Source: a virus. Taken from it: a DNA stretch of 59,858 nt. The notes under the pieces were generated by a model. That model saw nothing but the letters and a program-made list of their open reading frames with translations. It did no database searches and was not told where the DNA came from. Of this stretch, positions 1 through 59,858 are shown one piece after another. How positions within the stretch are numbered: the stretch's first letter is position 1; each line of letters opens with the position of its first letter. Position numbers and translations under genes: made by a program. The stretch covers positions 1 through 59,858 of IMG/VR virus record IMGVR_UViG_3300005618_000002; one strand, given 5' to 3'.

Positions 1-100
1 AGTCTCCTCCCGTCGGAGTAGCTGTCACATCGATATTTTGTCCAAATTCCAATTTCATGTTAATGATATCTCCTTCTACGTAGTTTTGATCTCCAACAAT
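1..100. repeat. Terminal 100-bp direct repeat, left copy
   Basis: These 100 bases are identical to the last 100 bases of the window (59759-59858). Seen directly. The simplest reading is an assembly overlap of a circular or circularly permuted phage genome with a unit length of 59,758 bp. A true 100-bp terminal repeat cannot be excluded. The repeat carries the ribosome site and first codons of the minus-strand Ig-like protein gene whose full copy lies at 59466-59816. Confidence 0.97.
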
Positions 101-247
101 ACCCACCTTAGTAAATATAAAACGTTTGCACTTGAGTTGATCTTTTATCCCAAAAACCACTTCACCCATTACGATGACAAGTTTTGTAAATCTAAGCTTC
201 CACGACAACTGCATAATGTTCTCCAAGTCGAAGGTAGTATCAAGATA

Positions 248-276
248 ATTGTATACTATAATTTCTAAGATGTAAA
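248..276 (-). promoter_or_regulatory. Class I promoter for the Ig-like protein gene
   Basis: On the minus strand TTTACA (271-276) is followed after 17 bases by TACAAT (248-253). The same -35/spacer/-10 block occurs eight more times in the genome. It reads leftwards, across the circular junction, into the gene at 59466-59816, leaving a leader of about 180 nt. The leader is open in the reading frame of that gene from an ATG at 214. Confidence 0.75.
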
Positions 277-293
277 CTATAGGATATAAATAA

Positions 294-830
294 TTAACAT
301 AGCTTTTTAAAGCTATCTCTTAACTTATAAAGACTCTCCACAACAACCACAGCCTTCATCCTTTGAACTTGATCTGCTTCATGAGAAATCAAATCATTGA
401 GGAGTCCATTCATATTGTCGATAGAATGATCCACAAGTGCTAAGACAGGCTTCTTTTTCTCAAGAAACTCTGCCTTCACCTCATCGATTTTATCCTCCAT
501 CAAGCTCTCAGAACGTCTTAATGCTCTCTTCAATGTAGCATTATCACCTAACATCGTATCAGCATCATCTCTAAATGTTTTTACTTGAGAAATCCAGTCA
601 GAAAGTTCTTCATTGAGAACAGCCACCATGTCAATGTACACTTTGACCGTCTCTGCATGATTCTTCTCAGACTCCGAATCATTCCGATTGGCCTCAGAGA
701 GATTCTTTTTGCGTCCTAGAAAGTACGCCAAAAGACCTACAACTAAAGAGGGGATTAGAGACTCAAGTAGACGCTGTATAACCTCGGGATGATTCCCTTG
801 TGCTTGTGTGAGAACATCTTGTAAAAACAT
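294..830 (-). CDS. Hypothetical membrane-anchored coiled-coil protein
   Basis: The protein has 178 residues. One hydrophobic segment (about residues 27-40, IPSLVVGLLAYFLG) is followed by a basic RKK stop-transfer signal and a long charged, probably helical remainder. It is the last gene before the Ig-like gene on the minus strand and lies 2 bases from another membrane protein. With endolysin and holin-like genes 1.3-2.6 kb upstream, a role in lysis or envelope disruption (for example spanin-like) is possible, but no family was recognised. Confidence 0.7.
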   Translation of the reverse strand: MFLQDVLTQAQGNHPEVIQRLLESLIPSLVVGLLAYFLGRKKNLSEANRNDSESEKNHAETVKVYIDMVAVLNEELSDWISQVKTFRDDADTMLGDNATLKRALRRSESLMEDKIDEVKAEFLEKKKPVLALVDHSIDNMNGLLNDLISHEADQVQRMKAVVVVESLYKLRDSFKKLC

Positions 831-832
831 GA

Positions 833-1369
833 CTATTGTTGATGCGCATCAAGTACCCTTTGAGTATTTTCCTTAGCCGTTTCTAGCTGGTTAAGTAACG
901 CGTCAACAGTCTTTCTAAGAGCAATTCTTTGCTCAGTATTTTTGCTACTTCCCAAAATCATCCGGCTCTTTCTTATTTTAAGATAAACTACAATCCAAAA
1001 AGCGAGTTGAACGTTATTAGATAACCATCCAATGCTATAACCTAGCCAACTATCCAACACTCCAGCAATAATTCTTGCTAGAAAGTAAATGAAAAGCCAT
1101 TTCGTCATATTCCAAACAATTTTAGACAGACGATAGTTGTCGATGTAGCCAGTTGATCGAAAGAGCTCGATTACCACAAACAAGGTAACAGTCGAGTGAA
1201 GCATTCTCAGTAGGAATGTCTGAACTTGCAGATCCAGTATAGTAAACGTAGTCTGAGTTCCGACTATCATAATGACAATAAAAATGCAAACCACAAACCA
1301 GAATTCAAAATGATCTTTCACAATCTGATAGATGCGAAGATGTTTAACACAATCTAATGCATTTGCCAT
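833..1369 (-). CDS. Hypothetical multi-pass membrane protein
   Basis: The protein has 178 residues with about four hydrophobic segments (near residues 22-45, 55-70, 88-108 and 118-132) and a helical charged C-terminus (AKENTQRVLDAHQQ). It sits in the lysis-side cluster between two other membrane proteins, so it may belong to a lysis or superinfection function. This is inferred from context only. No family was recognised. Confidence 0.7.
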   Translation of the reverse strand: MANALDCVKHLRIYQIVKDHFEFWFVVCIFIVIMIVGTQTTFTILDLQVQTFLLRMLHSTVTLFVVIELFRSTGYIDNYRLSKIVWNMTKWLFIYFLARIIAGVLDSWLGYSIGWLSNNVQLAFWIVVYLKIRKSRMILGSSKNTEQRIALRKTVDALLNQLETAKENTQRVLDAHQQ

Positions 1370-1393
1370 AACATACCCCCAAGTGGGGAGAAT

Positions 1394-1498
1394 TTACAAA
1401 TCCCTCGAAAAGTACAAAAACAAAAGAATCAAGCCTACCCCAATACAGAGTGCTAGAATTCTCCACCATTTACTATCAAATCTCTTCATATACGGCAT
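1394..1498 (-). CDS. Small single-pass membrane peptide, 34 aa
   Basis: A short open frame begins with ATG at 1498 behind an AGGA ribosome site, or alternatively at the in-frame ATG at 1489. It encodes a basic N-terminus (KRFDSKWWR) and one hydrophobic helix (ILALCIGVGLILLFLYF), ending SRDL. Such peptides are common in phage lysis cassettes, and both neighbours are membrane proteins. The function is unknown. Confidence 0.55.
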   Translation of the reverse strand: MPYMKRFDSKWWRILALCIGVGLILLFLYFSRDL

Positions 1499-1541
1499 AA
1501 CATCCTAAATTAAAGACTAGTCTTAGTAATAGGAGTACGTC

Positions 1542-1568
1542 GGAGCAAGGTTTTTGACGCCTTGCTCC
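1542..1568 (-). terminator. Hairpin between two lysis-region genes
   Basis: A perfect 9-bp inverted repeat, GGAGCAAGG (1542-1550) and CCTTGCTCC (1560-1568), with a 9-base loop, lies just downstream of the gene ending at 1580. No U-tract follows on the minus strand, so it may be a weak terminator or an RNA-stabilising or processing hairpin. Confidence 0.5.
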
Positions 1569-1579
1569 CTAAACTAAAG

Positions 1580-1834
1580 CTATCCTCCTGCAGTTTCTTT
1601 AGGAGGATTAAAGTCATTAGTCGTCGGTGACACTAAAGCATGCTTTGGAAGCATTTGCTGTAGCTGGCCTGTGTTTCCAGACAACACCGCCCTAAATATT
1701 TTAACTCCGAAAAGAATAGCCTGCCCGATGATGTCATCAGAGCCGGTATCATTCTCATCTTCGTTCACCTTGGAAGTGCCAACAGCCTCGAGCATTGGCA
1801 TTACCATCAATAAAAGCATTCGCCAGTTAAACAT
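1580..1834 (-). CDS. Hypothetical small protein of the lysis region
   Basis: The protein has 84 residues. Its N-terminus is hydrophobic (MFNWRMLLLMVMPMLEAV), followed by an acidic stretch (NEDENDTGSDD) and a mildly hydrophobic helix (IIGQAILFGVKIFRAVL). It starts 3 bases after the stop of the holin-like gene and is followed by a 9-bp hairpin. The position suggests co-expression with endolysin. No family was recognised. Confidence 0.6.
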   Translation of the reverse strand: MFNWRMLLLMVMPMLEAVGTSKVNEDENDTGSDDIIGQAILFGVKIFRAVLSGNTGQLQQMLPKHALVSPTTNDFNPPKETAGG

Positions 1835-1836
1835 AA

Positions 1837-2160
1837 TTACTCCTTAGGATTCTTTGTAAGTGATGGAGCTGGTTTTCCTATGATATCGCCTTGCTCCGTA
1901 TTTGCGGCCTCGATATTTTCCGCCTGGACTGAGTCAGTCTGTATACTAGTATTTGGACGAGGTGGGTTAATTCTTAAGCTCAACAAAAGAGCACCTACCA
2001 AGCCGTCAATAAGACGAGGTATAAAATCCGGCTGCCACAATATCCAAGTCACCATGAACATTGTAGTGAAGATCAATATCCACACTGGAACTGGAAGCTC
2101 TTTCAAAAAGTGCAAAAGCCATCCATCTTTAGCATCTACCGGTAATACTGTTGTCGTCAT
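1837..2160 (-). CDS. Putative holin-like membrane protein
   Basis: The start is taken at ATG 2160, where a GGGAGG ribosome site lies upstream and overlaps the endolysin stop. An earlier in-frame codon would lie inside the endolysin gene. The 107-residue protein has two hydrophobic segments (about residues 20-40, PVPVWILIFTTMFMVTWIL, and 48-60, IDGLVGALLLSL) and a polar Pro/Thr-rich tail. Adjacency to endolysin and size fit a holin, but this is inference because holins share little sequence. Confidence 0.6.
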   Translation of the reverse strand: MTTTVLPVDAKDGWLLHFLKELPVPVWILIFTTMFMVTWILWQPDFIPRLIDGLVGALLLSLRINPPRPNTSIQTDSVQAENIEAANTEQGDIIGKPAPSLTKNPKE

Positions 2161-2168
2161 AAAAATTA

Positions 2169-2888
2169 CTATCCTCCCACGTACTTGTTCCAAACTGCTT
2201 TAACTTTATCACTCTGAGTGCCGCCTGTCATTCTATAAACAGCCAACAATTTGGGTGTCGCCGGCATGTTAGCAAGTTGAACGTGAGGATAATCGACGAA
2301 TCTCCAGTTCCCTCCCCAAGTCAATCCTACTTGATTTGCCCACCGCCCAATATTCTTGTAATAATGATCATCCCAACTGATCTTCCCGTTTACAACAAAT
2401 GCAAGGTCAACTGCCACACCATAGTTATGATATGACTGGCCGGCATCCGCATTCGTTACCTTAGGTCTTTGTAAGAACAAGTGATGCTGTTCCTCAAAAG
2501 TTCTAAGACCTTGAGTAACTACTAAGGTATATCCTTCACTCTTGGCCAAATCAATGATTTGCTGTACCTTCTTAGCTAGGAAGGAGTTGACTCTTCCTAA
2601 AGGTCCAGTCGGATTGCCGATAATGACGGGATGTGTTTCTTCAGGAACATGAGACGATGAGCTGAAGTTCGGCTTAGTAGGCTCATATAACCTATCAATA
2701 AGCTCGAGAGTAGTATCTCCAGCCTTACCATCAATAACCAGATTGTGACTTTTTTGGATGTATTTGATGACATTCTCTAGCTTCTCATCAAATACTCCAT
2801 CTACAGGAACACCCTCAAATCCCATAGCCTCGATAACTCTCTCGAGATTTAGCACATCAGGCCCCTGCATTCCACGCTTTAATAGCAT
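2169..2888 (-). CDS. Endolysin: peptidoglycan-binding domain plus M15 (VanY-like) peptidase
   Basis: The 239-residue lysis enzyme is predicted to cut peptide bonds of peptidoglycan. Residues 1-65 form a PG_binding_1 domain (LLKRGMQGPDVLNLE, then VPVDGVFDEK). Residues 95-210 form an M15/VanY-like zinc peptidase: QGLRTFEEQ (R129), SYHNYGVAVDLAF (H154 and D161) and PHVQL (H202) supply the expected zinc and active-site residues. No signal peptide is seen, so it probably depends on a holin. An AAAGGAG ribosome site precedes ATG 2888. Confidence 0.93.
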   Translation of the reverse strand: MLLKRGMQGPDVLNLERVIEAMGFEGVPVDGVFDEKLENVIKYIQKSHNLVIDGKAGDTTLELIDRLYEPTKPNFSSSSHVPEETHPVIIGNPTGPLGRVNSFLAKKVQQIIDLAKSEGYTLVVTQGLRTFEEQHHLFLQRPKVTNADAGQSYHNYGVAVDLAFVVNGKISWDDHYYKNIGRWANQVGLTWGGNWRFVDYPHVQLANMPATPKLLAVYRMTGGTQSDKVKAVWNKYVGG

Positions 2889-2902
2889 AAGATCTCCTTT
2901 AG

Positions 2903-3994
2903 TTAATATAGTCCAGTCATACCATATACTCTTTCTTGAACAAACCCGTCAGAGTTTCTACACCAAATATAATATGTGGTTCCACTCTGCTTAACTACCG
3001 CTATTAGTTGTCCAGGTCTATATAATGCAGATGGCGAGGGTAAAATAGCACTATTAGACCCAAAGTGAGCAGTAATTGAAGAATTCACAATTGGCCAGGC
3101 CGACGCATCTCCATGAAATCCGCTAACACTATCTACTTCAACTGAATGAGGTCTATAGTCCTCAGTGATTGCAACCTTATCAGTATCTGAAAGCTCGAGC
3201 AATGATGTTTCAGCTAATGGGTCTGTTAGTAGTCCAATACTTGTGGTATTGTAATTCTTATCTAACCATAGGCCTCTTTGATATGCTCTATAATTACCTG
3301 CCATTATATCCAAAGTACTAAGACCAGTAGCATTAAATGTTACATCCATGAGTCTTGGAGTCAAAAACACCTTAGCAGCCTTGTTGATATGCTGTTCTCC
3401 AACGTCAAGTCCAGAAAAATCTGGAACAGATGTCCACTTAAATCGAAAAGTAGAATTAGATTGACCAATAAACCAAAGATTAAATGCACAATAGCTTAGA
3501 AAAAACACAGAAGACAATTCCCCTGGAACTTTAAGACCATTTTGCTCCCAAGTTGTCTCATGAATTAAATGTCTTGTAGTAGTAACATAGCGAGAGTCGT
3601 TCCTTCCTACTGGATAAATTTCACTTGGAGAAACATAGAGATCTAATCCATATCGCTCAGCTGGTTCATATTCTAAAGATCTAAAGGTTGTTTCCCAGTC
3701 GTCTATAGGAACTGATAGCCAAACATCATTAAGTGACAAAACAGCAGCTGTGGGGATTTCCTCATATTGCATATAGCCTGGAACAGGAATAGGAACGGAC
3801 TCAAAGTCAATATCCATCCACCCACCGGCTCCATCAGTTATTTGTCCTAAATCCCAAAAATTAATAAAGCCTCCAAACAATCTTCTCTTCAAAGGATCGT
3901 CATCAACATTACGTCTATAGCCTGAATTCTTATGAGTCTTCGAGTCTTTATTCGGCTCTTCAGGAATTGAAATATTAATGTCTAATGTTGGCAT
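2903..3994 (-). CDS. Hypothetical virion-associated protein (tail-tip region)
   Basis: The protein has 363 residues, is rich in beta-prone and aromatic segments, and has no membrane helix. Its start overlaps the stop of the preceding gene by one base, so it belongs to the tail-tip/fibre operon. The position between tail proteins and endolysin suggests a distal tail or receptor-binding component. No domain family was recognised. Confidence 0.7.
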   Translation of the reverse strand: MPTLDINISIPEEPNKDSKTHKNSGYRRNVDDDPLKRRLFGGFINFWDLGQITDGAGGWMDIDFESVPIPVPGYMQYEEIPTAAVLSLNDVWLSVPIDDWETTFRSLEYEPAERYGLDLYVSPSEIYPVGRNDSRYVTTTRHLIHETTWEQNGLKVPGELSSVFFLSYCAFNLWFIGQSNSTFRFKWTSVPDFSGLDVGEQHINKAAKVFLTPRLMDVTFNATGLSTLDIMAGNYRAYQRGLWLDKNYNTTSIGLLTDPLAETSLLELSDTDKVAITEDYRPHSVEVDSVSGFHGDASAWPIVNSSITAHFGSNSAILPSPSALYRPGQLIAVVKQSGTTYYIWCRNSDGFVQERVYGMTGLY

Positions 3995-4299
3995 TATCCA
4001 ATATACAAACGACTATGTTGTTCTCTCGGGATCGATGTCTCATCAGTCTCAACTTTAAGATAAATGATCTTTCGAATTCCGTCAAATGGAGTTAAATCTA
4101 AGCCATCTGCTTCTAAGTCCGTCCATGAATCCATAGGATCAAATTTCCCAAAGTAAAAGACATTGTCACTATTCACAGATCTTAATGACACTCCTGGTCG
4201 ACAGTCTACCTGCACTGCAAATAACACGTTTCCAGAAAACACGATAGAAAACGAGAAATTTGATAATGGATTTCCATCTAAGTCTAATATTCCAGTCAT
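3994..4299 (-). CDS. Hypothetical small tail-region protein
   Basis: The protein has 101 residues and is predicted beta-rich (NFSFSIVFSGNVLFAVQVD). It overlaps the 720-residue tail protein by ATGA and the next gene by one base, indicating translational coupling. Probably a minor structural or assembly protein. No family was recognised. Confidence 0.7.
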   Translation of the reverse strand: MTGILDLDGNPLSNFSFSIVFSGNVLFAVQVDCRPGVSLRSVNSDNVFYFGKFDPMDSWTDLEADGLDLTPFDGIRKIIYLKVETDETSIPREQHSRLYIG

Positions 4300-6458
4300 C
4301 CGATTTTAAGCCCCTCAATATCAGTAGTAAGGCTCTCATGACGACCTGTTATAGAAAAGCCTTCCACCAAACAATTGGCTAGATTATTTGAGTCCTGGTC
4401 ACTGACCGAAATAGGCAACCCACGTCGCAAATAAAAGTAAGTCCCAATCAAGCTTATAGTGGCATCACATACACCTCGATGAGATCTTATCAATAATCTT
4501 CTCACTAAATTTAAAGCATCATTAAGAGGAATTTCACCTACGTTAAGCCTCTTAATAATAGGATTTTCTAAACCTAAACTTGTGTTGTCATAGGGCACAA
4601 GCAATTTCATTTGACGGCCAACTAAAGCATTGACACTAAAATCTCCAGATTTAGGCTCTGTCAATTCCTTAGTTACTGTATTTAAGATAAAGTCGTGCAC
4701 AATTGTTTCAACTTGACAAACACCTGGACCTTTCACCTCAAGAGTTTCCCGGATTGTCTTTATCAATCCAAACTCAAGCTCCATAGTAGAAAGAAGATTT
4801 CCAGATTGGTAAGCGACCATGTAATCTTGTTTGAATGGTTCACCTAAAACTAGATTCTCATTATCTACAATCATCAATCCACTAACATTAGTCCATACAC
4901 GTTGTTGAACTTGTCTTGAAGGCTGGAAAGGATCAGTTCTATATCTAATCTCTGTTACTTCATATCTAATATCTTCAAAGGTAGGTACTCCATCTGAAGG
5001 TCTAGGTATCAAGGCAGATTGAGTTCGCTCACTACCTGTTTGACGTCCAAAGAAATCATAAGTAAAAGTCTCAAGTGTTTCACCTATCGTAGTTCCAAGA
5101 TAGTTGGAGGTCTGTCGCCTATCACTAACAATTTCAGACTTGATTACCACAGCCGGATTTGAAATTCGTCTATATTCTCTAATTGATCTTACAATCAAAG
5201 TTCTAGTAAAGTTGCCTGCCGACGTAGAACCTGATTCCTCAAATTTTGTTTCAGATCTTGTGGTATAGAAATCAAAGGTGCCTGAGTCTTCAGTATAACC
5301 AAGGTAATAGGCATCAATCTTTTCAAACTTCTTAGACAATTGAATGTTTGATGCATCAGACACAGTAAATTCAATAGATGGAGGAAACCCCGGCGGGAGA
5401 AGACAAGTAGTATCCAATATCCATATCTTATTTTGATACTCAAAGATTAGAGGCTCAAAAGTACCAATAAGACTAGAGACTTGACTCAAATAAGACTCAG
5501 TCATCGAGAAATCTACTCTCTTCACCGGGAAGTTTGGCAAATTGTGGATAACCTCAGTGAATCCCAGTCTAGTAAGAAACACATAATTAAAGATATCCTC
5601 TAAGAACATGTTGCTAATTGGGACTAGCTCTGTGTAATATGGATTACCTGACACATCGTAAAGTGTCTCAAACTCAGTTACAGCAAGAGGAACCTTTAGA
5701 GGATCATAAACAACCGTATCACGATTAGGTCCTCTACCCAATATTTCAGTCAACGTCGAGGTATTGGTAAACTGGAATTGAGTAATTGGCGCCGATTCTT
5801 GTCGTGTTAAGCTATAGTGAGATGAGTCAATTAATCCTTCGTCTATTAAGACTTTCCAGGTGGTGCTCATCCCAATGACTTCACCAATTCTGAATCTAAA
5901 AGATGTGGCTGCTTCAATCATCTCTATTTGAGATATATCTGCAAGCTCAAACGAGAGGGAATTGCCAATCTGATTTCTGGCTTCAGAGTATGTAAAGGAC
6001 TTGATGTGTATTGTAGTTAAGCCGTTGATGATCAACTCATAGACAAATTTTCTTGTCTTCAAAGTCGATGGAGGAGGTACTATATCTACAATGATGTCGA
6101 ACGGGAATACTTCAGGCTCTGCATTCGAGGGCCTCATTTCAAGAGTCACACCGAAGTCGCAACGCATGAGAGGGTACTGCCGTAATGTCGGGAGAAACTC
6201 AACTGAAGTATCTACAATACAATCAATTTCTGGAAAGAGGTTTGGTTCTCCGTCAAGATGCGCAAACGCATTGAGCGTAGTAGAACCTGAGAAATCCACT
6301 TCCCCGATGGGCCCCGCCATCAACGGGGTGAATTCGGTTTTGCATCGAAACTTAACCGCAGCCAACAATTGGAAAGTAACGACAGGCTGGAAGTCCGTGG
6401 AACCCACGAAGGCAACCATGATCGAGGAGGTCTCTGTTACTTGTTCTATTACCGGCAT
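4296..6458 (-). CDS. Large putative tail-tip / minor tail protein
   Basis: The 720-residue protein is predicted mostly beta and has no membrane helix. It lies directly downstream of the fibre genes and upstream of the lysis genes, where siphoviruses usually keep the distal tail or baseplate-hub proteins. A central segment (TFDFYTTRSETKFEESG, then FTRTLIVRSIREYRRIS) resembles structural rather than enzymatic sequence. The assignment is positional. Confidence 0.65.
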   Translation of the reverse strand: MPVIEQVTETSSIMVAFVGSTDFQPVVTFQLLAAVKFRCKTEFTPLMAGPIGEVDFSGSTTLNAFAHLDGEPNLFPEIDCIVDTSVEFLPTLRQYPLMRCDFGVTLEMRPSNAEPEVFPFDIIVDIVPPPSTLKTRKFVYELIINGLTTIHIKSFTYSEARNQIGNSLSFELADISQIEMIEAATSFRFRIGEVIGMSTTWKVLIDEGLIDSSHYSLTRQESAPITQFQFTNTSTLTEILGRGPNRDTVVYDPLKVPLAVTEFETLYDVSGNPYYTELVPISNMFLEDIFNYVFLTRLGFTEVIHNLPNFPVKRVDFSMTESYLSQVSSLIGTFEPLIFEYQNKIWILDTTCLLPPGFPPSIEFTVSDASNIQLSKKFEKIDAYYLGYTEDSGTFDFYTTRSETKFEESGSTSAGNFTRTLIVRSIREYRRISNPAVVIKSEIVSDRRQTSNYLGTTIGETLETFTYDFFGRQTGSERTQSALIPRPSDGVPTFEDIRYEVTEIRYRTDPFQPSRQVQQRVWTNVSGLMIVDNENLVLGEPFKQDYMVAYQSGNLLSTMELEFGLIKTIRETLEVKGPGVCQVETIVHDFILNTVTKELTEPKSGDFSVNALVGRQMKLLVPYDNTSLGLENPIIKRLNVGEIPLNDALNLVRRLLIRSHRGVCDATISLIGTYFYLRRGLPISVSDQDSNNLANCLVEGFSITGRHESLTTDIEGLKIG

Positions 6459-6497
6459 TCTATAATATTATACCCACTCGTGTGAGACTGACTATCT

Positions 6498-7790
6498 TTA
6501 GTACTTATACACCCTCAACCCTCTAAATGTACTGGTACGCCCTGCTGTTATGTCTGCGGAACTATGCGAGAACTGCAAGTTAAGTTTTAGACTAGTCATA
6601 GAAAACCCAGTCAAACTTGTAATAGGATTCGGTCCCCCTGGGACAAGCCACGTTATTCCATCTGTTGAAACTTGGAAATCAATACGACCACTCGCAGAAT
6701 TATGTGTATATCGTGCCCACTGTGCCCCACGAGTCGCACAAAGTTCCAGAACATTCGATGAGTATGTCCCAGTATGTCCATCTACTGCGTACCACGCTGG
6801 CCCACCGCCACTATACACCATTTGTAATCCTATGTATTTAACATTAGCAGAATCTTGCAGGTTAATAAAAGTTGACCCTGAAGGATTAAATGACGAATTA
6901 TAAATCTCTATTGTCTTATCGGTAAAATCATAGAGTCCTGTTTCATAGGCTTCAATAGTGTTACCATTAGTAGTGCTAGTCATCGTCATCTCTGTCCCAT
7001 TCTCTGTAATAGTGATATTAGGATCATTCAGACGACGAGTAAATAATCCATAAGTATTAACAACACTGTCATTAAATGGATCTTGAAATAGGGTTGCATC
7101 AATACCAAATCTAGTAGTGATGTAATCCATCATCGCGGCATCATCAGTTGATCCTAGTTTGGCACTAAAAATATAAACAGCGGCAATATCTCCTTCCATT
7201 ATAGTTGACCCATTGGTCAAGATTTGAGGAGTCGCTGGTGGCGCTACAGTATTTGAAGAATTGTGATAAACCAAATTACGGGTTTGATATAGAGACTGGT
7301 CATTAGTTTTTGACCACGCTTTATATGTATGCCACGTATCTAAGTAAGGGGGTTGCCAATGAACAGGACCCATGCGGCTTGAGCTACGAAAAAAGCTATC
7401 ATAAATATCTGACCCCGTGTAGGGATAATGAGACAGACTAACATTACTTCCACCAAACAATCCTCCGGTTGTTAAGGTTGCAACTTTGTTGACTATGTAT
7501 ATTGAACACTCGGTTAGGGACAACATAGATGGCGGAAAAAAGTATCTAGCAGAACCAGCCGCATTACGCAAAACAGGTTGCCCATTAAGCACTCCTGTTT
7601 GATATGTGAGACCTGATCCACTTCCTTGTAGGGCGAGATTTCTCCCATTTCCACTTTTGTCTGTCCAGTTTCCACTGATAGCTGTCCCATTAGACAAAGC
7701 ATAAGAATCCGCCTCGTGGTACGACCAAAGGACTCCAGTGCTTGCTGGAGTCCATCCACTTGAGTATTGTGGTCTTCTTATTAAGCTCAT
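6498..7790 (-). CDS. Tail fibre / receptor-binding protein with LamG-like fold
   Basis: The protein has 430 residues. The first half looks like a laminin-G/concanavalin-like domain: WTDKSGNGRNLALQGSG, then GTAISGN-type and IAAVYIFSA strands ending in DYITTRFGI, a layout common in phage and host surface binding proteins. The second half (from about residue 240) is a second beta-rich domain that may bind carbohydrate. It is coupled by a one-base overlap to the fibre gene upstream. Role in host recognition is inferred. Confidence 0.75.
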   Translation of the reverse strand: MSLIRRPQYSSGWTPASTGVLWSYHEADSYALSNGTAISGNWTDKSGNGRNLALQGSGSGLTYQTGVLNGQPVLRNAAGSARYFFPPSMLSLTECSIYIVNKVATLTTGGLFGGSNVSLSHYPYTGSDIYDSFFRSSSRMGPVHWQPPYLDTWHTYKAWSKTNDQSLYQTRNLVYHNSSNTVAPPATPQILTNGSTIMEGDIAAVYIFSAKLGSTDDAAMMDYITTRFGIDATLFQDPFNDSVVNTYGLFTRRLNDPNITITENGTEMTMTSTTNGNTIEAYETGLYDFTDKTIEIYNSSFNPSGSTFINLQDSANVKYIGLQMVYSGGGPAWYAVDGHTGTYSSNVLELCATRGAQWARYTHNSASGRIDFQVSTDGITWLVPGGPNPITSLTGFSMTSLKLNLQFSHSSADITAGRTSTFRGLRVYKY

Positions 7791-9472
7791 TACACTGTAC
7801 GTCTCATAGTAATCTCAGCACCAATAAATAAAGCAGCAGCACCTATTGTATCAGATCCATCAGTCCCATCACGGCCAACTTTGATGTGCATTAAGGCGCC
7901 TGCCGCGGATCCTGTATTAGTTAATCCTGTTATGGATGAGCTTGTTATTCTTGAACCGGTTCCAGGCGCAGCTGTTGTAACCGTTTGTGCCGTGTTGAAA
8001 CTAGGATCGTCTGTTGCACTTGCTCCAGTATCGGTAAATGCCGTAGATACTTGCCACTTACAATTGCCACTAGTGGCAGTAGTATACCAAAGGATTTTGA
8101 TATCGAGTGCTCCAGACCAATCACCAGGAAGTAACAAAGTCATCTGTGCGGTTTGCAATCCAGAATCAGCAAACGATAAAACACCTTTATGTATATTTGT
8201 ACCAGTAACGTCAGTTGCTGTAGGCGCGCCAGAGGATGGTAAATCCCAAACAGGAGCCGGAGTTGTTCCATTAGTACCTGCAGCTGGAATCCATATCTTT
8301 TCAACCTCGCCAATGGCATTACCAGTGCCTTCAGGATCAATAGTCTTGTTGGTAAGTGTTGCAGAGGCGGCATTCTTAGTCGCATCTGAGGTATTATCAA
8401 CATTTCCTAATCCAACATCTCCTGCAACCAATAAAAGAAGCGCCTTAAAAGCAGCATAAGTTTTTGATTTAATGAGCTTGCCTGTAGTTCCATCAAATAT
8501 AGCAGGCAGATCATCAGTCACACTGGCTGGTCCAACCACAGCCCCATTAATATTAACCTGAGTGATAAACCAATTGGCACCAACACCGGCTTGAGTCCCA
8601 GATGAGGTTCCATCAACAGCACATATTAGTGCATCTCCTACTTCAACAACGGGACCTGATCCTCCACCAATTCTACCAGCAACTGAGACTTTGTATTCAT
8701 GACCTGCATCAGCTGCAGGATAATTAGGATTAGCTGAACAATCGATGACCCCTTTGAAGATCATCGCATCGCCAATCCCTAAGTCACTCAATACCTGAGC
8801 AGAGGTTCTATTTACCCAATTACCCCCTACTCTTTCAAGAAAATCTCCATTAGCAACACTGGTTATAATGACATCTGAAAGTGCATCAAGATCATACGCT
8901 AAATCCGTCTTTAGTTGAGCTAATGACCTATTGACAAAACTTCCAGCTTTTCTTTGAAGAATATCATCATTTGTGGGAGTAGTGATGACAACATCTGAAA
9001 GTCCATCAAGATCTGTAGCGCCTGTTACTGGAGTCTCCCAATCATAATCTCCATCTGCATTAGATTCTTTTGTAAGAACTTGACCTGTAGTACCGCCACC
9101 TGGTACCTCAACGCCACCCACAAGACCAACAAATATCCAAGTAAGAAAGCTTCCTAAACCACCAGGTACATCACCCAAATAATCAAGATCAACTATATCT
9201 CCTTTAACTACAGGTATAGATAACCCTGTTTTTGATCCAGATCTTGCTCCCGCTAAAATCTTTAAGTAATTAGGGTAGGTGAATTGGCTTACCCCGTTTA
9301 CTCTGACATTAAAGCTAGCATCATGTGTTCCTGATGGTAACGCAACACCTAGATACACGTCGAACTCAGTAATAGTTCGATCTTGATCGATGACGACCTT
9401 GATTACTTCGAGTCTCGTTGAGACAGTAGCACTAAAAGCCTCAAGGATTCTCTGTTCTACAAGTTGCGGCAT
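7790..9472 (-). CDS. Tail fibre protein with internal repeats
   Basis: The protein has 560 residues. It carries the spacer motif GGTTGQVLTKESNADGDYDW, typical of phage fibres, then two tandem copies of a roughly 40-residue unit (DLDGLSDVVITTPTNDDILQ and DLDALSDVIITSVANGDFLE), a collar-like segment and ASATLTNKTID, another common fibre motif. The C-terminal 150 residues are probably the shaft end or attachment domain. It overlaps the next fibre gene by one base. Confidence 0.85.
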   Translation of the reverse strand: MPQLVEQRILEAFSATVSTRLEVIKVVIDQDRTITEFDVYLGVALPSGTHDASFNVRVNGVSQFTYPNYLKILAGARSGSKTGLSIPVVKGDIVDLDYLGDVPGGLGSFLTWIFVGLVGGVEVPGGGTTGQVLTKESNADGDYDWETPVTGATDLDGLSDVVITTPTNDDILQRKAGSFVNRSLAQLKTDLAYDLDALSDVIITSVANGDFLERVGGNWVNRTSAQVLSDLGIGDAMIFKGVIDCSANPNYPAADAGHEYKVSVAGRIGGGSGPVVEVGDALICAVDGTSSGTQAGVGANWFITQVNINGAVVGPASVTDDLPAIFDGTTGKLIKSKTYAAFKALLLLVAGDVGLGNVDNTSDATKNAASATLTNKTIDPEGTGNAIGEVEKIWIPAAGTNGTTPAPVWDLPSSGAPTATDVTGTNIHKGVLSFADSGLQTAQMTLLLPGDWSGALDIKILWYTTATSGNCKWQVSTAFTDTGASATDDPSFNTAQTVTTAAPGTGSRITSSSITGLTNTGSAAGALMHIKVGRDGTDGSDTIGAAALFIGAEITMRRTV

Positions 9473-9475
9473 TGC

Positions 9476-9877
9476 TTAATCCTCTATAAAGATCAACTGG
9501 CCAATAGCGAAGCTTAATTGGCCTCCATTAGGCACGACGATAGCTGATGCTAAAGGTGCCCAATAAAGTAAATTACCACCAGTTGGAGCATCAAAAACCC
9601 CAACAGATTGCACGGAACCCCAAGCAGAACCAGCCGTTGGAAAATCTACAGATGTTCCATTAGACTTCACTCCACTTACTGCATTAGGAAAGTTAGTGGT
9701 ATTATTAGTTTTAGATACTCTTGCATAGCTCACGCCACTAACCTCGGTACCTCCACCAGCATCAGTTGGATTAGAAGTATATAATCCAAAATAAACTGTG
9801 GCTGGAGCAGAATAGGCAGTATTACCTAATATGTGATCCAATACCTTGTTTTCCAAATAATCTGATTTACCTGCCAT
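9476..9877 (-). CDS. Small tail fibre-family protein, paralogue 1
   Basis: The 133-residue protein carries the family signature YLENKVLDHILGNTAYSAP near the N-terminus, then TVYFGLYTSNP and FDAPTGGNLLYWAPL. The family occurs beside fibre genes in many tailed phages and is annotated as structural or tail fibre protein. It is the same length as, and clearly homologous to, the neighbour at 9891-10292, indicating a tandem duplication. Confidence 0.8.
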   Translation of the reverse strand: MAGKSDYLENKVLDHILGNTAYSAPATVYFGLYTSNPTDAGGGTEVSGVSYARVSKTNNTTNFPNAVSGVKSNGTSVDFPTAGSAWGSVQSVGVFDAPTGGNLLYWAPLASAIVVPNGGQLSFAIGQLIFIED

Positions 9878-9890
9878 TGTAAGGCCTCCG

Positions 9891-10292
9891 TTAGTTAGTT
9901 ACTGTGATTGCAATTTGTCCAGGAATAAATGAGACAATCCCATTAGTGAACACATCAATAGGACTATCAAAATCATCGAATACCATAAGATTTCCAGCAG
10001 TTGGATCATCAAATATTCCAGCTCCGACGACCGATCCCCAATCTTCAGCTGCTTGAGCAAATGTAACATCTGTGTCATTCAGCTTTTGGCGAGAAGCGGC
10101 AACGGCCCAATTAGTTCCATCATTAGTCACCGCTACACGAGCATAAGAAGCTGTTGCAACCTCAGTTCCTCCAACTCCATCAGCATCAGGCATTACTAGA
10201 AACAGCCCAACATATACTGTAGATGGTGTAGTATATGCCGTATCCCCAAACACGTGATCTAACAATGCTTCTGCTAAATATGAGCTAATCAT
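9891..10292 (-). CDS. Small tail fibre-family protein, paralogue 2
   Basis: The 133-residue protein is the tandem paralogue of 9476-9877. Matching blocks are YLAEALLDHVFGDTAYTTP, TVYVGLFLVMP, SYARVAVTND and GIFDDPTAGNLMVFDDF. Divergence is considerable, so the duplication is old or under diversifying selection. Probably a virion component at the tail end. It overlaps the gene upstream by one base. Confidence 0.8.
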   Translation of the reverse strand: MISSYLAEALLDHVFGDTAYTTPSTVYVGLFLVMPDADGVGGTEVATASYARVAVTNDGTNWAVAASRQKLNDTDVTFAQAAEDWGSVVGAGIFDDPTAGNLMVFDDFDSPIDVFTNGIVSFIPGQIAITVTN

Positions 10293-10699
10293 TATGCTGT
10301 TACCACCCTATAGGTAATATTTTGTAAAATCCCACTAGAAAATTTATCAAACTTTAAGAACTCCGAATTAGAAATTGCATTAAAGTTAAACGTTCCAAAG
10401 TCTCCGGCTATCACAATAGCTACGACTCCATCAGTGGAGTCTGCTGTTGCAAATAAAGCGTTTATGGCATCAAATACAGAAGAAGCTAGCCAATCAATCT
10501 TGATTTCTATATCAAAGCCTTTGTCATTGGCAAATACTTGGCTATATGGTGTGCCATCAATTGCTTTTATGATATTCTTTTTCAAAGCAGGCTTTAATGG
10601 CTCTAATCCTGTTACTGAGGTCTTACAAGGAGTCCCACCAGCTAATCCAGTACTGGTCAAATACACATTGCCTATTTGGATTGCATTATATCTAGCCAT
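10292..10699 (-). CDS. Putative distal tail protein
   Basis: The protein has 135 residues. A beta-rich sequence (YNAIQIGNVYLTSTGL, then GFDIEIKIDWL) follows immediately after the tape measure gene, with one-base overlaps on both sides. In siphoviruses this place is usually held by a distal tail protein or baseplate adaptor. No family was recognised with certainty. Confidence 0.6.
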   Translation of the reverse strand: MARYNAIQIGNVYLTSTGLAGGTPCKTSVTGLEPLKPALKKNIIKAIDGTPYSQVFANDKGFDIEIKIDWLASSVFDAINALFATADSTDGVVAIVIAGDFGTFNFNAISNSEFLKFDKFSSGILQNITYRVVTA

Positions 10700-13600
10700 T
10701 ATTGACCTCGCTTCTGAACATCATTTTGGTTTGGTCTATAGCTAGTTGATGCAAGACCTGTCTGGTTATTGATATTCACATCAAGGATCGGCTTGCTGGC
10801 AGTATCAATCTTTACTCCAGTTTTTGTCAAAGCCGTGACAACACTATCTAAAGCTACTTTGATAGCCTTCATCCTCTCAGTAGCGTCTTTTTCCTTATTC
10901 TTAGCATCCTCAGCTAAAACATTCAAGGCTTGTAAGCGTGAACTTCTGAGACTTGCAGTTAACTCACCTGGACCCAATTCCCCAGTGATACTAAGAGCTT
11001 GTTGTGCTGCAAAAACCTTATCCTCTTGACTGACTCCACTCTTATTAAGAAGATCAATCTTCTGCTGTGCAAATTTTCTAGTTTGCTCCGCTACTACTTG
11101 AGTACGGACAAGCTCGTCAAATCTCTCAGCATTTGCATCTCTAAAGATATTAGCATCTCTAGATCTCAGCTGCAGCAAACTTCTAGCATCTTCTTTAGTC
11201 TGTCCATAGCTATTCAAACGACTAAACAGCTCGTCATTAGCCGGTATTCTCGCTTCTATTGCCTTGGCAATTGCTTCCTGACCGAGTATACCTAAGCCTG
11301 AAGTATCAATTTGCTTAAACTTCTGAAGATCTACCTTTAGCTCCTGGATTTGAAGCTCAGTCTGGACATATTTTTCTCTAGAAACACCACCTTCATAATC
11401 TCTAGATAATCGATCAAGGCCTGATGCACCGAGCTTTGCTTCGAGGTACCCGCCAGGCCCATACTGATTGGCGTTATTGAATCTTCCACTAGGATCAAAT
11501 TGAGTAGCATAGAACTTCGCAAGCTCGGCTTGATTAGCCAATGTACGTTGAGAATTGACAAATTCAGCACTAGCTCCAGCAAATTGAAGATTTCTTTGGA
11601 AGCCTCCAGTTTGCTGATATGAGATACCTTTAAGGGCAATTGCTTGCTGCTCATAGTCCAAAGCTTTGAGGCTATACAAGAACCGAGTTTGGCCAAGTTC
11701 AACCTTAAGTTGAGCTTGTTCCATCTTAGCCATGTAGTCTACAAAGTCTTTTCCAAATGCACCAAATCTCTCTTGTGCTCGATCAGCAGCAGTATCTATA
11801 TCTGAGAATAACTTGACAAATGGATTATCTTTACCTTGTATTTGAACAGAGGTATCTCTAACTTGTTTAGTTAGACTTTGGATTCTCTCAACAGTTGACT
11901 TTATAGAGGCTTCAAATTGATAAGTAAGTCGTTCCTTATCCTCGTCGGTGAGTTTGTCTTCTCTACCAATGCCACTAAGACCTCTCTGGAGATCTACTAA
12001 TTTCGCATTAGGATTTTTGACAATAGTCTCAAAGGATTTAGAAACAGCATTAGAGACGGCTTCAGCATACTTATATGCTTCACTCTCTAATTTCTCCTTA
12101 TTAAAGAAGATCCCCGTTATATCTAACTTTGATTTCTCAAGGAGTTCTTTATAGGCAGCATCAATTGCACCTACATCATTTTTCTTTCTCTTAAGGACAC
12201 GCTCAAAGGCAAGATCTGCTATAGAACCTTGACGCCTAATATCTTCTTCTCTATCTTGCTCTTCTAGTCTTTTCTTCTGTTCCTCAGCAACTTTCTTTTG
12301 CTGAGCCTCAATTCGCAAAAAAGCATTATTGCGTCTTATTAGCTCTTGCTCATAATCAGATGAAGCATTTCCAAATAATTGACGACCAATCCCAGCAAAC
12401 GAAATATCTGCTCTTTTCTTGAGAAAATCTCCGCCACCCGCTGCGCCAATTGCATCGCCTTGAAGTCTCGCTAACTCACTAGGAACGATTCCTGCAACTG
12501 CTCCAATGCCACTTAGGATATTATATATTCCAGACTCAGAACCTTGCTTAGCGAGCTCTGCTGGACTTATACCTTGAGAAAGCTTTTCTTTGGTTTGATC
12601 AGCAGTTAATCCAAGCTGCTGTAATGACTCGTTTAAGCCATTGATAAAGTCAAAAACACCACGACTGTTGGCAAAGCTTTCAGACAACGAGTTGAGCATG
12701 TTTTCCCATGCAGCTGATGTCTTAGCTATTTGCCCGTCAACAGACTCTAGTCGATCCTTAGCAGCACCTGAGAATAAGGCAGCTTTCTTAAGAATTTCAT
12801 CCTGATAAATTCTCTGTCTTTCAAGTTGAGATAATGACTCAACACTTCTAGACTGCTTTTCAGCATATTCCTTATAGAGAATTTGAGGATTCTTGATTCC
12901 TAATTTCTTATAAGCTTCATCCTGACCAGTAATAATCTGATTAGTGACGGTGGTTAACTCTGCAGCATCCAAGCCTCTAGCAGCACCAAGATCTAATAAT
13001 CCTTTAACTGTTTGATCAAGTCGACCAGGCTGAGCTGTTCTTGCAACAAGCTGTGCTACTTTTTGAGTTAGCTCCGCGGTTTTGACTATAGATAATCCAG
13101 CAGCATCAGCATACTCTTTATTCTTTTTGGCCAAAAATCCGTAGCTAACCCCCATCTCACTAGCAGAAGCTTGAAGAGCTCTTTGAGATTGGAGTAATTC
13201 TCGATTCCTATCAATCGCTGCATTTGCAGCTTCAACACCTTTATAGATACCAGCAACAGCTACACCAATAGCTAATGCACCACCAATACCGTATCGAGCA
13301 TCAGGTAAACCTAATCCTCGAGCAATTGGAGTAAAAGCCTGCAAGGCACTAGACTCTGGACCGGCTCTAGGAACATTGGGAGCTCGTAGCTGAAGTCCAA
13401 TGAGCTCTCTCTTAAGTACGGCAATCTGTATCTCAGCTTGGCGGGCGTCTTTAACAATTTGAGCAACGACCGTCTTATCCGTTTCCCCGATTAAGGCTTT
13501 ATCTAAAGACAGTACCTTACTTCGAAGTTCCTGAATTCGCTCAATCGCCGCAGTTGCCTCAGACTTAAGAGCGTTGACACCCTTGCCAACATTAATATCT

Positions 13601-14172
13601 CTAATTCGAGAAAACTGTGCTTCTAGTGATCTTAGATTAGACTGAAGAGTCAGCAAACTCTTGCCTTCTGTATCGGCTTCAGTAATCGGAGACGTTCGTC
13701 TTGGATCGATAGACTGCGCCTGGAGTGTCTGGAGTTGTCGTAAGAGTATTAACTCACGTTCCAATTCTGCGATGTTGGTGCGAACGCTCTCAGTCAGCCT
13801 GTCGAATTGGTTCTTACTTAAGTCTCTTCCAACAATCTGTTCATCTATAGATTTTAATGTACGTTGCAATTCAGCAAGTTTAGTCACATTCTCTCTTGCT
13901 CGAACATTCACATACTCAAGGTCATTTCCAAAATCTTTAACTGAGGTCTTTTGAAATTCTTGAGCTAAGACTTGAGTTCTCTTTTGGAGAGTGAGCATAG
14001 ATTGTCCAAATCTATCAGCTCTCACCTGGCCCTGCTCAAAGGCCCCAGACATGGCTTCAGCCGTCTCAGTAGCGTACCCTTTCGCTCTATTGAGATCGGC
14101 TTGCCATTTCTCTTGATTACCTACATTAAGGTCAAGAGTTAAATCATCATTATTGATATCATCAATCGCCAT
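10699..14172 (-). CDS. Tail tape measure protein
   Basis: The 1157-residue protein has long alpha-helical, Gln/Arg/Lys/Glu-rich coiled-coil regions (residues about 60-280 and 620-1100) and a glycine/alanine-rich hydrophobic segment near residues 290-315 (GIGGALAIGVAVAGIYKG), as expected for the protein that spans the tail lumen. At about 0.15 nm per residue it predicts a tail of roughly 170 nm. It follows the frameshifted chaperone pair and overlaps it by 11 bases, the canonical siphovirus order. Confidence 0.93.
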   Translation of the reverse strand: MAIDDINNDDLTLDLNVGNQEKWQADLNRAKGYATETAEAMSGAFEQGQVRADRFGQSMLTLQKRTQVLAQEFQKTSVKDFGNDLEYVNVRARENVTKLAELQRTLKSIDEQIVGRDLSKNQFDRLTESVRTNIAELERELILLRQLQTLQAQSIDPRRTSPITEADTEGKSLLTLQSNLRSLEAQFSRIRDINVGKGVNALKSEATAAIERIQELRSKVLSLDKALIGETDKTVVAQIVKDARQAEIQIAVLKRELIGLQLRAPNVPRAGPESSALQAFTPIARGLGLPDARYGIGGALAIGVAVAGIYKGVEAANAAIDRNRELLQSQRALQASASEMGVSYGFLAKKNKEYADAAGLSIVKTAELTQKVAQLVARTAQPGRLDQTVKGLLDLGAARGLDAAELTTVTNQIITGQDEAYKKLGIKNPQILYKEYAEKQSRSVESLSQLERQRIYQDEILKKAALFSGAAKDRLESVDGQIAKTSAAWENMLNSLSESFANSRGVFDFINGLNESLQQLGLTADQTKEKLSQGISPAELAKQGSESGIYNILSGIGAVAGIVPSELARLQGDAIGAAGGGDFLKKRADISFAGIGRQLFGNASSDYEQELIRRNNAFLRIEAQQKKVAEEQKKRLEEQDREEDIRRQGSIADLAFERVLKRKKNDVGAIDAAYKELLEKSKLDITGIFFNKEKLESEAYKYAEAVSNAVSKSFETIVKNPNAKLVDLQRGLSGIGREDKLTDEDKERLTYQFEASIKSTVERIQSLTKQVRDTSVQIQGKDNPFVKLFSDIDTAADRAQERFGAFGKDFVDYMAKMEQAQLKVELGQTRFLYSLKALDYEQQAIALKGISYQQTGGFQRNLQFAGASAEFVNSQRTLANQAELAKFYATQFDPSGRFNNANQYGPGGYLEAKLGASGLDRLSRDYEGGVSREKYVQTELQIQELKVDLQKFKQIDTSGLGILGQEAIAKAIEARIPANDELFSRLNSYGQTKEDARSLLQLRSRDANIFRDANAERFDELVRTQVVAEQTRKFAQQKIDLLNKSGVSQEDKVFAAQQALSITGELGPGELTASLRSSRLQALNVLAEDAKNKEKDATERMKAIKVALDSVVTALTKTGVKIDTASKPILDVNINNQTGLASTSYRPNQNDVQKRGQ

Positions 14173-14518
14173 CTGGTTTGTTCTTAAGTTTCTGCTTAAG
14201 GTTCCAATCGTCTACACGACGAAGTCGAGCTCTTTGCCCGACATAGACATCAAATAGCATTTCCGTTGTTGGAGACCAGGTCGTTTTATCGTCATCTTCA
14301 CTGTTAACGATCCCTATCACCGATTCTAGTAAATGGTCAAGATCATAAACTTTCCACTTATCTTTGAATCTGTCGTTGAGTGCTTGAGCAGCTTCTTCTT
14401 TGAAAAGATCTTTAGCGACTTTTACTTCACAACCATCGCAAAATTCTTTGCCGTTGCCTTCCCTTTTGAAACAAACTAGCGGACATTCGTCATACTCTGG
14501 ACTTATGTCCGCTAGCAA
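14162..14518 (-). CDS. Tail assembly chaperone, frameshift extension (T part)
   Basis: The 118-residue open frame begins with a TTG at 14518 that has no clear ribosome site. Its frame is open a further 19 codons upstream to the slippery site at 14575-14581, so it is most likely made only as the C-terminal part of a -1 frameshift fusion of about 268 residues. The segment contains paired cysteines (ECPLVC and FCDGC) that could bind a metal. In lambda the matching product is gpGT, which loads tail-tube subunits onto the tape measure. Confidence 0.85.
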   Translation of the reverse strand: MLADISPEYDECPLVCFKREGNGKEFCDGCEVKVAKDLFKEEAAQALNDRFKDKWKVYDLDHLLESVIGIVNSEDDDKTTWSPTTEMLFDVYVGQRARLRRVDDWNLKQKLKNKPDGD

Positions 14519-14547
14519 GACCTGGTAATTAAGGAACTGCCAAACAG

Positions 14548-14967
14548 CTACTCTGAAGCATTCAACGTAAGTTCTTTTGGGTAGACTTGATTTTGATAAG
14601 AAACCCAGATATGATCTACCATATCATCCATTTCGGTGTCGGCAAAGTACTGCCTGAAAGCAGCTTTTGTGTCGACGCCTTTAGGATAACCTGGCACTCC
14701 CTCCGGGTGTTTTCTAAGGAGATCACTCAAAAAAGTAACACGAAACTCTTGCTGCTTTTCCTGCTGCTCCAATTCGGTCTTCCCAAAAAATTCGCGCTGA
14801 AGGGCACGAAGCTCAGGTCCCAAAGACCTGCGTAACTCAAAGATCATTGGCTCATATCCAGGATATGTGAGAACGATCTTAATTGTTTTGAAGTCAGGAG
14901 TAGAGTCCTGATTGATCATTCGATCTACAGGACTCTCTTCCACGACTTGCATTTTTTCTGCTGCCAT
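14548..14967 (-). CDS. Tail assembly chaperone (G part)
   Basis: The 139-residue acidic, helical protein lies between the major tail protein and the tape measure gene, the standard place of the tail chaperone. Residue K131 is decoded at the end of the slippery heptamer C CCA AAA. Ribosomes that stay in frame add eight residues (ELTLNASE) and stop. Those that slip by -1 continue into the next frame. An AAGGAG ribosome site precedes ATG 14967. Confidence 0.85.
   Translation of the reverse strand: MAAEKMQVVEESPVDRMINQDSTPDFKTIKIVLTYPGYEPMIFELRRSLGPELRALQREFFGKTELEQQEKQQEFRVTFLSDLLRKHPEGVPGYPKGVDTKAAFRQYFADTEMDDMVDHIWVSYQNQVYPKELTLNASE
14575..14581 (-). promoter_or_regulatory. -1 ribosomal frameshift site (CCCAAAA)
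   Basis: Read on the minus strand, the heptamer C CCA AAA fits the X XXY YYZ slippery rule exactly in the frame of the upstream chaperone gene, nine codons before its stop (counting the stop codon). After a -1 slip the reading continues AGA ACT TAC GTT and stays open without a stop through the T part to 14162, which ends inside the tape measure gene. Confidence 0.85.
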
Positions 14968-14983
14968 AATAAAGGGCTACTCC

Positions 14984-16297
14984 TTACGTTGCTAAGAACG
15001 TCGCCGTCTCACTCCCGTAATAGTGAACTCGATCAGGAGTTCCTGCAGTACTTGAGTTATAGAACGGTGTGCCGGTGATGTTGATGGTTGATCGATTTGC
15101 CTCACCAGCAAAGGAAATCGGATCATCAGAGAGCTTGATCGAAGTCTTAGGTGCATCGATCACCACTCTGTTGGCTGGAGCTCCAAGATACAGATTGACA
15201 GCCACCACACTTTCAGCTTCACCCAATGTATAGATGGTATCACCGCGAGACCCATAGACACTGAAGGTAAACGAGCTGGTACGATCCCCATGCTCCAAAC
15301 GCTCAATGTCAATATCATCATACGGAAACGCATCATCACCAGAGAAGATGTTATTGCTGTAAGTGTAGGTAAATTCTCTCATCGAGGAGGAGACGAAAGA
15401 ACTATTAACCTCGAGGCGGCAATCCTTCGTATAAATTGGATTGATGTTGACGCAAGCCGGCACTGAATACGCCAAGGCGGAGAGTGTATCGAGACTTCCG
15501 ATCAAGTCGAGCTCGACCGTCACTTTTCCTCGAATAGCACCACGAATAGTCACCGAGTTAACGGCAAAATCCTTATACTTCTCGAAATAGCTAGCGCTAT
15601 CACCTTCAAATCCTGTTATAATGCTAGTCACAGGAGTCTGAGCGTTGGTAGTTCTAGTTATCTCATGAATTTTGCTAGTACCCGCGGTTGTGGTACCTAA
15701 AGAAACAGTACCTCCAACAAGCGAAGTGCTATCAACCGTCAAAGCCGGGACGTTGTATGCAGCGAGCTTTCCTTGGAAAGTAATCACCACAGTCGTAGCC
15801 AATGTGCCGGTGGCTACAACATTCCCAGGCTTGATGGGACGAAGGCTCTCGAGATAAGCCGTAGTCTCCAAAGCTGTTGCATTATAAGGAATATCCACGT
15901 TGTCAGTTATTCCTTCAAATGTAACGGCCACGTTATATGTCCCACCAGTAATTGTCCCACTTGGTGTGATGGTTTGCACTTCATTCGTCTGGGTACCTGA
16001 TGGAGCTGCTGCTGCTCCTAGGGCATATGCCAACCACCCAGCCGCAAGAAATGCATCAGCGTCAAACGAAAATCGTAGACGCGCCAGACGACTCGTGATA
16101 TCTTCACGAATCAAGTATTCTCCAGAGCAATCTCGAATTTGCTCTCGAGTGACCGTCCGACCGGGATAGGTCGGGTTTGTTTGTGGATGCCGTGTATTGA
16201 TATCCGACGTAGCTAACGGCGTCCCAAATGCGCTTTGCCTTTTAAAGGCGCCAGAGTAAGCGACGAACAGCTTCCGATTTCTAAAGCTTCCTGCCAT
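14984..16297 (-). CDS. Major tail (tube) protein with inserted Ig-like domain
   Basis: The protein has 437 residues. It lies directly upstream of the frameshifted chaperone and tape measure, the usual place of the tail-tube protein. Residues about 110-205 (TITPSGTITGGTYNVAVTFE, then TTVVITFQGK) look like an Ig-like or added surface domain interrupting the tube fold, which explains the larger than usual size. An AAGGAGAG ribosome site precedes ATG 16297, and a promoter lies at 16333-16362. Confidence 0.85.
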   Translation of the reverse strand: MAGSFRNRKLFVAYSGAFKRQSAFGTPLATSDINTRHPQTNPTYPGRTVTREQIRDCSGEYLIREDITSRLARLRFSFDADAFLAAGWLAYALGAAAAPSGTQTNEVQTITPSGTITGGTYNVAVTFEGITDNVDIPYNATALETTAYLESLRPIKPGNVVATGTLATTVVITFQGKLAAYNVPALTVDSTSLVGGTVSLGTTTAGTSKIHEITRTTNAQTPVTSIITGFEGDSASYFEKYKDFAVNSVTIRGAIRGKVTVELDLIGSLDTLSALAYSVPACVNINPIYTKDCRLEVNSSFVSSSMREFTYTYSNNIFSGDDAFPYDDIDIERLEHGDRTSSFTFSVYGSRGDTIYTLGEAESVVAVNLYLGAPANRVVIDAPKTSIKLSDDPISFAGEANRSTINITGTPFYNSSTAGTPDRVHYYGSETATFLAT

Positions 16298-16332
16298 GGC
16301 TCATTCTCTCCTTAATAAAGACTCCGAAACCT

Positions 16333-16362
16333 ATTATAACCTTATTTGTAGTGTTTGTACAA
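16333..16362 (-). promoter_or_regulatory. Sigma70-like promoter for the major tail gene
   Basis: On the minus strand TTGTAC (16357-16362) is separated by 18 bases from TATAAT (16333-16338), 36 bases upstream of the tail-tube start. The -35 part overlaps the 3' end of the preceding gene. It does not carry the class I flanking sequence. Confidence 0.5.
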
Positions 16363-16737
16363 TGAAGGAAATAAATTAACGATCGTGTCGGCGTCTTTGT
16401 GAAAGAATGGACCTGCGAATTGGATATCCCGTTTCGGCAGGTTGATCTTCGTCATGCCATTCTGAATGTGTGTAGGCGGTTGCCGTGGCACACTCTCAGT
16501 TTGGCGCTCGCCATTAACGATAGTCGTGACTTCTTCTCTGCCAACAAACATTATGTTGGGTTGCTTCGAAGTGTCGACCGGCTCTTCCGAGTCGTCTTCA
16601 CCACCAGGGTTAGCCTGATCTGCTTCTCCATCTATGTGTGACGTCGAGTCAGACAGACTGGTGTTATCTTGACCTTCAGGGTTTTCACCTTGAAGATCTA
16701 GATTTTCGTCAGTTCCTGCTGTTTTGCTAGAACTCAT
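16342..16737 (-). CDS. Acidic hypothetical protein of the head-tail region
   Basis: The protein has 131 residues. The first 55 are acidic and low complexity (Asp/Glu/Ser/Gly), probably disordered. The C-terminal part (INLPKRDIQFAGPFFHKDAD, then LFPSLYKHY) is more ordered and may bind a virion partner. It overlaps the gene upstream by one base and sits between tail terminator-like and tail tube genes. No family was recognised. Confidence 0.65.
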   Translation of the reverse strand: MSSSKTAGTDENLDLQGENPEGQDNTSLSDSTSHIDGEADQANPGGEDDSEEPVDTSKQPNIMFVGREEVTTIVNGERQTESVPRQPPTHIQNGMTKINLPKRDIQFAGPFFHKDADTIVNLFPSLYKHYK

Positions 16738-17267
16738 TATCTTACCTCCATTCTAACCTGTAGGTTAATGATGTCGCCAACCTGTCCCACAAGGAATTCG
16801 GACTCTGCCCGACGTTGCAAGTTATTTGGCTGTGTGAGTGGGTATCTTGTTAAAGATTCCCCGTATGTTGGATGTTCTCTATCATCCAAAAATCGATTAT
16901 GCAGGGCCACCACGAGGTCAAGCAACTCATCATGTGAGTTCGTGCCGGCCGCCCGCACATCTTTGAACTGTTTGAATATATGTATATTATACCACACGAA
17001 TGTGACAGGATTGTCGTCACATCCATCAGTATCTGAGTCCTGGAAGCGTAAAAAAGTGATGATAGCAAAACTAGACTCAAAGGCATCGTACTGTGCCTCA
17101 GTCATGCTATCAACCTGCATTTGATAAACTTGAGCTATGAAATCTTCTTTCCCAGAAAAGTAGAAAGGCGTAATCATAACTGGAAGGTCAGGATCAACCG
17201 CATTGATTGTAGATTTAGCCCAATCTCTGCTGGCCTTTTCCTTTGCTGCTGTCCAATTATGTGCCAC
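16737..17267 (-). CDS. Putative tail terminator / tail completion protein
   Basis: The protein has 176 residues and lies in the head-tail joining cluster, between the gp10-like protein and the tail tube gene, where tail terminators are found. The C-terminus (RRAESEFLVGQVGDIINLQV) is a likely strand used in ring assembly. The assignment rests on gene order. Confidence 0.55.
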   Translation of the reverse strand: MAHNWTAAKEKASRDWAKSTINAVDPDLPVMITPFYFSGKEDFIAQVYQMQVDSMTEAQYDAFESSFAIITFLRFQDSDTDGCDDNPVTFVWYNIHIFKQFKDVRAAGTNSHDELLDLVVALHNRFLDDREHPTYGESLTRYPLTQPNNLQRRAESEFLVGQVGDIINLQVRMEVR

Positions 17268-17750
17268 TTAAGTTAACTCTGCTAATCTATTCTTTACCAA
17301 CTCTCTAAACCTAAACTTGAAGAAATTATTTACCACAACCTTGAAAAACGGTCTGTTTAACTTGTTGATGTTATCAAGTATCTTTGCATAATGTACATCA
17401 ACAATAGCTCTAATTGATGTATTACCTACTCGACGTACCCGTATTGAGCTATAAAGCTTTCCAGTCCTCTTAGCTGGAGGTTGACCTGGTGCACTGGCTC
17501 GATAAAACGTAGCACCTATGACTGATCTTCCCTTAGTACCACGTCTACGATTGCCAACACCACGAGCACTAAACCTTCCAGTTATTGTGCTAAGCCGATA
17601 AATATGTCCCGCTGGGTCAGATTCGTCTATGTAGGCTTTAATCTCATTTTCAAGTATCACTGCAGCTTCGTTTAATGCCTGATTGAGTTTACTAAGCTGC
17701 GCTTCCTCATGCCAAATTGCTTTGCGTAGTGTAAGAGTTGCATGTACCAT
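17268..17750 (-). CDS. Putative neck protein, HK97 gp10-like
   Basis: The 160-residue basic protein carries the typical pattern of the HK97 gp10 / minor tail family: an N-terminal helix (LNQALNEAAVILENEIKAYI), a PAKRTGKLYSSIRV block and an IRAIVDVHYAKILD block followed by a helical end. Members sit in the neck between connector and tail. Gene order agrees. Confidence 0.65.
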   Translation of the reverse strand: MVHATLTLRKAIWHEEAQLSKLNQALNEAAVILENEIKAYIDESDPAGHIYRLSTITGRFSARGVGNRRRGTKGRSVIGATFYRASAPGQPPAKRTGKLYSSIRVRRVGNTSIRAIVDVHYAKILDNINKLNRPFFKVVVNNFFKFRFRELVKNRLAELT

Positions 17751-18125
17751 TTAAGGACTAGGCGTAAATACTTCACCTGTTTTAGTACCAAACAAATCCC
17801 ACCATGGACGATCTCCATCTGGCGGCATTTTATCTCTATCATCGATTTGATAGATAAATCCATCAATCGCCATATCAGAGCACTTCTTGATAGCTGTGAC
17901 AATCGAGGAATCTTCAGTAGCAATCTGGAGATCCATCTGAGTCCTAAACTCAGAAAATCTATTTTTCCAGGAAGTGGTTACTTGTTGCAAAGATCTAAAG
18001 GTATCGTTATTTTGGCCCGTTCTTACAAGTAAGTAGGCCGAGGTATTATTCTTGTTGAGCTTCTTTCGCTCAGCATCAAAGCCTTTACCATTGGCTTTTA
18101 TAATTTTTGATAAGGCCGATCCCAT
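17751..18125 (-). CDS. Putative head closure / connector protein
   Basis: The 124-residue protein lies between the adaptor-like and gp10-like genes, with immediate adjacency to both. It contains KWKNRF-like basic helices (TTSWKNRFSEFRTQMDLQIA) and ends in a flexible tail. Position fits a head-tail closure protein. No motif was recognised. Confidence 0.5.
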   Translation of the reverse strand: MGSALSKIIKANGKGFDAERKKLNKNNTSAYLLVRTGQNNDTFRSLQQVTTSWKNRFSEFRTQMDLQIATEDSSIVTAIKKCSDMAIDGFIYQIDDRDKMPPDGDRPWWDLFGTKTGEVFTPSP

Positions 18126-18536
18126 TTACCACACCCGTACACTTGGAATAGAGCCAGAGAATGCTTGAGTTCCAGAGAGATTGACGATCATAAGATCGGT
18201 CAATTCCGGTGGAGTCTTGTAAAGCAAATTGAACGCATATAAGATAGTGAGGCGTCTTTGATCTTCATCGGATAGTGCCACATTATTCTTTCCGGTAAGC
18301 TTTAAGACACTAAAGCCATCATCGATGAGCAGCAGCAAAATAGCAGCAATCTTAGATGCTTTTCCACGAGCGTCAGTTAAAGCCGTCAAATCCGCCTCAA
18401 AGGCATACGAATATACGTCTTCCAGACCGCCAACAAGCAATCTGAAATTCGCAACCATAGCATCGACATCACCTGGCCTCAACTGGCCTGCAGTAAGTCG
18501 TGCCGTTCCTAATGCTATCTGAGCGTCACTAAGCAT
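18126..18536 (-). CDS. Putative head-tail adaptor protein
   Basis: The 136-residue, largely helical protein (TALTDARGKASKIAAILLLL, then DEDQRRLTILYAFNLLYK) follows the capsid cluster by one gene. Size, helical content and position fit the head-tail adaptor (gp6-like) that docks under the portal. The assignment is by context. It overlaps the gene upstream by 8 bases. Confidence 0.5.
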   Translation of the reverse strand: MLSDAQIALGTARLTAGQLRPGDVDAMVANFRLLVGGLEDVYSYAFEADLTALTDARGKASKIAAILLLLIDDGFSVLKLTGKNNVALSDEDQRRLTILYAFNLLYKTPPELTDLMIVNLSGTQAFSGSIPSVRVW

Positions 18537-19176
18537 TGTTTTCCTTGAGCTCCATCAGCTTTGCACCGATCTGATTAGCCGTTCCTTGACGTATGCCCAT
18601 TTCAATAAGCTGCTCATAATCGAGGATGGACAACTGTTCCATAGTGTGGACCCCCTTCTTGGTCAGTGCTGTGAATCCTGGGAAGTCCTGCGGTATGGGA
18701 GTTGACTGTTCAATAGTACTATTGTCTGACGCCGTCACAATCCCTCCAGGCTCATCTATGGGAACGGTATTTTCACTTGACGTACTGATCTCTTCAGTTT
18801 TCGTATCATCAGTCGTCGTCTCTGTAGAATCTGCCGGAGGCTGTGCCTCAGCGACCTGTTCAGGAGTCAATTTGTTGAGCTGCTCTTGATATTCCTCATC
18901 CGCAATTTGCTCTTTGCGTCGGCGCTCGAACTCACCTTCTAAGATCGCCATGATCTCAGGAGCGTGGTGTTTGACCTTATCCATGAACTCGTAATCGATC
19001 TTTTTGTTCGTTGCCAGAGGAGTTGCATCATTACCCAAATCCTCAACGATCTCTGCCTTACCTTCGTTAACCTTATCCTTAGCAAAGGCATCACTGACTG
19101 TATAAGTTCCGCCCTTACCTAGAAGCTTGTCTCCGTAAGACAATGTTCTTGATAGTACTTTAATTTTTTTCGGCAT
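18529..19176 (-). CDS. Hypothetical head-region protein with acidic linker
   Basis: The start is set at ATG 19176, eight bases after a GGAG site; the upstream in-frame TTG lacks one. In the 215-residue protein the first 45 (KIKVLSRTLSYGDKLLGKGG) resemble the small Mu-like N-terminal domain found in head-region proteins. A Thr/Glu-rich linker follows. The last 50 residues (LTKKGVHTMEQLSILDYEQL) resemble a helix-hairpin-helix or SAM-like domain. Function is unknown; it may be a head fibre or adaptor. Confidence 0.6.
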   Translation of the reverse strand: MPKKIKVLSRTLSYGDKLLGKGGTYTVSDAFAKDKVNEGKAEIVEDLGNDATPLATNKKIDYEFMDKVKHHAPEIMAILEGEFERRRKEQIADEEYQEQLNKLTPEQVAEAQPPADSTETTTDDTKTEEISTSSENTVPIDEPGGIVTASDNSTIEQSTPIPQDFPGFTALTKKGVHTMEQLSILDYEQLIEMGIRQGTANQIGAKLMELKENNA

Positions 19177-19199
19177 GATACACTCCAAATATTATGATA

Positions 19200-19227
19200 G
19201 GGATGAGAGTGTCTCATCTCTCATCCC
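19200..19227 (-). terminator. Terminator-like hairpin after the capsid gene
   Basis: A perfect 10-bp inverted repeat, GGGATGAGAG (19200-19209) and CTCTCATCCC (19218-19227), with an 8-base loop, lies 48 bases downstream of the capsid stop. It is followed on the minus strand by an A/T-rich stretch (TATCATAATATTT). It probably lowers read-through so that capsid protein is made in excess over connectors. Confidence 0.7.
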
Positions 19228-19275
19228 TCTCCCCAGTTTCAACAGGTGATCAGTCCTGTCTCAGAGGACCCTCGA

Positions 19276-20397
19276 TTAGACGACCTCAGTCGTCATAATC
19301 ACAATCCGCTCAGGAGCATCGATCACCGGCAGAACGTTCGAGGCCGACTGGCCTATGAACTGCCATTGCTGTCCTTGCGGCACATATGCATTGGCCCAAC
19401 GACCAAGACGTCCATTACCTTCCTCAGTTGGCCCTACGTGTGTATAGCCAAGCTGAATTGGTGTTGGGTCAGGGGTGGAACCTGTCCCGACGACAAACTG
19501 GCGGCTGTCGTACTTGCCGATTACCCCGATTGCTCCGACGGGAACGAATGGCAATACTTTCGTAGCGCCTGTTCCCAATGCGGACTCATCCAGCACCTCA
19601 CCTTCACCATCATGGACGATTACAGTGATGTTGTCCCGAGCGTCATCAGAGATGACATTCACGCCGTTCATTGCAACGACTCTCTGGAACTGGAAGATGC
19701 CGCCGACATCATCGGCCTTGACGACCTTAATGCCATTGACGGGGTTATACATGATCGTCTGGAGCGTTTCCGTCCTCATGATCACACCGGTTACTCGATT
19801 CTTCAGGATACGCTGAGCTTCATGCCAGTCAGTCCAGAATTTCGAGGTTGCACCACCATAGCCATCGCCGCCAGTCCTAGCGGTGAGGAAATTATCATCA
19901 GGAATGCCGTAATCGACTTCCAGGTGGATGCCGTCCGACTCCCAATCAATCTCTCCCGTGAACAGAGCCTGTCCACGAAGCCACTCAGCAGTATCAAGAT
20001 GCGGCTGAACCAAAAGCTTATCAGTAAAGTTGAACATCGTCTCGACGAGCTGTTCTTTACCGTCCACATTTTGTGCCAGCAGACCTTGCACCAAATCCCT
20101 GAGCTCTCTGAGATACGCTTCCGGAAATGGCATCTCCACCGCCATTTTCGCAATCGCATGCTCGAAGCCCGACCTTTCAGAAACACCGGATCGTGGATAC
20201 GGAGAATCCATTGCAACGAGTTTGGCCATCGTTGATTTGATTCTCATCTTGTTGGACTTAGCACTGTAACCACGTCTTTTGACTTCCGGCAGAACTGAAT
20301 TAAGTAGATAATCGGAACCCGGACGAGCGTCATTGGCGATAGCAAATATTTCACTATCCTCCATCTCGTCTAAGAGTCCCTTGAAATCGATAATCAT
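19276..20397 (-). CDS. Major capsid protein, lambda gpE family
   Basis: The 373-residue protein has features of the Phage_cap_E family: TMFNFTDKLLVQPHLDTAEW, then LRGQALFTGEIDWESDGI in the centre, and a C-terminal part with GRWANAYVPQGQ and PVIDAPERIVIMTTEVV. It lies downstream of scaffold and decoration genes, as in lambda-type heads. An AGGAG ribosome site precedes ATG 20397, and a strong hairpin follows the gene. Confidence 0.92.
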   Translation of the reverse strand: MIIDFKGLLDEMEDSEIFAIANDARPGSDYLLNSVLPEVKRRGYSAKSNKMRIKSTMAKLVAMDSPYPRSGVSERSGFEHAIAKMAVEMPFPEAYLRELRDLVQGLLAQNVDGKEQLVETMFNFTDKLLVQPHLDTAEWLRGQALFTGEIDWESDGIHLEVDYGIPDDNFLTARTGGDGYGGATSKFWTDWHEAQRILKNRVTGVIMRTETLQTIMYNPVNGIKVVKADDVGGIFQFQRVVAMNGVNVISDDARDNITVIVHDGEGEVLDESALGTGATKVLPFVPVGAIGVIGKYDSRQFVVGTGSTPDPTPIQLGYTHVGPTEEGNGRLGRWANAYVPQGQQWQFIGQSASNVLPVIDAPERIVIMTTEVV

Positions 20398-20461
20398 CGT
20401 CTTTCTCCTGTTAACTTAATTTTCGTTTTACCAAATAACACTAAAGAGAGATAGTCACAGA

Positions 20462-21358
20462 CTAGTCTCCACGGCTGTCGTGCGAAACGTTATAGACAAA
20501 CGTTCCCGCATTTGCTGCCAGCTCGGTTTTGTAAGCCGAAGGCAACGTGCCACCATTAGCGATGGCATCCGGCAGCAAGTTTTCGAAGAGGTTCGCTCCG
20601 CGAATTCGACCGTATCCGGTCAAGCTTGCCGTACGACTGTCGCTTGATGCATCCGTTTCCAGAATAGCATCTGCCGGTTCTGATCCGGGATGATCGCCTC
20701 GAGGAACCATCTTCTTCGAAGCTGCGATCGTGCACATCACTGTGCCGCCAGGAATGAACTTGGCGCCGGGGTTAAGGTTAGTAAGACCAGCAAGGTTTGT
20801 AAACGTTGCCGTCTCTCCAGCGATCAGAGCAAATGGTGCATCATGCACTGTGACCGTGGTCGCTCCAGCAGCCGCATCAGCAGCAACAATAAGCTCTTTC
20901 GATCCGCCCTGATAGGTCGCAGTTTCACCACCAGCCAAAGCTGTTGGAATAGCTGCAACAGTTATTGATGTCGCACCCGCGGCCGCGTTAGCCGTGAGAC
21001 GAGCAAATTTATTAGTACCAAAATCCAAGGTTGTTCCGCTCGGAATGGGTCCTGTCAACGCAGTAACACCAATTGAGGTGGCGGCGGCTAGTGCTGCAGA
21101 TGCTGTCACCACAACGTCCGACTTGCTGCCGAAGTTGAGTGCCGTCCCTGACTTCAATGGAGCACCAAGTGCCTCCACCGGCAGGGAGGTAGCGCCAAGA
21201 GCAATACCGCCAGTACCTACGGTTAGCGTCTGAGCTCCTCGTAGATACTTATCTGATACCAAATCCCAATCGATCTGTTTGCCGGGACCTCTTATCACGG
21301 AAGCCATATCGACGACCCACGCTAAAGCAGCGATGATCGTGGTTGTTATAGCCGACAT
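20462..21358 (-). CDS. Capsid decoration / head protein with internal repeats
   Basis: The protein has 298 residues. At least three repeats of about 38-42 residues are visible, each built as AAAGATSITV, then PTALAGGETATY or FALIAGETATF, preceded by two similar ALGATSLPVEALGAPL-type units. The C-terminal 90 residues resemble lambda-like head decoration proteins (GGTVMCTIAASKK, then PLG-type loops). It sits between scaffold and capsid. An AGGAG site precedes ATG 21358. Confidence 0.75.
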   Translation of the reverse strand: MSAITTTIIAALAWVVDMASVIRGPGKQIDWDLVSDKYLRGAQTLTVGTGGIALGATSLPVEALGAPLKSGTALNFGSKSDVVVTASAALAAATSIGVTALTGPIPSGTTLDFGTNKFARLTANAAAGATSITVAAIPTALAGGETATYQGGSKELIVAADAAAGATTVTVHDAPFALIAGETATFTNLAGLTNLNPGAKFIPGGTVMCTIAASKKMVPRGDHPGSEPADAILETDASSDSRTASLTGYGRIRGANLFENLLPDAIANGGTLPSAYKTELAANAGTFVYNVSHDSRGD

Positions 21359-21382
21359 TGTAATGATCTCCTGTAAGTAGTA

Positions 21383-22237
21383 TTAAGTTGCAGGTGCGTC
21401 TTTCTTCTCCCAGGGAAGACTTCTAGTACTTCTCTGCTTGTTGAATTGTTCAGCCCGCGTCGCAGCATCTTGACTCGTAGTGTCTTCTGTTCTAGCCTTT
21501 CCTCCGGAAAGATTTGGCAGTCTCGGCGAAGTCGTCGTAGTCGTGGTAGTCTGCTTATCGTCCTCTGTCCCAGTTTCAAACATCGCTTTAGCGACATAGC
21601 CAGGCAGGTTCTTTTCTGCATATTCCTTGAGCTCAAATTCGTTCGTCTTAAACCGGCCATTGCCAGCATCTTCTTCAACGGTCACAAACGCCTTTTTGAC
21701 GAGTTGTTCCTTGCCTTTGTCGTCTTTATGTTTGACGTCTTTGACAATGATCTTCACGCCCTTGCCTCGATTAGATGTAACAAAATCGTTGACAACATCA
21801 AAGTTGAGTTTCGCATCGTCACAGAGTTTGCGAACGTCTTTTTCAGAGTCAATATTCTGTATCTTGGTAGCATACTCAGCATGCTCACCTTTCAACTTCT
21901 CAAGGTCTTTTACCGATCCCAGCTTCTGGTAGTCTTCCAGTTGAGTTACCTCATCTGACGAAATGATCTTCGTACCAGGTTTTTGCACTTTCCTCAGCTC
22001 TGCTTCGGCTTCATCTGCACGCTTCTTTTCAGCTGTGATCGCGTCTTGAAGGCCTAGTTTCTCATTTTTCAGAGCATCACGATTGGAAGCTAGTCCAGGT
22101 GATGTTAAATCCTCAAGACTCTCAAATTCACCGTGATCGAATTCCCATCGACCATTGCGGTTAACATAGAGTTTGTTATCGCGTGCGAATTGAGGAATTT
22201 CGTCCTCACTGGCGTAAAACGCCTTATATTTAGCCAT
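21383..22237 (-). CDS. Capsid scaffold protein
   Basis: The 284-residue, highly charged protein has a coiled coil at about residues 55-85 (KNEKLGLQDAITAEKKRADE) and further charged helices. A Thr-rich disordered region (eight threonines in a row) precedes a basic tail. Position between portal and decoration/capsid and this composition fit a scaffold. No protease motif was seen. Transcription probably starts at the class I promoter at 22316-22344. Confidence 0.75.
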   Translation of the reverse strand: MAKYKAFYASEDEIPQFARDNKLYVNRNGRWEFDHGEFESLEDLTSPGLASNRDALKNEKLGLQDAITAEKKRADEAEAELRKVQKPGTKIISSDEVTQLEDYQKLGSVKDLEKLKGEHAEYATKIQNIDSEKDVRKLCDDAKLNFDVVNDFVTSNRGKGVKIIVKDVKHKDDKGKEQLVKKAFVTVEEDAGNGRFKTNEFELKEYAEKNLPGYVAKAMFETGTEDDKQTTTTTTTSPRLPNLSGGKARTEDTTSQDAATRAEQFNKQRSTRSLPWEKKDAPAT

Positions 22238-22268
22238 TTGACCTCTGGTCTCCTTGCTTTTCGGATTT

Positions 22269-22309
22269 CCCCTCTGGGGATGATGAACATAAGTTCCTTA
22301 GAACTTATG
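22269..22309 (-). promoter_or_regulatory. Two hairpins in the scaffold-capsid leader
   Basis: A perfect 9-bp hairpin, CATAAGTTC (22288-22296) and GAACTTATG (22301-22309) with a 4-base loop, lies right at the predicted transcript start. A second small hairpin, CCCC TCT GGGG (22269-22279), follows. Such 5' hairpins often protect phage late mRNA from decay; that role is inferred. Confidence 0.6.
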
Positions 22310-22315
22310 ATAAAT

Positions 22316-22344
22316 ACTATATACCCTTTTTAATGGAATGTAAA
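22316..22344 (-). promoter_or_regulatory. Class I promoter for scaffold, capsid and downstream genes
   Basis: On the minus strand TTTACA (22339-22344) and TATAGT (22316-22321) are spaced by 17 bases. Upstream is the shared GGATAAA/TTTATCC inverted repeat (about 22350-22368), which overlaps the last codons of the portal gene. It gives head genes their own start inside the late operon. Confidence 0.8.
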
Positions 22345-22362
22345 CCGTTGGATAAACTTTTT

Positions 22363-24279
22363 TTATCCTGTCGTCGGTCTACCTTTTTGTACCTTCTTTG
22401 GTGGCTGCCCACTAGTCGGATTCGCTTGTTTATCTGCCGAGACTTGATCAGAAAATCTACTCATTGCCGCAACTCGACGGACATTATCATCCATTTGCTC
22501 AGCAACATCAGCTCTGATTGCATCAATTTCAATGAGAGGATCTTCAGAACCCAACAGCACCATTGCATTTTCCCGGCTGATCAAGTGCTTGTCATATCGA
22601 CTAATGACGACGTTCTTCTCATCAGCGGACAAGTCACCAGCAGTAACTCTCGAGTCAAAATTCACCCCAATCCCTTTGAAGTAGCCGTCTTTACCAGATA
22701 ACGCTGCAACTAAATGCAGCAGGGTTGATAGAAGCCATCCTCCAAACTGATCAACATCTGCCTTGTAATTAAGAATCTCATTAAGAAAATCCTGTCGAGC
22801 TTGGATTCTCGATTCTCCGCTGGCCAATGAATCGGCAGAAATAAGGACAAAGATCTGTTTGGCTTCGGCAAGACACTGCTTATAGTAGAGAGCTTCACCA
22901 GCTTCAAAAGCATCCATTGGAGTTGGCTCTCTAAACTCGACTCCAGGAGTTTCATACTTCTTGTTTCCCTTATCATCAAAGGTGGCAACCCCAACCAGAT
23001 TTTGAGTCATGGACGACCCACGCTGCAACTTCTTAGCTACCTTAATAGTTTTGCCAGGATTGTCCGGGTCAGGCAATTCGCTATACTTGATTGCAGCGTT
23101 AGTGGTGATCATCTCGGTGAAACCGTCTTCAACCAGAACATTTACTCCCAGGGTCAGATCCAGGTTAAGCGCTCTGTTGTTTTGTAGCAATTGCTCGGTT
23201 ACGAAAGGATCACCACTAACTTCCTCGGTGAAGAGATTTCCATCCAAGAAAATCCCATCAGAAACATCTACATTCTTACTCTTAAGATCTTGAATAACTT
23301 GAGAGACATCAGTATTCTCTTGATCATTAAGCTCTGCAGGAGGCTGAGAGTTCTTACCGGGCTTCTGGTTAGCCGGTTCGAAGACAGCCAAATAAGTCTT
23401 GCCGTCGTCGTCATTGACGAAGCTGATCTCTATGCCTTTCAATGTGGTAATCTTTGCCGACCCACTATTGGATTTCTCTAGCTTGACAACAGAGATCTTA
23501 TCACCATCAGACTCAATGATCTTAGCATTCTCGCGAGGCACATACTCGGCCCGTACTGCCTTCGTAGCCTCAAGTAGACCTCCAATAGCTTTCAATGAGC
23601 CGTCATCGTTTATATACTTTTTAGGAACATACACACGCGCGCACCCGCGGCCGGTAACAAGACGCTCTGCGAAGACCTTCTTCACAACCTCTTTCAAGTT
23701 AAGGTCAGTCCATAGCTTTCCAAGGAGTATTTCCGCTTCGATCTCCTTCTTGTTTGCGATCTCCGGTTGATCCTGTGAGCCCTGGTCATTCTGAGTTGTT
23801 ATACTGATATTACCCTTATCGTTCGTTGCCGACATCGCTAGGGCATTCTTAGCGTCAGCTTCCTTTTTAACGAATCCTGGTTCTTGCGAATTGACGGTCT
23901 TATCTATTGAGTTCTCAGCTGCAGTGAAACGCTGGGCACTTGCCGCTCTTTGTTGAGCATCTTGAATTGCTCGACTAAGCAACTGCTCCTGATTGAAGAC
24001 CTTCCAATTAGGGGAACGAGAGATGAGACCATCAATTGCCCGGTTAACTGTTTCTTTGACGACATTTCTACTGGTAAATGCCTGAGTGATAAGACCGTAG
24101 ACTCGATCTCTCTCTGCATCATCGAGAGCCGGAATAGGCCCTATGTAGCCTCGGCCATTGTCCCACATATCACCATTGTACATGTTCCAGGAACTTCGCT
24201 GAGTGGCTCTAGGCTTCACCCAATTTTTAAGTCTATTGGATAAAGAAACATAATTTGCTTCTCTAAGTTCAAATTCCAT
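22363..24279 (-). CDS. Portal protein
   Basis: The 638-residue protein lies between terminase and scaffold with the size and mixed alpha/beta, Asp/Asn-rich composition of portals. N-terminal WNMYNGDMWDNGRGYIGPIP and a helical C-terminal region (ENAMVLLGSEDPLIEIDAIR) match the clip and stem-wing layout in general terms. The portal forms the dodecamer through which DNA enters the head. It has a GGAGG site directly before ATG 24279, inside the short upstream gene. Confidence 0.82.
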   Translation of the reverse strand: MEFELREANYVSLSNRLKNWVKPRATQRSSWNMYNGDMWDNGRGYIGPIPALDDAERDRVYGLITQAFTSRNVVKETVNRAIDGLISRSPNWKVFNQEQLLSRAIQDAQQRAASAQRFTAAENSIDKTVNSQEPGFVKKEADAKNALAMSATNDKGNISITTQNDQGSQDQPEIANKKEIEAEILLGKLWTDLNLKEVVKKVFAERLVTGRGCARVYVPKKYINDDGSLKAIGGLLEATKAVRAEYVPRENAKIIESDGDKISVVKLEKSNSGSAKITTLKGIEISFVNDDDGKTYLAVFEPANQKPGKNSQPPAELNDQENTDVSQVIQDLKSKNVDVSDGIFLDGNLFTEEVSGDPFVTEQLLQNNRALNLDLTLGVNVLVEDGFTEMITTNAAIKYSELPDPDNPGKTIKVAKKLQRGSSMTQNLVGVATFDDKGNKKYETPGVEFREPTPMDAFEAGEALYYKQCLAEAKQIFVLISADSLASGESRIQARQDFLNEILNYKADVDQFGGWLLSTLLHLVAALSGKDGYFKGIGVNFDSRVTAGDLSADEKNVVISRYDKHLISRENAMVLLGSEDPLIEIDAIRADVAEQMDDNVRRVAAMSRFSDQVSADKQANPTSGQPPKKVQKGRPTTG

Positions 24280-24282
24280 GAT

Positions 24283-24459
24283 CTACCTCCATAACCCACA
24301 TTCTTCAATCTTGTGGGGTTCTTCAATATCACATTCTTTATGCTTTAGATGACCTGTTAATTCGGGATTTCTTATACTTAATATCACCATTCCGTCAATT
24401 CCAGGATATGAAGGTTCTACATCTAAGTTTATAGGAACTTGTCTTTGTTCAAATTCCAT
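24283..24459 (-). CDS. Hypothetical 58-aa protein upstream of portal
   Basis: A short open frame starts at ATG 24459 with a GGAG ribosome site nine bases upstream and ends 3 bases before the portal start. It encodes 58 residues (MEFEQRQVPINLDVEPSYPG, then a Cys-containing tail CDIEEPHKIEECGLWR). The first 13 bases of the gene and the flanking upstream bases are nearly the same as those of the portal gene, a small duplication. No function was recognised. Confidence 0.6.
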   Translation of the reverse strand: MEFEQRQVPINLDVEPSYPGIDGMVILSIRNPELTGHLKHKECDIEEPHKIEECGLWR

Positions 24460-24462
24460 GAT

Positions 24463-24741
24463 TTATATCTCCGGAGGAAATTCCAAACCGACAGAATCGG
24501 CATATCCGTCTAAAAACAAATGAACATGCCAGCCACACCCCGGCAAATTCTTTGTATGCAAAAATGAGTTGTTGACTTCACCAGTAGGAAGAACATTATG
24601 TAAGCCAATCCCACACAACACTCCACAAATGCATCTAATAATAGGCTTACACGGATGTAGATCATCTCCAGTTACTACCGGAATCCATGATGGAGCAATA
24701 TTATCAGCAACTAGTGCTTGTGGTATATGAACTCTATCCAT
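24463..24741 (-). CDS. Hypothetical Cys/His-rich small protein
   Basis: The protein has 92 residues and overlaps the large terminase stop (TAATG-type coupling). Cysteines cluster at KPIIRCICGVLCGIG and PGCGWHVH, which might bind a metal. It lies between terminase and portal, a place where small packaging or head genes occur. No family was recognised. Confidence 0.6.
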   Translation of the reverse strand: MDRVHIPQALVADNIAPSWIPVVTGDDLHPCKPIIRCICGVLCGIGLHNVLPTGEVNNSFLHTKNLPGCGWHVHLFLDGYADSVGLEFPPEI

Positions 24742-26429
24742 TATCCTACACTCGATTCAGAAAAGTCGTCTTGGTCATGTCTTGGTCTGAACTGGCTAGC
24801 TTTCCAAACAGCCATTGACAAGGCTACGCACGCGTCAATCCTCGCCGAACGATTGCCTTTACCTTTGACAATACGGATTTGCTCGTTATCAAGCTCTTTA
24901 GCTTTTGCGGCCTGAACGTGTTGTTCAAGTACTTCACTGGGGAACGTGCCGATGCGGCCTGTGTGGAATTGCTTCCATAAGAAGGTGTCGGACTTTGTGC
25001 GATCTGTTTGTTGGCTGAATTCCGTGCACGGGACACCTTTCTTTCTGAGATTGACCGCGACTTGGTGCATTTGATATGAGTCATAATTAAAAGGTCCTAC
25101 CACTAATCCGGCTTCATAAAGCCTCTCAACTTCTGCAGCAATCGTTTCTTCAAGATCGATATCTTTACCCTCAGGATCCCAGACTCTGAGATAGCATACC
25201 TTATAACGTTCCTGATATTCCCCAAAGACATAAGCACCGACTCTTCGCACCCCGACAAGGGCAACAGAGTCATGACGCTGCGAAGCATCACCAGCCAAAA
25301 ACATTGGCTCGGAAAGATCTTCATCTTCATAGATTACAGCATCCGTATAGTAGTCAGGATCAATGAAACTACCTTCAGAGGACTGCCATCGATTCTGCCA
25401 CAACCTTACATACTGGCTATGCCGAAGGTCTGCCTTCTGAGCTGCTCTAAACTTGTCACCTTCAACGCCAATATTCCAAGGCATCGTAGGCTCATGATTA
25501 TGATAGTAGAATAGACCTTCTTCAGGTATATGCCAGCACGCAGGCCTGCCATCTGTTAATATGTGTTCCAGTCCAGGAACGGGTTTAGCATCCGGTTGTG
25601 TTCTGGCTTCTGAGGTGTCAACAAAAATGCGCTTGAAAATTTGAAGTAGCAGGTCAGACTCATCTTCAAAGCCAACATAGGTCTCGATCCAACGTATTGA
25701 ATTCTTACGAGTCGGGACGGGAACGAGTTCGTCATAAAGTCGACGTGAGCGCTCTGTTGTATACGCCCAAAGCTCGCTCCACAATGTAAGGCCATAGTTG
25801 CCTCCTGCAGCACCAGCATAATTGTTTGCAATAGCTTGGATAAGAGTACCGTTCGGCAGCCTAACCTCTGGCTTGGAAGACTGCGCGAACGGCACCTTGC
25901 AACCGAGCGCATACAACGTTGGCAGCATAGCCCCGAAGATGCGCCCCGCGCTCTGCTCCTGATCGTTCGCCAGAGTCAGGATTAAGTTTGGCGGCTCGAT
26001 ATTAGCTCCCCACCAGGAGCCTACGGCACCAGCCAATGTCGTTTTACCTTCCTTCTTAATAGTTGAGAAGACCACCGTTCTGTATGGGAAGACCCCGTTC
26101 TCATTGGGCGTGAGAACATGATCACAGATGTCTATTTGACGAGGTGAGAGCTCGACAAGCTTAGCAGCGGAGTAATCCCATTCCTTACCGAACATATTAA
26201 CGGTGGTAGGATCATAAAAGTTCTCTGGTACCCATCGGGTAAAGGGAACTATCTTGTTGGGATTATACTTGTTAAGATCTACGATGGCAGGCCTTTTATT
26301 CTTCTCAAGTCCTTTAGCACTTAATTGCTGTTCTTGATAGCTACGTCTACCAGCCGGACCCACACCCCGAGAGAGTTGAGGTCTCCTAAAGCTAAAACCT
26401 TTGATTAAAGGTAGGGTATCCGTTGCCAT
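24741..26429 (-). CDS. Terminase large subunit (ATPase and nuclease)
   Basis: The 562-residue DNA packaging motor has an N-terminal ATPase with Walker A-like IKKEGKTT (residues 124-131) and Walker B-like LTLWSEL (214-220), and a C-terminal nuclease with acidic residues at LAGDASQRHD (D381, D387) and RIDACVALSMAVW (D532). It overlaps the small subunit by one base. It cleaves and pumps DNA through the portal encoded two genes downstream. Confidence 0.93.
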   Translation of the reverse strand: MATDTLPLIKGFSFRRPQLSRGVGPAGRRSYQEQQLSAKGLEKNKRPAIVDLNKYNPNKIVPFTRWVPENFYDPTTVNMFGKEWDYSAAKLVELSPRQIDICDHVLTPNENGVFPYRTVVFSTIKKEGKTTLAGAVGSWWGANIEPPNLILTLANDQEQSAGRIFGAMLPTLYALGCKVPFAQSSKPEVRLPNGTLIQAIANNYAGAAGGNYGLTLWSELWAYTTERSRRLYDELVPVPTRKNSIRWIETYVGFEDESDLLLQIFKRIFVDTSEARTQPDAKPVPGLEHILTDGRPACWHIPEEGLFYYHNHEPTMPWNIGVEGDKFRAAQKADLRHSQYVRLWQNRWQSSEGSFIDPDYYTDAVIYEDEDLSEPMFLAGDASQRHDSVALVGVRRVGAYVFGEYQERYKVCYLRVWDPEGKDIDLEETIAAEVERLYEAGLVVGPFNYDSYQMHQVAVNLRKKGVPCTEFSQQTDRTKSDTFLWKQFHTGRIGTFPSEVLEQHVQAAKAKELDNEQIRIVKGKGNRSARIDACVALSMAVWKASQFRPRHDQDDFSESSVG

Positions 26430-26884
26430 TAATTAAGATTGGTGTTATCTTCTTCACCTGTATAGTCTTGCAGCTTAGGCCGCCGGATGTCGTCCATTGC
26501 CTCAGCTACCCGTACAACCTTATCGGAGATGATGCCATACATCTTCCCTAAGTCACCGGCATTCTGGGTATGCAACCACCCTTGATCCTTGGTCGTGTCA
26601 GCTATTCGCACCGTGGCCTCAATCCCAGCCTCCAAGCTCTGGATCATCAAGTCACCAAGCACTGCAGCCTTCTGCTCTTCCATCTTCTCGAGCATCTCTG
26701 CCGTCAAGTACTTCTGCTTCGACCTCGTGACCGTGGCCAAACTCACTCCATACTTATCAGCCAAGTCGATAGGCTTCTCACCAGCCGCAAGCTCAGATGC
26801 AATAGCCATCTTCACCTCTTCTCCCACCGGTTGACTCTGGTAAAGCTTCTCTTGCACCACTCCACTACTGCCGTCCATACTCAT
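26429..26884 (-). CDS. Terminase small subunit
   Basis: The 151-residue protein has a helix-turn-helix near residues 25-55 (IASELAAGEKPIDLADKYGV followed by SLATVTRSKQKYL), then a helical oligomerisation region. Position directly before the large subunit and the DNA-binding motif support the call. The AGGAG site lies 10 bases before ATG 26884. Transcription starts at the class I promoter at 27042-27070, giving a leader of about 150 nt. Confidence 0.8.
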   Translation of the reverse strand: MSMDGSSGVVQEKLYQSQPVGEEVKMAIASELAAGEKPIDLADKYGVSLATVTRSKQKYLTAEMLEKMEEQKAAVLGDLMIQSLEAGIEATVRIADTTKDQGWLHTQNAGDLGKMYGIISDKVVRVAEAMDDIRRPKLQDYTGEEDNTNLN

Positions 26885-27010
26885 GATATATCATCTCCTA
26901 GACTGAAACTCTATAGCCAATAATGAATGTGATGGTGCGACAACGGTGCCTCCTGAGGCTTTTTAGAATCGTATGTGCGGATATCAGTTTCATTAATAGG
27001 GCCAGCTGTG

Positions 27011-27032
27011 AACCGTAGCAAAGCTACTGGTT
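27011..27032 (-). promoter_or_regulatory. Leader hairpin of the terminase transcript
   Basis: A 9-bp stem with one bulged base, AACC-GTAGC (27011-27019) with GCTAC-T-GGTT (27023-27032), and a 3-base loop, is formed right after the predicted transcript start of the packaging operon. It parallels the 5' hairpin of the scaffold-capsid transcript. Confidence 0.6.
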
Positions 27033-27041
27033 ACGGTTATC

Positions 27042-27070
27042 ATTATATATATGTTAAATGGGGTTGTAAA
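27042..27070 (-). promoter_or_regulatory. Class I promoter for the packaging / late operon
   Basis: On the minus strand TTTACA (27065-27070) and a perfect TATAAT (27042-27047) are spaced by 17 bases. The upstream inverted repeat GATGAAA/TTCATC (about 27077-27094) is the same kind found at the other class I sites. Confidence 0.85.
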
Positions 27071-27099
27071 CTGTAAGATGAATTATTTTTCATCGGGCA

Positions 27100-27480
27100 T
27101 CTCTTACAATATTCTGGGGACTAGACTATAGTCTTAATCATTAGATAATCTATCTCTAGATGCTTGGAACCCACCAGGCCCTTGGAGGTATTGAAAGGCA
27201 GGTTCATTGTCTTATATATGTAATATCTATCTTAAGCTGCCTGGAAATCCTCCGGTCCCTGTTATTCGCGGGGGGAAGTCCACTGTGATTGGTGGGGCGG
27301 TGGGTGGCCCTTATGGAGACGACCCTATGCTCAGGTCTGTATATTGATTAAGATTTATATTAAATATCATTAGCGAAGTGGTACCATTTAATGGGATTTA
27401 GAATGTCGTAGAGGGATCGGAACGTGCTGGGTATATGGTTATATAAACGGGTATATACTCACAAGGCCGGGGTTTATAAA
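27100..27480. other. Non-coding, structured divergence region
   Basis: No gene is seen. A perfect 12-bp palindrome AGACTATAGTCT lies at 27123-27134. A three-tier nested helix can form from CAGG (27175-27178), GGAGG (27184-27188) and AGGCAG (27196-27201) with CTGCCT (27237-27242), CCTCC (27249-27253) and CCTG (27258-27261). This may be a small structured RNA or part of a replication origin. Together with the AT-rich block that follows it separates the two divergent arms. Confidence 0.5.
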
Positions 27481-27482
27481 TA

Positions 27483-27561
27483 AATAAAAAAATATATATA
27501 TTTTTCTGAAATGCAGCGTTTATTAAAACTTTATATATATATACGATAAATTAAATCGTAT
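27483..27561 (+). repeat. Class II AT-rich element, copy R1
   Basis: An AT-rich inverted stretch is followed by TGAAAT, then TTATTAAAACTTTATATATA, then a perfect inverted repeat ATACGAT (27541-27547) / ATCGTAT (27555-27561). The order and the middle box are shared with copies at 27611, 30356 and, on the minus strand, 39425. It may be a promoter of a different class or an origin iteron. Confidence 0.65.
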
Positions 27562-27610
27562 GAGTTATTTGAAAATATAAATTATTAAATCGCGCAGCGT
27601 GCGATCATAA

Positions 27611-27699
27611 AATAAATAAAAAATATTTTATATATTTTGTGAAAATAAACACTTATTAATAATTTATATATAATATGCAGTTAATTAAATAATTGCATA
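27611..27699 (+). repeat. Class II AT-rich element, copy R2
   Basis: It has the same layout as R1: an A/T hairpin, TGTGAAAAT, the box TTATTAATAATTTATATATA, and an inverted repeat TATGCA (27674-27679) / TGCATA (27694-27699). It lies immediately upstream of a near-consensus sigma70 promoter. Confidence 0.65.
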
Positions 27700-27700
27700 A

Positions 27701-27728
27701 TTGACAAATTAATTTAATTTAATATAAT
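27701..27728 (+). promoter_or_regulatory. Consensus sigma70 promoter for the plus-strand arm
   Basis: TTGACA (27701-27706) and TATAAT (27723-27728) are both perfect and spaced by 16 bases. The promoter points to the first plus-strand gene (27996) and leaves a structured leader of about 260 nt. Confidence 0.8.
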
Positions 27729-27734
27729 TTATAT

Positions 27735-27995
27735 AAATTATAAATTATACCCAAAATTAAAATTCACAGTGGGAGAAAACCCCGAGGCCTGAAACACCGA
27801 AAGCCTCCGCTATTATCGAACACGCCCAGCTCTTTTACAATTCACGCCCTATCACCTAGCAATGATACGGGGTTTTGGCCAAAAGTCGAAACACATCCAT
27901 ATGGCAGCAGGATGTGTATGTATAGAAGTGGTAGCTATACACTGATGAGACAACCTTATTAAGGCCCTCACATGATCATACCAATGGAGATCACA
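27735..27995 (+). other. Structured 5' leader of the first paralogue gene
   Basis: Hairpins seen directly: GAGGC/GCCTC near 27783-27806, palindrome TTTTGGCCAAAA (27873-27884), ACACATCC (27891-27898) with GGATGTGT (27910-27917), and GTATAG (27920-27925) with CTATAC (27935-27940). A related layout (CACGCCCT, CCTAGC and GGCCAAAAG boxes) recurs before the second paralogue at 30.2-30.3 kb, so leader and gene may have been duplicated together. Confidence 0.55.
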
Positions 27996-28325
27996 ATGAG
28001 AATCAATAACCCAATCAACCCTAACCAACACTTTTACGCCGGCAAATGTAAGGGAAACGAGGCCCCCAAGCATGTCACAGTCTTAGGTGAGGCGAAGAAA
28101 GTGACCCTCGATAAGAAAAAGGCCACGATGTTCGACAGCCCCAAGTCGCCAAAGTACATCTACATTAAGTGCGGTAGCGAATGGCTGTGGGTCGAGGACA
28201 AGAGCATCTTCTCTCTGGAAGCCCTGACCACAATGCCGGTGACCCGAACGGCCAAGACTGTGGATGAGAATACGGCGCCCGAGGCCGAGGGCCCCCTGCC
28301 AGAGTTCACTGGCCAGCAGGGCTAG
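27996..28325 (+). CDS. Small protein of a triplicated phage family, copy A
   Basis: The start is set at ATG 27996 behind GGAG; upstream ATGs lack a site. The 109-residue protein shares with copies B (30471) and C (31641) the N-terminus MRI-NPI, the box FYAGKCKGNEAPKHV, a Lys-rich middle, DSPKSPKYIYIK and a W-V-DKSIF end. The last 25 residues are acidic and variable. It is the first gene of the plus arm under a consensus promoter and is followed by two hairpins, so strong early expression is likely. Function is unknown. Confidence 0.8.
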   Translation: MRINNPINPNQHFYAGKCKGNEAPKHVTVLGEAKKVTLDKKKATMFDSPKSPKYIYIKCGSEWLWVEDKSIFSLEALTTMPVTRTAKTVDENTAPEAEGPLPEFTGQQG

Positions 28326-28331
28326 AGCGAA

Positions 28332-28369
28332 ACGGGGATCTCCCACCCCGTCAGCAGGTGAATCCTGCT
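28332..28369 (+). terminator. Tandem hairpins after copy A
   Basis: ACGGGG (28332-28337) pairs with CCCCGT (28346-28351), and AGCAGG (28353-28358) pairs with CCTGCT (28364-28369) around a TGAAT loop. No long U-tract follows, so this may attenuate transcription or protect the upstream mRNA. The TGAAT loop is the same as in the hairpin before the next gene. Confidence 0.55.
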
Positions 28370-28422
28370 CTGATGAGCTCATACAATATGGTATATAATA
28401 TAACATCAGCCACTTCTGTGAA

Positions 28423-28439
28423 GCTGTGAATCAGCGGAG
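28423..28439 (+). promoter_or_regulatory. GCTG-N5-CAGC hairpin joined to ribosome site, copy 1
   Basis: GCTG (28423-28426) pairs with CAGC (28432-28435) around TGAAT and is followed at once by GGAG (28436-28439), five bases before ATG 28445. The same module occurs before 28995 and 29660. Confidence 0.7.
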
Positions 28440-28444
28440 ATAAA

Positions 28445-28639
28445 ATGACTCTACAAGTAAGACAAATTGAAGCCTCAAAAGAAGCTTTGGACATCATCAA
28501 GAATGCACGCTATGAAGTTGCAAACTACTTTCCCATCTGGCAGAAACTCAATAGGATCAGCCAGAGAATAGAAGAGACCCTACGAACTGACATGATCGAG
28601 GCATTCGGAGACCAGGAGGAACGGGACTATGTCAACTAG
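28445..28639 (+). CDS. Hypothetical small helical protein
   Basis: The 64-residue charged, predicted helical protein (SKEALDIIKNARYEVANYFP, then QKLNRISQRIEETLRTDMIE) could form a coiled coil. Its start follows a hairpin-GGAG module, and its 3' end overlaps the next gene by 11 bases. No family was recognised. Confidence 0.7.
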   Translation: MTLQVRQIEASKEALDIIKNARYEVANYFPIWQKLNRISQRIEETLRTDMIEAFGDQEERDYVN

Positions 28640-28886
28640 GACACCACAACAGCAATACGAGTACGAGACCGGGGTCAGAGGATTGGATCATCGAACGGCC
28701 CTAGATCAAATGAAGTGGATGTTCTCCCCAGAAGAGCTCAAACGGCTCGAGACATACCGCTGGTTGGGACAATTCGTGACCACCCCTGATGGGTGTGGCA
28801 CGGTGGTGGAGATCATGGACGACCGCTGTGCGGTGGATATGATCTCAGGTGGAACGTGGGAAGGCTCAATGGAAGACACAAAATAA
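28629..28886 (+). CDS. Hypothetical protein, 85 aa
   Basis: The 85-residue protein has a helical N-terminal half and a C-terminal beta-prone part (QFVTTPDGCGTVVEIMDDRC, then AVDMISGGTWEG) that looks like a small SH3-like barrel. The GAGGAAC stretch before the start lies inside the previous gene. Function is unknown. Confidence 0.65.
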   Translation: MSTRTPQQQYEYETGVRGLDHRTALDQMKWMFSPEELKRLETYRWLGQFVTTPDGCGTVVEIMDDRCAVDMISGGTWEGSMEDTK

Positions 28887-28969
28887 TGGAAATCCTACTT
28901 GCCTTCATCATAGTCCTTGGAGTACCGGCCCTCGGTGCACTCATCGACTATCTAGAAAAGAGGTCATAA
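28886..28969 (+). CDS. Membrane micropeptide, 27 aa
   Basis: The ATG overlaps the stop of the gene before it (TAATG, coupling). The peptide is a single hydrophobic helix (ILLAFIIVLGVPALGALI) with a charged end (DYLEKRS). It is too short for routine gene finders. The next gene's hairpin module begins 4 bases after its stop. Phage micropeptides of this kind often act on the host membrane; here the role is unknown. Confidence 0.5.
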   Translation: MEILLAFIIVLGVPALGALIDYLEKRS

Positions 28970-28973
28970 CGAA

Positions 28974-28991
28974 GCTGTGGCTCAGCGGAGG
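28974..28991 (+). promoter_or_regulatory. GCTG-N5-CAGC hairpin joined to ribosome site, copy 2
   Basis: GCTG (28974-28977), loop TGGCT, CAGC (28983-28986), then GGAGG (28987-28991), four bases before ATG 28995. The loop differs from copies 1 and 3 while the stem is the same, which favours selection on structure. Confidence 0.7.
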
Positions 28992-28994
28992 ATA

Positions 28995-29165
28995 ATGAAA
29001 AGCAAACGAGAGATCTTAGAAGAGCTTTCAGAGCTCGCCCTTAAGATGGAGGACATCGTCAGTGACCTCCATGAACATGATGATGAGACCTTCGACTCAG
29101 GAGAACTCGAGTCATCCATACAAACCCTGGTTTACGATATACAGGAGGAAATTGATCATGTGTAA
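28995..29165 (+). CDS. Hypothetical acidic helical protein
   Basis: The start is chosen at ATG 28995 because of GGAGG four bases upstream; the GTG at 28977 lies inside the hairpin. The 56-residue protein is very acidic and predicted to form two helices (ILEELSELALKMEDIVSDLH, then ELESSIQTLVYDIQEEID). It could mimic nucleic acid or bind a host protein, but this is speculation. It overlaps the next gene by 8 bases. Confidence 0.65.
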   Translation: MKSKREILEELSELALKMEDIVSDLHEHDDETFDSGELESSIQTLVYDIQEEIDHV

Positions 29166-29487
29166 GTTCAACTACAAGATCGTAAGGTGCACGGAGTGTG
29201 GGGTGGAAAGCCCCAACACGGCACTCCACTGCTGGAATTGTGGTGAACCCTTCAAATATCTCATGAGATATCGGGTCAACTGCTACTACTGTGGCAAGGC
29301 CATGGACTTCATATGGGGAGGACGGAACTCGGTCAAGAAGTTTGACCTGTCCTATATGATGTGCATCGACTGTGCTAACAAGGAATACCCGGAAGGCTGG
29401 GCAGACACAGTCGCCAAGGAATATGCCTTCCACCCTGAACACGGGGAGATCGAAATCAAGAATATCCTTGATAAGGAGGACAAATGA
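29158..29487 (+). CDS. Zinc-ribbon protein with four CxxC pairs
   Basis: The start is ATG 29158 behind AGGAGG; an in-frame ATG further upstream would overlap the previous gene fully. The 109-residue protein shows CTEC and CWNC, then CYYC and CIDC, enough for two zinc ribbons. The layout suggests nucleic-acid or protein binding. It is coupled to the next zinc-ribbon gene by ATGA. Confidence 0.7.
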   Translation: MCKFNYKIVRCTECGVESPNTALHCWNCGEPFKYLMRYRVNCYYCGKAMDFIWGGRNSVKKFDLSYMMCIDCANKEYPEGWADTVAKEYAFHPEHGEIEIKNILDKEDK

Positions 29488-29678
29488 CACCACAATACTG
29501 CGGAAGCTGTGGCAGCAAGACCTTGGAGCTGTCCCACACTGACTCAGGATACGGGGAAATAGATTGGGTGTGCACAACGTGTGGCACCGAACAAGGAAGG
29601 TTTCTTGAAATGATAGAAACGAGGACCGAGCAAAGCTGTGGATCAGCACGGAGACAAAAATGTACCCAGAACAAATAA
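29484..29678 (+). CDS. Small zinc-ribbon protein
   Basis: The 64-residue protein has CGSC (residues 6-9) and CTTC (30-33), with the spacing of a transcription-factor-like zinc ribbon. A GGAGG site lies before the ATG inside the previous gene. Its 3' end includes the hairpin module of the next gene, so that module is both coding and regulatory. Confidence 0.65.
   Translation: MTPQYCGSCGSKTLELSHTDSGYGEIDWVCTTCGTEQGRFLEMIETRTEQSCGSARRQKCTQNK
29635..29653 (+). promoter_or_regulatory. GCTG-N5-CAGC hairpin joined to ribosome site, copy 3
   Basis: GCTG (29635-29638), loop TGGAT, CAGC (29644-29647), two bases, then GGAG (29650-29653), six bases before ATG 29660. This copy lies inside the end of the preceding gene. 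Confidence 0.65.
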
Positions 29679-30073
29679 CCCTGGCCTCCATCGAAAGAAT
29701 TGATGGTCTCGTCACCCTCGCAGTCCTAGAGAGAATGCTCGAAGATGCGAAGTCCATCGTCCACGAGTTCATGGCTGATGGATTCTCAAAAGAAGAGACC
29801 ATGACCTATCTATGGTTCTGCATGAGCAACGACCGGATGCCTAATGGAGCCGTTCACTGGGAGATCGTCCTTGATACAGTCAACCACGATGATGAGAACT
29901 TCCAAGCCTTCTTGAAAGAGCATGGCATCACATCGATGAAGAATCCAGAACAGCACACCCACATGACCGAATCCTACATCTACCGATGCACCCAAAAGAG
30001 CTCGCTGATGGGAATGATGTGGCTCTTCTGGGATGACGACTTGAGTGAGGATCTCCATCAAGTCCTCGGATAA
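29660..30073 (+). CDS. Hypothetical protein, 137 aa
   Basis: The 137-residue acidic protein has a helical first half (LERMLEDAKSIVHEFMADGF) and an aromatic-rich C-terminus (MMWLFWDDDLSEDLHQVLG). It is the last gene of the first plus-strand operon. About 400 bases of structured non-coding sequence follow. No family was recognised. Confidence 0.65.
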   Translation: MYPEQITLASIERIDGLVTLAVLERMLEDAKSIVHEFMADGFSKEETMTYLWFCMSNDRMPNGAVHWEIVLDTVNHDDENFQAFLKEHGITSMKNPEQHTHMTESYIYRCTQKSSLMGMMWLFWDDDLSEDLHQVLG

Positions 30074-30350
30074 TACAAGATCCTCCCACGCCTTGACAAA
30101 ACTCGGCGCCTCGCAATGAGGCCCTCTGCGAGAGATGGCACCGAAGTGGGCAATACCCATCCTAGTTAGCGGTGATAGGAAGAACCCACGCCCCCGTCCT
30201 AATCAGAGGAGATAAGCTGATTGACACAATCACGCCCTCGCTCGCCTAGCGAGACATAGGGAGCCGTCCTACTTAGTGGTGACGGTTCACGTCTTCTTTT
30301 ATGGCCAAAAGCCGGGTCGGGTGCGATTGGATATCACAATAAGCTGCTTA
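30074..30350 (+). other. Structured non-coding stretch before copy B
   Basis: No gene is seen. Hairpins include GCCTC-GCAAT-GAGGC, AATCAG/CTGATT, CTCGCT/AGCGAG and CCGTC/GACGG. A roughly 24-base unit, CC(G/A)TCCTA, then (C/G)TTAG(T/C)GGTGA, occurs near 30159 and 30261 with a looser copy near 30197. The stretch also shares CACGCCCT, CCTAGC and GGCCAAAAG boxes with the leader at 27.84-27.89 kb. Confidence 0.5.
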
Positions 30351-30355
30351 TAAAA

Positions 30356-30439
30356 GATAAAATTATTTTTCATCTTTTTTGAAATTTTGTGTGTATTAAA
30401 CATTTATATATAATGTAAGCAAATAAAAATTGTTTACAT
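30356..30439 (+). repeat. Class II AT-rich element, copy R3
   Basis: GATAAAATT and ATTTTTCATC, then TTTTTTGAAATTTTGTGTGT, ATTAAACATTTATATATAAT, and the imperfect inverted repeat ATGTAAGCAA (30413-30422) / TTGTTTACAT (30430-30439). Nearly identical over some 55 bases to the minus-strand copy R4. It lies 32 bases before gene copy B and is its likely promoter. Confidence 0.7.
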
Positions 30440-30470
30440 ATTTTGATAATTAAAAGGAGATCTCAATATT

Positions 30471-30764
30471 ATGAGAATCGCAAACCCGATCGATGGTGGC
30501 CAGCCTTTTTATGCTGGTAAGTGCAAGAACAACCAAGCCCCTAAGCATGTCGAAGCTCAGGGTGAGAAACGCAAGGCGAAGCTTGATAAGAAGCCGATCA
30601 CGATGTTCGACAGCCCCAAGTCGGCCGAGTACATCTATATCAAGCAGGGGGAAAACTGGCTGTACGTCAAGGACAAGAGCATCTTCGGACTTGACAGTCT
30701 CGAAAGCGTGCCGGTGACGAGAAGCGCCGAGGGCCAACCGGTGGCAGAGGTTGCCGAGGCCTAG
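30471..30764 (+). CDS. Small protein of the triplicated family, copy B
   Basis: The 97-residue protein is the most compact family member: MRIANPID, FYAGKCKNNQAPKHV, DSPKSAEYIYIK and WLYVKDKSIFGLDSL, close to copy A. It has its own AT-rich element upstream (R3), an AGGAG site and a 12-bp terminator hairpin behind it, so it is a one-gene unit built for high expression. The conserved Lys/His/Cys residues suggest nucleic-acid or protein binding. Function is unknown. Confidence 0.8.
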   Translation: MRIANPIDGGQPFYAGKCKNNQAPKHVEAQGEKRKAKLDKKPITMFDSPKSAEYIYIKQGENWLYVKDKSIFGLDSLESVPVTRSAEGQPVAEVAEA

Positions 30765-30777
30765 TACGGTCAGCAAG

Positions 30778-30814
30778 ACAAAGAGAGCATGTCTCATTGC
30801 GTGCTCTCTTTGTG
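30778..30814 (+). terminator. Strong hairpin terminator after copy B
   Basis: A perfect 12-bp stem, ACAAAGAGAGCA (30778-30789 plus 30790) with TGCTCTCTTTGT (30803-30814), surrounds a roughly 12-base loop. Only a weak T-rich tail follows (GTTCTATCAGATTTT). Confidence 0.75.
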
Positions 30815-30850
30815 TTCTATCAGATTTTAACCACTTTTGTGAGGACTAAA

Positions 30851-31135
30851 ATGCAAACATTTAGAATTGATATCACGCTAAAGACAGAGTGTGAAGACTT
30901 GGTTAACGAGCCCTTTGTCAAGGCTTGGGTTGAGAATCAATTTGAAGGCTCGGACGTCGGTGAAGTCACGGTAGACGTCGTCAAAGAAATCCCAGACATG
31001 TCCCCTAGTAGAGACTTGGATGGAACAGCTCAGTGGTGCTCAACTTGTGAAAAACCTTCATACGTTGATAAATACGTAGGATATGAGACATACCGTCTAC
31101 GATGTGGTCATCATTACAAAGCAGGAGGTGCATAA
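30851..31135 (+). CDS. Hypothetical protein with C-terminal zinc-like motif
   Basis: The start is ATG 30851 behind GAGG, not the upstream in-frame ATG that lies in the terminator. The 94-residue protein has a first half with alternating hydrophobic residues (TFRIDITLKTECEDLV). The C-terminus has CSTC and LRCGHH, a possible zinc site. A CACTTTTGTG motif lies at 30833-30842, just before the ribosome site. No family was recognised. Confidence 0.6.
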   Translation: MQTFRIDITLKTECEDLVNEPFVKAWVENQFEGSDVGEVTVDVVKEIPDMSPSRDLDGTAQWCSTCEKPSYVDKYVGYETYRLRCGHHYKAGGA

Positions 31136-31431
31136 TGGCTAGAGATCGAGAAGCACGCGCCCGTAAGAAGGCCAAAGATATGGTGGAACTTAAAGCCTTG
31201 ATGGAGGCCAACTATCCAAAGAAGTTGACGATCAATGATGGCACGGACCTACTCAACCATCTAACACGGCTATCAAAGGAAGTTGACGAAGTCACTACCT
31301 ATATGTTCGAGTACATGACACAAGGTGACGAGCCAGACACCGAGGCTTCTCAGGAAGTCACGAACCTCTTTAGAAGGATTGATGATGATCTTGGAGAACT
31401 CTTCAGCCTGTGTATGAACATGATGGACTAG
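31135..31431 (+). CDS. Hypothetical helical protein
   Basis: The start is ATG 31135, overlapping the previous stop (TAATG) behind AGGAGG. The 98-residue protein has a basic N-terminus (ARDREARARKKAKDM) followed by acidic helices (RIDDDLGELFSLCMNMMD). It could be a DNA-binding or host-interacting accessory protein. No family was recognised. Confidence 0.65.
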   Translation: MARDREARARKKAKDMVELKALMEANYPKKLTINDGTDLLNHLTRLSKEVDEVTTYMFEYMTQGDEPDTEASQEVTNLFRRIDDDLGELFSLCMNMMD

Positions 31432-31468
31432 GCCCTAAATGGGAGGAATAAAAAACTTTTGTCCTCAT

Positions 31469-31497
31469 TGTACATCAATAAAAAGTTAGTATACAAT
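31469..31497 (+). promoter_or_regulatory. Class I-like promoter for copy C
   Basis: TGTACA (31469-31474), 17 bases, TACAAT (31492-31497). The spacer and flanks (AATAAAAAGTTAGTA, then ATACC) match the minus-strand class I promoters. The leader of about 135 nt contains a perfect hairpin CAGCCA-GTA-TGGCTG (31538-31552). Confidence 0.65.
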
Positions 31498-31640
31498 ATA
31501 CCTAATGAATAAAGTATTCAGCTCAGAAATGTCGAAACAGCCAGTATGGCTGTCGGTGTTGGATGACAACCTTCACCCTGATGAAGACAAGTCTCTGAGA
31601 GGCCCTTCACGGTACTACAGTCAAGGAAGATACTACAATC

Positions 31641-32162
31641 ATGAGACTAGTAAATGACTCCAATGCAGAGACTCCCTTTTATGTGGGGAACTGCAAAAAC
31701 AACACGCCCCCTAAGCATGTTGCCGTCGAAGGCAAGATCGCTGAAGGCACCGAGACCAGTGAGGTCACGGTAAACGGCGAGAAAGCCACGTTGATCAAAT
31801 CCCCCAAGTCGGCTGACTATATCTATATTCAGCGCGGAGACAAATGGGAGTGGGTCAAGGATGCGTCCATGTTCACCGGCGGCCAGAAAGCCTTCGTTGA
31901 CGTTCCCAAGGCGGAGAAGCCTGCTAAAGAGCCCAAGGAAAAGAAAGCCGGCAAGGCGAAGGGAGACACCCCTGAGTCGATCGGTCTTGATCTCGAAGCC
32001 AAGTACAATGTCTATGGCACGGTCATGACCGGCGCTGAGGCTAAGAAAAGGTTCGGTCTCAAGAATATCAAAGACGGTCTCGCGGCAGGCAAGATCGTTC
32101 CCGAAGGCCAGACACCGGAAGCCGGCGACGAGGCTGCAGCCGGTGATACGGGAGCTGCGTAA
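31641..32162 (+). CDS. Small protein of the triplicated family, copy C, with C-terminal extension
   Basis: In this 173-residue protein residues 1-80 match copies A and B (FYVGNCKNNTPPKHV, SPKSADYIYIQ, WEWVKDASMF). A Lys/Ala/Glu-rich linker (about 90-112) then joins a new domain (DLEAKYNVYGTVMTGAEAKK, then RFGLKNIKDGLAAGK) and an acidic Ala/Gly tail. So the family module has been fused to an extra domain here. A 9-bp terminator hairpin follows. Confidence 0.8.
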   Translation: MRLVNDSNAETPFYVGNCKNNTPPKHVAVEGKIAEGTETSEVTVNGEKATLIKSPKSADYIYIQRGDKWEWVKDASMFTGGQKAFVDVPKAEKPAKEPKEKKAGKAKGDTPESIGLDLEAKYNVYGTVMTGAEAKKRFGLKNIKDGLAAGKIVPEGQTPEAGDEAAAGDTGAA

Positions 32163-32183
32163 CCATATAGTTACTCATTCGTT

Positions 32184-32212
32184 GAGGGTGGGTCAATCCT
32201 AGGCCCATCCTC
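32184..32212 (+). terminator. Terminator hairpin after copy C
   Basis: GAGGGTGGG (32184-32192) pairs with CCCATCCTC (32204-32212) over 9 bp. The one G-U pair is consistent with plus-strand transcription. Loop of 11 bases. Confidence 0.65.
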
Positions 32213-32235
32213 GATCAATGACGAAGGAGCACGGA

Positions 32236-32613
32236 ATGCACTATACTATAGAACGCACACGTAAGGAAGAACCTTTTGGAGATATACTCGACTCCTGCAG
32301 ACGTGCTGGAAATGATCCTGGAAAAGCCCAAGCCTTCGCTCTGGCTCGTAGCCTTGGACGTAAGTATCCAGATTGTACCATCTTCGTCAACGAGGTTCTC
32401 AGTAGAGACGACGAGAACATCGTCGCCGTGGTAAATGCCAATGATGATGTGAGAGAGAAATATCCAGAAATCGAGTATCTGGACTTTAAGCATCATCAGA
32501 AGCTGATCGACATGTTCAAGAAAACATTGAACGATGAGATCAAGAAGGGTGCTTCAGAAGATGAGGCACGGGAATCCGTTATTCAACTCTTGACTAAAGT
32601 CCGGCTGGCCTAA
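32236..32613 (+). CDS. Hypothetical protein, 125 aa
   Basis: The start is ATG 32236 because AAGGAG lies 7 bases upstream; the ATG at 32218 has no site. The 125-residue mixed alpha/beta protein contains QAFALARSLGRKYPDCTIFV in the middle, which looks like a helix-strand unit, and a Lys/Glu-rich C-terminal helix. No family was recognised. Its last codons form one arm of a terminator hairpin. Confidence 0.65.
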   Translation: MHYTIERTRKEEPFGDILDSCRRAGNDPGKAQAFALARSLGRKYPDCTIFVNEVLSRDDENIVAVVNANDDVREKYPEIEYLDFKHHQKLIDMFKKTLNDEIKKGASEDEARESVIQLLTKVRLA

Positions 32614-32621
32614 GCCGGACT
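32598..32621 (+). terminator. Hairpin overlapping the stop codon
   Basis: AGTCCGGCT (32598-32606) pairs with AGCCGGACT (32613-32621), 9 bp, with a 6-base loop that holds the stop codon, followed by TTATCC. Confidence 0.65.
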
Positions 32622-32676
32622 TATCCATTTAACAAATTATGCAAACCCAAATCATAAACAAGCCGGAGGTGTATAA

Positions 32677-32982
32677 ATGTGCATCTCAAGTATAATGACC
32701 CGAAGTGATCTCTTCGCTTTGGAATGTGGCTCCAAGTTCTATTTGGAGAATGAGGAAGGGAAAACCCTTGAAGGTATCAAGATTGCTCAACATGAGTTTA
32801 CTCGATACAGGATCATAGTCGCCGACTTCCCTGAAATTGGTGAGAATGGAGAAGCCATAGTCATGTTTCACGAATGGTTTACTGTGGAAGGTGAGCTAGT
32901 CGGGTTACCTGATGACTTCCCACCTGAGTGGCATGAGTTTGGCAGTAACTTAAGACTCTGTATGGAGGGAAACGATGATTAA
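32677..32982 (+). CDS. Hypothetical protein, 101 aa
   Basis: The 101-residue protein is preceded by GGAGG. The middle is beta-prone (YRIIVADFPEIGENGEAIVM) and the C-terminus is Pro/Trp rich (LPDDFPPEWHEFG). It overlaps the next gene by 8 bases. No family was recognised. Confidence 0.65.
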   Translation: MCISSIMTRSDLFALECGSKFYLENEEGKTLEGIKIAQHEFTRYRIIVADFPEIGENGEAIVMFHEWFTVEGELVGLPDDFPPEWHEFGSNLRLCMEGNDD

Positions 32983-33385
32983 AGACGCTGATGTCTCGGT
33001 TGCGTTCAGCCCGAGTGGTGACACAATCACATGGAAGTACTCAGAGGATATCCGCATGACCATATATCTTGGCCGTGCTCCAATCTATGAGTACCGGCAA
33101 GGTAGATCATATGTGCCAGGCTCAACCTTAAACAGCTACAAGAACTCTTGGCCACTGGCGATACTCCCTCCCAAGCACCGTTATCTCTGCTACCAGTTAC
33201 TCAGATACTACGAGAACAAATATGAAGCCCATCCCACACCGGAGTGTGGTACGATGTGCCCTAATTGCTTCGATCGGCGAGAAAACCACAAGATATTCAC
33301 TCTCTTGATCAATCGCCAGACTGTACCGCGTATAGTGTTTATACCACACTTATTGAACAGGAACACAATATCCCCACACATTTGA
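32975..33385 (+). CDS. Hypothetical protein with CxxxCxxC motif
   Basis: The 136-residue protein is the last plus-strand gene. The sequence includes a likely metal-binding loop (CGTMCPNCF, near residues 90-98) and aromatic-rich helices (HRYLCYQLLRYYENKY). A GGAGG-like site lies before the start within the previous gene. A 10-bp hairpin follows the stop. Confidence 0.6.
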   Translation: MIKDADVSVAFSPSGDTITWKYSEDIRMTIYLGRAPIYEYRQGRSYVPGSTLNSYKNSWPLAILPPKHRYLCYQLLRYYENKYEAHPTPECGTMCPNCFDRRENHKIFTLLINRQTVPRIVFIPHLLNRNTISPHI

Positions 33386-33392
33386 ATCTCAC

Positions 33393-33420
33393 CTGGAGGG
33401 CCTCCCAAGGGGCCTTCCAG
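33393..33420 (+). terminator. Terminator hairpin of the plus-strand arm
   Basis: CTGGAGGGCC (33393-33402) pairs with GGCCTTCCAG (33411-33420), 10 bp with one G-U pair that is valid on the plus strand only. Loop of 8 bases. Confidence 0.65.
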
Positions 33421-33985
33421 AGCCCATCTTCGCCCTAGATAGGGGTGGCTGGGCCTTCTGAGGGATTGCCAATAGACATTTAACAGAGGAACTGCAGCCT
33501 CTGTCAGTGATGGGCCCCTCAATGCCCTGGCGGGCCCATTCCAGTCTTTAAGCTGCCTTGATTCTCGAATGTATTTCGATGGTACGTACAGTTGACCCAT
33601 TTTCGAGAAGTCGTTTGTTTTCAATCACTTACGCTGGGCCCATAGACACTCTAGGATTCATCTTTATCGTACCGGCTGTATGTTCTATTGAACGCGAAGT
33701 CCCAACGGATGCCCGGAGGGCCCTCGGGGGTTCTAGATGGGCCCCGCATTGATCGAAACAAAGGTCGCATGAGAAAGGGGCCTTCCTCGCGTTGTGAAAG
33801 GGCCGATCGTGGTCTATAGTCTGGCGTCGGAGAAATGAGGAATAGTGTTAGATATTGAAAAGCAACGCCCATCTTCCCCGCCGAGGAGCTGATCTGTTGT
33901 TATTGTTGCTGATCAGTAGTATGAAATGGATTTGTTGTTGGCTGAAATTGATTATAGCCACTTATGTGGTATAGCCAATGAATGG
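33421..33985. other. GGGCC-rich convergent gap
   Basis: No convincing gene is seen. About ten GGGCC/GGCCC motifs cluster between 33396 and 33812, including a perfect 8-bp inverted repeat ATGGGCCC (33510-33517) / GGGCCCAT (33532-33539) and a repeat of GATGGGCCCC at 33509 and 33736. The block is much richer in G+C than its surroundings. It lies where plus and minus transcription meet. The last 130 bases before the minus gene are T/G-rich with no clear signal. Confidence 0.5.
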
Positions 33986-34192
33986 TTAATTAAGGTTCAT
34001 AGGGAATAGACGAGTAGTATCAATCAATGTGGTAAATGTGTCGCAATCCTTGCAATGAGCTAGAGGTTGACCAGTATCGGCGTCCATAATATAATCATAG
34101 TCACTATTCTCTGGAAGTATCTCCATTGTATTTGGATCTACCCATCGAGCGGAACTAACTCTAGTGCCACGACAAAAATTACATATAATCAT
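33986..34192 (-). CDS. Small zinc-ribbon protein
   Basis: The 68-residue protein carries CNFC at residues 4-7 and CKDC at about 47-50, a simple zinc ribbon. It is the final gene of the replication arm and overlaps its neighbour's stop by one base. Function is unknown, though such proteins often bind nucleic acids. Confidence 0.65.
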   Translation of the reverse strand: MIICNFCRGTRVSSARWVDPNTMEILPENSDYDYIMDADTGQPLAHCKDCDTFTTLIDTTRLFPMNLN

Positions 34193-34425
34193 TAGATTCG
34201 GTCTCCTGGTGGTAGAGCAGAAGAGGCAAGCTCTTCGTCGAGACTAAGCTCTGCCGCTAACCTCATAGCCAAACAGTAGTCGCAAGGACATTCCATGCCT
34301 TCGTTATGTAATGCGTAGACTCTGGCTATAGCTTCTATGACCCTGTCATCTACAAGTCGCATTTGATCAGCTACATGTGAAGAGACGAGGTCGGCAATGA
34401 CATCAAAGATGTGTGGTTCTTTCAT
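34192..34425 (-). CDS. Hypothetical small helical protein
   Basis: The 77-residue, mostly helical protein (FDVIADLVSSHVADQMRLVD) has a CPCDYC cluster at about residues 46-51. It is coupled to the following zinc-ribbon gene. No family was recognised. Confidence 0.6.
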   Translation of the reverse strand: MKEPHIFDVIADLVSSHVADQMRLVDDRVIEAIARVYALHNEGMECPCDYCLAMRLAAELSLDEELASSALPPGDRI

Positions 34426-34429
34426 ATCT

Positions 34430-34627
34430 CTAGTGCTGTCCAGCAGGGGCCTTCTCCTGTTCTAGCAATTCATCAGACGTTCGCAGACGCTGAGGTAGAC
34501 GACAGCTGTATAGTACTATGTAAAGCAATATCACAAGTGCTACGGAGTGTCTGATGTACCGTCTACGCACGTATGATGTATGTACTATACTGTAATATTT
34601 TATACACTTTTGTGAAGATACTGACAT
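34430..34627 (-). CDS. Doubtful small membrane protein
   Basis: The 65-residue open frame has one hydrophobic segment (VALVILLYIVLYSC). No good ribosome site is seen, the first codons overlap a CACTTTTGTG motif and promoter-like A/T bases, and codon use is unremarkable. It may be a leader rather than a gene. Confidence 0.3.
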   Translation of the reverse strand: MSVSSQKCIKYYSIVHTSYVRRRYIRHSVALVILLYIVLYSCRLPQRLRTSDELLEQEKAPAGQH

Positions 34628-34703
34628 AGACTTCTTTTAGTTTTCAGCTTTTTTCAGGCAAACCCTAAGTGTATTTGGACTCAACACTTGTACCTGAAAT
34701 AGG

Positions 34704-35978
34704 TTATTCCTTTTCAGAGTCATTTTCAGCCTCCAACATACGTATTGAGATCATCCCAGCAATGTCTTCTGGGTCTTCTTGATCAAGTACCATGTTCTTA
34801 GCCGCAAGTATCATGTCTGTAAAAAGGTCAGGTCTTTTTCTAAATCTAATATCCTTACTGACTAATGATCCTATCACTTTTCTTTCAAGCAATGTTCTAT
34901 CATGAGACTCTGCTTTATATGATGTAACAACGTCACTAGTGGCTGTGGTCTTGTTCTTTATTCTAACTTCCAAAGCACTAGTAAGCTTCTTAGCATCAAC
35001 TGACATTCGCCTCATGTCTATAAGATGTGATGGAAATCCGATGATTCCTATTAAGGCAATTTCAATTATTGGAGATGGCTTTCCTTCTTCTGCCACTCGA
35101 GCCTCACGCTCTACTAGCTCTAGAACACTTTCAACAACATCCTCAGAGCCGACGGACCGGCTCACATCAAATACAAGACGTTGAAAATCTCGATAGACAT
35201 AATCTGTTTGATGATAGGCATGTACGGTATTGTCATCATCCACGTCGACTACAAAAATGCCTCTCGTCTCTCTAAATTGGCTAATGTCTGTGATCTCTAT
35301 TGAGCCTGGATTAAATGCCCAATTGTCAATCTCATAATGCATATGAGTATGCCCTAATCCAACATACTGTGCAACCTCTTTGAGCTCACTCAAAGTCCTC
35401 ACATTGATAGCAGGAATTGGATGAGTCTGATATCCTTCTACATCGGTGTGAAGCATCAAAATATGAAACGCATCTTCTCTTTGATGTATCTTAATTGAAT
35501 CTACTAAAGCTGGAATTGCCCAATTACCTGACGCCCCATACCACTCAGAGCCAAAGATACGAGCTCGTCCAATATCTATATAGCCTCCCTTCTTAGCGTC
35601 CTCATCCCAAGGATCATACACAGCAATCTTATCTCTTACTGAAGGCTCGAGTAATTTGATATACCCCCATCTAGACAATGAACGTAGCCAACTAAATTCC
35701 ATATCAGTTGGCTTTTGGTCATGATTACCTTCAATCGCCACTACAGGAATACCTGCTTCTCTAATTAAAGCTAATCCGTCAATAGCATAGTTCATTGTCT
35801 CAGGAGGAACTGATTTCTTATGAAAGAAGTCCCCACAAATAATCACAAAATCGACATCGTTATTAAGGACATACTTATGTATGACACTAATCCACGCGTC
35901 GAAAAAATCTTTGGGGCTCTCTGCTAGATTATAGCGAGTACACCCCAAATGGACGTCTGACATGTGCACAAATCTCAA
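34704..35978 (-). CDS. Mre11/SbcD-like nuclease (T4 gp47 type)
   Basis: The 424-residue metallophosphoesterase has all expected motifs: SDVHLG (D8, H10), ICGDFFH (D50), EGNHD (N85, H86), LMLHTD and GLGHTHMHY. The family processes DNA ends together with a Rad50/SbcC ATPase. No such partner was recognised in this genome. The start is a TTG at 35978 that overlaps the previous stop (TTGA) and gives the conserved MRFVHMSDVHLG N-terminus. Confidence 0.92.
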   Translation of the reverse strand: MRFVHMSDVHLGCTRYNLAESPKDFFDAWISVIHKYVLNNDVDFVIICGDFFHKKSVPPETMNYAIDGLALIREAGIPVVAIEGNHDQKPTDMEFSWLRSLSRWGYIKLLEPSVRDKIAVYDPWDEDAKKGGYIDIGRARIFGSEWYGASGNWAIPALVDSIKIHQREDAFHILMLHTDVEGYQTHPIPAINVRTLSELKEVAQYVGLGHTHMHYEIDNWAFNPGSIEITDISQFRETRGIFVVDVDDDNTVHAYHQTDYVYRDFQRLVFDVSRSVGSEDVVESVLELVEREARVAEEGKPSPIIEIALIGIIGFPSHLIDMRRMSVDAKKLTSALEVRIKNKTTATSDVVTSYKAESHDRTLLERKVIGSLVSKDIRFRKRPDLFTDMILAAKNMVLDQEDPEDIAGMISIRMLEAENDSEKE

Positions 35979-36235
35979 TTTTGTCTATTCACCTCTCTTT
36001 GCCAAAAATTAAGTACCTCATTGTGCATCTTCTCAAGAACTTCAACTCCATCATCTTCACTTAGTTCTGAAAGATCATTCTTGAGTGTCATCAACATCTG
36101 TCCCCACGCCCCAAAGAATGCACGACGCGTCTCAATCCATTGATTTTTAGGTACTTTATCTACATCTAATTTCACACGTCTAGCATACTCGTGAAATTGA
36201 TACTCTACTGAGAAGGACTCTGAATTTTTATCCAT
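35975..36235 (-). CDS. Hypothetical helical protein
   Basis: The 86-residue, almost entirely helical protein (TRRAFFGAWGQMLMTLKNDL, then EVLEKMHNEVLNFWQRE) is translationally coupled to the Mre11-like gene by TTGA. It might be a small partner of that nuclease. This is only suggested by gene order. Confidence 0.65.
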   Translation of the reverse strand: MDKNSESFSVEYQFHEYARRVKLDVDKVPKNQWIETRRAFFGAWGQMLMTLKNDLSELSEDDGVEVLEKMHNEVLNFWQREVNRQN

Positions 36236-36238
36236 AAT

Positions 36239-36925
36239 TTAATCTCTCTTGGCTGCAGAGCCGAAGAAGAATTTCTTATCATCTTCAGGCACATACAGCC
36301 TAATAGCTTGCTCCTTTCTTCGATGAAGTTCTCTCATGCCAAAGGTATCGGGCATTTCCATTTCTTCTAGTGCTGGAAATCCAGAAATAATAGACTCCAT
36401 GATCTCAGATCTAGTGGCCGTTCGTCCTTCTCTATACCAGATAACTTGAGAAGGTTTACCTACTTCAAATAATAATCCAGACCCACCAGGCGCAGGCACT
36501 ATGGTATACTTGTTAGTTATCCATAATGCCATTACTCCAGGCTGACGATCAATATGCTCTCCCGCAGCAGGCACCGCACCATCAGGCATATTGTGATCAT
36601 TGCGCTTAACTTGTCTTTGCATCAAGAACGGACACGCCCTAACAGCAAACTCTGCACACTCTCGATGAGATGGAGGCTCTGAGTTAATCTGATTTATGAT
36701 ACACATAGGTCCTAAAACAAACACCCAAGTACTCCCTAAAGATTCTCCACAAATCCAGCAAAGTTTATCTCTAATAGCTCTTCTCATTTTCCTACCGTCT
36801 ACAACTCTAAAGTCGTAGCCAGTTTCTTCGAAGTGCTGAACAAACCAAGGTACTGGATACCCGCGCTGAACTGGCAGCTGTCGAATCCTATCAGGAACCT
36901 GAGGTATATCATCACGATATTTCAT
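36239..36925 (-). CDS. Conserved phage protein with Cys/His cluster
   Basis: The 228-residue protein has the pattern LCWICGESLG, then VFVLGPMC, PPSHRECAEFAVRACPFL, recalling a family of uncharacterised proteins in tailed phages. The four or five Cys/His residues (about 56-113) probably bind zinc. It overlaps the upstream gene by ATGA. Function is unknown. Confidence 0.75.
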   Translation of the reverse strand: MKYRDDIPQVPDRIRQLPVQRGYPVPWFVQHFEETGYDFRVVDGRKMRRAIRDKLCWICGESLGSTWVFVLGPMCIINQINSEPPSHRECAEFAVRACPFLMQRQVKRNDHNMPDGAVPAAGEHIDRQPGVMALWITNKYTIVPAPGGSGLLFEVGKPSQVIWYREGRTATRSEIMESIISGFPALEEMEMPDTFGMRELHRRKEQAIRLYVPEDDKKFFFGSAAKRD

Positions 36926-37170
36926 ATGAGTTTATCCTTATTTTTAGTCACGTAGTCTTTTACCTTAATGCCCCAATCTAATGTTGTTTTACAAGTTTGT
37001 TCTAAAGATAGAAGAAACTTGACAATTTCATCTCGCGATATATAAGGACGACCTCTGTCTATTCCGACATACATCCTGTCTGTATCAGGAGGCCTGTAAT
37101 TAGCACATAAAGATTGATGGCCAAATATCGCTCCACAGCATTTTTTAGGAATAAAGTCGCCTTCAGGCAT
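36922..37170 (-). CDS. Hypothetical protein, 82 aa
   Basis: The 82-residue protein has an N-terminal Cys/His group (KKCCGAIFGHQSLCANYRPP) that may bind metal, and a helical end. It overlaps the next gene by ATGA. No family was recognised. Confidence 0.6.
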   Translation of the reverse strand: MPEGDFIPKKCCGAIFGHQSLCANYRPPDTDRMYVGIDRGRPYISRDEIVKFLLSLEQTCKTTLDWGIKVKDYVTKNKDKLI

Positions 37171-37392
37171 TTATTTCTCCGATAAAGATTTTGGAGACTG
37201 GTTAAAATGTCTAGTAAGAGCATTTTGAGCCTCAGTTGACGTCGGCCAAGTAGAGATGTAATCATTGTGTCTACCGTAGATTACCCATTGGCCATTTTCA
37301 GGAACTATTTGTCCTACAAAGGTAAGTAGTTCTTTTTCCTTGTAGGCATTTTTAGTCTTATCTTTTAGTGTCCACCAATAAAGTTTTGGCAT
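37171..37392 (-). CDS. Hypothetical protein, 73 aa
   Basis: The 73-residue basic protein begins KLYWWTLKDKTKNAYKEKE and contains GQWVIYGRHNDYISTW, which looks like a small beta-sheet domain. It abuts both neighbours without gap; the CGGAG element at the 3' end resembles the one before the next gene. Function is unknown. Confidence 0.6.
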   Translation of the reverse strand: MPKLYWWTLKDKTKNAYKEKELLTFVGQIVPENGQWVIYGRHNDYISTWPTSTEAQNALTRHFNQSPKSLSEK

Positions 37393-37707
37393 TTATTTCT
37401 CCGAGAGAGAAACGTCTCCACAGACTAGTCCTCGATCCTTAAGACTCACAACGACAATTGGATAGCGAAAATTTCTTGAGGCCTCGAGTGCTTCAGGAAG
37501 TTCATTAAAGACAGGCACTATATAATCATAGCCCTGCTCTCTAAGCATTTCACCAGCTTCATGATATGTCAGTGAAAAGATCATAGTCTCGACTTCATGT
37601 GTCCTCATGACTATGAATTTTGGGGCCGCAGTTTCGAGACGCTCTTCAATCTCTTCGAGCATATCCCAATACTTGTTGACGTCTTCAGGCGATGTAATTA
37701 GTATCAT
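37393..37707 (-). CDS. Hypothetical protein, 104 aa
   Basis: The 104-residue alpha/beta protein (KFIVMRTHEVETMIFSLTYH, then YDYIVPVFNELPEALE) has no recognised family. The 79-base leader upstream contains a perfect 7-bp GC hairpin (37716-37735) and a CACTTTCGTG motif (37771-37780). Confidence 0.6.
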   Translation of the reverse strand: MILITSPEDVNKYWDMLEEIEERLETAAPKFIVMRTHEVETMIFSLTYHEAGEMLREQGYDYIVPVFNELPEALEASRNFRYPIVVVSLKDRGLVCGDVSLSEK

Positions 37708-37715
37708 AGGTGGAG

Positions 37716-37735
37716 AGGGCGGAGGAGCCCGCCCT
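37716..37735 (-). promoter_or_regulatory. GC-rich hairpin in a gene leader
   Basis: AGGGCGG (37716-37722) pairs with CCGCCCT (37729-37735) around a 6-base loop, eight bases before the ATG at 37707. It would mask the ribosome site, so it may be a translational control point, or the terminator of the upstream gene. Confidence 0.5.
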
Positions 37736-37786
37736 ATTGTTTATTTGTTTATAGTCACTCTAATTTTGACCACTTTCGTGAGAGAA

Positions 37787-38083
37787 TTATCTCTCCAACT
37801 CTATATCTCTTTTATCCGGTCCAGTCTGGATGTATCTACGATGTGGTGTAGACGTATCAGAATTCCGAGCCATTACGTGATCTACAGGCTCGAATTCCGG
37901 TTGTCCTTGTAAAACCCAGTCAAGCATTGCAATCTCAGTATCATACTTATTAAGAATAGTGACAGTCTGAGCAAGCTCTCCTAGAGGTGGGATATTTCCC
38001 TCCTCTAGAATACTATTTCTAGCCTTATCACGAGCTTCAATAGTTCCTTGCAACATTTCTCGAATTTGTTCTTCACTTTTCAT
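37787..38083 (-). CDS. Hypothetical protein, 98 aa
   Basis: The 98-residue protein has a helical N-terminus (EEQIREMLQGTIEARDKARN), a second helix, then a polar tail. Some resemblance in composition to head or regulatory helix-bundle proteins; no family recognised. Confidence 0.6.
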   Translation of the reverse strand: MKSEEQIREMLQGTIEARDKARNSILEEGNIPPLGELAQTVTILNKYDTEIAMLDWVLQGQPEFEPVDHVMARNSDTSTPHRRYIQTGPDKRDIELER

Positions 38084-38085
38084 AG

Positions 38086-38550
38086 TTATTGCTTAGCCTC
38101 TTGAACCTGTGTCACGCGAGTGTCGTGGCCAACCTTAGTGGTTGTCTTTTTCACAAATTTCATGCGATAGACACCTTGCTTCACTCGGATTAGCCGATTG
38201 TTTTTGGCTAATACGCCGGCCGAGTTAGAGATAGCCATTCGTTCTTCTGAGGTCGGCTCTCGATCATATAATTTTATCCCTATAGCTCTAAGATCTCTCT
38301 GAAAGCCATCCTTCATTATAGAGATGATGTCGTTTCCAATGCCCCGGCGAACTACTGTAGGCTTAGCCTTCACAGCCTTAACTAATCCACCGGTTGTATC
38401 TATCTTTGGAGATCTCGAAGGTTTTATCACCTTTTTGAATCCAGAGATAGCTGCCTGTATCACCTTATTGCGTTTTGTCAACTTGGTGATAGTTGTTTCG
38501 TTGTCCCTATACTCTTTGAGTATGGACTGAATGTCTTTCGATATGCTCAT
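38086..38550 (-). CDS. Putative DNA-binding protein
   Basis: The 154-residue very basic protein has an N-terminal helix (ISKDIQSILKEYRDNETTIT), a Lys/Arg-rich linker, then a winged-helix-like region (REPTSEERMAISNSAGVLAK followed by NNRLIRVKQGVYRMKFV). The layout suggests DNA binding. It overlaps the gene upstream by ATGA. No family was assigned. Confidence 0.55.
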   Translation of the reverse strand: MSISKDIQSILKEYRDNETTITKLTKRNKVIQAAISGFKKVIKPSRSPKIDTTGGLVKAVKAKPTVVRRGIGNDIISIMKDGFQRDLRAIGIKLYDREPTSEERMAISNSAGVLAKNNRLIRVKQGVYRMKFVKKTTTKVGHDTRVTQVQEAKQ

Positions 38551-39308
38551 CTAAGCTGCCTCCGTGCTTTTTCTTCTAACGTCTCATCGGTGAGTGCCAC
38601 CGAATTTCCATCTCTTTCACCAGCTGCAAATCCAGAGTAATTCCCAACATTAAAGTTAGTCTTAGTCTTCTTTGTAGGAATATTGTTCTCAATGAATTGC
38701 TCAGACTTAGCGATCTTGTCACCGATATAAACAAGTGCTGTTGACGTCTGTTCTATGTGGGCTAGAGCTGCTTGATGCCGTTGGTACAGCCTATTACAAA
38801 TCGTCAAAGCATATCCCCACATATACGATCCTTTGTATTGTGTGGGCACTCCACCTTGCTCTTCCTTAAGCCTCTTAGCTTCTAAAAGATAAAGATGTTC
38901 ACCGAGATCTGCGAAGTAGCTGTATAGATCAAAGGATACTTGACGATCAGCATCGATCCCGACGATGATCATTCTTGGCATATCATAAATCACCTTGCAG
39001 CTATTCAGTGTAGCGATCCCCTTGATCAAGTGTCTCTTCCACTCACGTTTAAAGCATTTGTGGAGAAGTTCCTGATCTACATTAATTCCTTGCTCGCTGA
39101 TATCGATTTCAGAGAGGGATAAATTATGCTCATCCAACAACTCTTGAATCTTATCAGCAAACACCTGGGCTTCATGCATCGAACTAATCGTCTCAGCCGA
39201 CTTTTGATGCCTTATCAATTTACGCAATCTATCTACGATTTTGCTGTTCATTGGGTTTGCTTTTAAGGCTCCTTGGTTTGAATCTAGAGAGAAGCTCGTC
39301 AAGTTCAC
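38547..39308 (-). CDS. DUF2786-type protein
   Basis: The N-terminal part (IVDRLRKLIRHQKSAETISS, then EAQVFADKIQELLDEHNLSL) is typical of the DUF2786 domain found in phages and bacteria, followed by a larger uncharacterised domain. The first codon is uncertain: ATG 39308 overlaps the previous gene by 80 bases, while ATG 39251 gives a start right at the domain and a shorter overlap. Function of the family is not known; some members accompany DNA metabolism genes. Confidence 0.75.
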   Translation of the reverse strand: MNLTSFSLDSNQGALKANPMNSKIVDRLRKLIRHQKSAETISSMHEAQVFADKIQELLDEHNLSLSEIDISEQGINVDQELLHKCFKREWKRHLIKGIATLNSCKVIYDMPRMIIVGIDADRQVSFDLYSYFADLGEHLYLLEAKRLKEEQGGVPTQYKGSYMWGYALTICNRLYQRHQAALAHIEQTSTALVYIGDKIAKSEQFIENNIPTKKTKTNFNVGNYSGFAAGERDGNSVALTDETLEEKARRQLR

Positions 39309-39450
39309 TTATCACTTCTTCTTCACTAAGTCGACCTTCCTGTCCCTCTATGTAATCCATAAAATGTCCTTCATAGAAGTCTGAGAATGTCTGTAAAGAC
39401 ATGACCTTGAGAATTTCCCTCGCCGTAAATGTATTAAGTTGTTTGCTCAT
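39229..39450 (-). CDS. Hypothetical small protein behind class II element
   Basis: The 73-residue acidic, helical protein (FMDYIEGQEGRLSEEEVISE) is expressed from the class II element R4, whose downstream part overlaps its first codons. No ribosome site of normal strength is visible. No family was recognised. Confidence 0.6.
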   Translation of the reverse strand: MSKQLNTFTAREILKVMSLQTFSDFYEGHFMDYIEGQEGRLSEEEVISELDELLSRFKPRSLKSKPNEQQNRR

Positions 39451-39505
39451 ACATTATATATAAAGTTTTAATACACACAAAATTTCAAAAAAAGATAAAA
39501 ATAAT
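39425..39505 (-). repeat. Class II AT-rich element, copy R4
   Basis: On the minus strand: GATAAATT and ATTTTTATC, then TTTTTTGAAATTTTGTGTGT, ATTAAAACTTTATATATAAT, then ATGTAT. More than 50 bases nearly match R3 on the plus strand at 30.36 kb. The opposite orientation and the place just upstream of a gene favour a promoter. Confidence 0.7.
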
Positions 39506-39511
39506 TTATCA

Positions 39512-39841
39512 TTACTCAGGACTATAGCCACAGATTAGATTATTCTTATAAGTCCTAATGGCTTCTTCACGAGTAACAGGAGCTCTAAGCTCTAGCTGCA
39601 CTGTAGATACCGCCCACTTCTCAAATGCATCATCTGTGATACAAGCTATCACATTTAACTTGCCAAACTTGAGTGATGCTGTTGGACTATTCTCAAACCA
39701 GACGACTGTATCTGCAACTTGGGCATGGACAATCTTCGCCAGTTCCTCTGATGACATCCTAATAACTAGATCAATATCAGAATCTGGTCTAGGAGTACCA
39801 TAAACTTGACTACCTGTAAAATAAGACTTTAAAATATTCAT
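39512..39841 (-). CDS. Minimal nucleotidyltransferase (MNT-like)
   Basis: The start is taken at ATG 39841, which overlaps the stop of the previous gene (ATGA). The 109-residue protein has the polymerase-beta-type motif GSQVYGTPRPDSDIDLVI near the N-terminus. MNT proteins transfer nucleotides, and many act as antitoxins with HEPN partners. No HEPN partner was seen next to it, so a role in modifying a host or phage molecule is open. Confidence 0.8.
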   Translation of the reverse strand: MNILKSYFTGSQVYGTPRPDSDIDLVIRMSSEELAKIVHAQVADTVVWFENSPTASLKFGKLNVIACITDDAFEKWAVSTVQLELRAPVTREEAIRTYKNNLICGYSPE

Positions 39842-40152
39842 GACTCGCTCCCACAAAAGAATCTAGGAAATTCTACATCTAATTCTATAAGTTCATCGAG
39901 ACTCTCACGAAAGGTCAAAATCCGTCCATCGTCCATCTGCATCTCCAATGTACTCATATCATCTTCTGAAACCGCCTGTAACTGATCCACTCTCAAGTCA
40001 CCAGGACTATTCTCCCCAACTAGCTCTAAGCGGTGACTGTAACACGCTACAGGCGAGGCACCGGCCCAATATTCATAACCATCTTCATCCATATTGTAGA
40101 TCTTTATGGTCCTACGTCTATAATCTTTAAGCGCTTTTGCAAAATCAACCAT
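39838..40152 (-). CDS. Hypothetical protein upstream of MNT-like gene
   Basis: The 104-residue protein is counted from ATG 40152. The N-terminus is basic (VDFAKALKDYRRRTIKIYNM), the rest acidic and mixed alpha/beta. It is coupled to the nucleotidyltransferase gene. The RxxxxH motif typical of HEPN toxins is absent, so it does not look like that partner. Confidence 0.6.
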   Translation of the reverse strand: MVDFAKALKDYRRRTIKIYNMDEDGYEYWAGASPVACYSHRLELVGENSPGDLRVDQLQAVSEDDMSTLEMQMDDGRILTFRESLDELIELDVEFPRFFCGSES

Positions 40153-40354
40153 ACAAATCCATATGAAATCTAGATACTCCACAAATAGAGCAAGCTACAC
40201 TCCATCCTCGTTCTTGTTCTGCGTACTCTTCACGATTTTCTGGAGTATCCTTAACAGTAGAATAATCTGCCAATATAAGAACTCCACCATTCTCATCACA
40301 CTTATGTTTATCTTGGTTGGGGGTAGTGAATATCTCACTCGTCATTGATGGCAT
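40145..40354 (-). CDS. Hypothetical small Cys/His protein
   Basis: The 69-residue protein (start ATG 40354 or 40345) has HKC, CSIC and RFH residues that may form a zinc site. It overlaps the next gene by 8 bases. No family was recognised. Confidence 0.55.
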   Translation of the reverse strand: MPSMTSEIFTTPNQDKHKCDENGGVLILADYSTVKDTPENREEYAEQERGWSVACSICGVSRFHMDLYG

Positions 40355-40363
40355 TTATTATCC

Positions 40364-40612
40364 TTAAGCAAAGGCTCTAATCATCGCATTTTGCAAGTCA
40401 TCTCTATAAATCCAGGCTACACACTCATATTTGGTCAAGATTCTGCCTCTAGAAGTTCTATTTGCTACAAAGTGATTGCCTTTGGTAAAGACACAATACT
40501 CCATCACCTTATATGTGGTTAGAACTATTGTTTGTGCACCTTCCTGAGGTACATCAAATCTCCAATCATTTAGTTCTACCTCAATCTTTTGAATCTGTGT
40601 ATTGGAAGCCAT
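40364..40612 (-). CDS. Hypothetical protein, 82 aa
   Basis: The 82-residue beta-prone protein (NDWRFDVPQEGAQTIVLTTY) with a basic end (SRGRILTKYECVAWIYRD) is the first gene downstream of the structured RNA region. No separate promoter was recognised, so read-through from the RNA promoter is possible. Confidence 0.6.
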   Translation of the reverse strand: MASNTQIQKIEVELNDWRFDVPQEGAQTIVLTTYKVMEYCVFTKGNHFVANRTSRGRILTKYECVAWIYRDDLQNAMIRAFA

Positions 40613-40764
40613 AATGTATTATTCTAGCAATGCTCAGGCGTTTTGGGACTGTACAATGTATGTTTCAATGATTATTATATCTAAACGTATCAGACGAACC
40701 TTGACGTACATTAGACTACAGTGGTGATAATGAGTCATTGAACAAAATACCAAATTTTCAAAAC

Positions 40765-41124
40765 TTTTATTGGGGAAAGGTGATCTTCTCCCTCACCCTT
40801 CCCCTGCAAACGGTGCAAACCCAATGAACCGTTTGCAAAATTGCGAGAATGGCACTCCAACAGGGCGTCTTTGTGCCATTCTCTCTGCTGCACGTCTCCC
40901 ACACCGTGCAACAGATATGTATGGATAGTGGCCTTGAGCTTAGCAGGACCTTTGATCTTTTCTCCGCTCGGTGCTCCCCCATCAAGCATATCAGGCATAG
41001 CTCGACTATGGATTATTGGGATTCCCCCGCCGCAGTGATACCCTTCGGCCTTTCTCCGGTCTTTATCACTATCCAATCTTTTATCAAATATCCCTAAGTC
41101 GTTTAGTTTCAATATTTAACCATT
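40765..41124 (-). ncRNA. Putative new structured non-coding RNA, about 360 nt
   Basis: A class I promoter starts a transcript near 41124 with no convincing coding frame. Read on the minus strand: a 9-bp helix 41067-41075/40922-40930 closes a 5' domain with smaller stems (41035-41040/41064-41069 and 40996-41000/41006-41010). Four consecutive hairpins follow: 40905-40914/40885-40894 (10 bp, one G-U), 40873-40883/40845-40855 (11 bp), 40828-40836/40806-40814 (9 bp) and 40793-40804/40772-40783 (12 bp, one G-U), then AATAAAAGTTTT. Both G-U pairs would be A-C mismatches on the other strand. A 125-codon frame starting with TTG runs through it but lacks a ribosome site. No known RNA class was recognised. 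Confidence 0.75.
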
Positions 41125-41130
41125 GAATAC

Positions 41131-41159
41131 ATTATATACTGTTTTTTATAAAATGTAAA
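41131..41159 (-). promoter_or_regulatory. Class I promoter of the structured RNA
   Basis: TTTACA (41154-41159), 17 bases, perfect TATAAT (41131-41136) on the minus strand. The upstream GATAA/TTATC inverted repeat (about 41165-41182) overlaps the end of the SSB gene. Confidence 0.85.
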
Positions 41160-41180
41160 CAGTGTGATAAAAAAAGTTAT

Positions 41181-41615
41181 CTAAAACGCCCATTCCTCAG
41201 ACTTAGGTTCCGCCGGTGGACCGCTATGCGTAGGCTCAGCAGGAGCATCTTGAGGCTCATTCTGAGACTCTTTACCCTGCGCATTGTTACCACCGCCAAG
41301 AAACTGACAGTCAGTCGCTTGCACGTCTAAAGTATATCTGTTTTGCTGTTCCTTATCTTGCCACTCATCAACTCGAAGACGGCCTTCGATATATACTAAG
41401 CTACCTTTCGTAAGATACTTAGCAATGTTCTCGGCCATGATCCTCCAAGCCGTAACCCTGAACCATGTCACAAGTTCTTTAGACTCGCCGGCATTGTCCT
41501 TACGTTTTTCATTAGTGGCCATCGTGAATGTGCAAACTGCGATACCTTGAGGCGTATATCTCAGCTCTGGGTCACGGCCCAGATTGCCAATGATTGTGAT
41601 TTTGTTAAAAGACAT
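41181..41615 (-). CDS. ssb: Single-stranded DNA-binding protein
   Basis: The start is ATG 41615, giving the standard N-terminus FNKITIIGNLGRDPELRYTP; the longer frame runs into the gene upstream. The 144-residue protein has an OB fold over residues 1-105, then a Pro/Gln/Glu-rich tail ending SEEWAF, an acidic-aromatic tip like those that bind replication proteins. A GGAG site lies about 12 bases upstream. It protects ssDNA in the phage replisome. Confidence 0.93.
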   Translation of the reverse strand: MSFNKITIIGNLGRDPELRYTPQGIAVCTFTMATNEKRKDNAGESKELVTWFRVTAWRIMAENIAKYLTKGSLVYIEGRLRVDEWQDKEQQNRYTLDVQATDCQFLGGGNNAQGKESQNEPQDAPAEPTHSGPPAEPKSEEWAF

Positions 41616-41634
41616 AAGTTTTAGCTGCTCCTTT

Positions 41635-41958
41635 TTAGTCGAATGAAATCCCGAAAGTCTTGCAAAATTGTGCAAAAGTTTCTTCAAAACTCCATTGATC
41701 AACGTCTGCAGGAATATCCATCTTAAGTATAATCTCTGCGAGTGATTTAGAGTCATCTACTTCTGTGATATTTCTTTCTAGTCTACGATCACCTGCTCGA
41801 AGTATTCGCCATTGTGAAAATGGATCATACCTCTCTAGAATAATGTCCAGCTGAGTACCCATTTGTGTCAGCATAGAAGTTTTAGTAACCTCTACCTCAG
41901 ATCTGGCCATCGCAGCCATAATATATTTTTCTTCTTGAGTTACTTTGTTTATGTCCAT
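41635..41958 (-). CDS. Hypothetical protein, 107 aa
   Basis: The 107-residue, largely helical protein (YIMAAMARSEVEVTKTSMLT, then WSFEETFAQFCKTFGISFD) lies just upstream of SSB. A role in replication or recombination is possible by position only. Confidence 0.6.
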   Translation of the reverse strand: MDINKVTQEEKYIMAAMARSEVEVTKTSMLTQMGTQLDIILERYDPFSQWRILRAGDRRLERNITEVDDSKSLAEIILKMDIPADVDQWSFEETFAQFCKTFGISFD

Positions 41959-42003
41959 AATTATCTTCCTTATTTGAATAGTAGAACGGGATATAAACTG
42001 GAT

Positions 42004-42177
42004 TTACTTTTTTGGTATTCGCGACCCTACAAGTTTCACTACTTCCCTAGTATTCTCAGACGCTTGTTTTGAAAGTTTGGCTAAGCGTATCATTTGCTTG
42101 TAGATCATGCTAATTTGTATTTGCTGGAACAAGCAAACCAAGAAAAGAAACATCACAAATACATAAAGTAGTGTCAT
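42004..42177 (-). CDS. Small membrane protein, 57 aa
   Basis: A short open frame starts at ATG 42177, within 3 bases of the HNH gene's stop. One hydrophobic helix (LLYVFVMFLFLVCLF) is followed by a polar helical part (IYKQMIRLAKLSKQASENTR). It fills what would otherwise be a 220-base gap. Function is unknown. Confidence 0.5.
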   Translation of the reverse strand: MTLLYVFVMFLFLVCLFQQIQISMIYKQMIRLAKLSKQASENTREVVKLVGSRIPKK

Positions 42178-42179
42178 AT

Positions 42180-42521
42180 TTAAGCTACCTGAATATCAAA
42201 AGTTCTTTTCCTACAAAGCTCAGTGATAGTCTCATGCATATGCCTATGAGCATCAAAGTCATCATCCTCTTCTTTATTCCAGTTCTCATCGAGACTTATG
42301 TGACACTTTCGACATAGCTTAGCTGCCATCATATACTCGTCATGATCTCTTTCAGTCTCATAGCCAATAAATCTCTTCTTGACTCGATGAGCATGATCAA
42401 ATTTTCCTGGTGGTCCAGGATCAGTAGTCCCGCAAAGTTCGCACCACACGATTGGGGCCAAAAATGTCACTAAGTCTTTTTGCCACTCTCTATGGACTGC
42501 TGCTCTTAAGGTGCTACTCAT
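42180..42521 (-). CDS. HNH endonuclease-like protein
   Basis: The 113-residue protein has CELC (residues 27-30), FDHAHRVKKR (first His of the HNH site, about 42-51) and LCRKCHISLDENW (second Cys pair and His). This matches small HNH nucleases. It may cut DNA in replication, recombination or host degradation, or be a free homing enzyme. It overlaps the DnaJ-like gene by 8 bases. Confidence 0.75.
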   Translation of the reverse strand: MSSTLRAAVHREWQKDLVTFLAPIVWCELCGTTDPGPPGKFDHAHRVKKRFIGYETERDHDEYMMAAKLCRKCHISLDENWNKEEDDDFDAHRHMHETITELCRKRTFDIQVA

Positions 42522-42747
42522 TATGCTTTCCGGTGCCTTGACATCTTTTGCAGGTCTCTGGATTTTCTATCCTTTGTTTGTTTATTCCTGTGCCATTACA
42601 TAGTTTGCACGTGCGGGCCACAGTCCCCGTGCCATTGCAAGACCCACACGGCTTTTGAGCCATTGGAGATAGGCCCGTGCCGAAAAACGTCGTGAGCATT
42701 CCACGGCCGCGGCAATCCCAACAAATTTTTTCCAGAACGGAGGTCAT
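42514..42747 (-). CDS. DnaJ-type zinc-finger protein
   Basis: The 77-residue protein consists almost only of CxxCxGxG-type repeats: CWDCRGRG, CGSCNGTG, CKLCNGTG and CKRCQGTG. These four repeats are the zinc domain of DnaJ without the J domain. Such stand-alone proteins are frequent in phages. They may bind unfolded protein or host factors. Confidence 0.8.
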   Translation of the reverse strand: MTSVLEKICWDCRGRGMLTTFFGTGLSPMAQKPCGSCNGTGTVARTCKLCNGTGINKQRIENPETCKRCQGTGKHNE

Positions 42748-42968
42748 ATCAATTTATGTTCTATATCGGTCTTAGTTATTAGTTCCACTTTTGTGGGTGT
42801 ATCTAACAATCCTCGTATCCGATTCACTTCTGTGAACGCTTGTATCTGATGTTCAAAGGATATTGGAGAAGTGAAGAGGACTTTATCTCGGTCATCCACA
42901 CATATCCACCACCAATCAGCCGCTTCTTGTCTTTTACTTACCTGAAATGTAGCAGGCATAATGCACAA
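42744..42968 (-). CDS. Hypothetical protein, 74 aa
   Basis: The 74-residue protein begins with a basic beta-prone part (ATFQVSKRQEAADWWWICVD). Two CACTTnTGTG motifs (42786-42795 and 42825-42834) lie within the gene, 29 bases apart. It overlaps the next gene by ATGA. No family was recognised. Confidence 0.55.
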   Translation of the reverse strand: MCIMPATFQVSKRQEAADWWWICVDDRDKVLFTSPISFEHQIQAFTEVNRIRGLLDTPTKVELITKTDIEHKLI

Positions 42969-42983
42969 AGCTTATATATCAAA

Positions 42984-43190
42984 TCAAGAATGCCGATCAC
43001 CAGAAGAATGATCCCTAATATCAACAGCTTCTTGTTCACTTTCTGTTTCATGACATGCCTCCAAATTTCTTATCCAAATAGTGGTCTCAGAGTAATTAAT
43101 CTCATAAGACTCTATCCTAAATCCGCTCTCTTTAATGAGAACTTTAATCTTCTCACCAAGAAGTTGACCTGTAGATTTATTTGCCACCAT
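42984..43190 (-). CDS. Hypothetical protein, 68 aa
   Basis: The 68-residue protein has two likely strands (IKVLIKESGFRIESYEINYS) and one helix rich in Glu. It begins at the stop of the preceding gene. No family was recognised. Confidence 0.6.
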   Translation of the reverse strand: MVANKSTGQLLGEKIKVLIKESGFRIESYEINYSETTIWIRNLEACHETESEQEAVDIRDHSSGDRHS

Positions 43191-43606
43191 TAAAATAACC
43201 TCCCTTGACCCTGAGCTTCAAGCTCTTTCCTTCTCTTCTCGTCCTTACTTAACTTGTGCTTTTGCTGAAGCTCTGCAAAGGCTCGATTTTGATCTCTAAC
43301 CTCATTGATAACTTCTCCACCATCAAAATCATATTGAATCGCGTCATCAAATGCTATTAAAGTATCAAGAAATTGTTTCTCAATAGCCAAACATCTGTCG
43401 CAAATGTCAGCACTTCTAAGACGACCATATGATACCGTCCTTACTTGCACGACATCTGAAGTAGGATGGGCATGGCAGTTACTTGAGAAGTAGTCTGTCA
43501 TAGCAAATAATGTATCCCAACCACCTCCAATGAGGTAACCCTTAGCACTCTTAAGGTCACTCATCTCAGTAAATGTATGACTATCAACTAATCGGTGCTG
43601 GCTCAT
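43190..43606 (-). CDS. Hypothetical protein, 138 aa
   Basis: The start is set at ATG 43606, just after the end of the exonuclease frame. The 138-residue protein contains a CDRC pair and a strongly charged C-terminal helix (AFAELQQKHKLSKDEKRRKE). The overlap of 23 bases suggests coupling with the exonuclease. Function is unknown. Confidence 0.6.
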   Translation of the reverse strand: MSQHRLVDSHTFTEMSDLKSAKGYLIGGGWDTLFAMTDYFSSNCHAHPTSDVVQVRTVSYGRLRSADICDRCLAIEKQFLDTLIAFDDAIQYDFDGGEVINEVRDQNRAFAELQQKHKLSKDEKRRKELEAQGQGRLF

Positions 43607-44477
43607 AATCCCATGCCTCCAGAAACGGCACAAAGTGCTCTGACCCTGTCTCAATTAATTCTTCTAATAGATAATAAGCTTGTCGACGTTCAATCTCATA
43701 CTCAAACTCACTTAAGAAACCACTCACTAACATGGTATCAAGCCAGATTAGATATGTTGTCATTACGTCACATTCGCAATAGTTTATGATACGTTTCCAG
43801 CCCTCAAGGCCGTCATTGTAAAACACCCCACAAACTTGACTACCATCAATTCCTAGCTTTCCTGCAATCCCACAAGCTAATGCCATTTCATCGAGTCGTG
43901 CTCTAGACCGAAGACCCCATCCACAAATGCACTCCATCAAGTCAACAAAATGATCACTATTCTTATTAAAGTAATCCGCCCCTTCCCAAGGTTTATCCGG
44001 TCTTTTACAAAAATCCTTGATAATTGACTTGTTTATAACTGAGCGCTGGAACAATACATTAAGATCAAACTGATCTATAGCCCATCCAATTATTTGAGGT
44101 TTATTTTGGCCAATAGAATTAAGAAACTTCTCTAGTATAATCTTTTCGGTGTAAAGACCACTATCTAGTTCCTTGGGAAGGCTGAATAGCTGAAGACTTA
44201 CTTCAAAATCTCCATTGCGAGATCTGGTGTACTTCCTTACTAGGCCTGAAATCGCTATCACCTTGTACAGCATGAACTTGAGCATCGGCACAGGATCTTG
44301 TTCAGTGGCGCCATTTAACCTATAAATTTCATCAAGAATAACGTTTGGAGGAGCGTCTTCAGGATCAAGCTTATAGATCTTGCAAGCGGTCTCTAGACAC
44401 GGGACATACTCTGTATCAAAGAACAGAGTCGTGGGAAAAATTTTCTTGTAGATATCACCCATAATATTAGAACTCAC
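43584..44477 (-). CDS. 3'-5' exonuclease, PolB-exonuclease-like
   Basis: The 297-residue protein has the DEDD-type exonuclease motifs: FFDTEYVP (D and E), GWAIDQFDLNVLFQRS, and YCECDVMTTYLIWL near the end, as in the PolB-like 3'-5' exonuclease family. It could proofread or trim ends for the family A polymerase or serve in recombination. The start is ATG 44477 or 44462; both are possible. Confidence 0.85.
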   Translation of the reverse strand: MSSNIMGDIYKKIFPTTLFFDTEYVPCLETACKIYKLDPEDAPPNVILDEIYRLNGATEQDPVPMLKFMLYKVIAISGLVRKYTRSRNGDFEVSLQLFSLPKELDSGLYTEKIILEKFLNSIGQNKPQIIGWAIDQFDLNVLFQRSVINKSIIKDFCKRPDKPWEGADYFNKNSDHFVDLMECICGWGLRSRARLDEMALACGIAGKLGIDGSQVCGVFYNDGLEGWKRIINYCECDVMTTYLIWLDTMLVSGFLSEFEYEIERRQAYYLLEELIETGSEHFVPFLEAWDYEPAPIS

Positions 44478-44742
44478 CTACACAGAATTCGCACCCTTCA
44501 AACTTCTCACCACTAGCTCTTTCTCCAATTCTAGCCTCAAAGCCAGCACTCTTGCATTCGCGGCACAGTTGAGCAGCAGAGACGATAAAATTAGAACCTG
44601 CTCTGATAAATCTCATAGATGTAGTATTTGATAGCTTATTTACTATCTTCAATCCCTCAATAGTCTCTACAAGCTCAAATCCAGACGTCAATTGAGATTG
44701 AATCTCATCCTTTGTATAAAAAACTTGAGTATCAAATGCCAT
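44467..44742 (-). CDS. Hypothetical protein, 91 aa
   Basis: The start is ATG 44742, behind a GAGG site; the upstream in-frame ATG lies within the previous gene. The 91-residue protein has a central LCRECKSAGFEARIGERASG stretch and CEFC near the end, giving two Cys pairs for a zinc ribbon. It overlaps the exonuclease gene by 11 bases. Confidence 0.6.
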   Translation of the reverse strand: MAFDTQVFYTKDEIQSQLTSGFELVETIEGLKIVNKLSNTTSMRFIRAGSNFIVSAAQLCRECKSAGFEARIGERASGEKFEGCEFCVGEF

Positions 44743-44746
44743 CAGC

Positions 44747-45025
44747 TTATTCCTCAAATTGATAAAGATTATACTTCTCAAATATTTTTTGGCAATGCTT
44801 ATTGAGAAACTCTCTTGCCTCTTCCTCAGACTCGCTTTCTTTGGTTAACTTAATCCATATAAATCCACACTTTTGAGCTGCATCATGAATAGCCAAAGAT
44901 ATTCGATGCGGTTTTCTATGGCTAAAGTAACCTACAACAAGCTTATTAAGCTTGATATCAGTATAACCTGGATCAGCCACTGCGGCAAGTCCAGTATTTG
45001 TGTTTCTCTTAAAAGTAAATCCCAT
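44747..45025 (-). CDS. Hypothetical protein, 92 aa
   Basis: The 92-residue alpha/beta protein starts with strands (IKLNKLVVGYFSHRKPHRIS) and ends with helices and an acidic tail. It is coupled (TAATG) to the gene upstream. No family was recognised. Confidence 0.6.
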   Translation of the reverse strand: MGFTFKRNTNTGLAAVADPGYTDIKLNKLVVGYFSHRKPHRISLAIHDAAQKCGFIWIKLTKESESEEEAREFLNKHCQKIFEKYNLYQFEE

Positions 45026-45303
45026 TAGTCTAAACTCTTCTCATGAAATGCCTTAGACTCGGCAATGCTTTTGGTAACTCCAGCACCAAGTCTTTGTGTC
45101 TTAGCGGCAAATTGTTGAGCCTCTCTTAAGGTTTTGACTTCAATATATCCGCCAGTCTTATGGAGATATATCATGTTGCCACCCATTCGTTCCTCATCAA
45201 GATCTTCTTCAGTTTGGATTCCACAACGAGAACACTGATTTATAAACCCAGGCTTGCCTTTATATAAAGCAAACTTATCTCCACAATCTCTACAAGTTGG
45301 CAT
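45025..45303 (-). CDS. Zinc-ribbon protein
   Basis: In this 92-residue protein the N-terminus TCRDCGDKFALYKG, then INQCSRCG, forms a clear zinc ribbon; the remainder is helical. It is the first gene behind the class I promoter at 45328-45356, with a short leader. Confidence 0.7.
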   Translation of the reverse strand: MPTCRDCGDKFALYKGKPGFINQCSRCGIQTEEDLDEERMGGNMIYLHKTGGYIEVKTLREAQQFAAKTQRLGAGVTKSIAESKAFHEKSLD

Positions 45304-45327
45304 ATATTTATTCGACCTTACAGATAT

Positions 45328-45356
45328 ATTGTATACTATTTTTTAATAAATGTAAA
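45328..45356 (-). promoter_or_regulatory. Class I promoter for the 45.3-43 kb operon
   Basis: TTTACA (45351-45356), 17 bases, TACAAT (45328-45333) on the minus strand, with an upstream GATAACT/TATATC repeat. Transcripts would start about 18 bases before ATG 45303. Confidence 0.85.
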
Positions 45357-45451
45357 CAGTGAGATATAAAAAGTTATCCTACTCAAAAAGAGGCCTCTTC
45401 TGTCTTGGGGACATATAGGCCTTCTACTATTGTACAGTTCGTGGTAGGACG

Positions 45452-45889
45452 TCATCTGACTACCTCTGGTTTAAGGTAATCATCTAGACCTTTTTCTTTA
45501 ATCTGCATCACTATCTGCCAAACATGATCTTGTCCTTGTAGAAACACTACCACAGGTAAATCATAAAATGCCAGCATCATGTTCTTTTGCCATCTAAAAC
45601 GTTGAAAGTCTACAGTTGCTGGACTTTTAGCATCTGCAATAACTCGTCTCTCAATTCCCTCTATGCTAAAAGAAAAATCAAGCTTTGCTCGTGCAATCTT
45701 AATTCCATTGTGCCAAAAATCAAATAAGCAATCGTCTTTGTGTCTAGACAAATCGTAGATGATGTTCTCATCCTCTAATTCTTTCAGTTGCATCCAACAC
45801 TCAGACTCCCACTTGCTGTCAAACCACTGATCGTCGACGAATGTTCGTTTGTTCCCGTATCTACGTTGTCCTTTGTAGCCCATAGACAT
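45452..45889 (-). CDS. DUF1064 nuclease-like protein
   Basis: The 145-residue protein matches the DUF1064 pattern: YGNKRTFVDDQWFDSKWESE, then LKELEDENIIYDLSRHKD, and VIADAKSPATVDFQRFRWQK. The fold resembles T7 endonuclease I / VRR-type nucleases, suggesting cutting of branched DNA. It lies next to primase-helicase genes. Exact activity is not known. Confidence 0.75.
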   Translation of the reverse strand: MSMGYKGQRRYGNKRTFVDDQWFDSKWESECWMQLKELEDENIIYDLSRHKDDCLFDFWHNGIKIARAKLDFSFSIEGIERRVIADAKSPATVDFQRFRWQKNMMLAFYDLPVVVFLQGQDHVWQIVMQIKEKGLDDYLKPEVVR

Positions 45890-45937
45890 TGCCTGTTACA
45901 TCTAATAATGTCAGCGAATAGTAACTAATGAGTTCGA

Positions 45938-46582
45938 TTATAACGATGGCTGCAGTGACTCTGACTCTTTCTCGTTAGTTATGTCAGGCTCACTAGGCGA
46001 CCATGCCTCATTCGGTAAAAATTGAGCTGCCTCAGAAGCTAAGAATTCCTTAGCCTTTTCATCATCGTGAAAGATAATGATCTTGTTATTACAACTCTTG
46101 GCGTAGTGGTACTCACCCAACGTAGACTTTCCCATATATCCGCCTACATTTATAAAGTAGACTATATCGGCCAAATCTATTTTGCGTTTGTGAGTCTCAT
46201 CTAGCTTGTATTTTGCAATTTCTCCAAATGCCTCTTCTGCTGAGCGATGCTCATCAGCATGAGGAAATGCCCCTACACTAAGCACAAGATGACCCTTCAT
46301 TGTGAGTTCGAGATTCATAGCCTCAAACTCAGTCTTGAATTTCGTCGATCCACACAAACAAACAATCTTGCGTGTGTCATCGGTGATACGATTTCTTTTG
46401 GCCTCAAGACGAGCTCTCTCAGCAATATGCTCAAGTGTACGATCAAGTTCACTTGTCACGTCAAGCTTTTCGATCATACGGATTTTCTTGGACTCTACTC
46501 CAACTCGAAGCCAGTTAGTCGAAAAGAAAAATCGACTAGTCTTCGGGTCATACACGATTTTAGGCGGACATTTGCTTTCCAT
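45938..46582 (-). CDS. Nucleoside 2-deoxyribosyltransferase-like protein
   Basis: The protein has 214 residues. From about residue 72 on, the sequence IVCLCGSTKF, then GHLVLSVGAFPHADE, LDETHKRKIDLADIVYFINV and GGYMGKSTLGEYHYA follows the nucleoside 2-deoxyribosyltransferase-like fold (DUF4406 type). The enzyme family acts on nucleosides or nucleotides. In a phage with modified DNA it may help sort or salvage bases, which is inference. Confidence 0.7.
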   Translation of the reverse strand: MESKCPPKIVYDPKTSRFFFSTNWLRVGVESKKIRMIEKLDVTSELDRTLEHIAERARLEAKRNRITDDTRKIVCLCGSTKFKTEFEAMNLELTMKGHLVLSVGAFPHADEHRSAEEAFGEIAKYKLDETHKRKIDLADIVYFINVGGYMGKSTLGEYHYAKSCNNKIIIFHDDEKAKEFLASEAAQFLPNEAWSPSEPDITNEKESESLQPSL

Positions 46583-46590
46583 AATTATGT

Positions 46591-48201
46591 TTAGAAGTTA
46601 ATTGAGTTATCTTCGTATTCCTCCAGTTGTAAATTAGATCTAGACTGCTCTTCCCATCCCATCAATCTTTCAATTCTATCTGGATATGCTTGTTGAGCTA
46701 TACGTTTGCTAGTTGGCTCATATATCATACCAATATCTACAAGATCTTCAGTTTCTCTGTTCTTGCATAGACTCCATATTGCATCGAGTCCGGGAAACTT
46801 AGTCTTAAGAGGCTCACTTACTCTAAAGATTTGTATCAAAGCATCTGCCCAGTTTACAATCTTCTTGCTGCCTTCAACATCATCTTTAGTACCCGGACTA
46901 AGTGGATCATTTTTCCTGTTATGTACAACCAACATGATGTGGACATTCCACTCCACTGCAAAGTTCTTGCAACTCTCAACAAAGGCTGCTTGACTTGAAT
47001 AATACTCTTCAGCATCTCCAGTGAATGCCATTAGATTATCTATACATATTAGAAAGACCCCATGTCTTCTAACAGCGAGTTCCAGTACCCTGAACAACTC
47101 TTCAGCGTCAAAGCCTCGCTTGTTATAGTGAAAAAACTTATCGTGATACCAAGACCTAACTACAGGAACCATATCATTTCGAAGATAATGATAGTTTCGT
47201 CCTGTTTTTTGACTCATCTTATGATCTACATAGACAGGTCCAGCAAAAATTTGTTCTAGCCACCAGCGATACTTATCCGCCTTTTGTTCTCCAGACCAAT
47301 AAAATACTGGATTACCTCCAGCAACAACATTGGCCATAATATTTAAGATATTTGTAGTTTTTCCAGCATTGTTATCCCCAGAGATAATAGTAAGTCCGCC
47401 ATAAATAAGGCCTCCAGTCGCAGCATCATAATCATGATACCCGGTAGGAACACCCTCAAGAAATTCTTGACCTTCATAATCTGCCAATGATTCAAGACCC
47501 GGCTCGGGAATAGGAACTATGTTTTGAATTGCGGCAATTACGGATTCCTTTCCATGTTTTAGATAAAGATCATTAGGATCTTTTGAATCTAAGACATATT
47601 TCTCTTGAACAATCCAACACTTATGCTTTCCTAATCGTCGACTAAGCTCTTCTATCTTATCAAATAAATGCTTACGGGTTTTTTCCTTTTGATCAAAGTC
47701 AGGAAAAATAATAATCTTCTTAAATCTTTCAAGCCAATCGAATTGATGATCAATCCATGTCAACGATTTATCGCCAAAAGGTGGAGAAACAGGATTAAAT
47801 GTGCGTCTTTTATCAATCCCATGTAAGGTAAGAGTGTCATACTCCCCAAAAGAGATCAGCAAAGGCAGTTCAAAATTCTTAACTAGATTAGAGCCGAGTA
47901 ATGCTGGCTTTGCGCCTTGAATACAATCGCTCTTGCATTCATACTCTTCCCAAGCACCTGCCTCATCCTTTCTTTTACGTATCAAGAATTTTCCATCAGC
48001 AGCACGTCGCTTGACAGCTCTCAGATCTCCAAAATGATCTACAAACAAGATCTGAATTTCGCCTTTAGAGTTCATGCACAAGCCATACTCTTCAATCGAG
48101 TCGGGTTCTAGTTTCCGTGTCTTGATTAAGTAATCTAGAGCTGTCTTGCTGAGCTTTATTCGCTCAACGTTTCCCATAGACGTAACGTCTGCCTTTACCA
48201 T
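46591..48201 (-). CDS. Replicative Toprim-helicase (T7 gp4-like, without zinc domain)
   Basis: The protein has 536 residues. A Toprim primase core is visible (LLISFGEYDTLTLHG, then IIIFPDFDQKEK) followed by a RecA-type hexameric helicase with Walker A SGDNNAGKTT (about residue 273), Walker B FLICIDNLMAF and an HNRK-type switch. The zinc domain that starts T7 gp4 is absent here but is encoded by the gene just upstream, overlapping by 38 bases. Confidence 0.88.
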   Translation of the reverse strand: MVKADVTSMGNVERIKLSKTALDYLIKTRKLEPDSIEEYGLCMNSKGEIQILFVDHFGDLRAVKRRAADGKFLIRKRKDEAGAWEEYECKSDCIQGAKPALLGSNLVKNFELPLLISFGEYDTLTLHGIDKRRTFNPVSPPFGDKSLTWIDHQFDWLERFKKIIIFPDFDQKEKTRKHLFDKIEELSRRLGKHKCWIVQEKYVLDSKDPNDLYLKHGKESVIAAIQNIVPIPEPGLESLADYEGQEFLEGVPTGYHDYDAATGGLIYGGLTIISGDNNAGKTTNILNIMANVVAGGNPVFYWSGEQKADKYRWWLEQIFAGPVYVDHKMSQKTGRNYHYLRNDMVPVVRSWYHDKFFHYNKRGFDAEELFRVLELAVRRHGVFLICIDNLMAFTGDAEEYYSSQAAFVESCKNFAVEWNVHIMLVVHNRKNDPLSPGTKDDVEGSKKIVNWADALIQIFRVSEPLKTKFPGLDAIWSLCKNRETEDLVDIGMIYEPTSKRIAQQAYPDRIERLMGWEEQSRSNLQLEEYEDNSINF

Positions 48202-48484
48202 GCTTTTTCTTTATGTTACCATCCTTTAATACATGTTCTCTAGGATTAACTTGATAAAACAACATCAATCCCCAAAATGAACCCTTAGCGTCACAACTAT
48301 CTCGAAGACAATTGTAATTCCCATCTTTAGAATGTACCGCAAAAGTCCATTGATCACGGCCAGCTTCACCACCGCCACACACGGGACATAACTTGAATCC
48401 AAGCCACTGGCCATTAACCTTATATCGCAATCCAAGTTTATCTAATAGTTCTCGAGGTGTTATGTTATACTGTATCGTAGACAT
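48164..48484 (-). CDS. Primase zinc-binding protein (split from helicase)
   Basis: The 106-residue protein carries LCPVCGG (Cys pair) and NYNCLRDSCDAKGSFW (second pair), the CHC2-like zinc ribbon of primases, and ends with a basic tail (KKKHGKGRRYVYGKR). With the following Toprim-helicase it makes a two-chain version of a T7 gp4-like primase. The shift between the frames is +1, and no obvious slippery site was found. Confidence 0.8.
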   Translation of the reverse strand: MSTIQYNITPRELLDKLGLRYKVNGQWLGFKLCPVCGGGEAGRDQWTFAVHSKDGNYNCLRDSCDAKGSFWGLMLFYQVNPREHVLKDGNIKKKHGKGRRYVYGKR

Positions 48485-49026
48485 TATTTAATAGATCTTC
48501 CAGTACTAGGATTGACATAGCCATTATCTGTTGCTTTTCCAAATTCTCCAGGATTCTTTATAAATTCTTGAAGTCGGGCTTCACATCTTTCTTCAGTAAA
48601 CCCAAGCTTATCAGCCTTATGGATCATCATTTCTAGCTGATTAGTAGATCTTACAGCGTAGTATATGTGATAATATCCATTTTGTATATGATGCTCACTT
48701 CTTGATAAACCAATTATCCCTTGAACTACTTGAGCTTCACTATAGCCTGATCTTAATAACCTTATGATCATTCTTAAATCATCATCTTTATAATTAGATC
48801 TGGGTTTCTTCAAAACTCGTCTCCAAATCTCAAATAATCTTTTAGCGATTGGGATATAGTTCTTATTCTTATATGCTGACGTCTTTTTAAGTTCAGGCAA
48901 TAACTTATCACAAAGAATTTCTGGTACAGATAAAGTGTCATCCCAGTCGATGGCAAAATGCTCGCAAATGTCTTGGAGAATTTCCTTGGAGTAGGAAATT
49001 TCTGCTTCCAGTATGTCAATAGACAC
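48484..49026 (-). CDS. Putative replication initiation / loader protein
   Basis: The 180-residue protein has helical sequence with a possible winged-helix (KDDDLRMIIRLLRSGYSEAQ, then VVQGIIGLSRSEHHIQNGYY). Its place one base upstream of the primase zinc gene suggests a helicase loader or organiser. No family was recognised. Confidence 0.5.
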   Translation of the reverse strand: MSIDILEAEISYSKEILQDICEHFAIDWDDTLSVPEILCDKLLPELKKTSAYKNKNYIPIAKRLFEIWRRVLKKPRSNYKDDDLRMIIRLLRSGYSEAQVVQGIIGLSRSEHHIQNGYYHIYYAVRSTNQLEMMIHKADKLGFTEERCEARLQEFIKNPGEFGKATDNGYVNPSTGRSIK

Positions 49027-49028
49027 TA

Positions 49029-49271
49029 TTATTCAAGCTCAGGAAAGAAATGCCTAGCATGAGCTCTTCTATGAGAAGATCCAAGCTCTAAGTGTTTATT
49101 ATCCTCATCTATAAACACAAATGTCTGACCAATAAAGATGGGTTCAGGGCACATGTTACACCATGAGAGGAAATCCTGATCATCAATTCTACTAATAATA
49201 TGTTTGGGAAATTTCGCCTCGAATTCTTCACGAGAAGTTTTCTTAGCTTCAATATAAGCTAAAATTTTCAT
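49029..49271 (-). CDS. Hypothetical protein, 80 aa
   Basis: The 80-residue protein has a C-terminal part (IFIGQTFVFIDEDNKHLE) with strands and His-rich residues (SHRRAHARHFFPELE). It is coupled by ATGA to the glycosyltransferase-like gene. No family was recognised. Confidence 0.6.
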   Translation of the reverse strand: MKILAYIEAKKTSREEFEAKFPKHIISRIDDQDFLSWCNMCPEPIFIGQTFVFIDEDNKHLELGSSHRRAHARHFFPELE

Positions 49272-50290
49272 GACACCAAAGCAATTGCCTCACTAAGTAC
49301 GGTTAAAAACCTGTCCTTTGGCCAAACAATATCATCAAGTGTTTTCATTTGCTCACGCACTACTTGATGAAGAGACGCTCCAGACATCGCCTCTAATGCT
49401 TCAACAGGAATATTAAAAACTTCATACTTACCTGTGGAGCCGGGTTGAGCATATATCAAGTTATTATATTTTCTAGCAAACAAATATCTTGGTCTCCACC
49501 AATTTGTAAATGATGACTTGTAAGTAGGAATAAGCATACCCTTAGATTTAGAGTATGCTAAAAATGCATCAGTCTCTTTTTGAGATTTGAATTTACCATC
49601 TACCTTTCCGCCAATATGAACTACAGGCCACGAGCAACCTAGTCTTTGGGCATACTCAGTGTAGTCAGCTAGACCTGCTATCACCCATTGCTTATATTTA
49701 ATGTCACTTGGAATATCAGGAATTGGCTGAAAACAACTTACATCTAAAAATATTGGGTTTTCGCTTAGCTCATAATAAGCATCATTCGAATGCCCAAAAT
49801 CCATAATGCTAGATAACATGATATGCTCTTTTGAGCAAAGGTAGTTAAGCCCAATCTTTATCTCGGTTTCCCAATCGGCAAAAAAGCTATATCCTATTCT
49901 ACCCATCTTCACGTCTCTTTCAAACATTCTTTCAAGCTTACCTTCTTCTTGCAAATTCAGTAATCCAGGAAGAATGCCTTGAAATTGCCAATCATCGATG
50001 AAAGTAATGATAGGTTTGTTATCTAGAATTAGTTGGCCGACGAGAGCGAGTAGATGAATTCTCCAACCTGCTGTGATAGACCCCACTGAAGCAAGCCCGA
50101 TCAAGAAAATATCGTGGTCCATTGCTTGAGCACCTATCTCATTCTCATTAGGAGGCTCGTTCTTAACTTCATATCCAAGTTCTTTTAGACCTTCACGATA
50201 CATGTGAGACTGGGTGTAAACCCCAGTCTTCACCATTTGTCCTCGAACATTCGCACCGGTCATTCCAGTGATGAGAATTTTTTTGCTCAT
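49268..50290 (-). CDS. Putative DNA glycosyltransferase (GT-B-like)
   Basis: The 340-residue protein has an N-terminal KILITGMTGANVRGQMVKTG and a C-terminal half with VVHIGGKVDGKFKSQKETD, then GMLIPTYKSSFTNWW, RYLFARKYNNLIYAQP, reminiscent of the two Rossmann domains and donor-sugar site of GT-B enzymes such as T4 beta-glucosyltransferase. A dCMP hydroxymethylase lies 1.2 kb upstream, so it may add sugar to hydroxymethylcytosine in DNA. Family membership is a guess from pattern; no search was possible. Confidence 0.55.
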   Translation of the reverse strand: MSKKILITGMTGANVRGQMVKTGVYTQSHMYREGLKELGYEVKNEPPNENEIGAQAMDHDIFLIGLASVGSITAGWRIHLLALVGQLILDNKPIITFIDDWQFQGILPGLLNLQEEGKLERMFERDVKMGRIGYSFFADWETEIKIGLNYLCSKEHIMLSSIMDFGHSNDAYYELSENPIFLDVSCFQPIPDIPSDIKYKQWVIAGLADYTEYAQRLGCSWPVVHIGGKVDGKFKSQKETDAFLAYSKSKGMLIPTYKSSFTNWWRPRYLFARKYNNLIYAQPGSTGKYEVFNIPVEALEAMSGASLHQVVREQMKTLDDIVWPKDRFLTVLSEAIALVS

Positions 50291-50685
50291 TTGCCTTCAA
50301 CCACGTATCCAAGTTTTCTGGCCTTAGTCATCGACAAGCCCGATTTTTCTCCACGATCCAAGTCTCTAGTACGTTCTACATCAAACGGCTGGAACTTAAT
50401 AAAAGTTCCTTCCTTCTTGACAGTAATCCATACCCGACCTTTGTCGTCTTGCCAGTGAATGAAGTCTCCAAATGGTTCTCCATCCTCATCCCACTCGGCT
50501 CCGGAACCAGTCAGCTCACACAACCTTTTAAGAACCGCATGCTTACGCGCGTAATAAGCTTTGATCTCAGGTTCTTGATCATCAAGCTTATAAAGTTCTT
50601 CCTTAAGCTGAACGACATCCATTTGAGAAACCGGGTAATCCTTGTAAGTGACACCCGTACTCTCTAAAGGCTCTCCCATATCCAT
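50287..50685 (-). CDS. Hypothetical protein, 132 aa
   Basis: The 132-residue protein has a helical N-terminal half (QLKEELYKLDDQEPEIKAYY) and a beta C-terminal part (DDKGRVWITVKKEGTFIKFQ). It is the first gene behind the promoter at 50730-50758, coupled by ATGA to the glycosyltransferase-like gene. Possibly an accessory of it. No family was recognised. Confidence 0.6.
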   Translation of the reverse strand: MDMGEPLESTGVTYKDYPVSQMDVVQLKEELYKLDDQEPEIKAYYARKHAVLKRLCELTGSGAEWDEDGEPFGDFIHWQDDKGRVWITVKKEGTFIKFQPFDVERTRDLDRGEKSGLSMTKARKLGYVVEGK

Positions 50686-50729
50686 AAGTTATATTCTCCC
50701 TTTTGATCAGTAATTAACTGTACAAGTAT

Positions 50730-50758
50730 ATTGTATACTATTTTTTAATAAATGTAAA
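50730..50758 (-). promoter_or_regulatory. Class I promoter for the 50.7-45.4 kb operon
   Basis: TTTACA (50753-50758), 17 bases, TACAAT (50730-50735) on the minus strand. A GGGAG ribosome site before ATG 50685 follows after a leader of about 38 bases. Confidence 0.85.
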
Positions 50759-50772
50759 CTGTGGGATTAAAA

Positions 50773-51246
50773 TTATTTTACTAGTGTCACTACATCAATT
50801 CCAGCCTCATTAAATAGCTGGATTGAAAATGCCCACGACTCAATCCAGTTTTTCTGGCCTTCTTCAAGGTCAAGAATAACATAAGTCTCTGGCACTACAA
50901 TGAGACTAATGTCAGATTGGATTAGCTCTAATGCACATCGCTCACATGGAGGCATTCCTACCACATACACGATAGTATCTGTTAAAGACACTCCATTGGC
51001 CGCTGCATTAGATATCAAGTTCTGTTCTGCGTGTAAGACATATCTATACTTGATTTCTCTATCAGCGTATCTTTCAGGACTATCATCAAACCCTCTCGGA
51101 AATCCGTTATATCCTGTAGAGATTATCTGTCGCTTGAAATTTACAGCCACAGCGCCTACTTTAGTGCTCGGGTCCTTGCTCCACGAAGCAACCAGCTCAG
51201 CCAGAGCTACAAACCTATTATCCCAAACCGTCGGTTCTCTTCTCAT
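50773..51246 (-). CDS. dCMP deaminase
   Basis: The 157-residue protein has the zinc and catalytic motif HAEQN (H72, E74) and PPCERC (C101, C104), characteristic of deoxycytidylate deaminase. It converts dCMP to dUMP, feeding thymidylate synthesis and draining ordinary dCMP. Its start overlaps the upstream gene by 29 bases. Confidence 0.92.
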   Translation of the reverse strand: MRREPTVWDNRFVALAELVASWSKDPSTKVGAVAVNFKRQIISTGYNGFPRGFDDSPERYADREIKYRYVLHAEQNLISNAAANGVSLTDTIVYVVGMPPCERCALELIQSDISLIVVPETYVILDLEEGQKNWIESWAFSIQLFNEAGIDVVTLVK

Positions 51247-51538
51247 TATTTGTTTGAGGATTATACTGATAATCTTTAAGGTTTAAGGAAAATTTAAGAT
51301 TAGTCGGAGTTGTAGCCAATAGATGTTGAAGTAATTCTACTTTAGATTTGCGCCACCACACCATAGCACTAAAAACCTTTGGCTTTAATTCACTTACCTC
51401 AAGTTTAGTAATAACAGCCAGCTTTCCTAGCAATTCGTAGATCTGACGATTCTCTTCAGATATCTCAGCATGAATCTCATCAGCCGTTCTACCAGTTAGA
51501 GCTGTTCCTAATGCGTAATTTCCCAGTCCTGATCTCAT
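51218..51538 (-). CDS. Hypothetical protein between hydroxymethylase and deaminase
   Basis: The 106-residue, predicted helical protein (RTADEIHAEISEENRQIYEL, then LLGKLAVITKLEVSELKPKV) overlaps the hydroxymethylase end by 50 bases and the deaminase start by 29, so all three are tightly coupled. It may be an accessory of nucleotide modification. No family was recognised. Confidence 0.6.
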   Translation of the reverse strand: MRSGLGNYALGTALTGRTADEIHAEISEENRQIYELLGKLAVITKLEVSELKPKVFSAMVWWRKSKVELLQHLLATTPTNLKFSLNLKDYQYNPQTNNEKRTDGLG

Positions 51539-52265
51539 TAAAATCCTCTAAATCCTCCTTTGATGGTTGATAGTCTCTCGTCTTGTGGAAATATTCTAGC
51601 AATGGAAAATGTCTCTCATAGACATGAAGACTTCCTGCGCTCCAGATAATGTCCCCCATCTCCACTGGCTCAAATTCTATGGCAACATTTAAGGTCTCCA
51701 CCAGTCTTCCAAGTACAACCTTCTGCCAGGCTAGATCATTCTTATACCCGTACACGGCATCATTAGATCTCATACCTACAAGAGCATGAAGTTGGTCATC
51801 TCTTATAAGATACTGGACAGCATTAGTGCATATAAAATCGCTTCGCCCATTCTTGTCGTAATCTTCCCACATGTTTGGCCGAGTGTAGATCATGACAGCT
51901 CTTCTAGAATCTCTATGAGCAAGAAGTTCCTGATACACGTGTGAAAATTGGTTAAAGTTATCTTCACTATGAATGGCCCAACCATAATTGGAATTCACGT
52001 TCCCATAAGGATCGGCAGACTTTATCCATTCCTTGGGAGGATCTCCCATCGACTTGATATTCAAGTCCATCGAATCATACCACGCCAGTTCCTTCTCAAT
52101 ATACTTATGATCAACTTTACTAAATAAAGTTTCCTCATCGGCCAAAAAGTTGGCTGCGACGATCTCTACCATTTTGCAACCAGACTTGTCGACTACGAAT
52201 TGTCCTCTTGAGTGAAGTGTTGCTAGTTCCCTACGAATATCAAATGTATTTTGTAACTTGTACAT
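51489..52265 (-). CDS. dCMP hydroxymethylase, T4 gp42-like
   Basis: The 258-residue protein is close in pattern to T4 gp42 along its length: FVVDKSGCKMVEIVAANFLA, NSNYGWAIHSEDN, RRAVMIYTRP, SDFICTNAVQYLIRDDQ with catalytic C146, and MRSNDAVYGYKNDLAWQK with D177 in place of the Asn of thymidylate synthase. That Asp selects dCMP over dUMP in gp42. It should make 5-hydroxymethyl-dCMP from dCMP and methylene-tetrahydrofolate, the first step to 5-hydroxymethylcytosine DNA. Confidence 0.9.
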   Translation of the reverse strand: MYKLQNTFDIRRELATLHSRGQFVVDKSGCKMVEIVAANFLADEETLFSKVDHKYIEKELAWYDSMDLNIKSMGDPPKEWIKSADPYGNVNSNYGWAIHSEDNFNQFSHVYQELLAHRDSRRAVMIYTRPNMWEDYDKNGRSDFICTNAVQYLIRDDQLHALVGMRSNDAVYGYKNDLAWQKVVLGRLVETLNVAIEFEPVEMGDIIWSAGSLHVYERHFPLLEYFHKTRDYQPSKEDLEDFNEIRTGKLRIRNSSNW

Positions 52266-52342
52266 AAATTTAAGCAGTTTATCCGCAATCGTCAGGCATT
52301 CCCTAGCATTGCCAGATAGTGTACGTGTATAATTTAATGACT

Positions 52343-53380
52343 TTAATCTTCGTGTACTTCTCCGACAATCCGAGCAACTGGCCTATTCCAAATATCTCGG
52401 TCTAGAGATTGACCCTGCATTTGGTATCTAATCCACTCTATGGCTAATGCTGTATAGACAATTCTGTCCATCATAATATCTTCCAATGTATCAAAGTTTG
52501 GTGCCCCACCGGCTTTCATATTGTCTAAGACGGAGAGCATTCTAAATCTCTTGAGAACGTCTATCATATAGATAAAGTCCTTAATCCCTTCAGGATAGTA
52601 GTCGGCTGGAACCACACTCGACATCTCAGACGTATAATCCTGAGCCTTACGGCGCATCAAAGCTATACATTCTTCAAGAGCTTTAACTGCACCTCTGTCT
52701 TTTAAAGACGTATCATCGTCAACCATGTCATCAAATGGATTTATGGCCGGCTCAAGACTATTCACCGCAAAAACAGTGTTCTCATGAACTATGGTTATCA
52801 AATTGCCAACAAATGGTGCTACATTTGGTGGAGTCCAGCCTTCAGGCTTTATGAGGTCTACTCCCTTACTATTAGGTCTAGTTGGATTAAAGCCTACTTC
52901 TTTTTGGTTATTCTTATCCATAACCTCTTTCCAAGCCTTAGTTCCATCTGCATTAGCAAGATCAACAGTTCCCGCGGCCACTACTATAAGATCTATAAGC
53001 CCGTCAAGAACTCCAGCCGCGTCGTGATCTCTTATGGCAGCTCTAGTCTCATCAAGCTCTTCTTGAAGAAAATCTAAACGGTGGTTCAAAGCTTCAAGAT
53101 CGAATGTGTGTTGATGAAATCCAAACTGGGCATGCATGTTATGCAAGTCTTCAAAGATTTGACCAGTCACAGTAATTGCATTCAAAGACTCATCACCCGG
53201 TTGCATCGGCCTAATGATTGGAAAGTCAAATACCTCTAGAGGCTGGCCGACAAATCCTGGAATATTCGGCACTGGAATGAACTCGCTAAATTCCTCACTC
53301 CACATCTTGTCACCTTCATTAACTTGGTGATAACCTACCAGCATATAATATCCCTCAGGAATTGGAAATGTTTTTCTCAT
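52343..53380 (-). CDS. MazG-like pyrophosphatase fused to nucleotide-modification domain
   Basis: The protein has 345 residues. Residues about 88-180 show the MazG-like all-helical pattern (DFLQEELDETRAAI, then DGLIDLIVVAAGTVD and KDxxNxxKxxG with DLIKPEGWTPP). Residues 230-330 (ALEECIALMRRKAQDYTSEM, then FDTLEDIMMDRIVYTALAIE) match the nucleotide-modification-associated (DUF1599-like) type. The fusion could hydrolyse dCTP or dUTP, as T4 gp56 does, to keep unmodified C out of phage DNA. This is inferred. Confidence 0.7.
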   Translation of the reverse strand: MRKTFPIPEGYYMLVGYHQVNEGDKMWSEEFSEFIPVPNIPGFVGQPLEVFDFPIIRPMQPGDESLNAITVTGQIFEDLHNMHAQFGFHQHTFDLEALNHRLDFLQEELDETRAAIRDHDAAGVLDGLIDLIVVAAGTVDLANADGTKAWKEVMDKNNQKEVGFNPTRPNSKGVDLIKPEGWTPPNVAPFVGNLITIVHENTVFAVNSLEPAINPFDDMVDDDTSLKDRGAVKALEECIALMRRKAQDYTSEMSSVVPADYYPEGIKDFIYMIDVLKRFRMLSVLDNMKAGGAPNFDTLEDIMMDRIVYTALAIEWIRYQMQGQSLDRDIWNRPVARIVGEVHED

Positions 53381-53381
53381 A

Positions 53382-54029
53382 TTAGTAATTGATTACGTCA
53401 CTTGGATTTTCTAATCTAGTTAAAGTCTGTCTAACTACTTTGTAGTCCTCGACCTGCTCATCCCACTTACGCCACACAGCCATAACTTGAGGACTTGGAT
53501 GATATAAAGGTATGAGCCACCTGTTTCCGGCGATTGGGAACACTCGACCTACATCATGTTTAAGCATTAAGTGATGCTCAACTGAGAGGGCCAGCCCCGC
53601 GAGCGCCTTATTGCCAAGTGTGCATATGATTTCTGGGTTCACGAGCTCGATTTGCTTCAATAGAAAACTTGAGCAATTCTTTTGTTCTTCTTCAGTGACG
53701 TAGCGCATGCGGGCGGGGTATTCTCTAGGATCCTGCACTGGTGTATGTAGTACTGTATTAGTTACGAACACTTCGTCTCTGGATAATCCTACTGATCTTA
53801 ATAGTGCATTAAGATTATCTCCACTCGGTGAGTCCCACATTGGTTTCGCTAGCTGAGTTTCTAAACCTACATTGGTTGCTTCACCTATGAACATCACTCG
53901 TGCCGAAAGAGGCCCATTGTGCTCGTTGAGGAATGTTCTACGAAATTCCATCTTTGGGCATAATCGACAATTATGAGCAACATCAACTAGTTTTGTATAT
54001 GTTTGGATACTATCAACAGCTATGCTCAT
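53382..54029 (-). CDS. Uracil-DNA glycosylase family protein
   Basis: The 215-residue protein has an N-terminal CRLCPKM Cys pair, then VMFIGEATNVG (motif with active-site loop), SGDNLNALLRSVGL, VFVTNTV, LGNKALAGL, and LYHPSPQVMAVWRK (C-terminal His motif), as in family 4 and related uracil-DNA glycosylases. It may excise uracil or deaminated hydroxymethylcytosine. A CxxC pair is visible only at the N-terminus, so iron-sulphur binding is uncertain. Confidence 0.8.
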   Translation of the reverse strand: MSIAVDSIQTYTKLVDVAHNCRLCPKMEFRRTFLNEHNGPLSARVMFIGEATNVGLETQLAKPMWDSPSGDNLNALLRSVGLSRDEVFVTNTVLHTPVQDPREYPARMRYVTEEEQKNCSSFLLKQIELVNPEIICTLGNKALAGLALSVEHHLMLKHDVGRVFPIAGNRWLIPLYHPSPQVMAVWRKWDEQVEDYKVVRQTLTRLENPSDVINY

Positions 54030-54988
54030 TACTTTTTTGGTTTATCCTCACCTTTAACTTTGACCTCAGCAAAGTGAATCAAGTGATCAGCACCTTTAAC
54101 AGATAGATCACTTGGCTCACATCCCATAACTTCTAAGCAGAATGCCTCATCAGTTATGCCAAGCTGCTCAGCGAACGCCCTAAGCTTCCCGAGTTGGCCA
54201 ACTTCAATGACGTCGTCAATCTCAGTTGCGTAGTACTCGGGTCCCATCGTTCGCTGAGCAGCGGCAATAGGTGCCGGCGTCCTTAGTTTCGCCGGCACTT
54301 GCACCTTTTCGGCTGGAGAGGCGTCCGCCGTTTTAGGTGCAACCTCAACTTCTTTAGGCTCTTCCTTAGGTTCAGGTTCCTTAGCAACCTTCTCTGCTGG
54401 TGGAGGCTGTGAAGTAGGATCTTCTTTAATCATTCGATCAACTGGACTAAGATCATCGTCTCCATCCTTATGCTCTTCCCCAGACATCACTTCCTCAATA
54501 GTTTGAGGATGGATATTCATACGAATTTGGAGATTGTGAACTATTGGATGTAACTTACAATCAGCATCCCACGTCGTACGTATGCGCTCTTCATTAATAG
54601 CATAGTAGAGCTTGCAAAAAATCACGCTTTGATCTTTACCGGGCGACGCCACCAACATGACCAGCTCATCAGTCATGTCTAAAGTCTGTGCAGCCAATAG
54701 AAATGAGCGAGTGAAATAAGTCTCGACACCACTTCTAATGATGTAACGCTTGTCAGCTTGAAAGCTAATATCAAGCTTTATTGCATCTTTTCCCTTATGA
54801 GTCTTCTTAACAAGCTTAAGACCCATAAGACGGCCGGTCAGTGCTTTATGCGGAATTGGAATCTTCTTATTGTTGTTCTTATAATCCAATTCATACCACG
54901 GACAATCGGGATCGCCACTATCACCGACATAGATATATGTTGGCACAGGAGGATCTCCGAACCCTAACTTGATGTCTTCTTCTTTCAT
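54029..54988 (-). CDS. Hypothetical replication-associated protein with Pro/Glu linker
   Basis: The protein has 319 residues. Residues 1-160 are beta-prone (YIYVGDSGDPDCPWYELDYK, then RLMGLKLVKK), perhaps a DNA-binding core. A Pro/Glu/Lys-rich linker (about 190-235) joins a C-terminal helical domain (LGKLRAFAEQLGITDEAFCL). It is the first gene behind the promoter at 55021 and lies beside the polymerase. Function is unknown. Confidence 0.6.
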   Translation of the reverse strand: MKEEDIKLGFGDPPVPTYIYVGDSGDPDCPWYELDYKNNNKKIPIPHKALTGRLMGLKLVKKTHKGKDAIKLDISFQADKRYIIRSGVETYFTRSFLLAAQTLDMTDELVMLVASPGKDQSVIFCKLYYAINEERIRTTWDADCKLHPIVHNLQIRMNIHPQTIEEVMSGEEHKDGDDDLSPVDRMIKEDPTSQPPPAEKVAKEPEPKEEPKEVEVAPKTADASPAEKVQVPAKLRTPAPIAAAQRTMGPEYYATEIDDVIEVGQLGKLRAFAEQLGITDEAFCLEVMGCEPSDLSVKGADHLIHFAEVKVKGEDKPKK

Positions 54989-55020
54989 AGTTTTATAGGA
55001 ACTTTCTGAACTGTAAGATT

Positions 55021-55049
55021 ATTATATACCATTTTTTAATGAATGTAAA
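55021..55049 (-). promoter_or_regulatory. Class I promoter for the 55-50.8 kb operon
   Basis: TTTACA (55044-55049), 17 bases, perfect TATAAT (55021-55026) on the minus strand. An AAAATAATTTT stretch lies upstream. It overlaps the gap after the polymerase stop (55064). Confidence 0.85.
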
Positions 55050-55063
55050 CTGTGAGATTAAAA

Positions 55064-56917
55064 TTATTTTTTCCACCTATCACTAACATGGGTATCAAGC
55101 TTAACGGGTACCTTGGTTATGAAGGTCTCTCCAGCTTCAATCATCACGCGTTCTTGGATTTCTCTAGCTCTCTCAACATCTTTCTCTGCAACATCAGAAA
55201 TGATCTCATCGTGAACAACATGACAAATCCTTGCGTCAACTTTCTCTTGCTTAAATTCTCTTATAAGCCGACCTAATGCCAACTTGGTAACATCAGCACT
55301 AGTTCCTTGTACTGGAGTATTTTTGCCATTTCTCTCAGCTTTAGAAGCTGCAATATAGTCACCCTCTTTAACATTATATTTAACAAGACGATTGGCTGCA
55401 GTTCGTGACTGATGTTCAAATCGTCCTTGTCTGCCGCACATATCTAAATAATCTTTTAAGCCGTCGTATGCTCTGAAGTAATCCTTCATAAGTTTCTCAC
55501 CTTCAGCTTTAGTCAAACCTGATGAGGCTGCAAACTTGTCTGGACCAATGCCATAAACTATTCCAAAGTTTAGATCCTTAGCTCTTCGTCTTTGCACTGG
55601 AGTAACTTTATTCAACTCAACCTTAAAAACCAAACTCGCAGTAAACTTATGAAGATCATGACCTTCATTAAAAGCTCTCATCATATTAGGATCTTCACTC
55701 TGATCAGCCAGTATTCTGAGCTCAACCTGTGAATAATCACTGATGACTAATCGACGTCCTTCCACAGCCATAAAACAACCTCGATATGAGGAAAGTTGAG
55801 GTACTTGCTGCAAATTAGGTTCATAGAACGATGAGCGTCCAGTAAGTGGTCCTATTTGATTTATATTTGGATGAAGCCTTCCATCTAACTCATTTAAATG
55901 TCTAAGATACTTAAGTCCAAATGCATTGTGATATTGTTTGATGCTGCCATACTTGATGAGTAAAGGAATTGAAGGATGCTTATCTTTGATCTTTTCTAAA
56001 TGATCAATAGCTGTAGACTCTTTCATCTCTCCAGTTTTCTTGTCTTTAACCAGAGGTACTTGAACTCCTGCTTCTTTAAGTTTTTTCTTAAGTTGCAAAG
56101 GACTTGAAACTTTGAACGTGGAGACCTCAAACAAGGTGTTCATAGGATTAAGCATTTGACTTATCTTAGACTCAAGTCGTATCATTCTAAGATGTTGACG
56201 ACTCACATTGCTTACCCATCGTTGAACATTTAGCCAAATTCCAGTGAGCTCAATTTCCGCAAATGCAGGAATGGCTTCAAACTCAATCTTAGCTACCCTT
56301 AATTGCTGCTGGTCAGATAAAAGTTCTCTAGTCTTTTCATAGATCTTTGGAAGATACCTTGTATCTAAACAGCCATATACGATTTGATCATCAGAGAGGT
56401 TTTCTTGACTCCAGTTACTTAGACGTTCTGTTTTATCGAGTCTCACATTGCAGAACTTCTCAGCAACGTGGACTAGGTTATGTCGCTCGTACTCATCTCC
56501 ACAACATACTAATTGATGAGCAAGCATCGTGCAATAAACACGATTCATAATGTAGCAATCTAAATGTTTTCTTAGCCACTTAAGATCAAACTTAGCATTA
56601 TGAAAGATTTTGAGTCTAGTCTCATCTTCAAGAAATAAAGCAATCTCTTCCCTCATTTCTTGAGACAATTTGAAGATGTCAAATGCTACCGCACGATCAC
56701 TATCCTTACAATAAATTTGTACTAATCTAAGTCTTGCTTTCTTTACCGTAGGATCTAAGTCTGTCGTCTCAGTATCTACACCAATCTTGTCAGTCTCTAT
56801 GAGCTCCAAGCCTTGACGTACATCCTCATCTTTGTCAATAAAATAGATAGTAAAACCTTCTAAAGCTTTACGATCGTATTCGCTAGCAACCTTACTCCAA
56901 TCATTAAAAATTCTCAT
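55064..56917 (-). CDS. DNA polymerase, family A, with 3'-5' exonuclease
   Basis: The 617-residue protein has a 3'-5' exonuclease domain (GVDTETTDL with D48 and E50; FHNAKFDLKWL), then polymerase motif A (DYSQVELRILADQSEDP), motif B (RRRAKDLNFGIVYG) and motif C (CHVVHDEI). There is no 5' nuclease domain. Length and layout match phage replicative PolA. The stop lies 15 bases before the next promoter. It copies the phage genome with SSB and the Toprim-helicase. Confidence 0.95.
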   Translation of the reverse strand: MRIFNDWSKVASEYDRKALEGFTIYFIDKDEDVRQGLELIETDKIGVDTETTDLDPTVKKARLRLVQIYCKDSDRAVAFDIFKLSQEMREEIALFLEDETRLKIFHNAKFDLKWLRKHLDCYIMNRVYCTMLAHQLVCCGDEYERHNLVHVAEKFCNVRLDKTERLSNWSQENLSDDQIVYGCLDTRYLPKIYEKTRELLSDQQQLRVAKIEFEAIPAFAEIELTGIWLNVQRWVSNVSRQHLRMIRLESKISQMLNPMNTLFEVSTFKVSSPLQLKKKLKEAGVQVPLVKDKKTGEMKESTAIDHLEKIKDKHPSIPLLIKYGSIKQYHNAFGLKYLRHLNELDGRLHPNINQIGPLTGRSSFYEPNLQQVPQLSSYRGCFMAVEGRRLVISDYSQVELRILADQSEDPNMMRAFNEGHDLHKFTASLVFKVELNKVTPVQRRRAKDLNFGIVYGIGPDKFAASSGLTKAEGEKLMKDYFRAYDGLKDYLDMCGRQGRFEHQSRTAANRLVKYNVKEGDYIAASKAERNGKNTPVQGTSADVTKLALGRLIREFKQEKVDARICHVVHDEIISDVAEKDVERAREIQERVMIEAGETFITKVPVKLDTHVSDRWKK

Positions 56918-57330
56918 GCTACTAGAGGCTCAACACCTAACTCTTTTCTCATAAGAACAAAATCCTTCAATTTTTCGTAGTTATAGGCAATAGCGTGTCC
57001 ATCTGTATACCAAAATGGGCTGCCGTCGTCGTCAACAAGAACTCCCTTATCTCGGTATTTCTTAAGGGTCGGTCTTGTTGTCTCAATTCCTTCTTTAGCC
57101 AATGTATCGAGTGCTGTAGACTCCAACATTGGGGTGAAGTCTACCTCATATCGATTCACATACTGGCGAATAATCTCCAACATCTTTAACTCTACACTGC
57201 AAGATTGTGTAAGAAGCACAAGCCTAAACTTGTCAAAAAGATCAGCATCTTCTTGACTACTGAACTTCCAGACAAAGTGCTTAACTACTTCATTATCCCC
57301 GTTTTTTGCCATTTTCTTTTTCTTCGACAA
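56914..57330 (-). CDS. Putative DNA-binding regulatory protein
   Basis: The 138-residue protein has a C-terminal half TLAKEGIETTRPTLKKYRDK, then GVLVDDDGSPFWYTDGHAIA, resembling a MerR-like or plasmid-type helix-turn-helix. The basic start (SKKKKMAKNG) would help. It is coupled to the polymerase (ATGA). Possibly an early regulator or origin binder; that is inference. Confidence 0.5.
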   Translation of the reverse strand: MSKKKKMAKNGDNEVVKHFVWKFSSQEDADLFDKFRLVLLTQSCSVELKMLEIIRQYVNRYEVDFTPMLESTALDTLAKEGIETTRPTLKKYRDKGVLVDDDGSPFWYTDGHAIAYNYEKLKDFVLMRKELGVEPLVA

Positions 57331-57502
57331 GCAAATGTACCTTATGTAACTGTAAGGTTATCTCTTTATAGTATTCCATGAATTCCTCAAGAGTAAACTC
57401 AGCAATATCTACATAAAGGTTATCAAGCTCTTTAAGCTGTAGAAAGCATCTAGCTTGAAATGAACTATTTCTTGGCCGTCTTTTTCCTTTAATAAGTTTC
57501 AT
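57293..57502 (-). CDS. Hypothetical protein, 69 aa
   Basis: The start is ATG 57502, since the longer frame runs into the ThyX-like gene. The 69-residue protein is basic at both ends with a helical middle (EFTLEEFMEYYKEITLQLHK). It overlaps the next gene by 38 bases. No family was recognised. Confidence 0.5.
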   Translation of the reverse strand: MKLIKGKRRPRNSSFQARCFLQLKELDNLYVDIAEFTLEEFMEYYKEITLQLHKVHLLVEEKENGKKRG

Positions 57503-57515
57503 GCCACCAAAAAAA

Positions 57516-58475
57516 TCAGGCTGTACCACTGTCACGACCATAGTCAAATGTCCGGTTCTCGCCAACAATTTCCTTTCGGTGTTGGTGCCATCCGTAGAAG
57601 TTTCCCCATTCCTTGCACAATAAATCAAACTGAGTATCACCCTTAGATTCATATCTAAAGATGTGGGCCATATGAGTGCAAGGCGTAGCAACGTGCTCAA
57701 AAGGACTTGGGTGCATACCGCCGACTAAACGTCTGTAGAGATCAAGATCGTCGGCAATATCGCGGACGCCATGATGATTCATGTAGGAAGAGCGAGCACA
57801 TCTTGCCGTTGACACTTGTTTACTGAGCTCTACAATCGTTTCATTAACACTTGCTGTGGTGTCAGAGTTCCCGACGAGCTGCTCAGCGTGTCTATCTAAA
57901 TCAGCTAAGTCATCAGCTTTCATCAATGGAAGATGCCACTTTCCTAATGGCACATAGTTAGGTTCAGACTTATTGTATGCTTCAAGCATAGCCGTCGCTG
58001 CTGCCCTGATCTCTGGTTGAGCATCTTTATGATAACGTTGGGCAAAGAAGTTATCCCAATAGGTCGATGTCACTATCACTGTATGCCACATAAACGGCTC
58101 AAGAAGTCTATTAGCCAATGATTTATGTAAATGATGATCCACTAGCTTGTCAGCATGTTTTGTGGCACTTACTCGAGCCGATTCCCACACTATCTTGCAA
58201 AAATCAATTTCACGATCTGAAAGTGAGTCTCCAGATTGCATTCCTTTGATTTCTTCACCCCAGTAAACTGGGTATGCAAGATTGTTTGATACACGTTCTC
58301 GCATTTTCTTATAAGGAATAGCTCGACTGGAGGCAGAATTTCTGCTAAACACTCGATGAGTGTTGAACTCAGCCAACACAAATCGGTGCATTACCACCTC
58401 CATTGTGGTAAGTCGTACCCCATCTGGGGAGATGGAGTCTAATAAGATTGTCGCTGCGGGCGCTTTGTTAGACAT
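57516..58475 (-). CDS. ThyX-like flavin-dependent thymidylate synthase
   Basis: The 319-residue protein carries the ThyX motif variant THRVFSRNSASSR (residues 39-51; usual first residue Arg replaced by Thr), then NYVPLGKWHLPL and C-terminal TQFDLLCKEWGNFYGWHQHR. The family makes dTMP from dUMP with FAD. Together with dCMP deaminase it supplies thymidylate. The first ATG follows a weak ribosome site. Confidence 0.85.
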   Translation of the reverse strand: MSNKAPAATILLDSISPDGVRLTTMEVVMHRFVLAEFNTHRVFSRNSASSRAIPYKKMRERVSNNLAYPVYWGEEIKGMQSGDSLSDREIDFCKIVWESARVSATKHADKLVDHHLHKSLANRLLEPFMWHTVIVTSTYWDNFFAQRYHKDAQPEIRAAATAMLEAYNKSEPNYVPLGKWHLPLMKADDLADLDRHAEQLVGNSDTTASVNETIVELSKQVSTARCARSSYMNHHGVRDIADDLDLYRRLVGGMHPSPFEHVATPCTHMAHIFRYESKGDTQFDLLCKEWGNFYGWHQHRKEIVGENRTFDYGRDSGTA

Positions 58476-58738
58476 ATATTTGTTGTGATACCTAAAACCT
58501 CCGTAATTTCTTTGTCTCTGTCTTCTATAGTTGGATCGATGATTCGCTCTAGAATTTCTTTAACCTCTCTGAAGACATACCACCTTCGTGTTAACTCAAT
58601 AAATGCTTGATACTGAGGCCAGTCTTTGTATTCAACATCATCGAGTTTAGCATTGTGAAGCATCTTAACATACTCAATGCGCTCTTCTTTAATGCAACGC
58701 ATCTGCTCAACAATATAGTCATGAAGTTCCTTGCTCAC
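58439..58738 (-). CDS. Small helical protein, WPQY paralogue 2
   Basis: The 99-residue helical protein is counted from GTG 58738. The segment LHDYIVEQMRCIKEERIEYV, then WPQYQAFIELTRRW and REVKEILERI aligns with the neighbour at 58719-58946, so the two are tandem duplicates. The extra 25 residues at the end are basic. The start is uncertain because no clear ribosome site is seen. Function is unknown. Confidence 0.6.
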   Translation of the reverse strand: MSKELHDYIVEQMRCIKEERIEYVKMLHNAKLDDVEYKDWPQYQAFIELTRRWYVFREVKEILERIIDPTIEDRDKEITEVLGITTNICLTKRPQRQSY

Positions 58739-58946
58739 TAGCCAATATGTCAGCGACGAGTTCCTTGATCTCACGATACGCGGCCCATTCTGCTTTAAGG
58801 CCTAAGTATCTAGAGTATTGAGGCCATTCCACTGGATTTATTCCTTCCTCTTGAGCATTCTTTATCATCTCTGAGATTTCAGAATACTCTTTTCTAGTCT
58901 CATCCATTCTTTGCTTCAAATGTTCGTAAAGATCACTTAAATTCAT
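58719..58946 (-). CDS. Small helical protein, WPQY paralogue 1
   Basis: The 75-residue helical protein contains YEHLKQRMDETRKEYSEISE, then EWPQYSRYLGLKAEWAAYRE. It is the first gene of the replication arm. Its ATG lies only about 3 bases from the predicted transcript start (promoter 58956-58984), so it may be read from a leaderless mRNA. Possibly an early host-interacting protein. No family was recognised. Confidence 0.65.
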   Translation of the reverse strand: MNLSDLYEHLKQRMDETRKEYSEISEMIKNAQEEGINPVEWPQYSRYLGLKAEWAAYREIKELVADILASEQGTS

Positions 58947-58955
58947 TGTAGGTAT

Positions 58956-58984
58956 ATTGTATACTATTTTTTAATGAATGTAAA
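58956..58984 (-). promoter_or_regulatory. Class I promoter, start of the replication arm
   Basis: TTTACA (58979-58984), 17 bases, TACAAT (58956-58961) on the minus strand. The upstream GATAAACTTTTTTTATCC repeat (58990-59008) is a perfect copy of the one at the scaffold promoter. Confidence 0.85.
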
Positions 58985-59013
58985 CCGTTGGATAAAAAAA
59001 GTTTATCTTTCTT

Positions 59014-59262
59014 CATGATGACAACTTGATTTCTTATCTCTCTACGCGGGCGTGTATACGGTTTTTGGTTCTATCTTATATACTCTAATTATAAAGGCCT
59101 AGGAATAGGAAAAAAGAAAAAAACCTACAAAAAAAGAAAAACAAATCTAGGAAGATAAGACTATTGTACAGCTATCTTGGCTATATCATAAATCACTACG
59201 AGGAAGCATATAGTCTTAAAGTAAGGTACAAACTTCATTTAAGATTTGAAGTTGTCATCATG
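59014..59262. other. Non-coding element bounded by a 14-bp inverted repeat
   Basis: A perfect inverted repeat CATGATGACAACTT (59014-59027) / AAGTTGTCATCATG (59249-59262) encloses about 220 bases without a gene. Inside is a 9-bp inverted repeat TAAGACTAT (59156-59164) / ATAGTCTTA (59210-59218) and a purine-rich A/G tract near 59105-59150. An extended -10 box at 59293-59301 could transcribe it on the minus strand. It may be a structured RNA, a replication origin or a control region. Confidence 0.55.
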
Positions 59263-59292
59263 GATTGCCGGGTAAATGGGAAATATTGAACC

Positions 59293-59301
59293 ATTATAAC
59301 A
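59293..59301 (-). promoter_or_regulatory. Possible extended -10 promoter
   Basis: TGTTATAAT on the minus strand is a perfect extended -10 sequence without a good -35. It would transcribe the inverted-repeat element at 59014-59262 towards the replication arm. Weak evidence. Confidence 0.4.
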
Positions 59302-59404
59302 TACAGCCCATACAATTTAGATGAATCCTAGAATGCCCTACGAACGAAGATTTTACTGAAGATGAACGGTCGAACGTTAATATTCATTAAAACGCGTTAT
59401 CATA

Positions 59405-59440
59405 TAAAAAAGGGAATAGGATTAACACCCTACTCCCTTT
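59405..59440 (-). terminator. Rho-independent terminator of the Ig-like gene
   Basis: On the minus strand AAAGGGAGTAGG (59440-59429) pairs with CCTATTCCCTTT (59420-59409) over 12 bp with one G-U pair and an 8-base loop, and is followed by a run of T. It lies just after the stop codon at 59466. Confidence 0.85.
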
Positions 59441-59465
59441 CATACCATGAGATCTAGTTGATCGT

Positions 59466-59816
59466 TTATGCTGGTGGAGCCGGTGAGACGGCGCTGCCGA
59501 CAAGATCGAACCCGGTCGCATTGGGGCTGTCATAATTAAAGCCGAGCACACCCGTAATAGGTGCTTCCTCGTCGGCATCAGGATCGCCGTCGGCACGAAG
59601 TGTCACAGCACCAGAACATTCCGTATCATTTCCTGGCGCACGAACCACGGTCGCGTGAAGCTCGTTATCAGGATCGACCTCGACACTGAACTGATCAGTG
59701 ACGTCATTGCCGTCGGCATCGGCAGCCTGTACAGAAAAAGAAGCTGATCCATGTTGATAGTCTCCTCCCGTCGGAGTAGCTGTCACATCGATATTTTGTC
59801 CAAATTCCAATTTCAT
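59466..59816 (-). CDS. Ig-like virion protein
   Basis: The 116-residue protein has bacterial Ig-like strands (IDVTATPTGG, then SASFSVQAADADGNDVTDQF and LHATVVRAPGND) and an acidic character, as found in phage surface or decoration proteins. The start is taken at ATG 59816 behind AAGGAG. The frame stays open 52 more codons across the circular junction to an ATG at window position 214, which has its own GGAG site, so a 168-residue form is possible. A terminator follows. Confidence 0.75.
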   Translation of the reverse strand: MKLEFGQNIDVTATPTGGDYQHGSASFSVQAADADGNDVTDQFSVEVDPDNELHATVVRAPGNDTECSGAVTLRADGDPDADEEAPITGVLGFNYDSPNATGFDLVGSAVSPAPPA

Positions 59817-59858
59817 GTTAATGATATCTCCTTCTACGTAGTTTTGATCTCCAACAAT
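59759..59858. repeat. Terminal 100-bp direct repeat, right copy
   Basis: Identical to 1-100. It shows that the window is one full turn of a circular map plus 100 bases. It contains the start of the Ig-like gene and its ribosome site. Confidence 0.97.

Follow-up and report, generated by a model that had tools for sequence, protein, structure and literature searches.

A structured phage RNA with a hairpin loop complementary to the translation start of a DUF2786 gene: a putative antisense regulator

We examined a 59,858-nt stretch of viral DNA (the window; positions 1 to 59,858 of IMG/VR virus record IMGVR_UViG_3300005618_000002) and found that the minus strand at 40765-41124 probably specifies a regulatory RNA of about 360 nt that folds into several hairpins and does not code for protein; it would be expressed from a class I promoter and be antisense to the translation start of a DUF2786/phrog_421 gene. 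The fold, the copies of the promoter, the complementarity and the rarity of that complementarity are all computed results. The original prediction had described a structured RNA of no recognised family, driven by a promoter of its own, and the fold statistics, the repetition of the promoter and the lack of an Rfam match bear this out. It had left the function open; complementarity to the start codon of the DUF2786 gene suggests one. An orphan RNA without a family match thus receives, from sequence alone, a specific and testable target, and an unusually clear one.

The window has a 100-bp terminal repeat and is therefore probably a complete phage genome, of 59,758 bp plus the repeat. A second IMG/VR contig of the same phage, IMGVR_UViG_3300026095_000310, spans the terminal-repeat junction and is 99.995-100% identical to the window at the loci compared. 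A tblastn search of 50,697 phage records with the terminase found no match, and a pattern search of IMG/VR and GTDB contigs returned no relative of it. For the helicase and polymerase, database searches found relatives with about 25-34% identity at best, and the structured RNA was absent from all of the unrelated phages with ~30% helicase identity. A hunt based on the neighbours of the RNA (SSB, helicase, TerL, DNA polymerase and the promoter) retrieved only the same phage and unrelated phages. Judged by these comparisons, the phage lacks close relatives in the databases searched. The phage, whose terminase likewise has no near relative in those collections, possibly represents a new family-level lineage.

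The region and the elements of its predicted fold are as follows; RNA nucleotide n corresponds to window position 41125-n.

40765-41124, minus strand: structured RNA (z -6.1), no Rfam match; transcription and 3' end are predicted
40922-41075, minus strand: 5' multibranched domain, closed by the 9-bp long-range helix; z -2.2, marginal against shuffles
41067-41075 with 40922-40930, minus strand: long-range helix, 9 bp, UGGAUAGUG/CACUAUCCA, p 0.98
40884-40915, minus strand: hairpin A, 11 bp, loop GUGUGGGAGA, p 0.98, z -4.7
40845-40883, minus strand: hairpin B, 11 bp, p 1.00, z -5.8
40805-40837, minus strand: hairpin C, 10 bp, loop UCAUUGGGUUUGC, p 0.98, z -3.7
40772-40804, minus strand: hairpin D, 12 bp, loop GGGAGAAGA, p 0.99, z -4.9; last in the structured region

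Compared with shuffled controls, the minus strand of 40765-41124 proved exceptionally stable, as the original prediction implied: it folds at -135.9 kcal/mol (z -6.11), and none of 100 shuffles was equally stable. The plus strand folds at -106.2 kcal/mol (z -3.65 against shuffles). Almost all of the excess stability of the RNA is carried by the four adjacent hairpins: the part that holds them, 40765-40920, has a z of -8.6 on the minus strand and -7.9 on the plus strand, and the 5' half shows a marginal excess (z -2.3). Downstream of the hairpins, up to the next gene, the flank has nothing special in its folding (z -0.2 to -0.3). The most stable 180-nt segment of the minus strand genome-wide falls in the RNA region (-82.5 kcal/mol). 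Elsewhere, two genic stretches on the minus strand, 54181-54360 and 50311-50490, have folding z values near -7 (15 shuffles each). The long-range helix and the four adjacent hairpins had been anticipated, and each hairpin forms with p of at least 0.98, but their lengths are 11, 11, 10 and 12 bp rather than 10, 11, 9 and 12 bp. The G-U pairs noted earlier in two stems were located in hairpins A and D; being two pairs, they are weak evidence of strand. The base composition does differ from the AT-rich surroundings, with a G+C content of 47.5% in the RNA region against 42.5% in the genome and 18-33% in the flanks.

Could the hairpins be secondary to a protein gene, or the RNA have a dual function? 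The region contains a frame of 125 codons with a TTG start at 41112, and the statement that there is no convincing gene here holds in that this frame lacks a Shine-Dalgarno sequence, but is too strong in that its coding statistics are intermediate. An open run of this length has a chance of 0.004 in sequences of the same structure, the codon score lies above most spurious frames and the amino-acid composition is gene-like. The frame would begin ~12 nt past the likely transcript start, where it overlaps the stop codon of a short AUG frame of 4 codons. Its codon score is nonetheless below that of every gene tested and is exceeded by those of two reverse frames in this stretch, and the frame's histidine content of 6.4% is equalled in just 1% of gene segments. 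We found no relatives of it in Pfam, PHROGs, NCBIfam, phages or IMG/VR. AlphaFold models from single sequences gave no information (pLDDT 36 for the frame; the conserved DUF2786 protein, taken as a reference, scored 39). The fold of the region is far more stable than that of synonymous alternatives to the frame (z -5.0 against synonymous-codon shuffles). Hence, the codons do not account for the structure. We consider a protein gene or dual-function RNA unlikely.

Upstream of the RNA, and of its predicted target, lie promoter-like elements of two classes.

41131-41160, minus strand: class I promoter of the RNA, TTTACA-17-TATAAT, 11 of 12 consensus bases, sigma-70-like
39452-39480, minus strand: class II promoter-like element, TTGTGT..TATATATAATG, upstream of the DUF2786 operon; repeated on the plus strand
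30387-30415, 27514-27542 and, weakly, 27645-27674, plus strand: copies of the class II element (TTTTTTGAAATTTTGTGTGTATTAAA..TATATATAATG), preceding the rightward gene cluster

The class I element is ~55 bp long and occurs in seven copies in the genome, all on the minus strand, one of them directly upstream of the hairpin RNA; the strong promoter that had been predicted is thus one of a repeated set. Transcription would start near 41124. The suggestion that hairpin D ends the transcript found no support: no T run follows it, and no intrinsic terminator was found there or between the RNA and the next gene. We tentatively place the 3' end near 40765, where the structure stops. The class II element differs from the seven class I promoters, and since it precedes the target operon, the RNA and its predicted DUF2786 target seem to belong to different promoter classes. 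The rightward cluster is the only one in the genome and includes three small paralogous genes (27996-28325, 30471-30764 and 31641-32162, plus strand), for which we obtained no PHROGs match.

Known RNA families offered no identity for the region. As the original prediction had supposed for GOLLD, ROOL and 6S, nothing in Rfam reached the gathering score, OLE included. The sole Rfam match, mir-5697 (E 0.29), lies below threshold and was set aside as chance, and tRNA and tmRNA were rejected as well. An RNA sequence search of phages and plasmids gave no homologue, and exact patterns of the RNA in IMG/VR and GTDB contigs recovered only the same phage and no diverged homologue. One GTDB pattern match was dismissed as a 20-nt chance match within an apparent nuoH gene.

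A self-comparison revealed that the loop of hairpin C is complementary to the start of a gene 1.5 kb away on the same strand.

38547-39251, minus strand: target gene, encoding a DUF2786/phrog_421 protein of 234 aa; ATG at 39251
39238-39260, minus strand: target site GCAAACCCAAUGAAC-A-GCAAAAU, spanning the DUF2786 start codon
40815-40829, minus strand: antisense block 1, GUUCAUUGGGUUUGC, complementary to 39246-39260 over 15 perfect bp
40835-40841, minus strand: antisense block 2, AUUUUGC, complementary over 7 bp to 39238-39244, inside the gene (cofold)

The target protein matches phrog_421 (E 1.4e-24) and DUF2786 (E 9.8e-6), and since the phrog_421 profile aligns from Met1, the gene start at 39251 is supported. 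Block 1 (RNA nucleotides 296-310) comprises the entire 13-nt loop of hairpin C and 2 stem nucleotides, and its 15-bp duplex covers, in the DUF2786 mRNA, the AUG together with the spacer before it and the codon after it. Block 2 (RNA nucleotides 284-290, with mRNA 39244-39238) is colinear with block 1; in the cofold, a 5-nt bulge on the RNA side and a single A on the mRNA side lie between the two. Both partners are predicted to be largely open, at an opening cost of 2.8 kcal/mol for loop C and 2.9 kcal/mol for the target site, and the pairing nucleotides are exposed in the predicted fold as the 13-nt loop.

How rare is such a match? An exhaustive search of both strands of the genome found five antisense matches of at least 15 nt to the 82 start regions. 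Four of them are shared promoter motifs, and the pairing of loop C with DUF2786 is the sole remaining one. Only 2 of 3000 dinucleotide-shuffled RNAs reached 15 nt, block 2 has a chance occurrence of 0.006, and none of 1000 shuffled loops reached the pairing energy at 63 start regions; these values are strong, but the relation was found post hoc rather than predicted and they are to be read so. With opening costs included, the site ranks first of ~13,750 contiguous pairings on both strands (-15.5 kcal/mol). In a whole-hairpin energy scan without seed or accessibility rules it tops its own strand only and is not an outlier; that scan is too noisy for discrimination. Loops A, B and D have no start-region target comparable to that of loop C. 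The next-best pairings of loop C on the transcribed strand are one of 11 bp at +9 to +19 in gene 30471 and one of 10 bp located 36 nt before gene 32677; each of these genes belongs to the rightward cluster. They are weak and may be chance, but suggest that more than one target is conceivable.

The antisense match also bears on two readings in which the hairpins would serve neither as a separate RNA nor as a gene. In one, they belong to an extended 5' leader for the genes that follow, the first of which starts at 40612, and act in cis on transcription or translation, for instance as an antitermination or stability element. The lack of a terminator ahead of the next gene and a promoter-to-ATG distance of 510 nt are consistent with this. 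However, the hairpins stop ~150 nt before the next start, the intervening stretch has the unexceptional folding given above, and the match to DUF2786 is left unexplained; we regard a leader as quite improbable. In the other, the inverted repeats function as DNA, for example as a replication origin or by binding a protein that has a second site at the DUF2786 start. Nearly as exceptional on the plus strand as on the minus (the z of -7.9 above), the four repeats adjoin SSB and flank AT-rich sequence (82% A+T), and the common 15-mer is, at the DNA level, an inverted copy. Yet the imperfections in the stems are G-U pairs on the transcribed strand, a promoter stands directly upstream, the four repeats share no iteron, and the 15-mer coincides with a loop and a start codon, which a DNA site would not need. 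We therefore give this reading little credence. A sponge of the CsrB/RsmZ type, whose GGA motifs would sequester a host regulator, is hardly credible and was rejected: the size is CsrB-like, several loops carry GGA and GGAG occurs 6 times against 2.8 expected, but GGA as such shows no enrichment (10 found, 10.9 expected).

For the antisense RNA that we favor, transcription, base pairing in the cell, repression of the target, the timing and a trans mode of action are all inferred; it might work as follows. Transcription from the class I promoter would yield the RNA, whose loop C would nucleate pairing at the exposed DUF2786 start region. Pairing could then grow to 22 bp and mask the AUG, keeping the ribosome from binding; RNase III might in addition cleave the duplex. 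With the AUG inside the helix, the effect to be expected is repression. The RNA would in this way shut off a class II-promoter gene once the class I promoters fire; the class II element upstream of the target operon is common to the rightward small-gene cluster. Since no terminator separates the RNA from what follows, a cis interaction within one transcript is also possible. The AGGAG of the target stands 17 nt from its AUG. A weak site of 8 nt complementary to loop D lies at 39287-39294 (minus strand), 27 nt upstream of the loop C site, and in the predicted fold this site is also the partner of the target's AGGAG. A contact with loop D there could thus free the Shine-Dalgarno sequence, that is, activate rather than repress.

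A broader version, which we hold only tentatively and think rather unlikely, would make the RNA an RNAIII-like master riboregulator of the phage. The loops of one class I RNA would shut down several class II mRNAs (39251 and, more weakly, 30471 and 32677) and switch gene classes post-transcriptionally, hairpin C having come from an inverted copy of the target start. Should the proposed regulation prove true, an RNA connects two promoter classes in a phage from the environment for which the collections searched contain no close relative.

Phage RNAs with an assigned target are few outside the lambdoid and P1 groups. Among large structured RNAs of bacteria and phages, GOLLD, ROOL and OLE are ornate and homo-oligomeric (PMC12286853); the phage RNA is likewise large and structured, but has no Rfam match. 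Closer in proposed function are the phage antisense regulators P22 sar RNA, lambda OOP RNA and P1/P7 c4 RNA, which base-pair with mRNA of the same phage (PMC12197685), as we propose here. P22 sar hinders translation initiation of ant (PMC12197685), and pairing at the start codon is predicted in our case. The genes for OOP and sar lie opposite or beside those of their targets (PMC12197685), whereas here RNA and target lie 1.5 kb apart on the same strand. The RNA also differs from sar, OOP and c4 in being ~360 nt long and in carrying the pairing sequence in the loop of a single hairpin within a large scaffold, and shares no sequence relation with them. Lambda PreS and other phage sRNAs regulate host mRNAs by base pairing, the mode of action proposed here, but PreS targets host dnaN and is Hfq-dependent (PMC12197685), whereas the predicted target here is a phage gene. 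S. aureus RNAIII, like the predicted phage RNA, is large, has many hairpins and pairs with mRNA start regions partly through hairpin loops (PMC2837412). RNAIII is a host quorum-sensing effector whose pairing has been shown by experiment (PMC2837412), whereas that of the phage RNA, which has no sequence relation to it, is predicted. Two contacts on one mRNA are a trait of RNAIII (PMC2837412) and may be possible for the phage RNA too.
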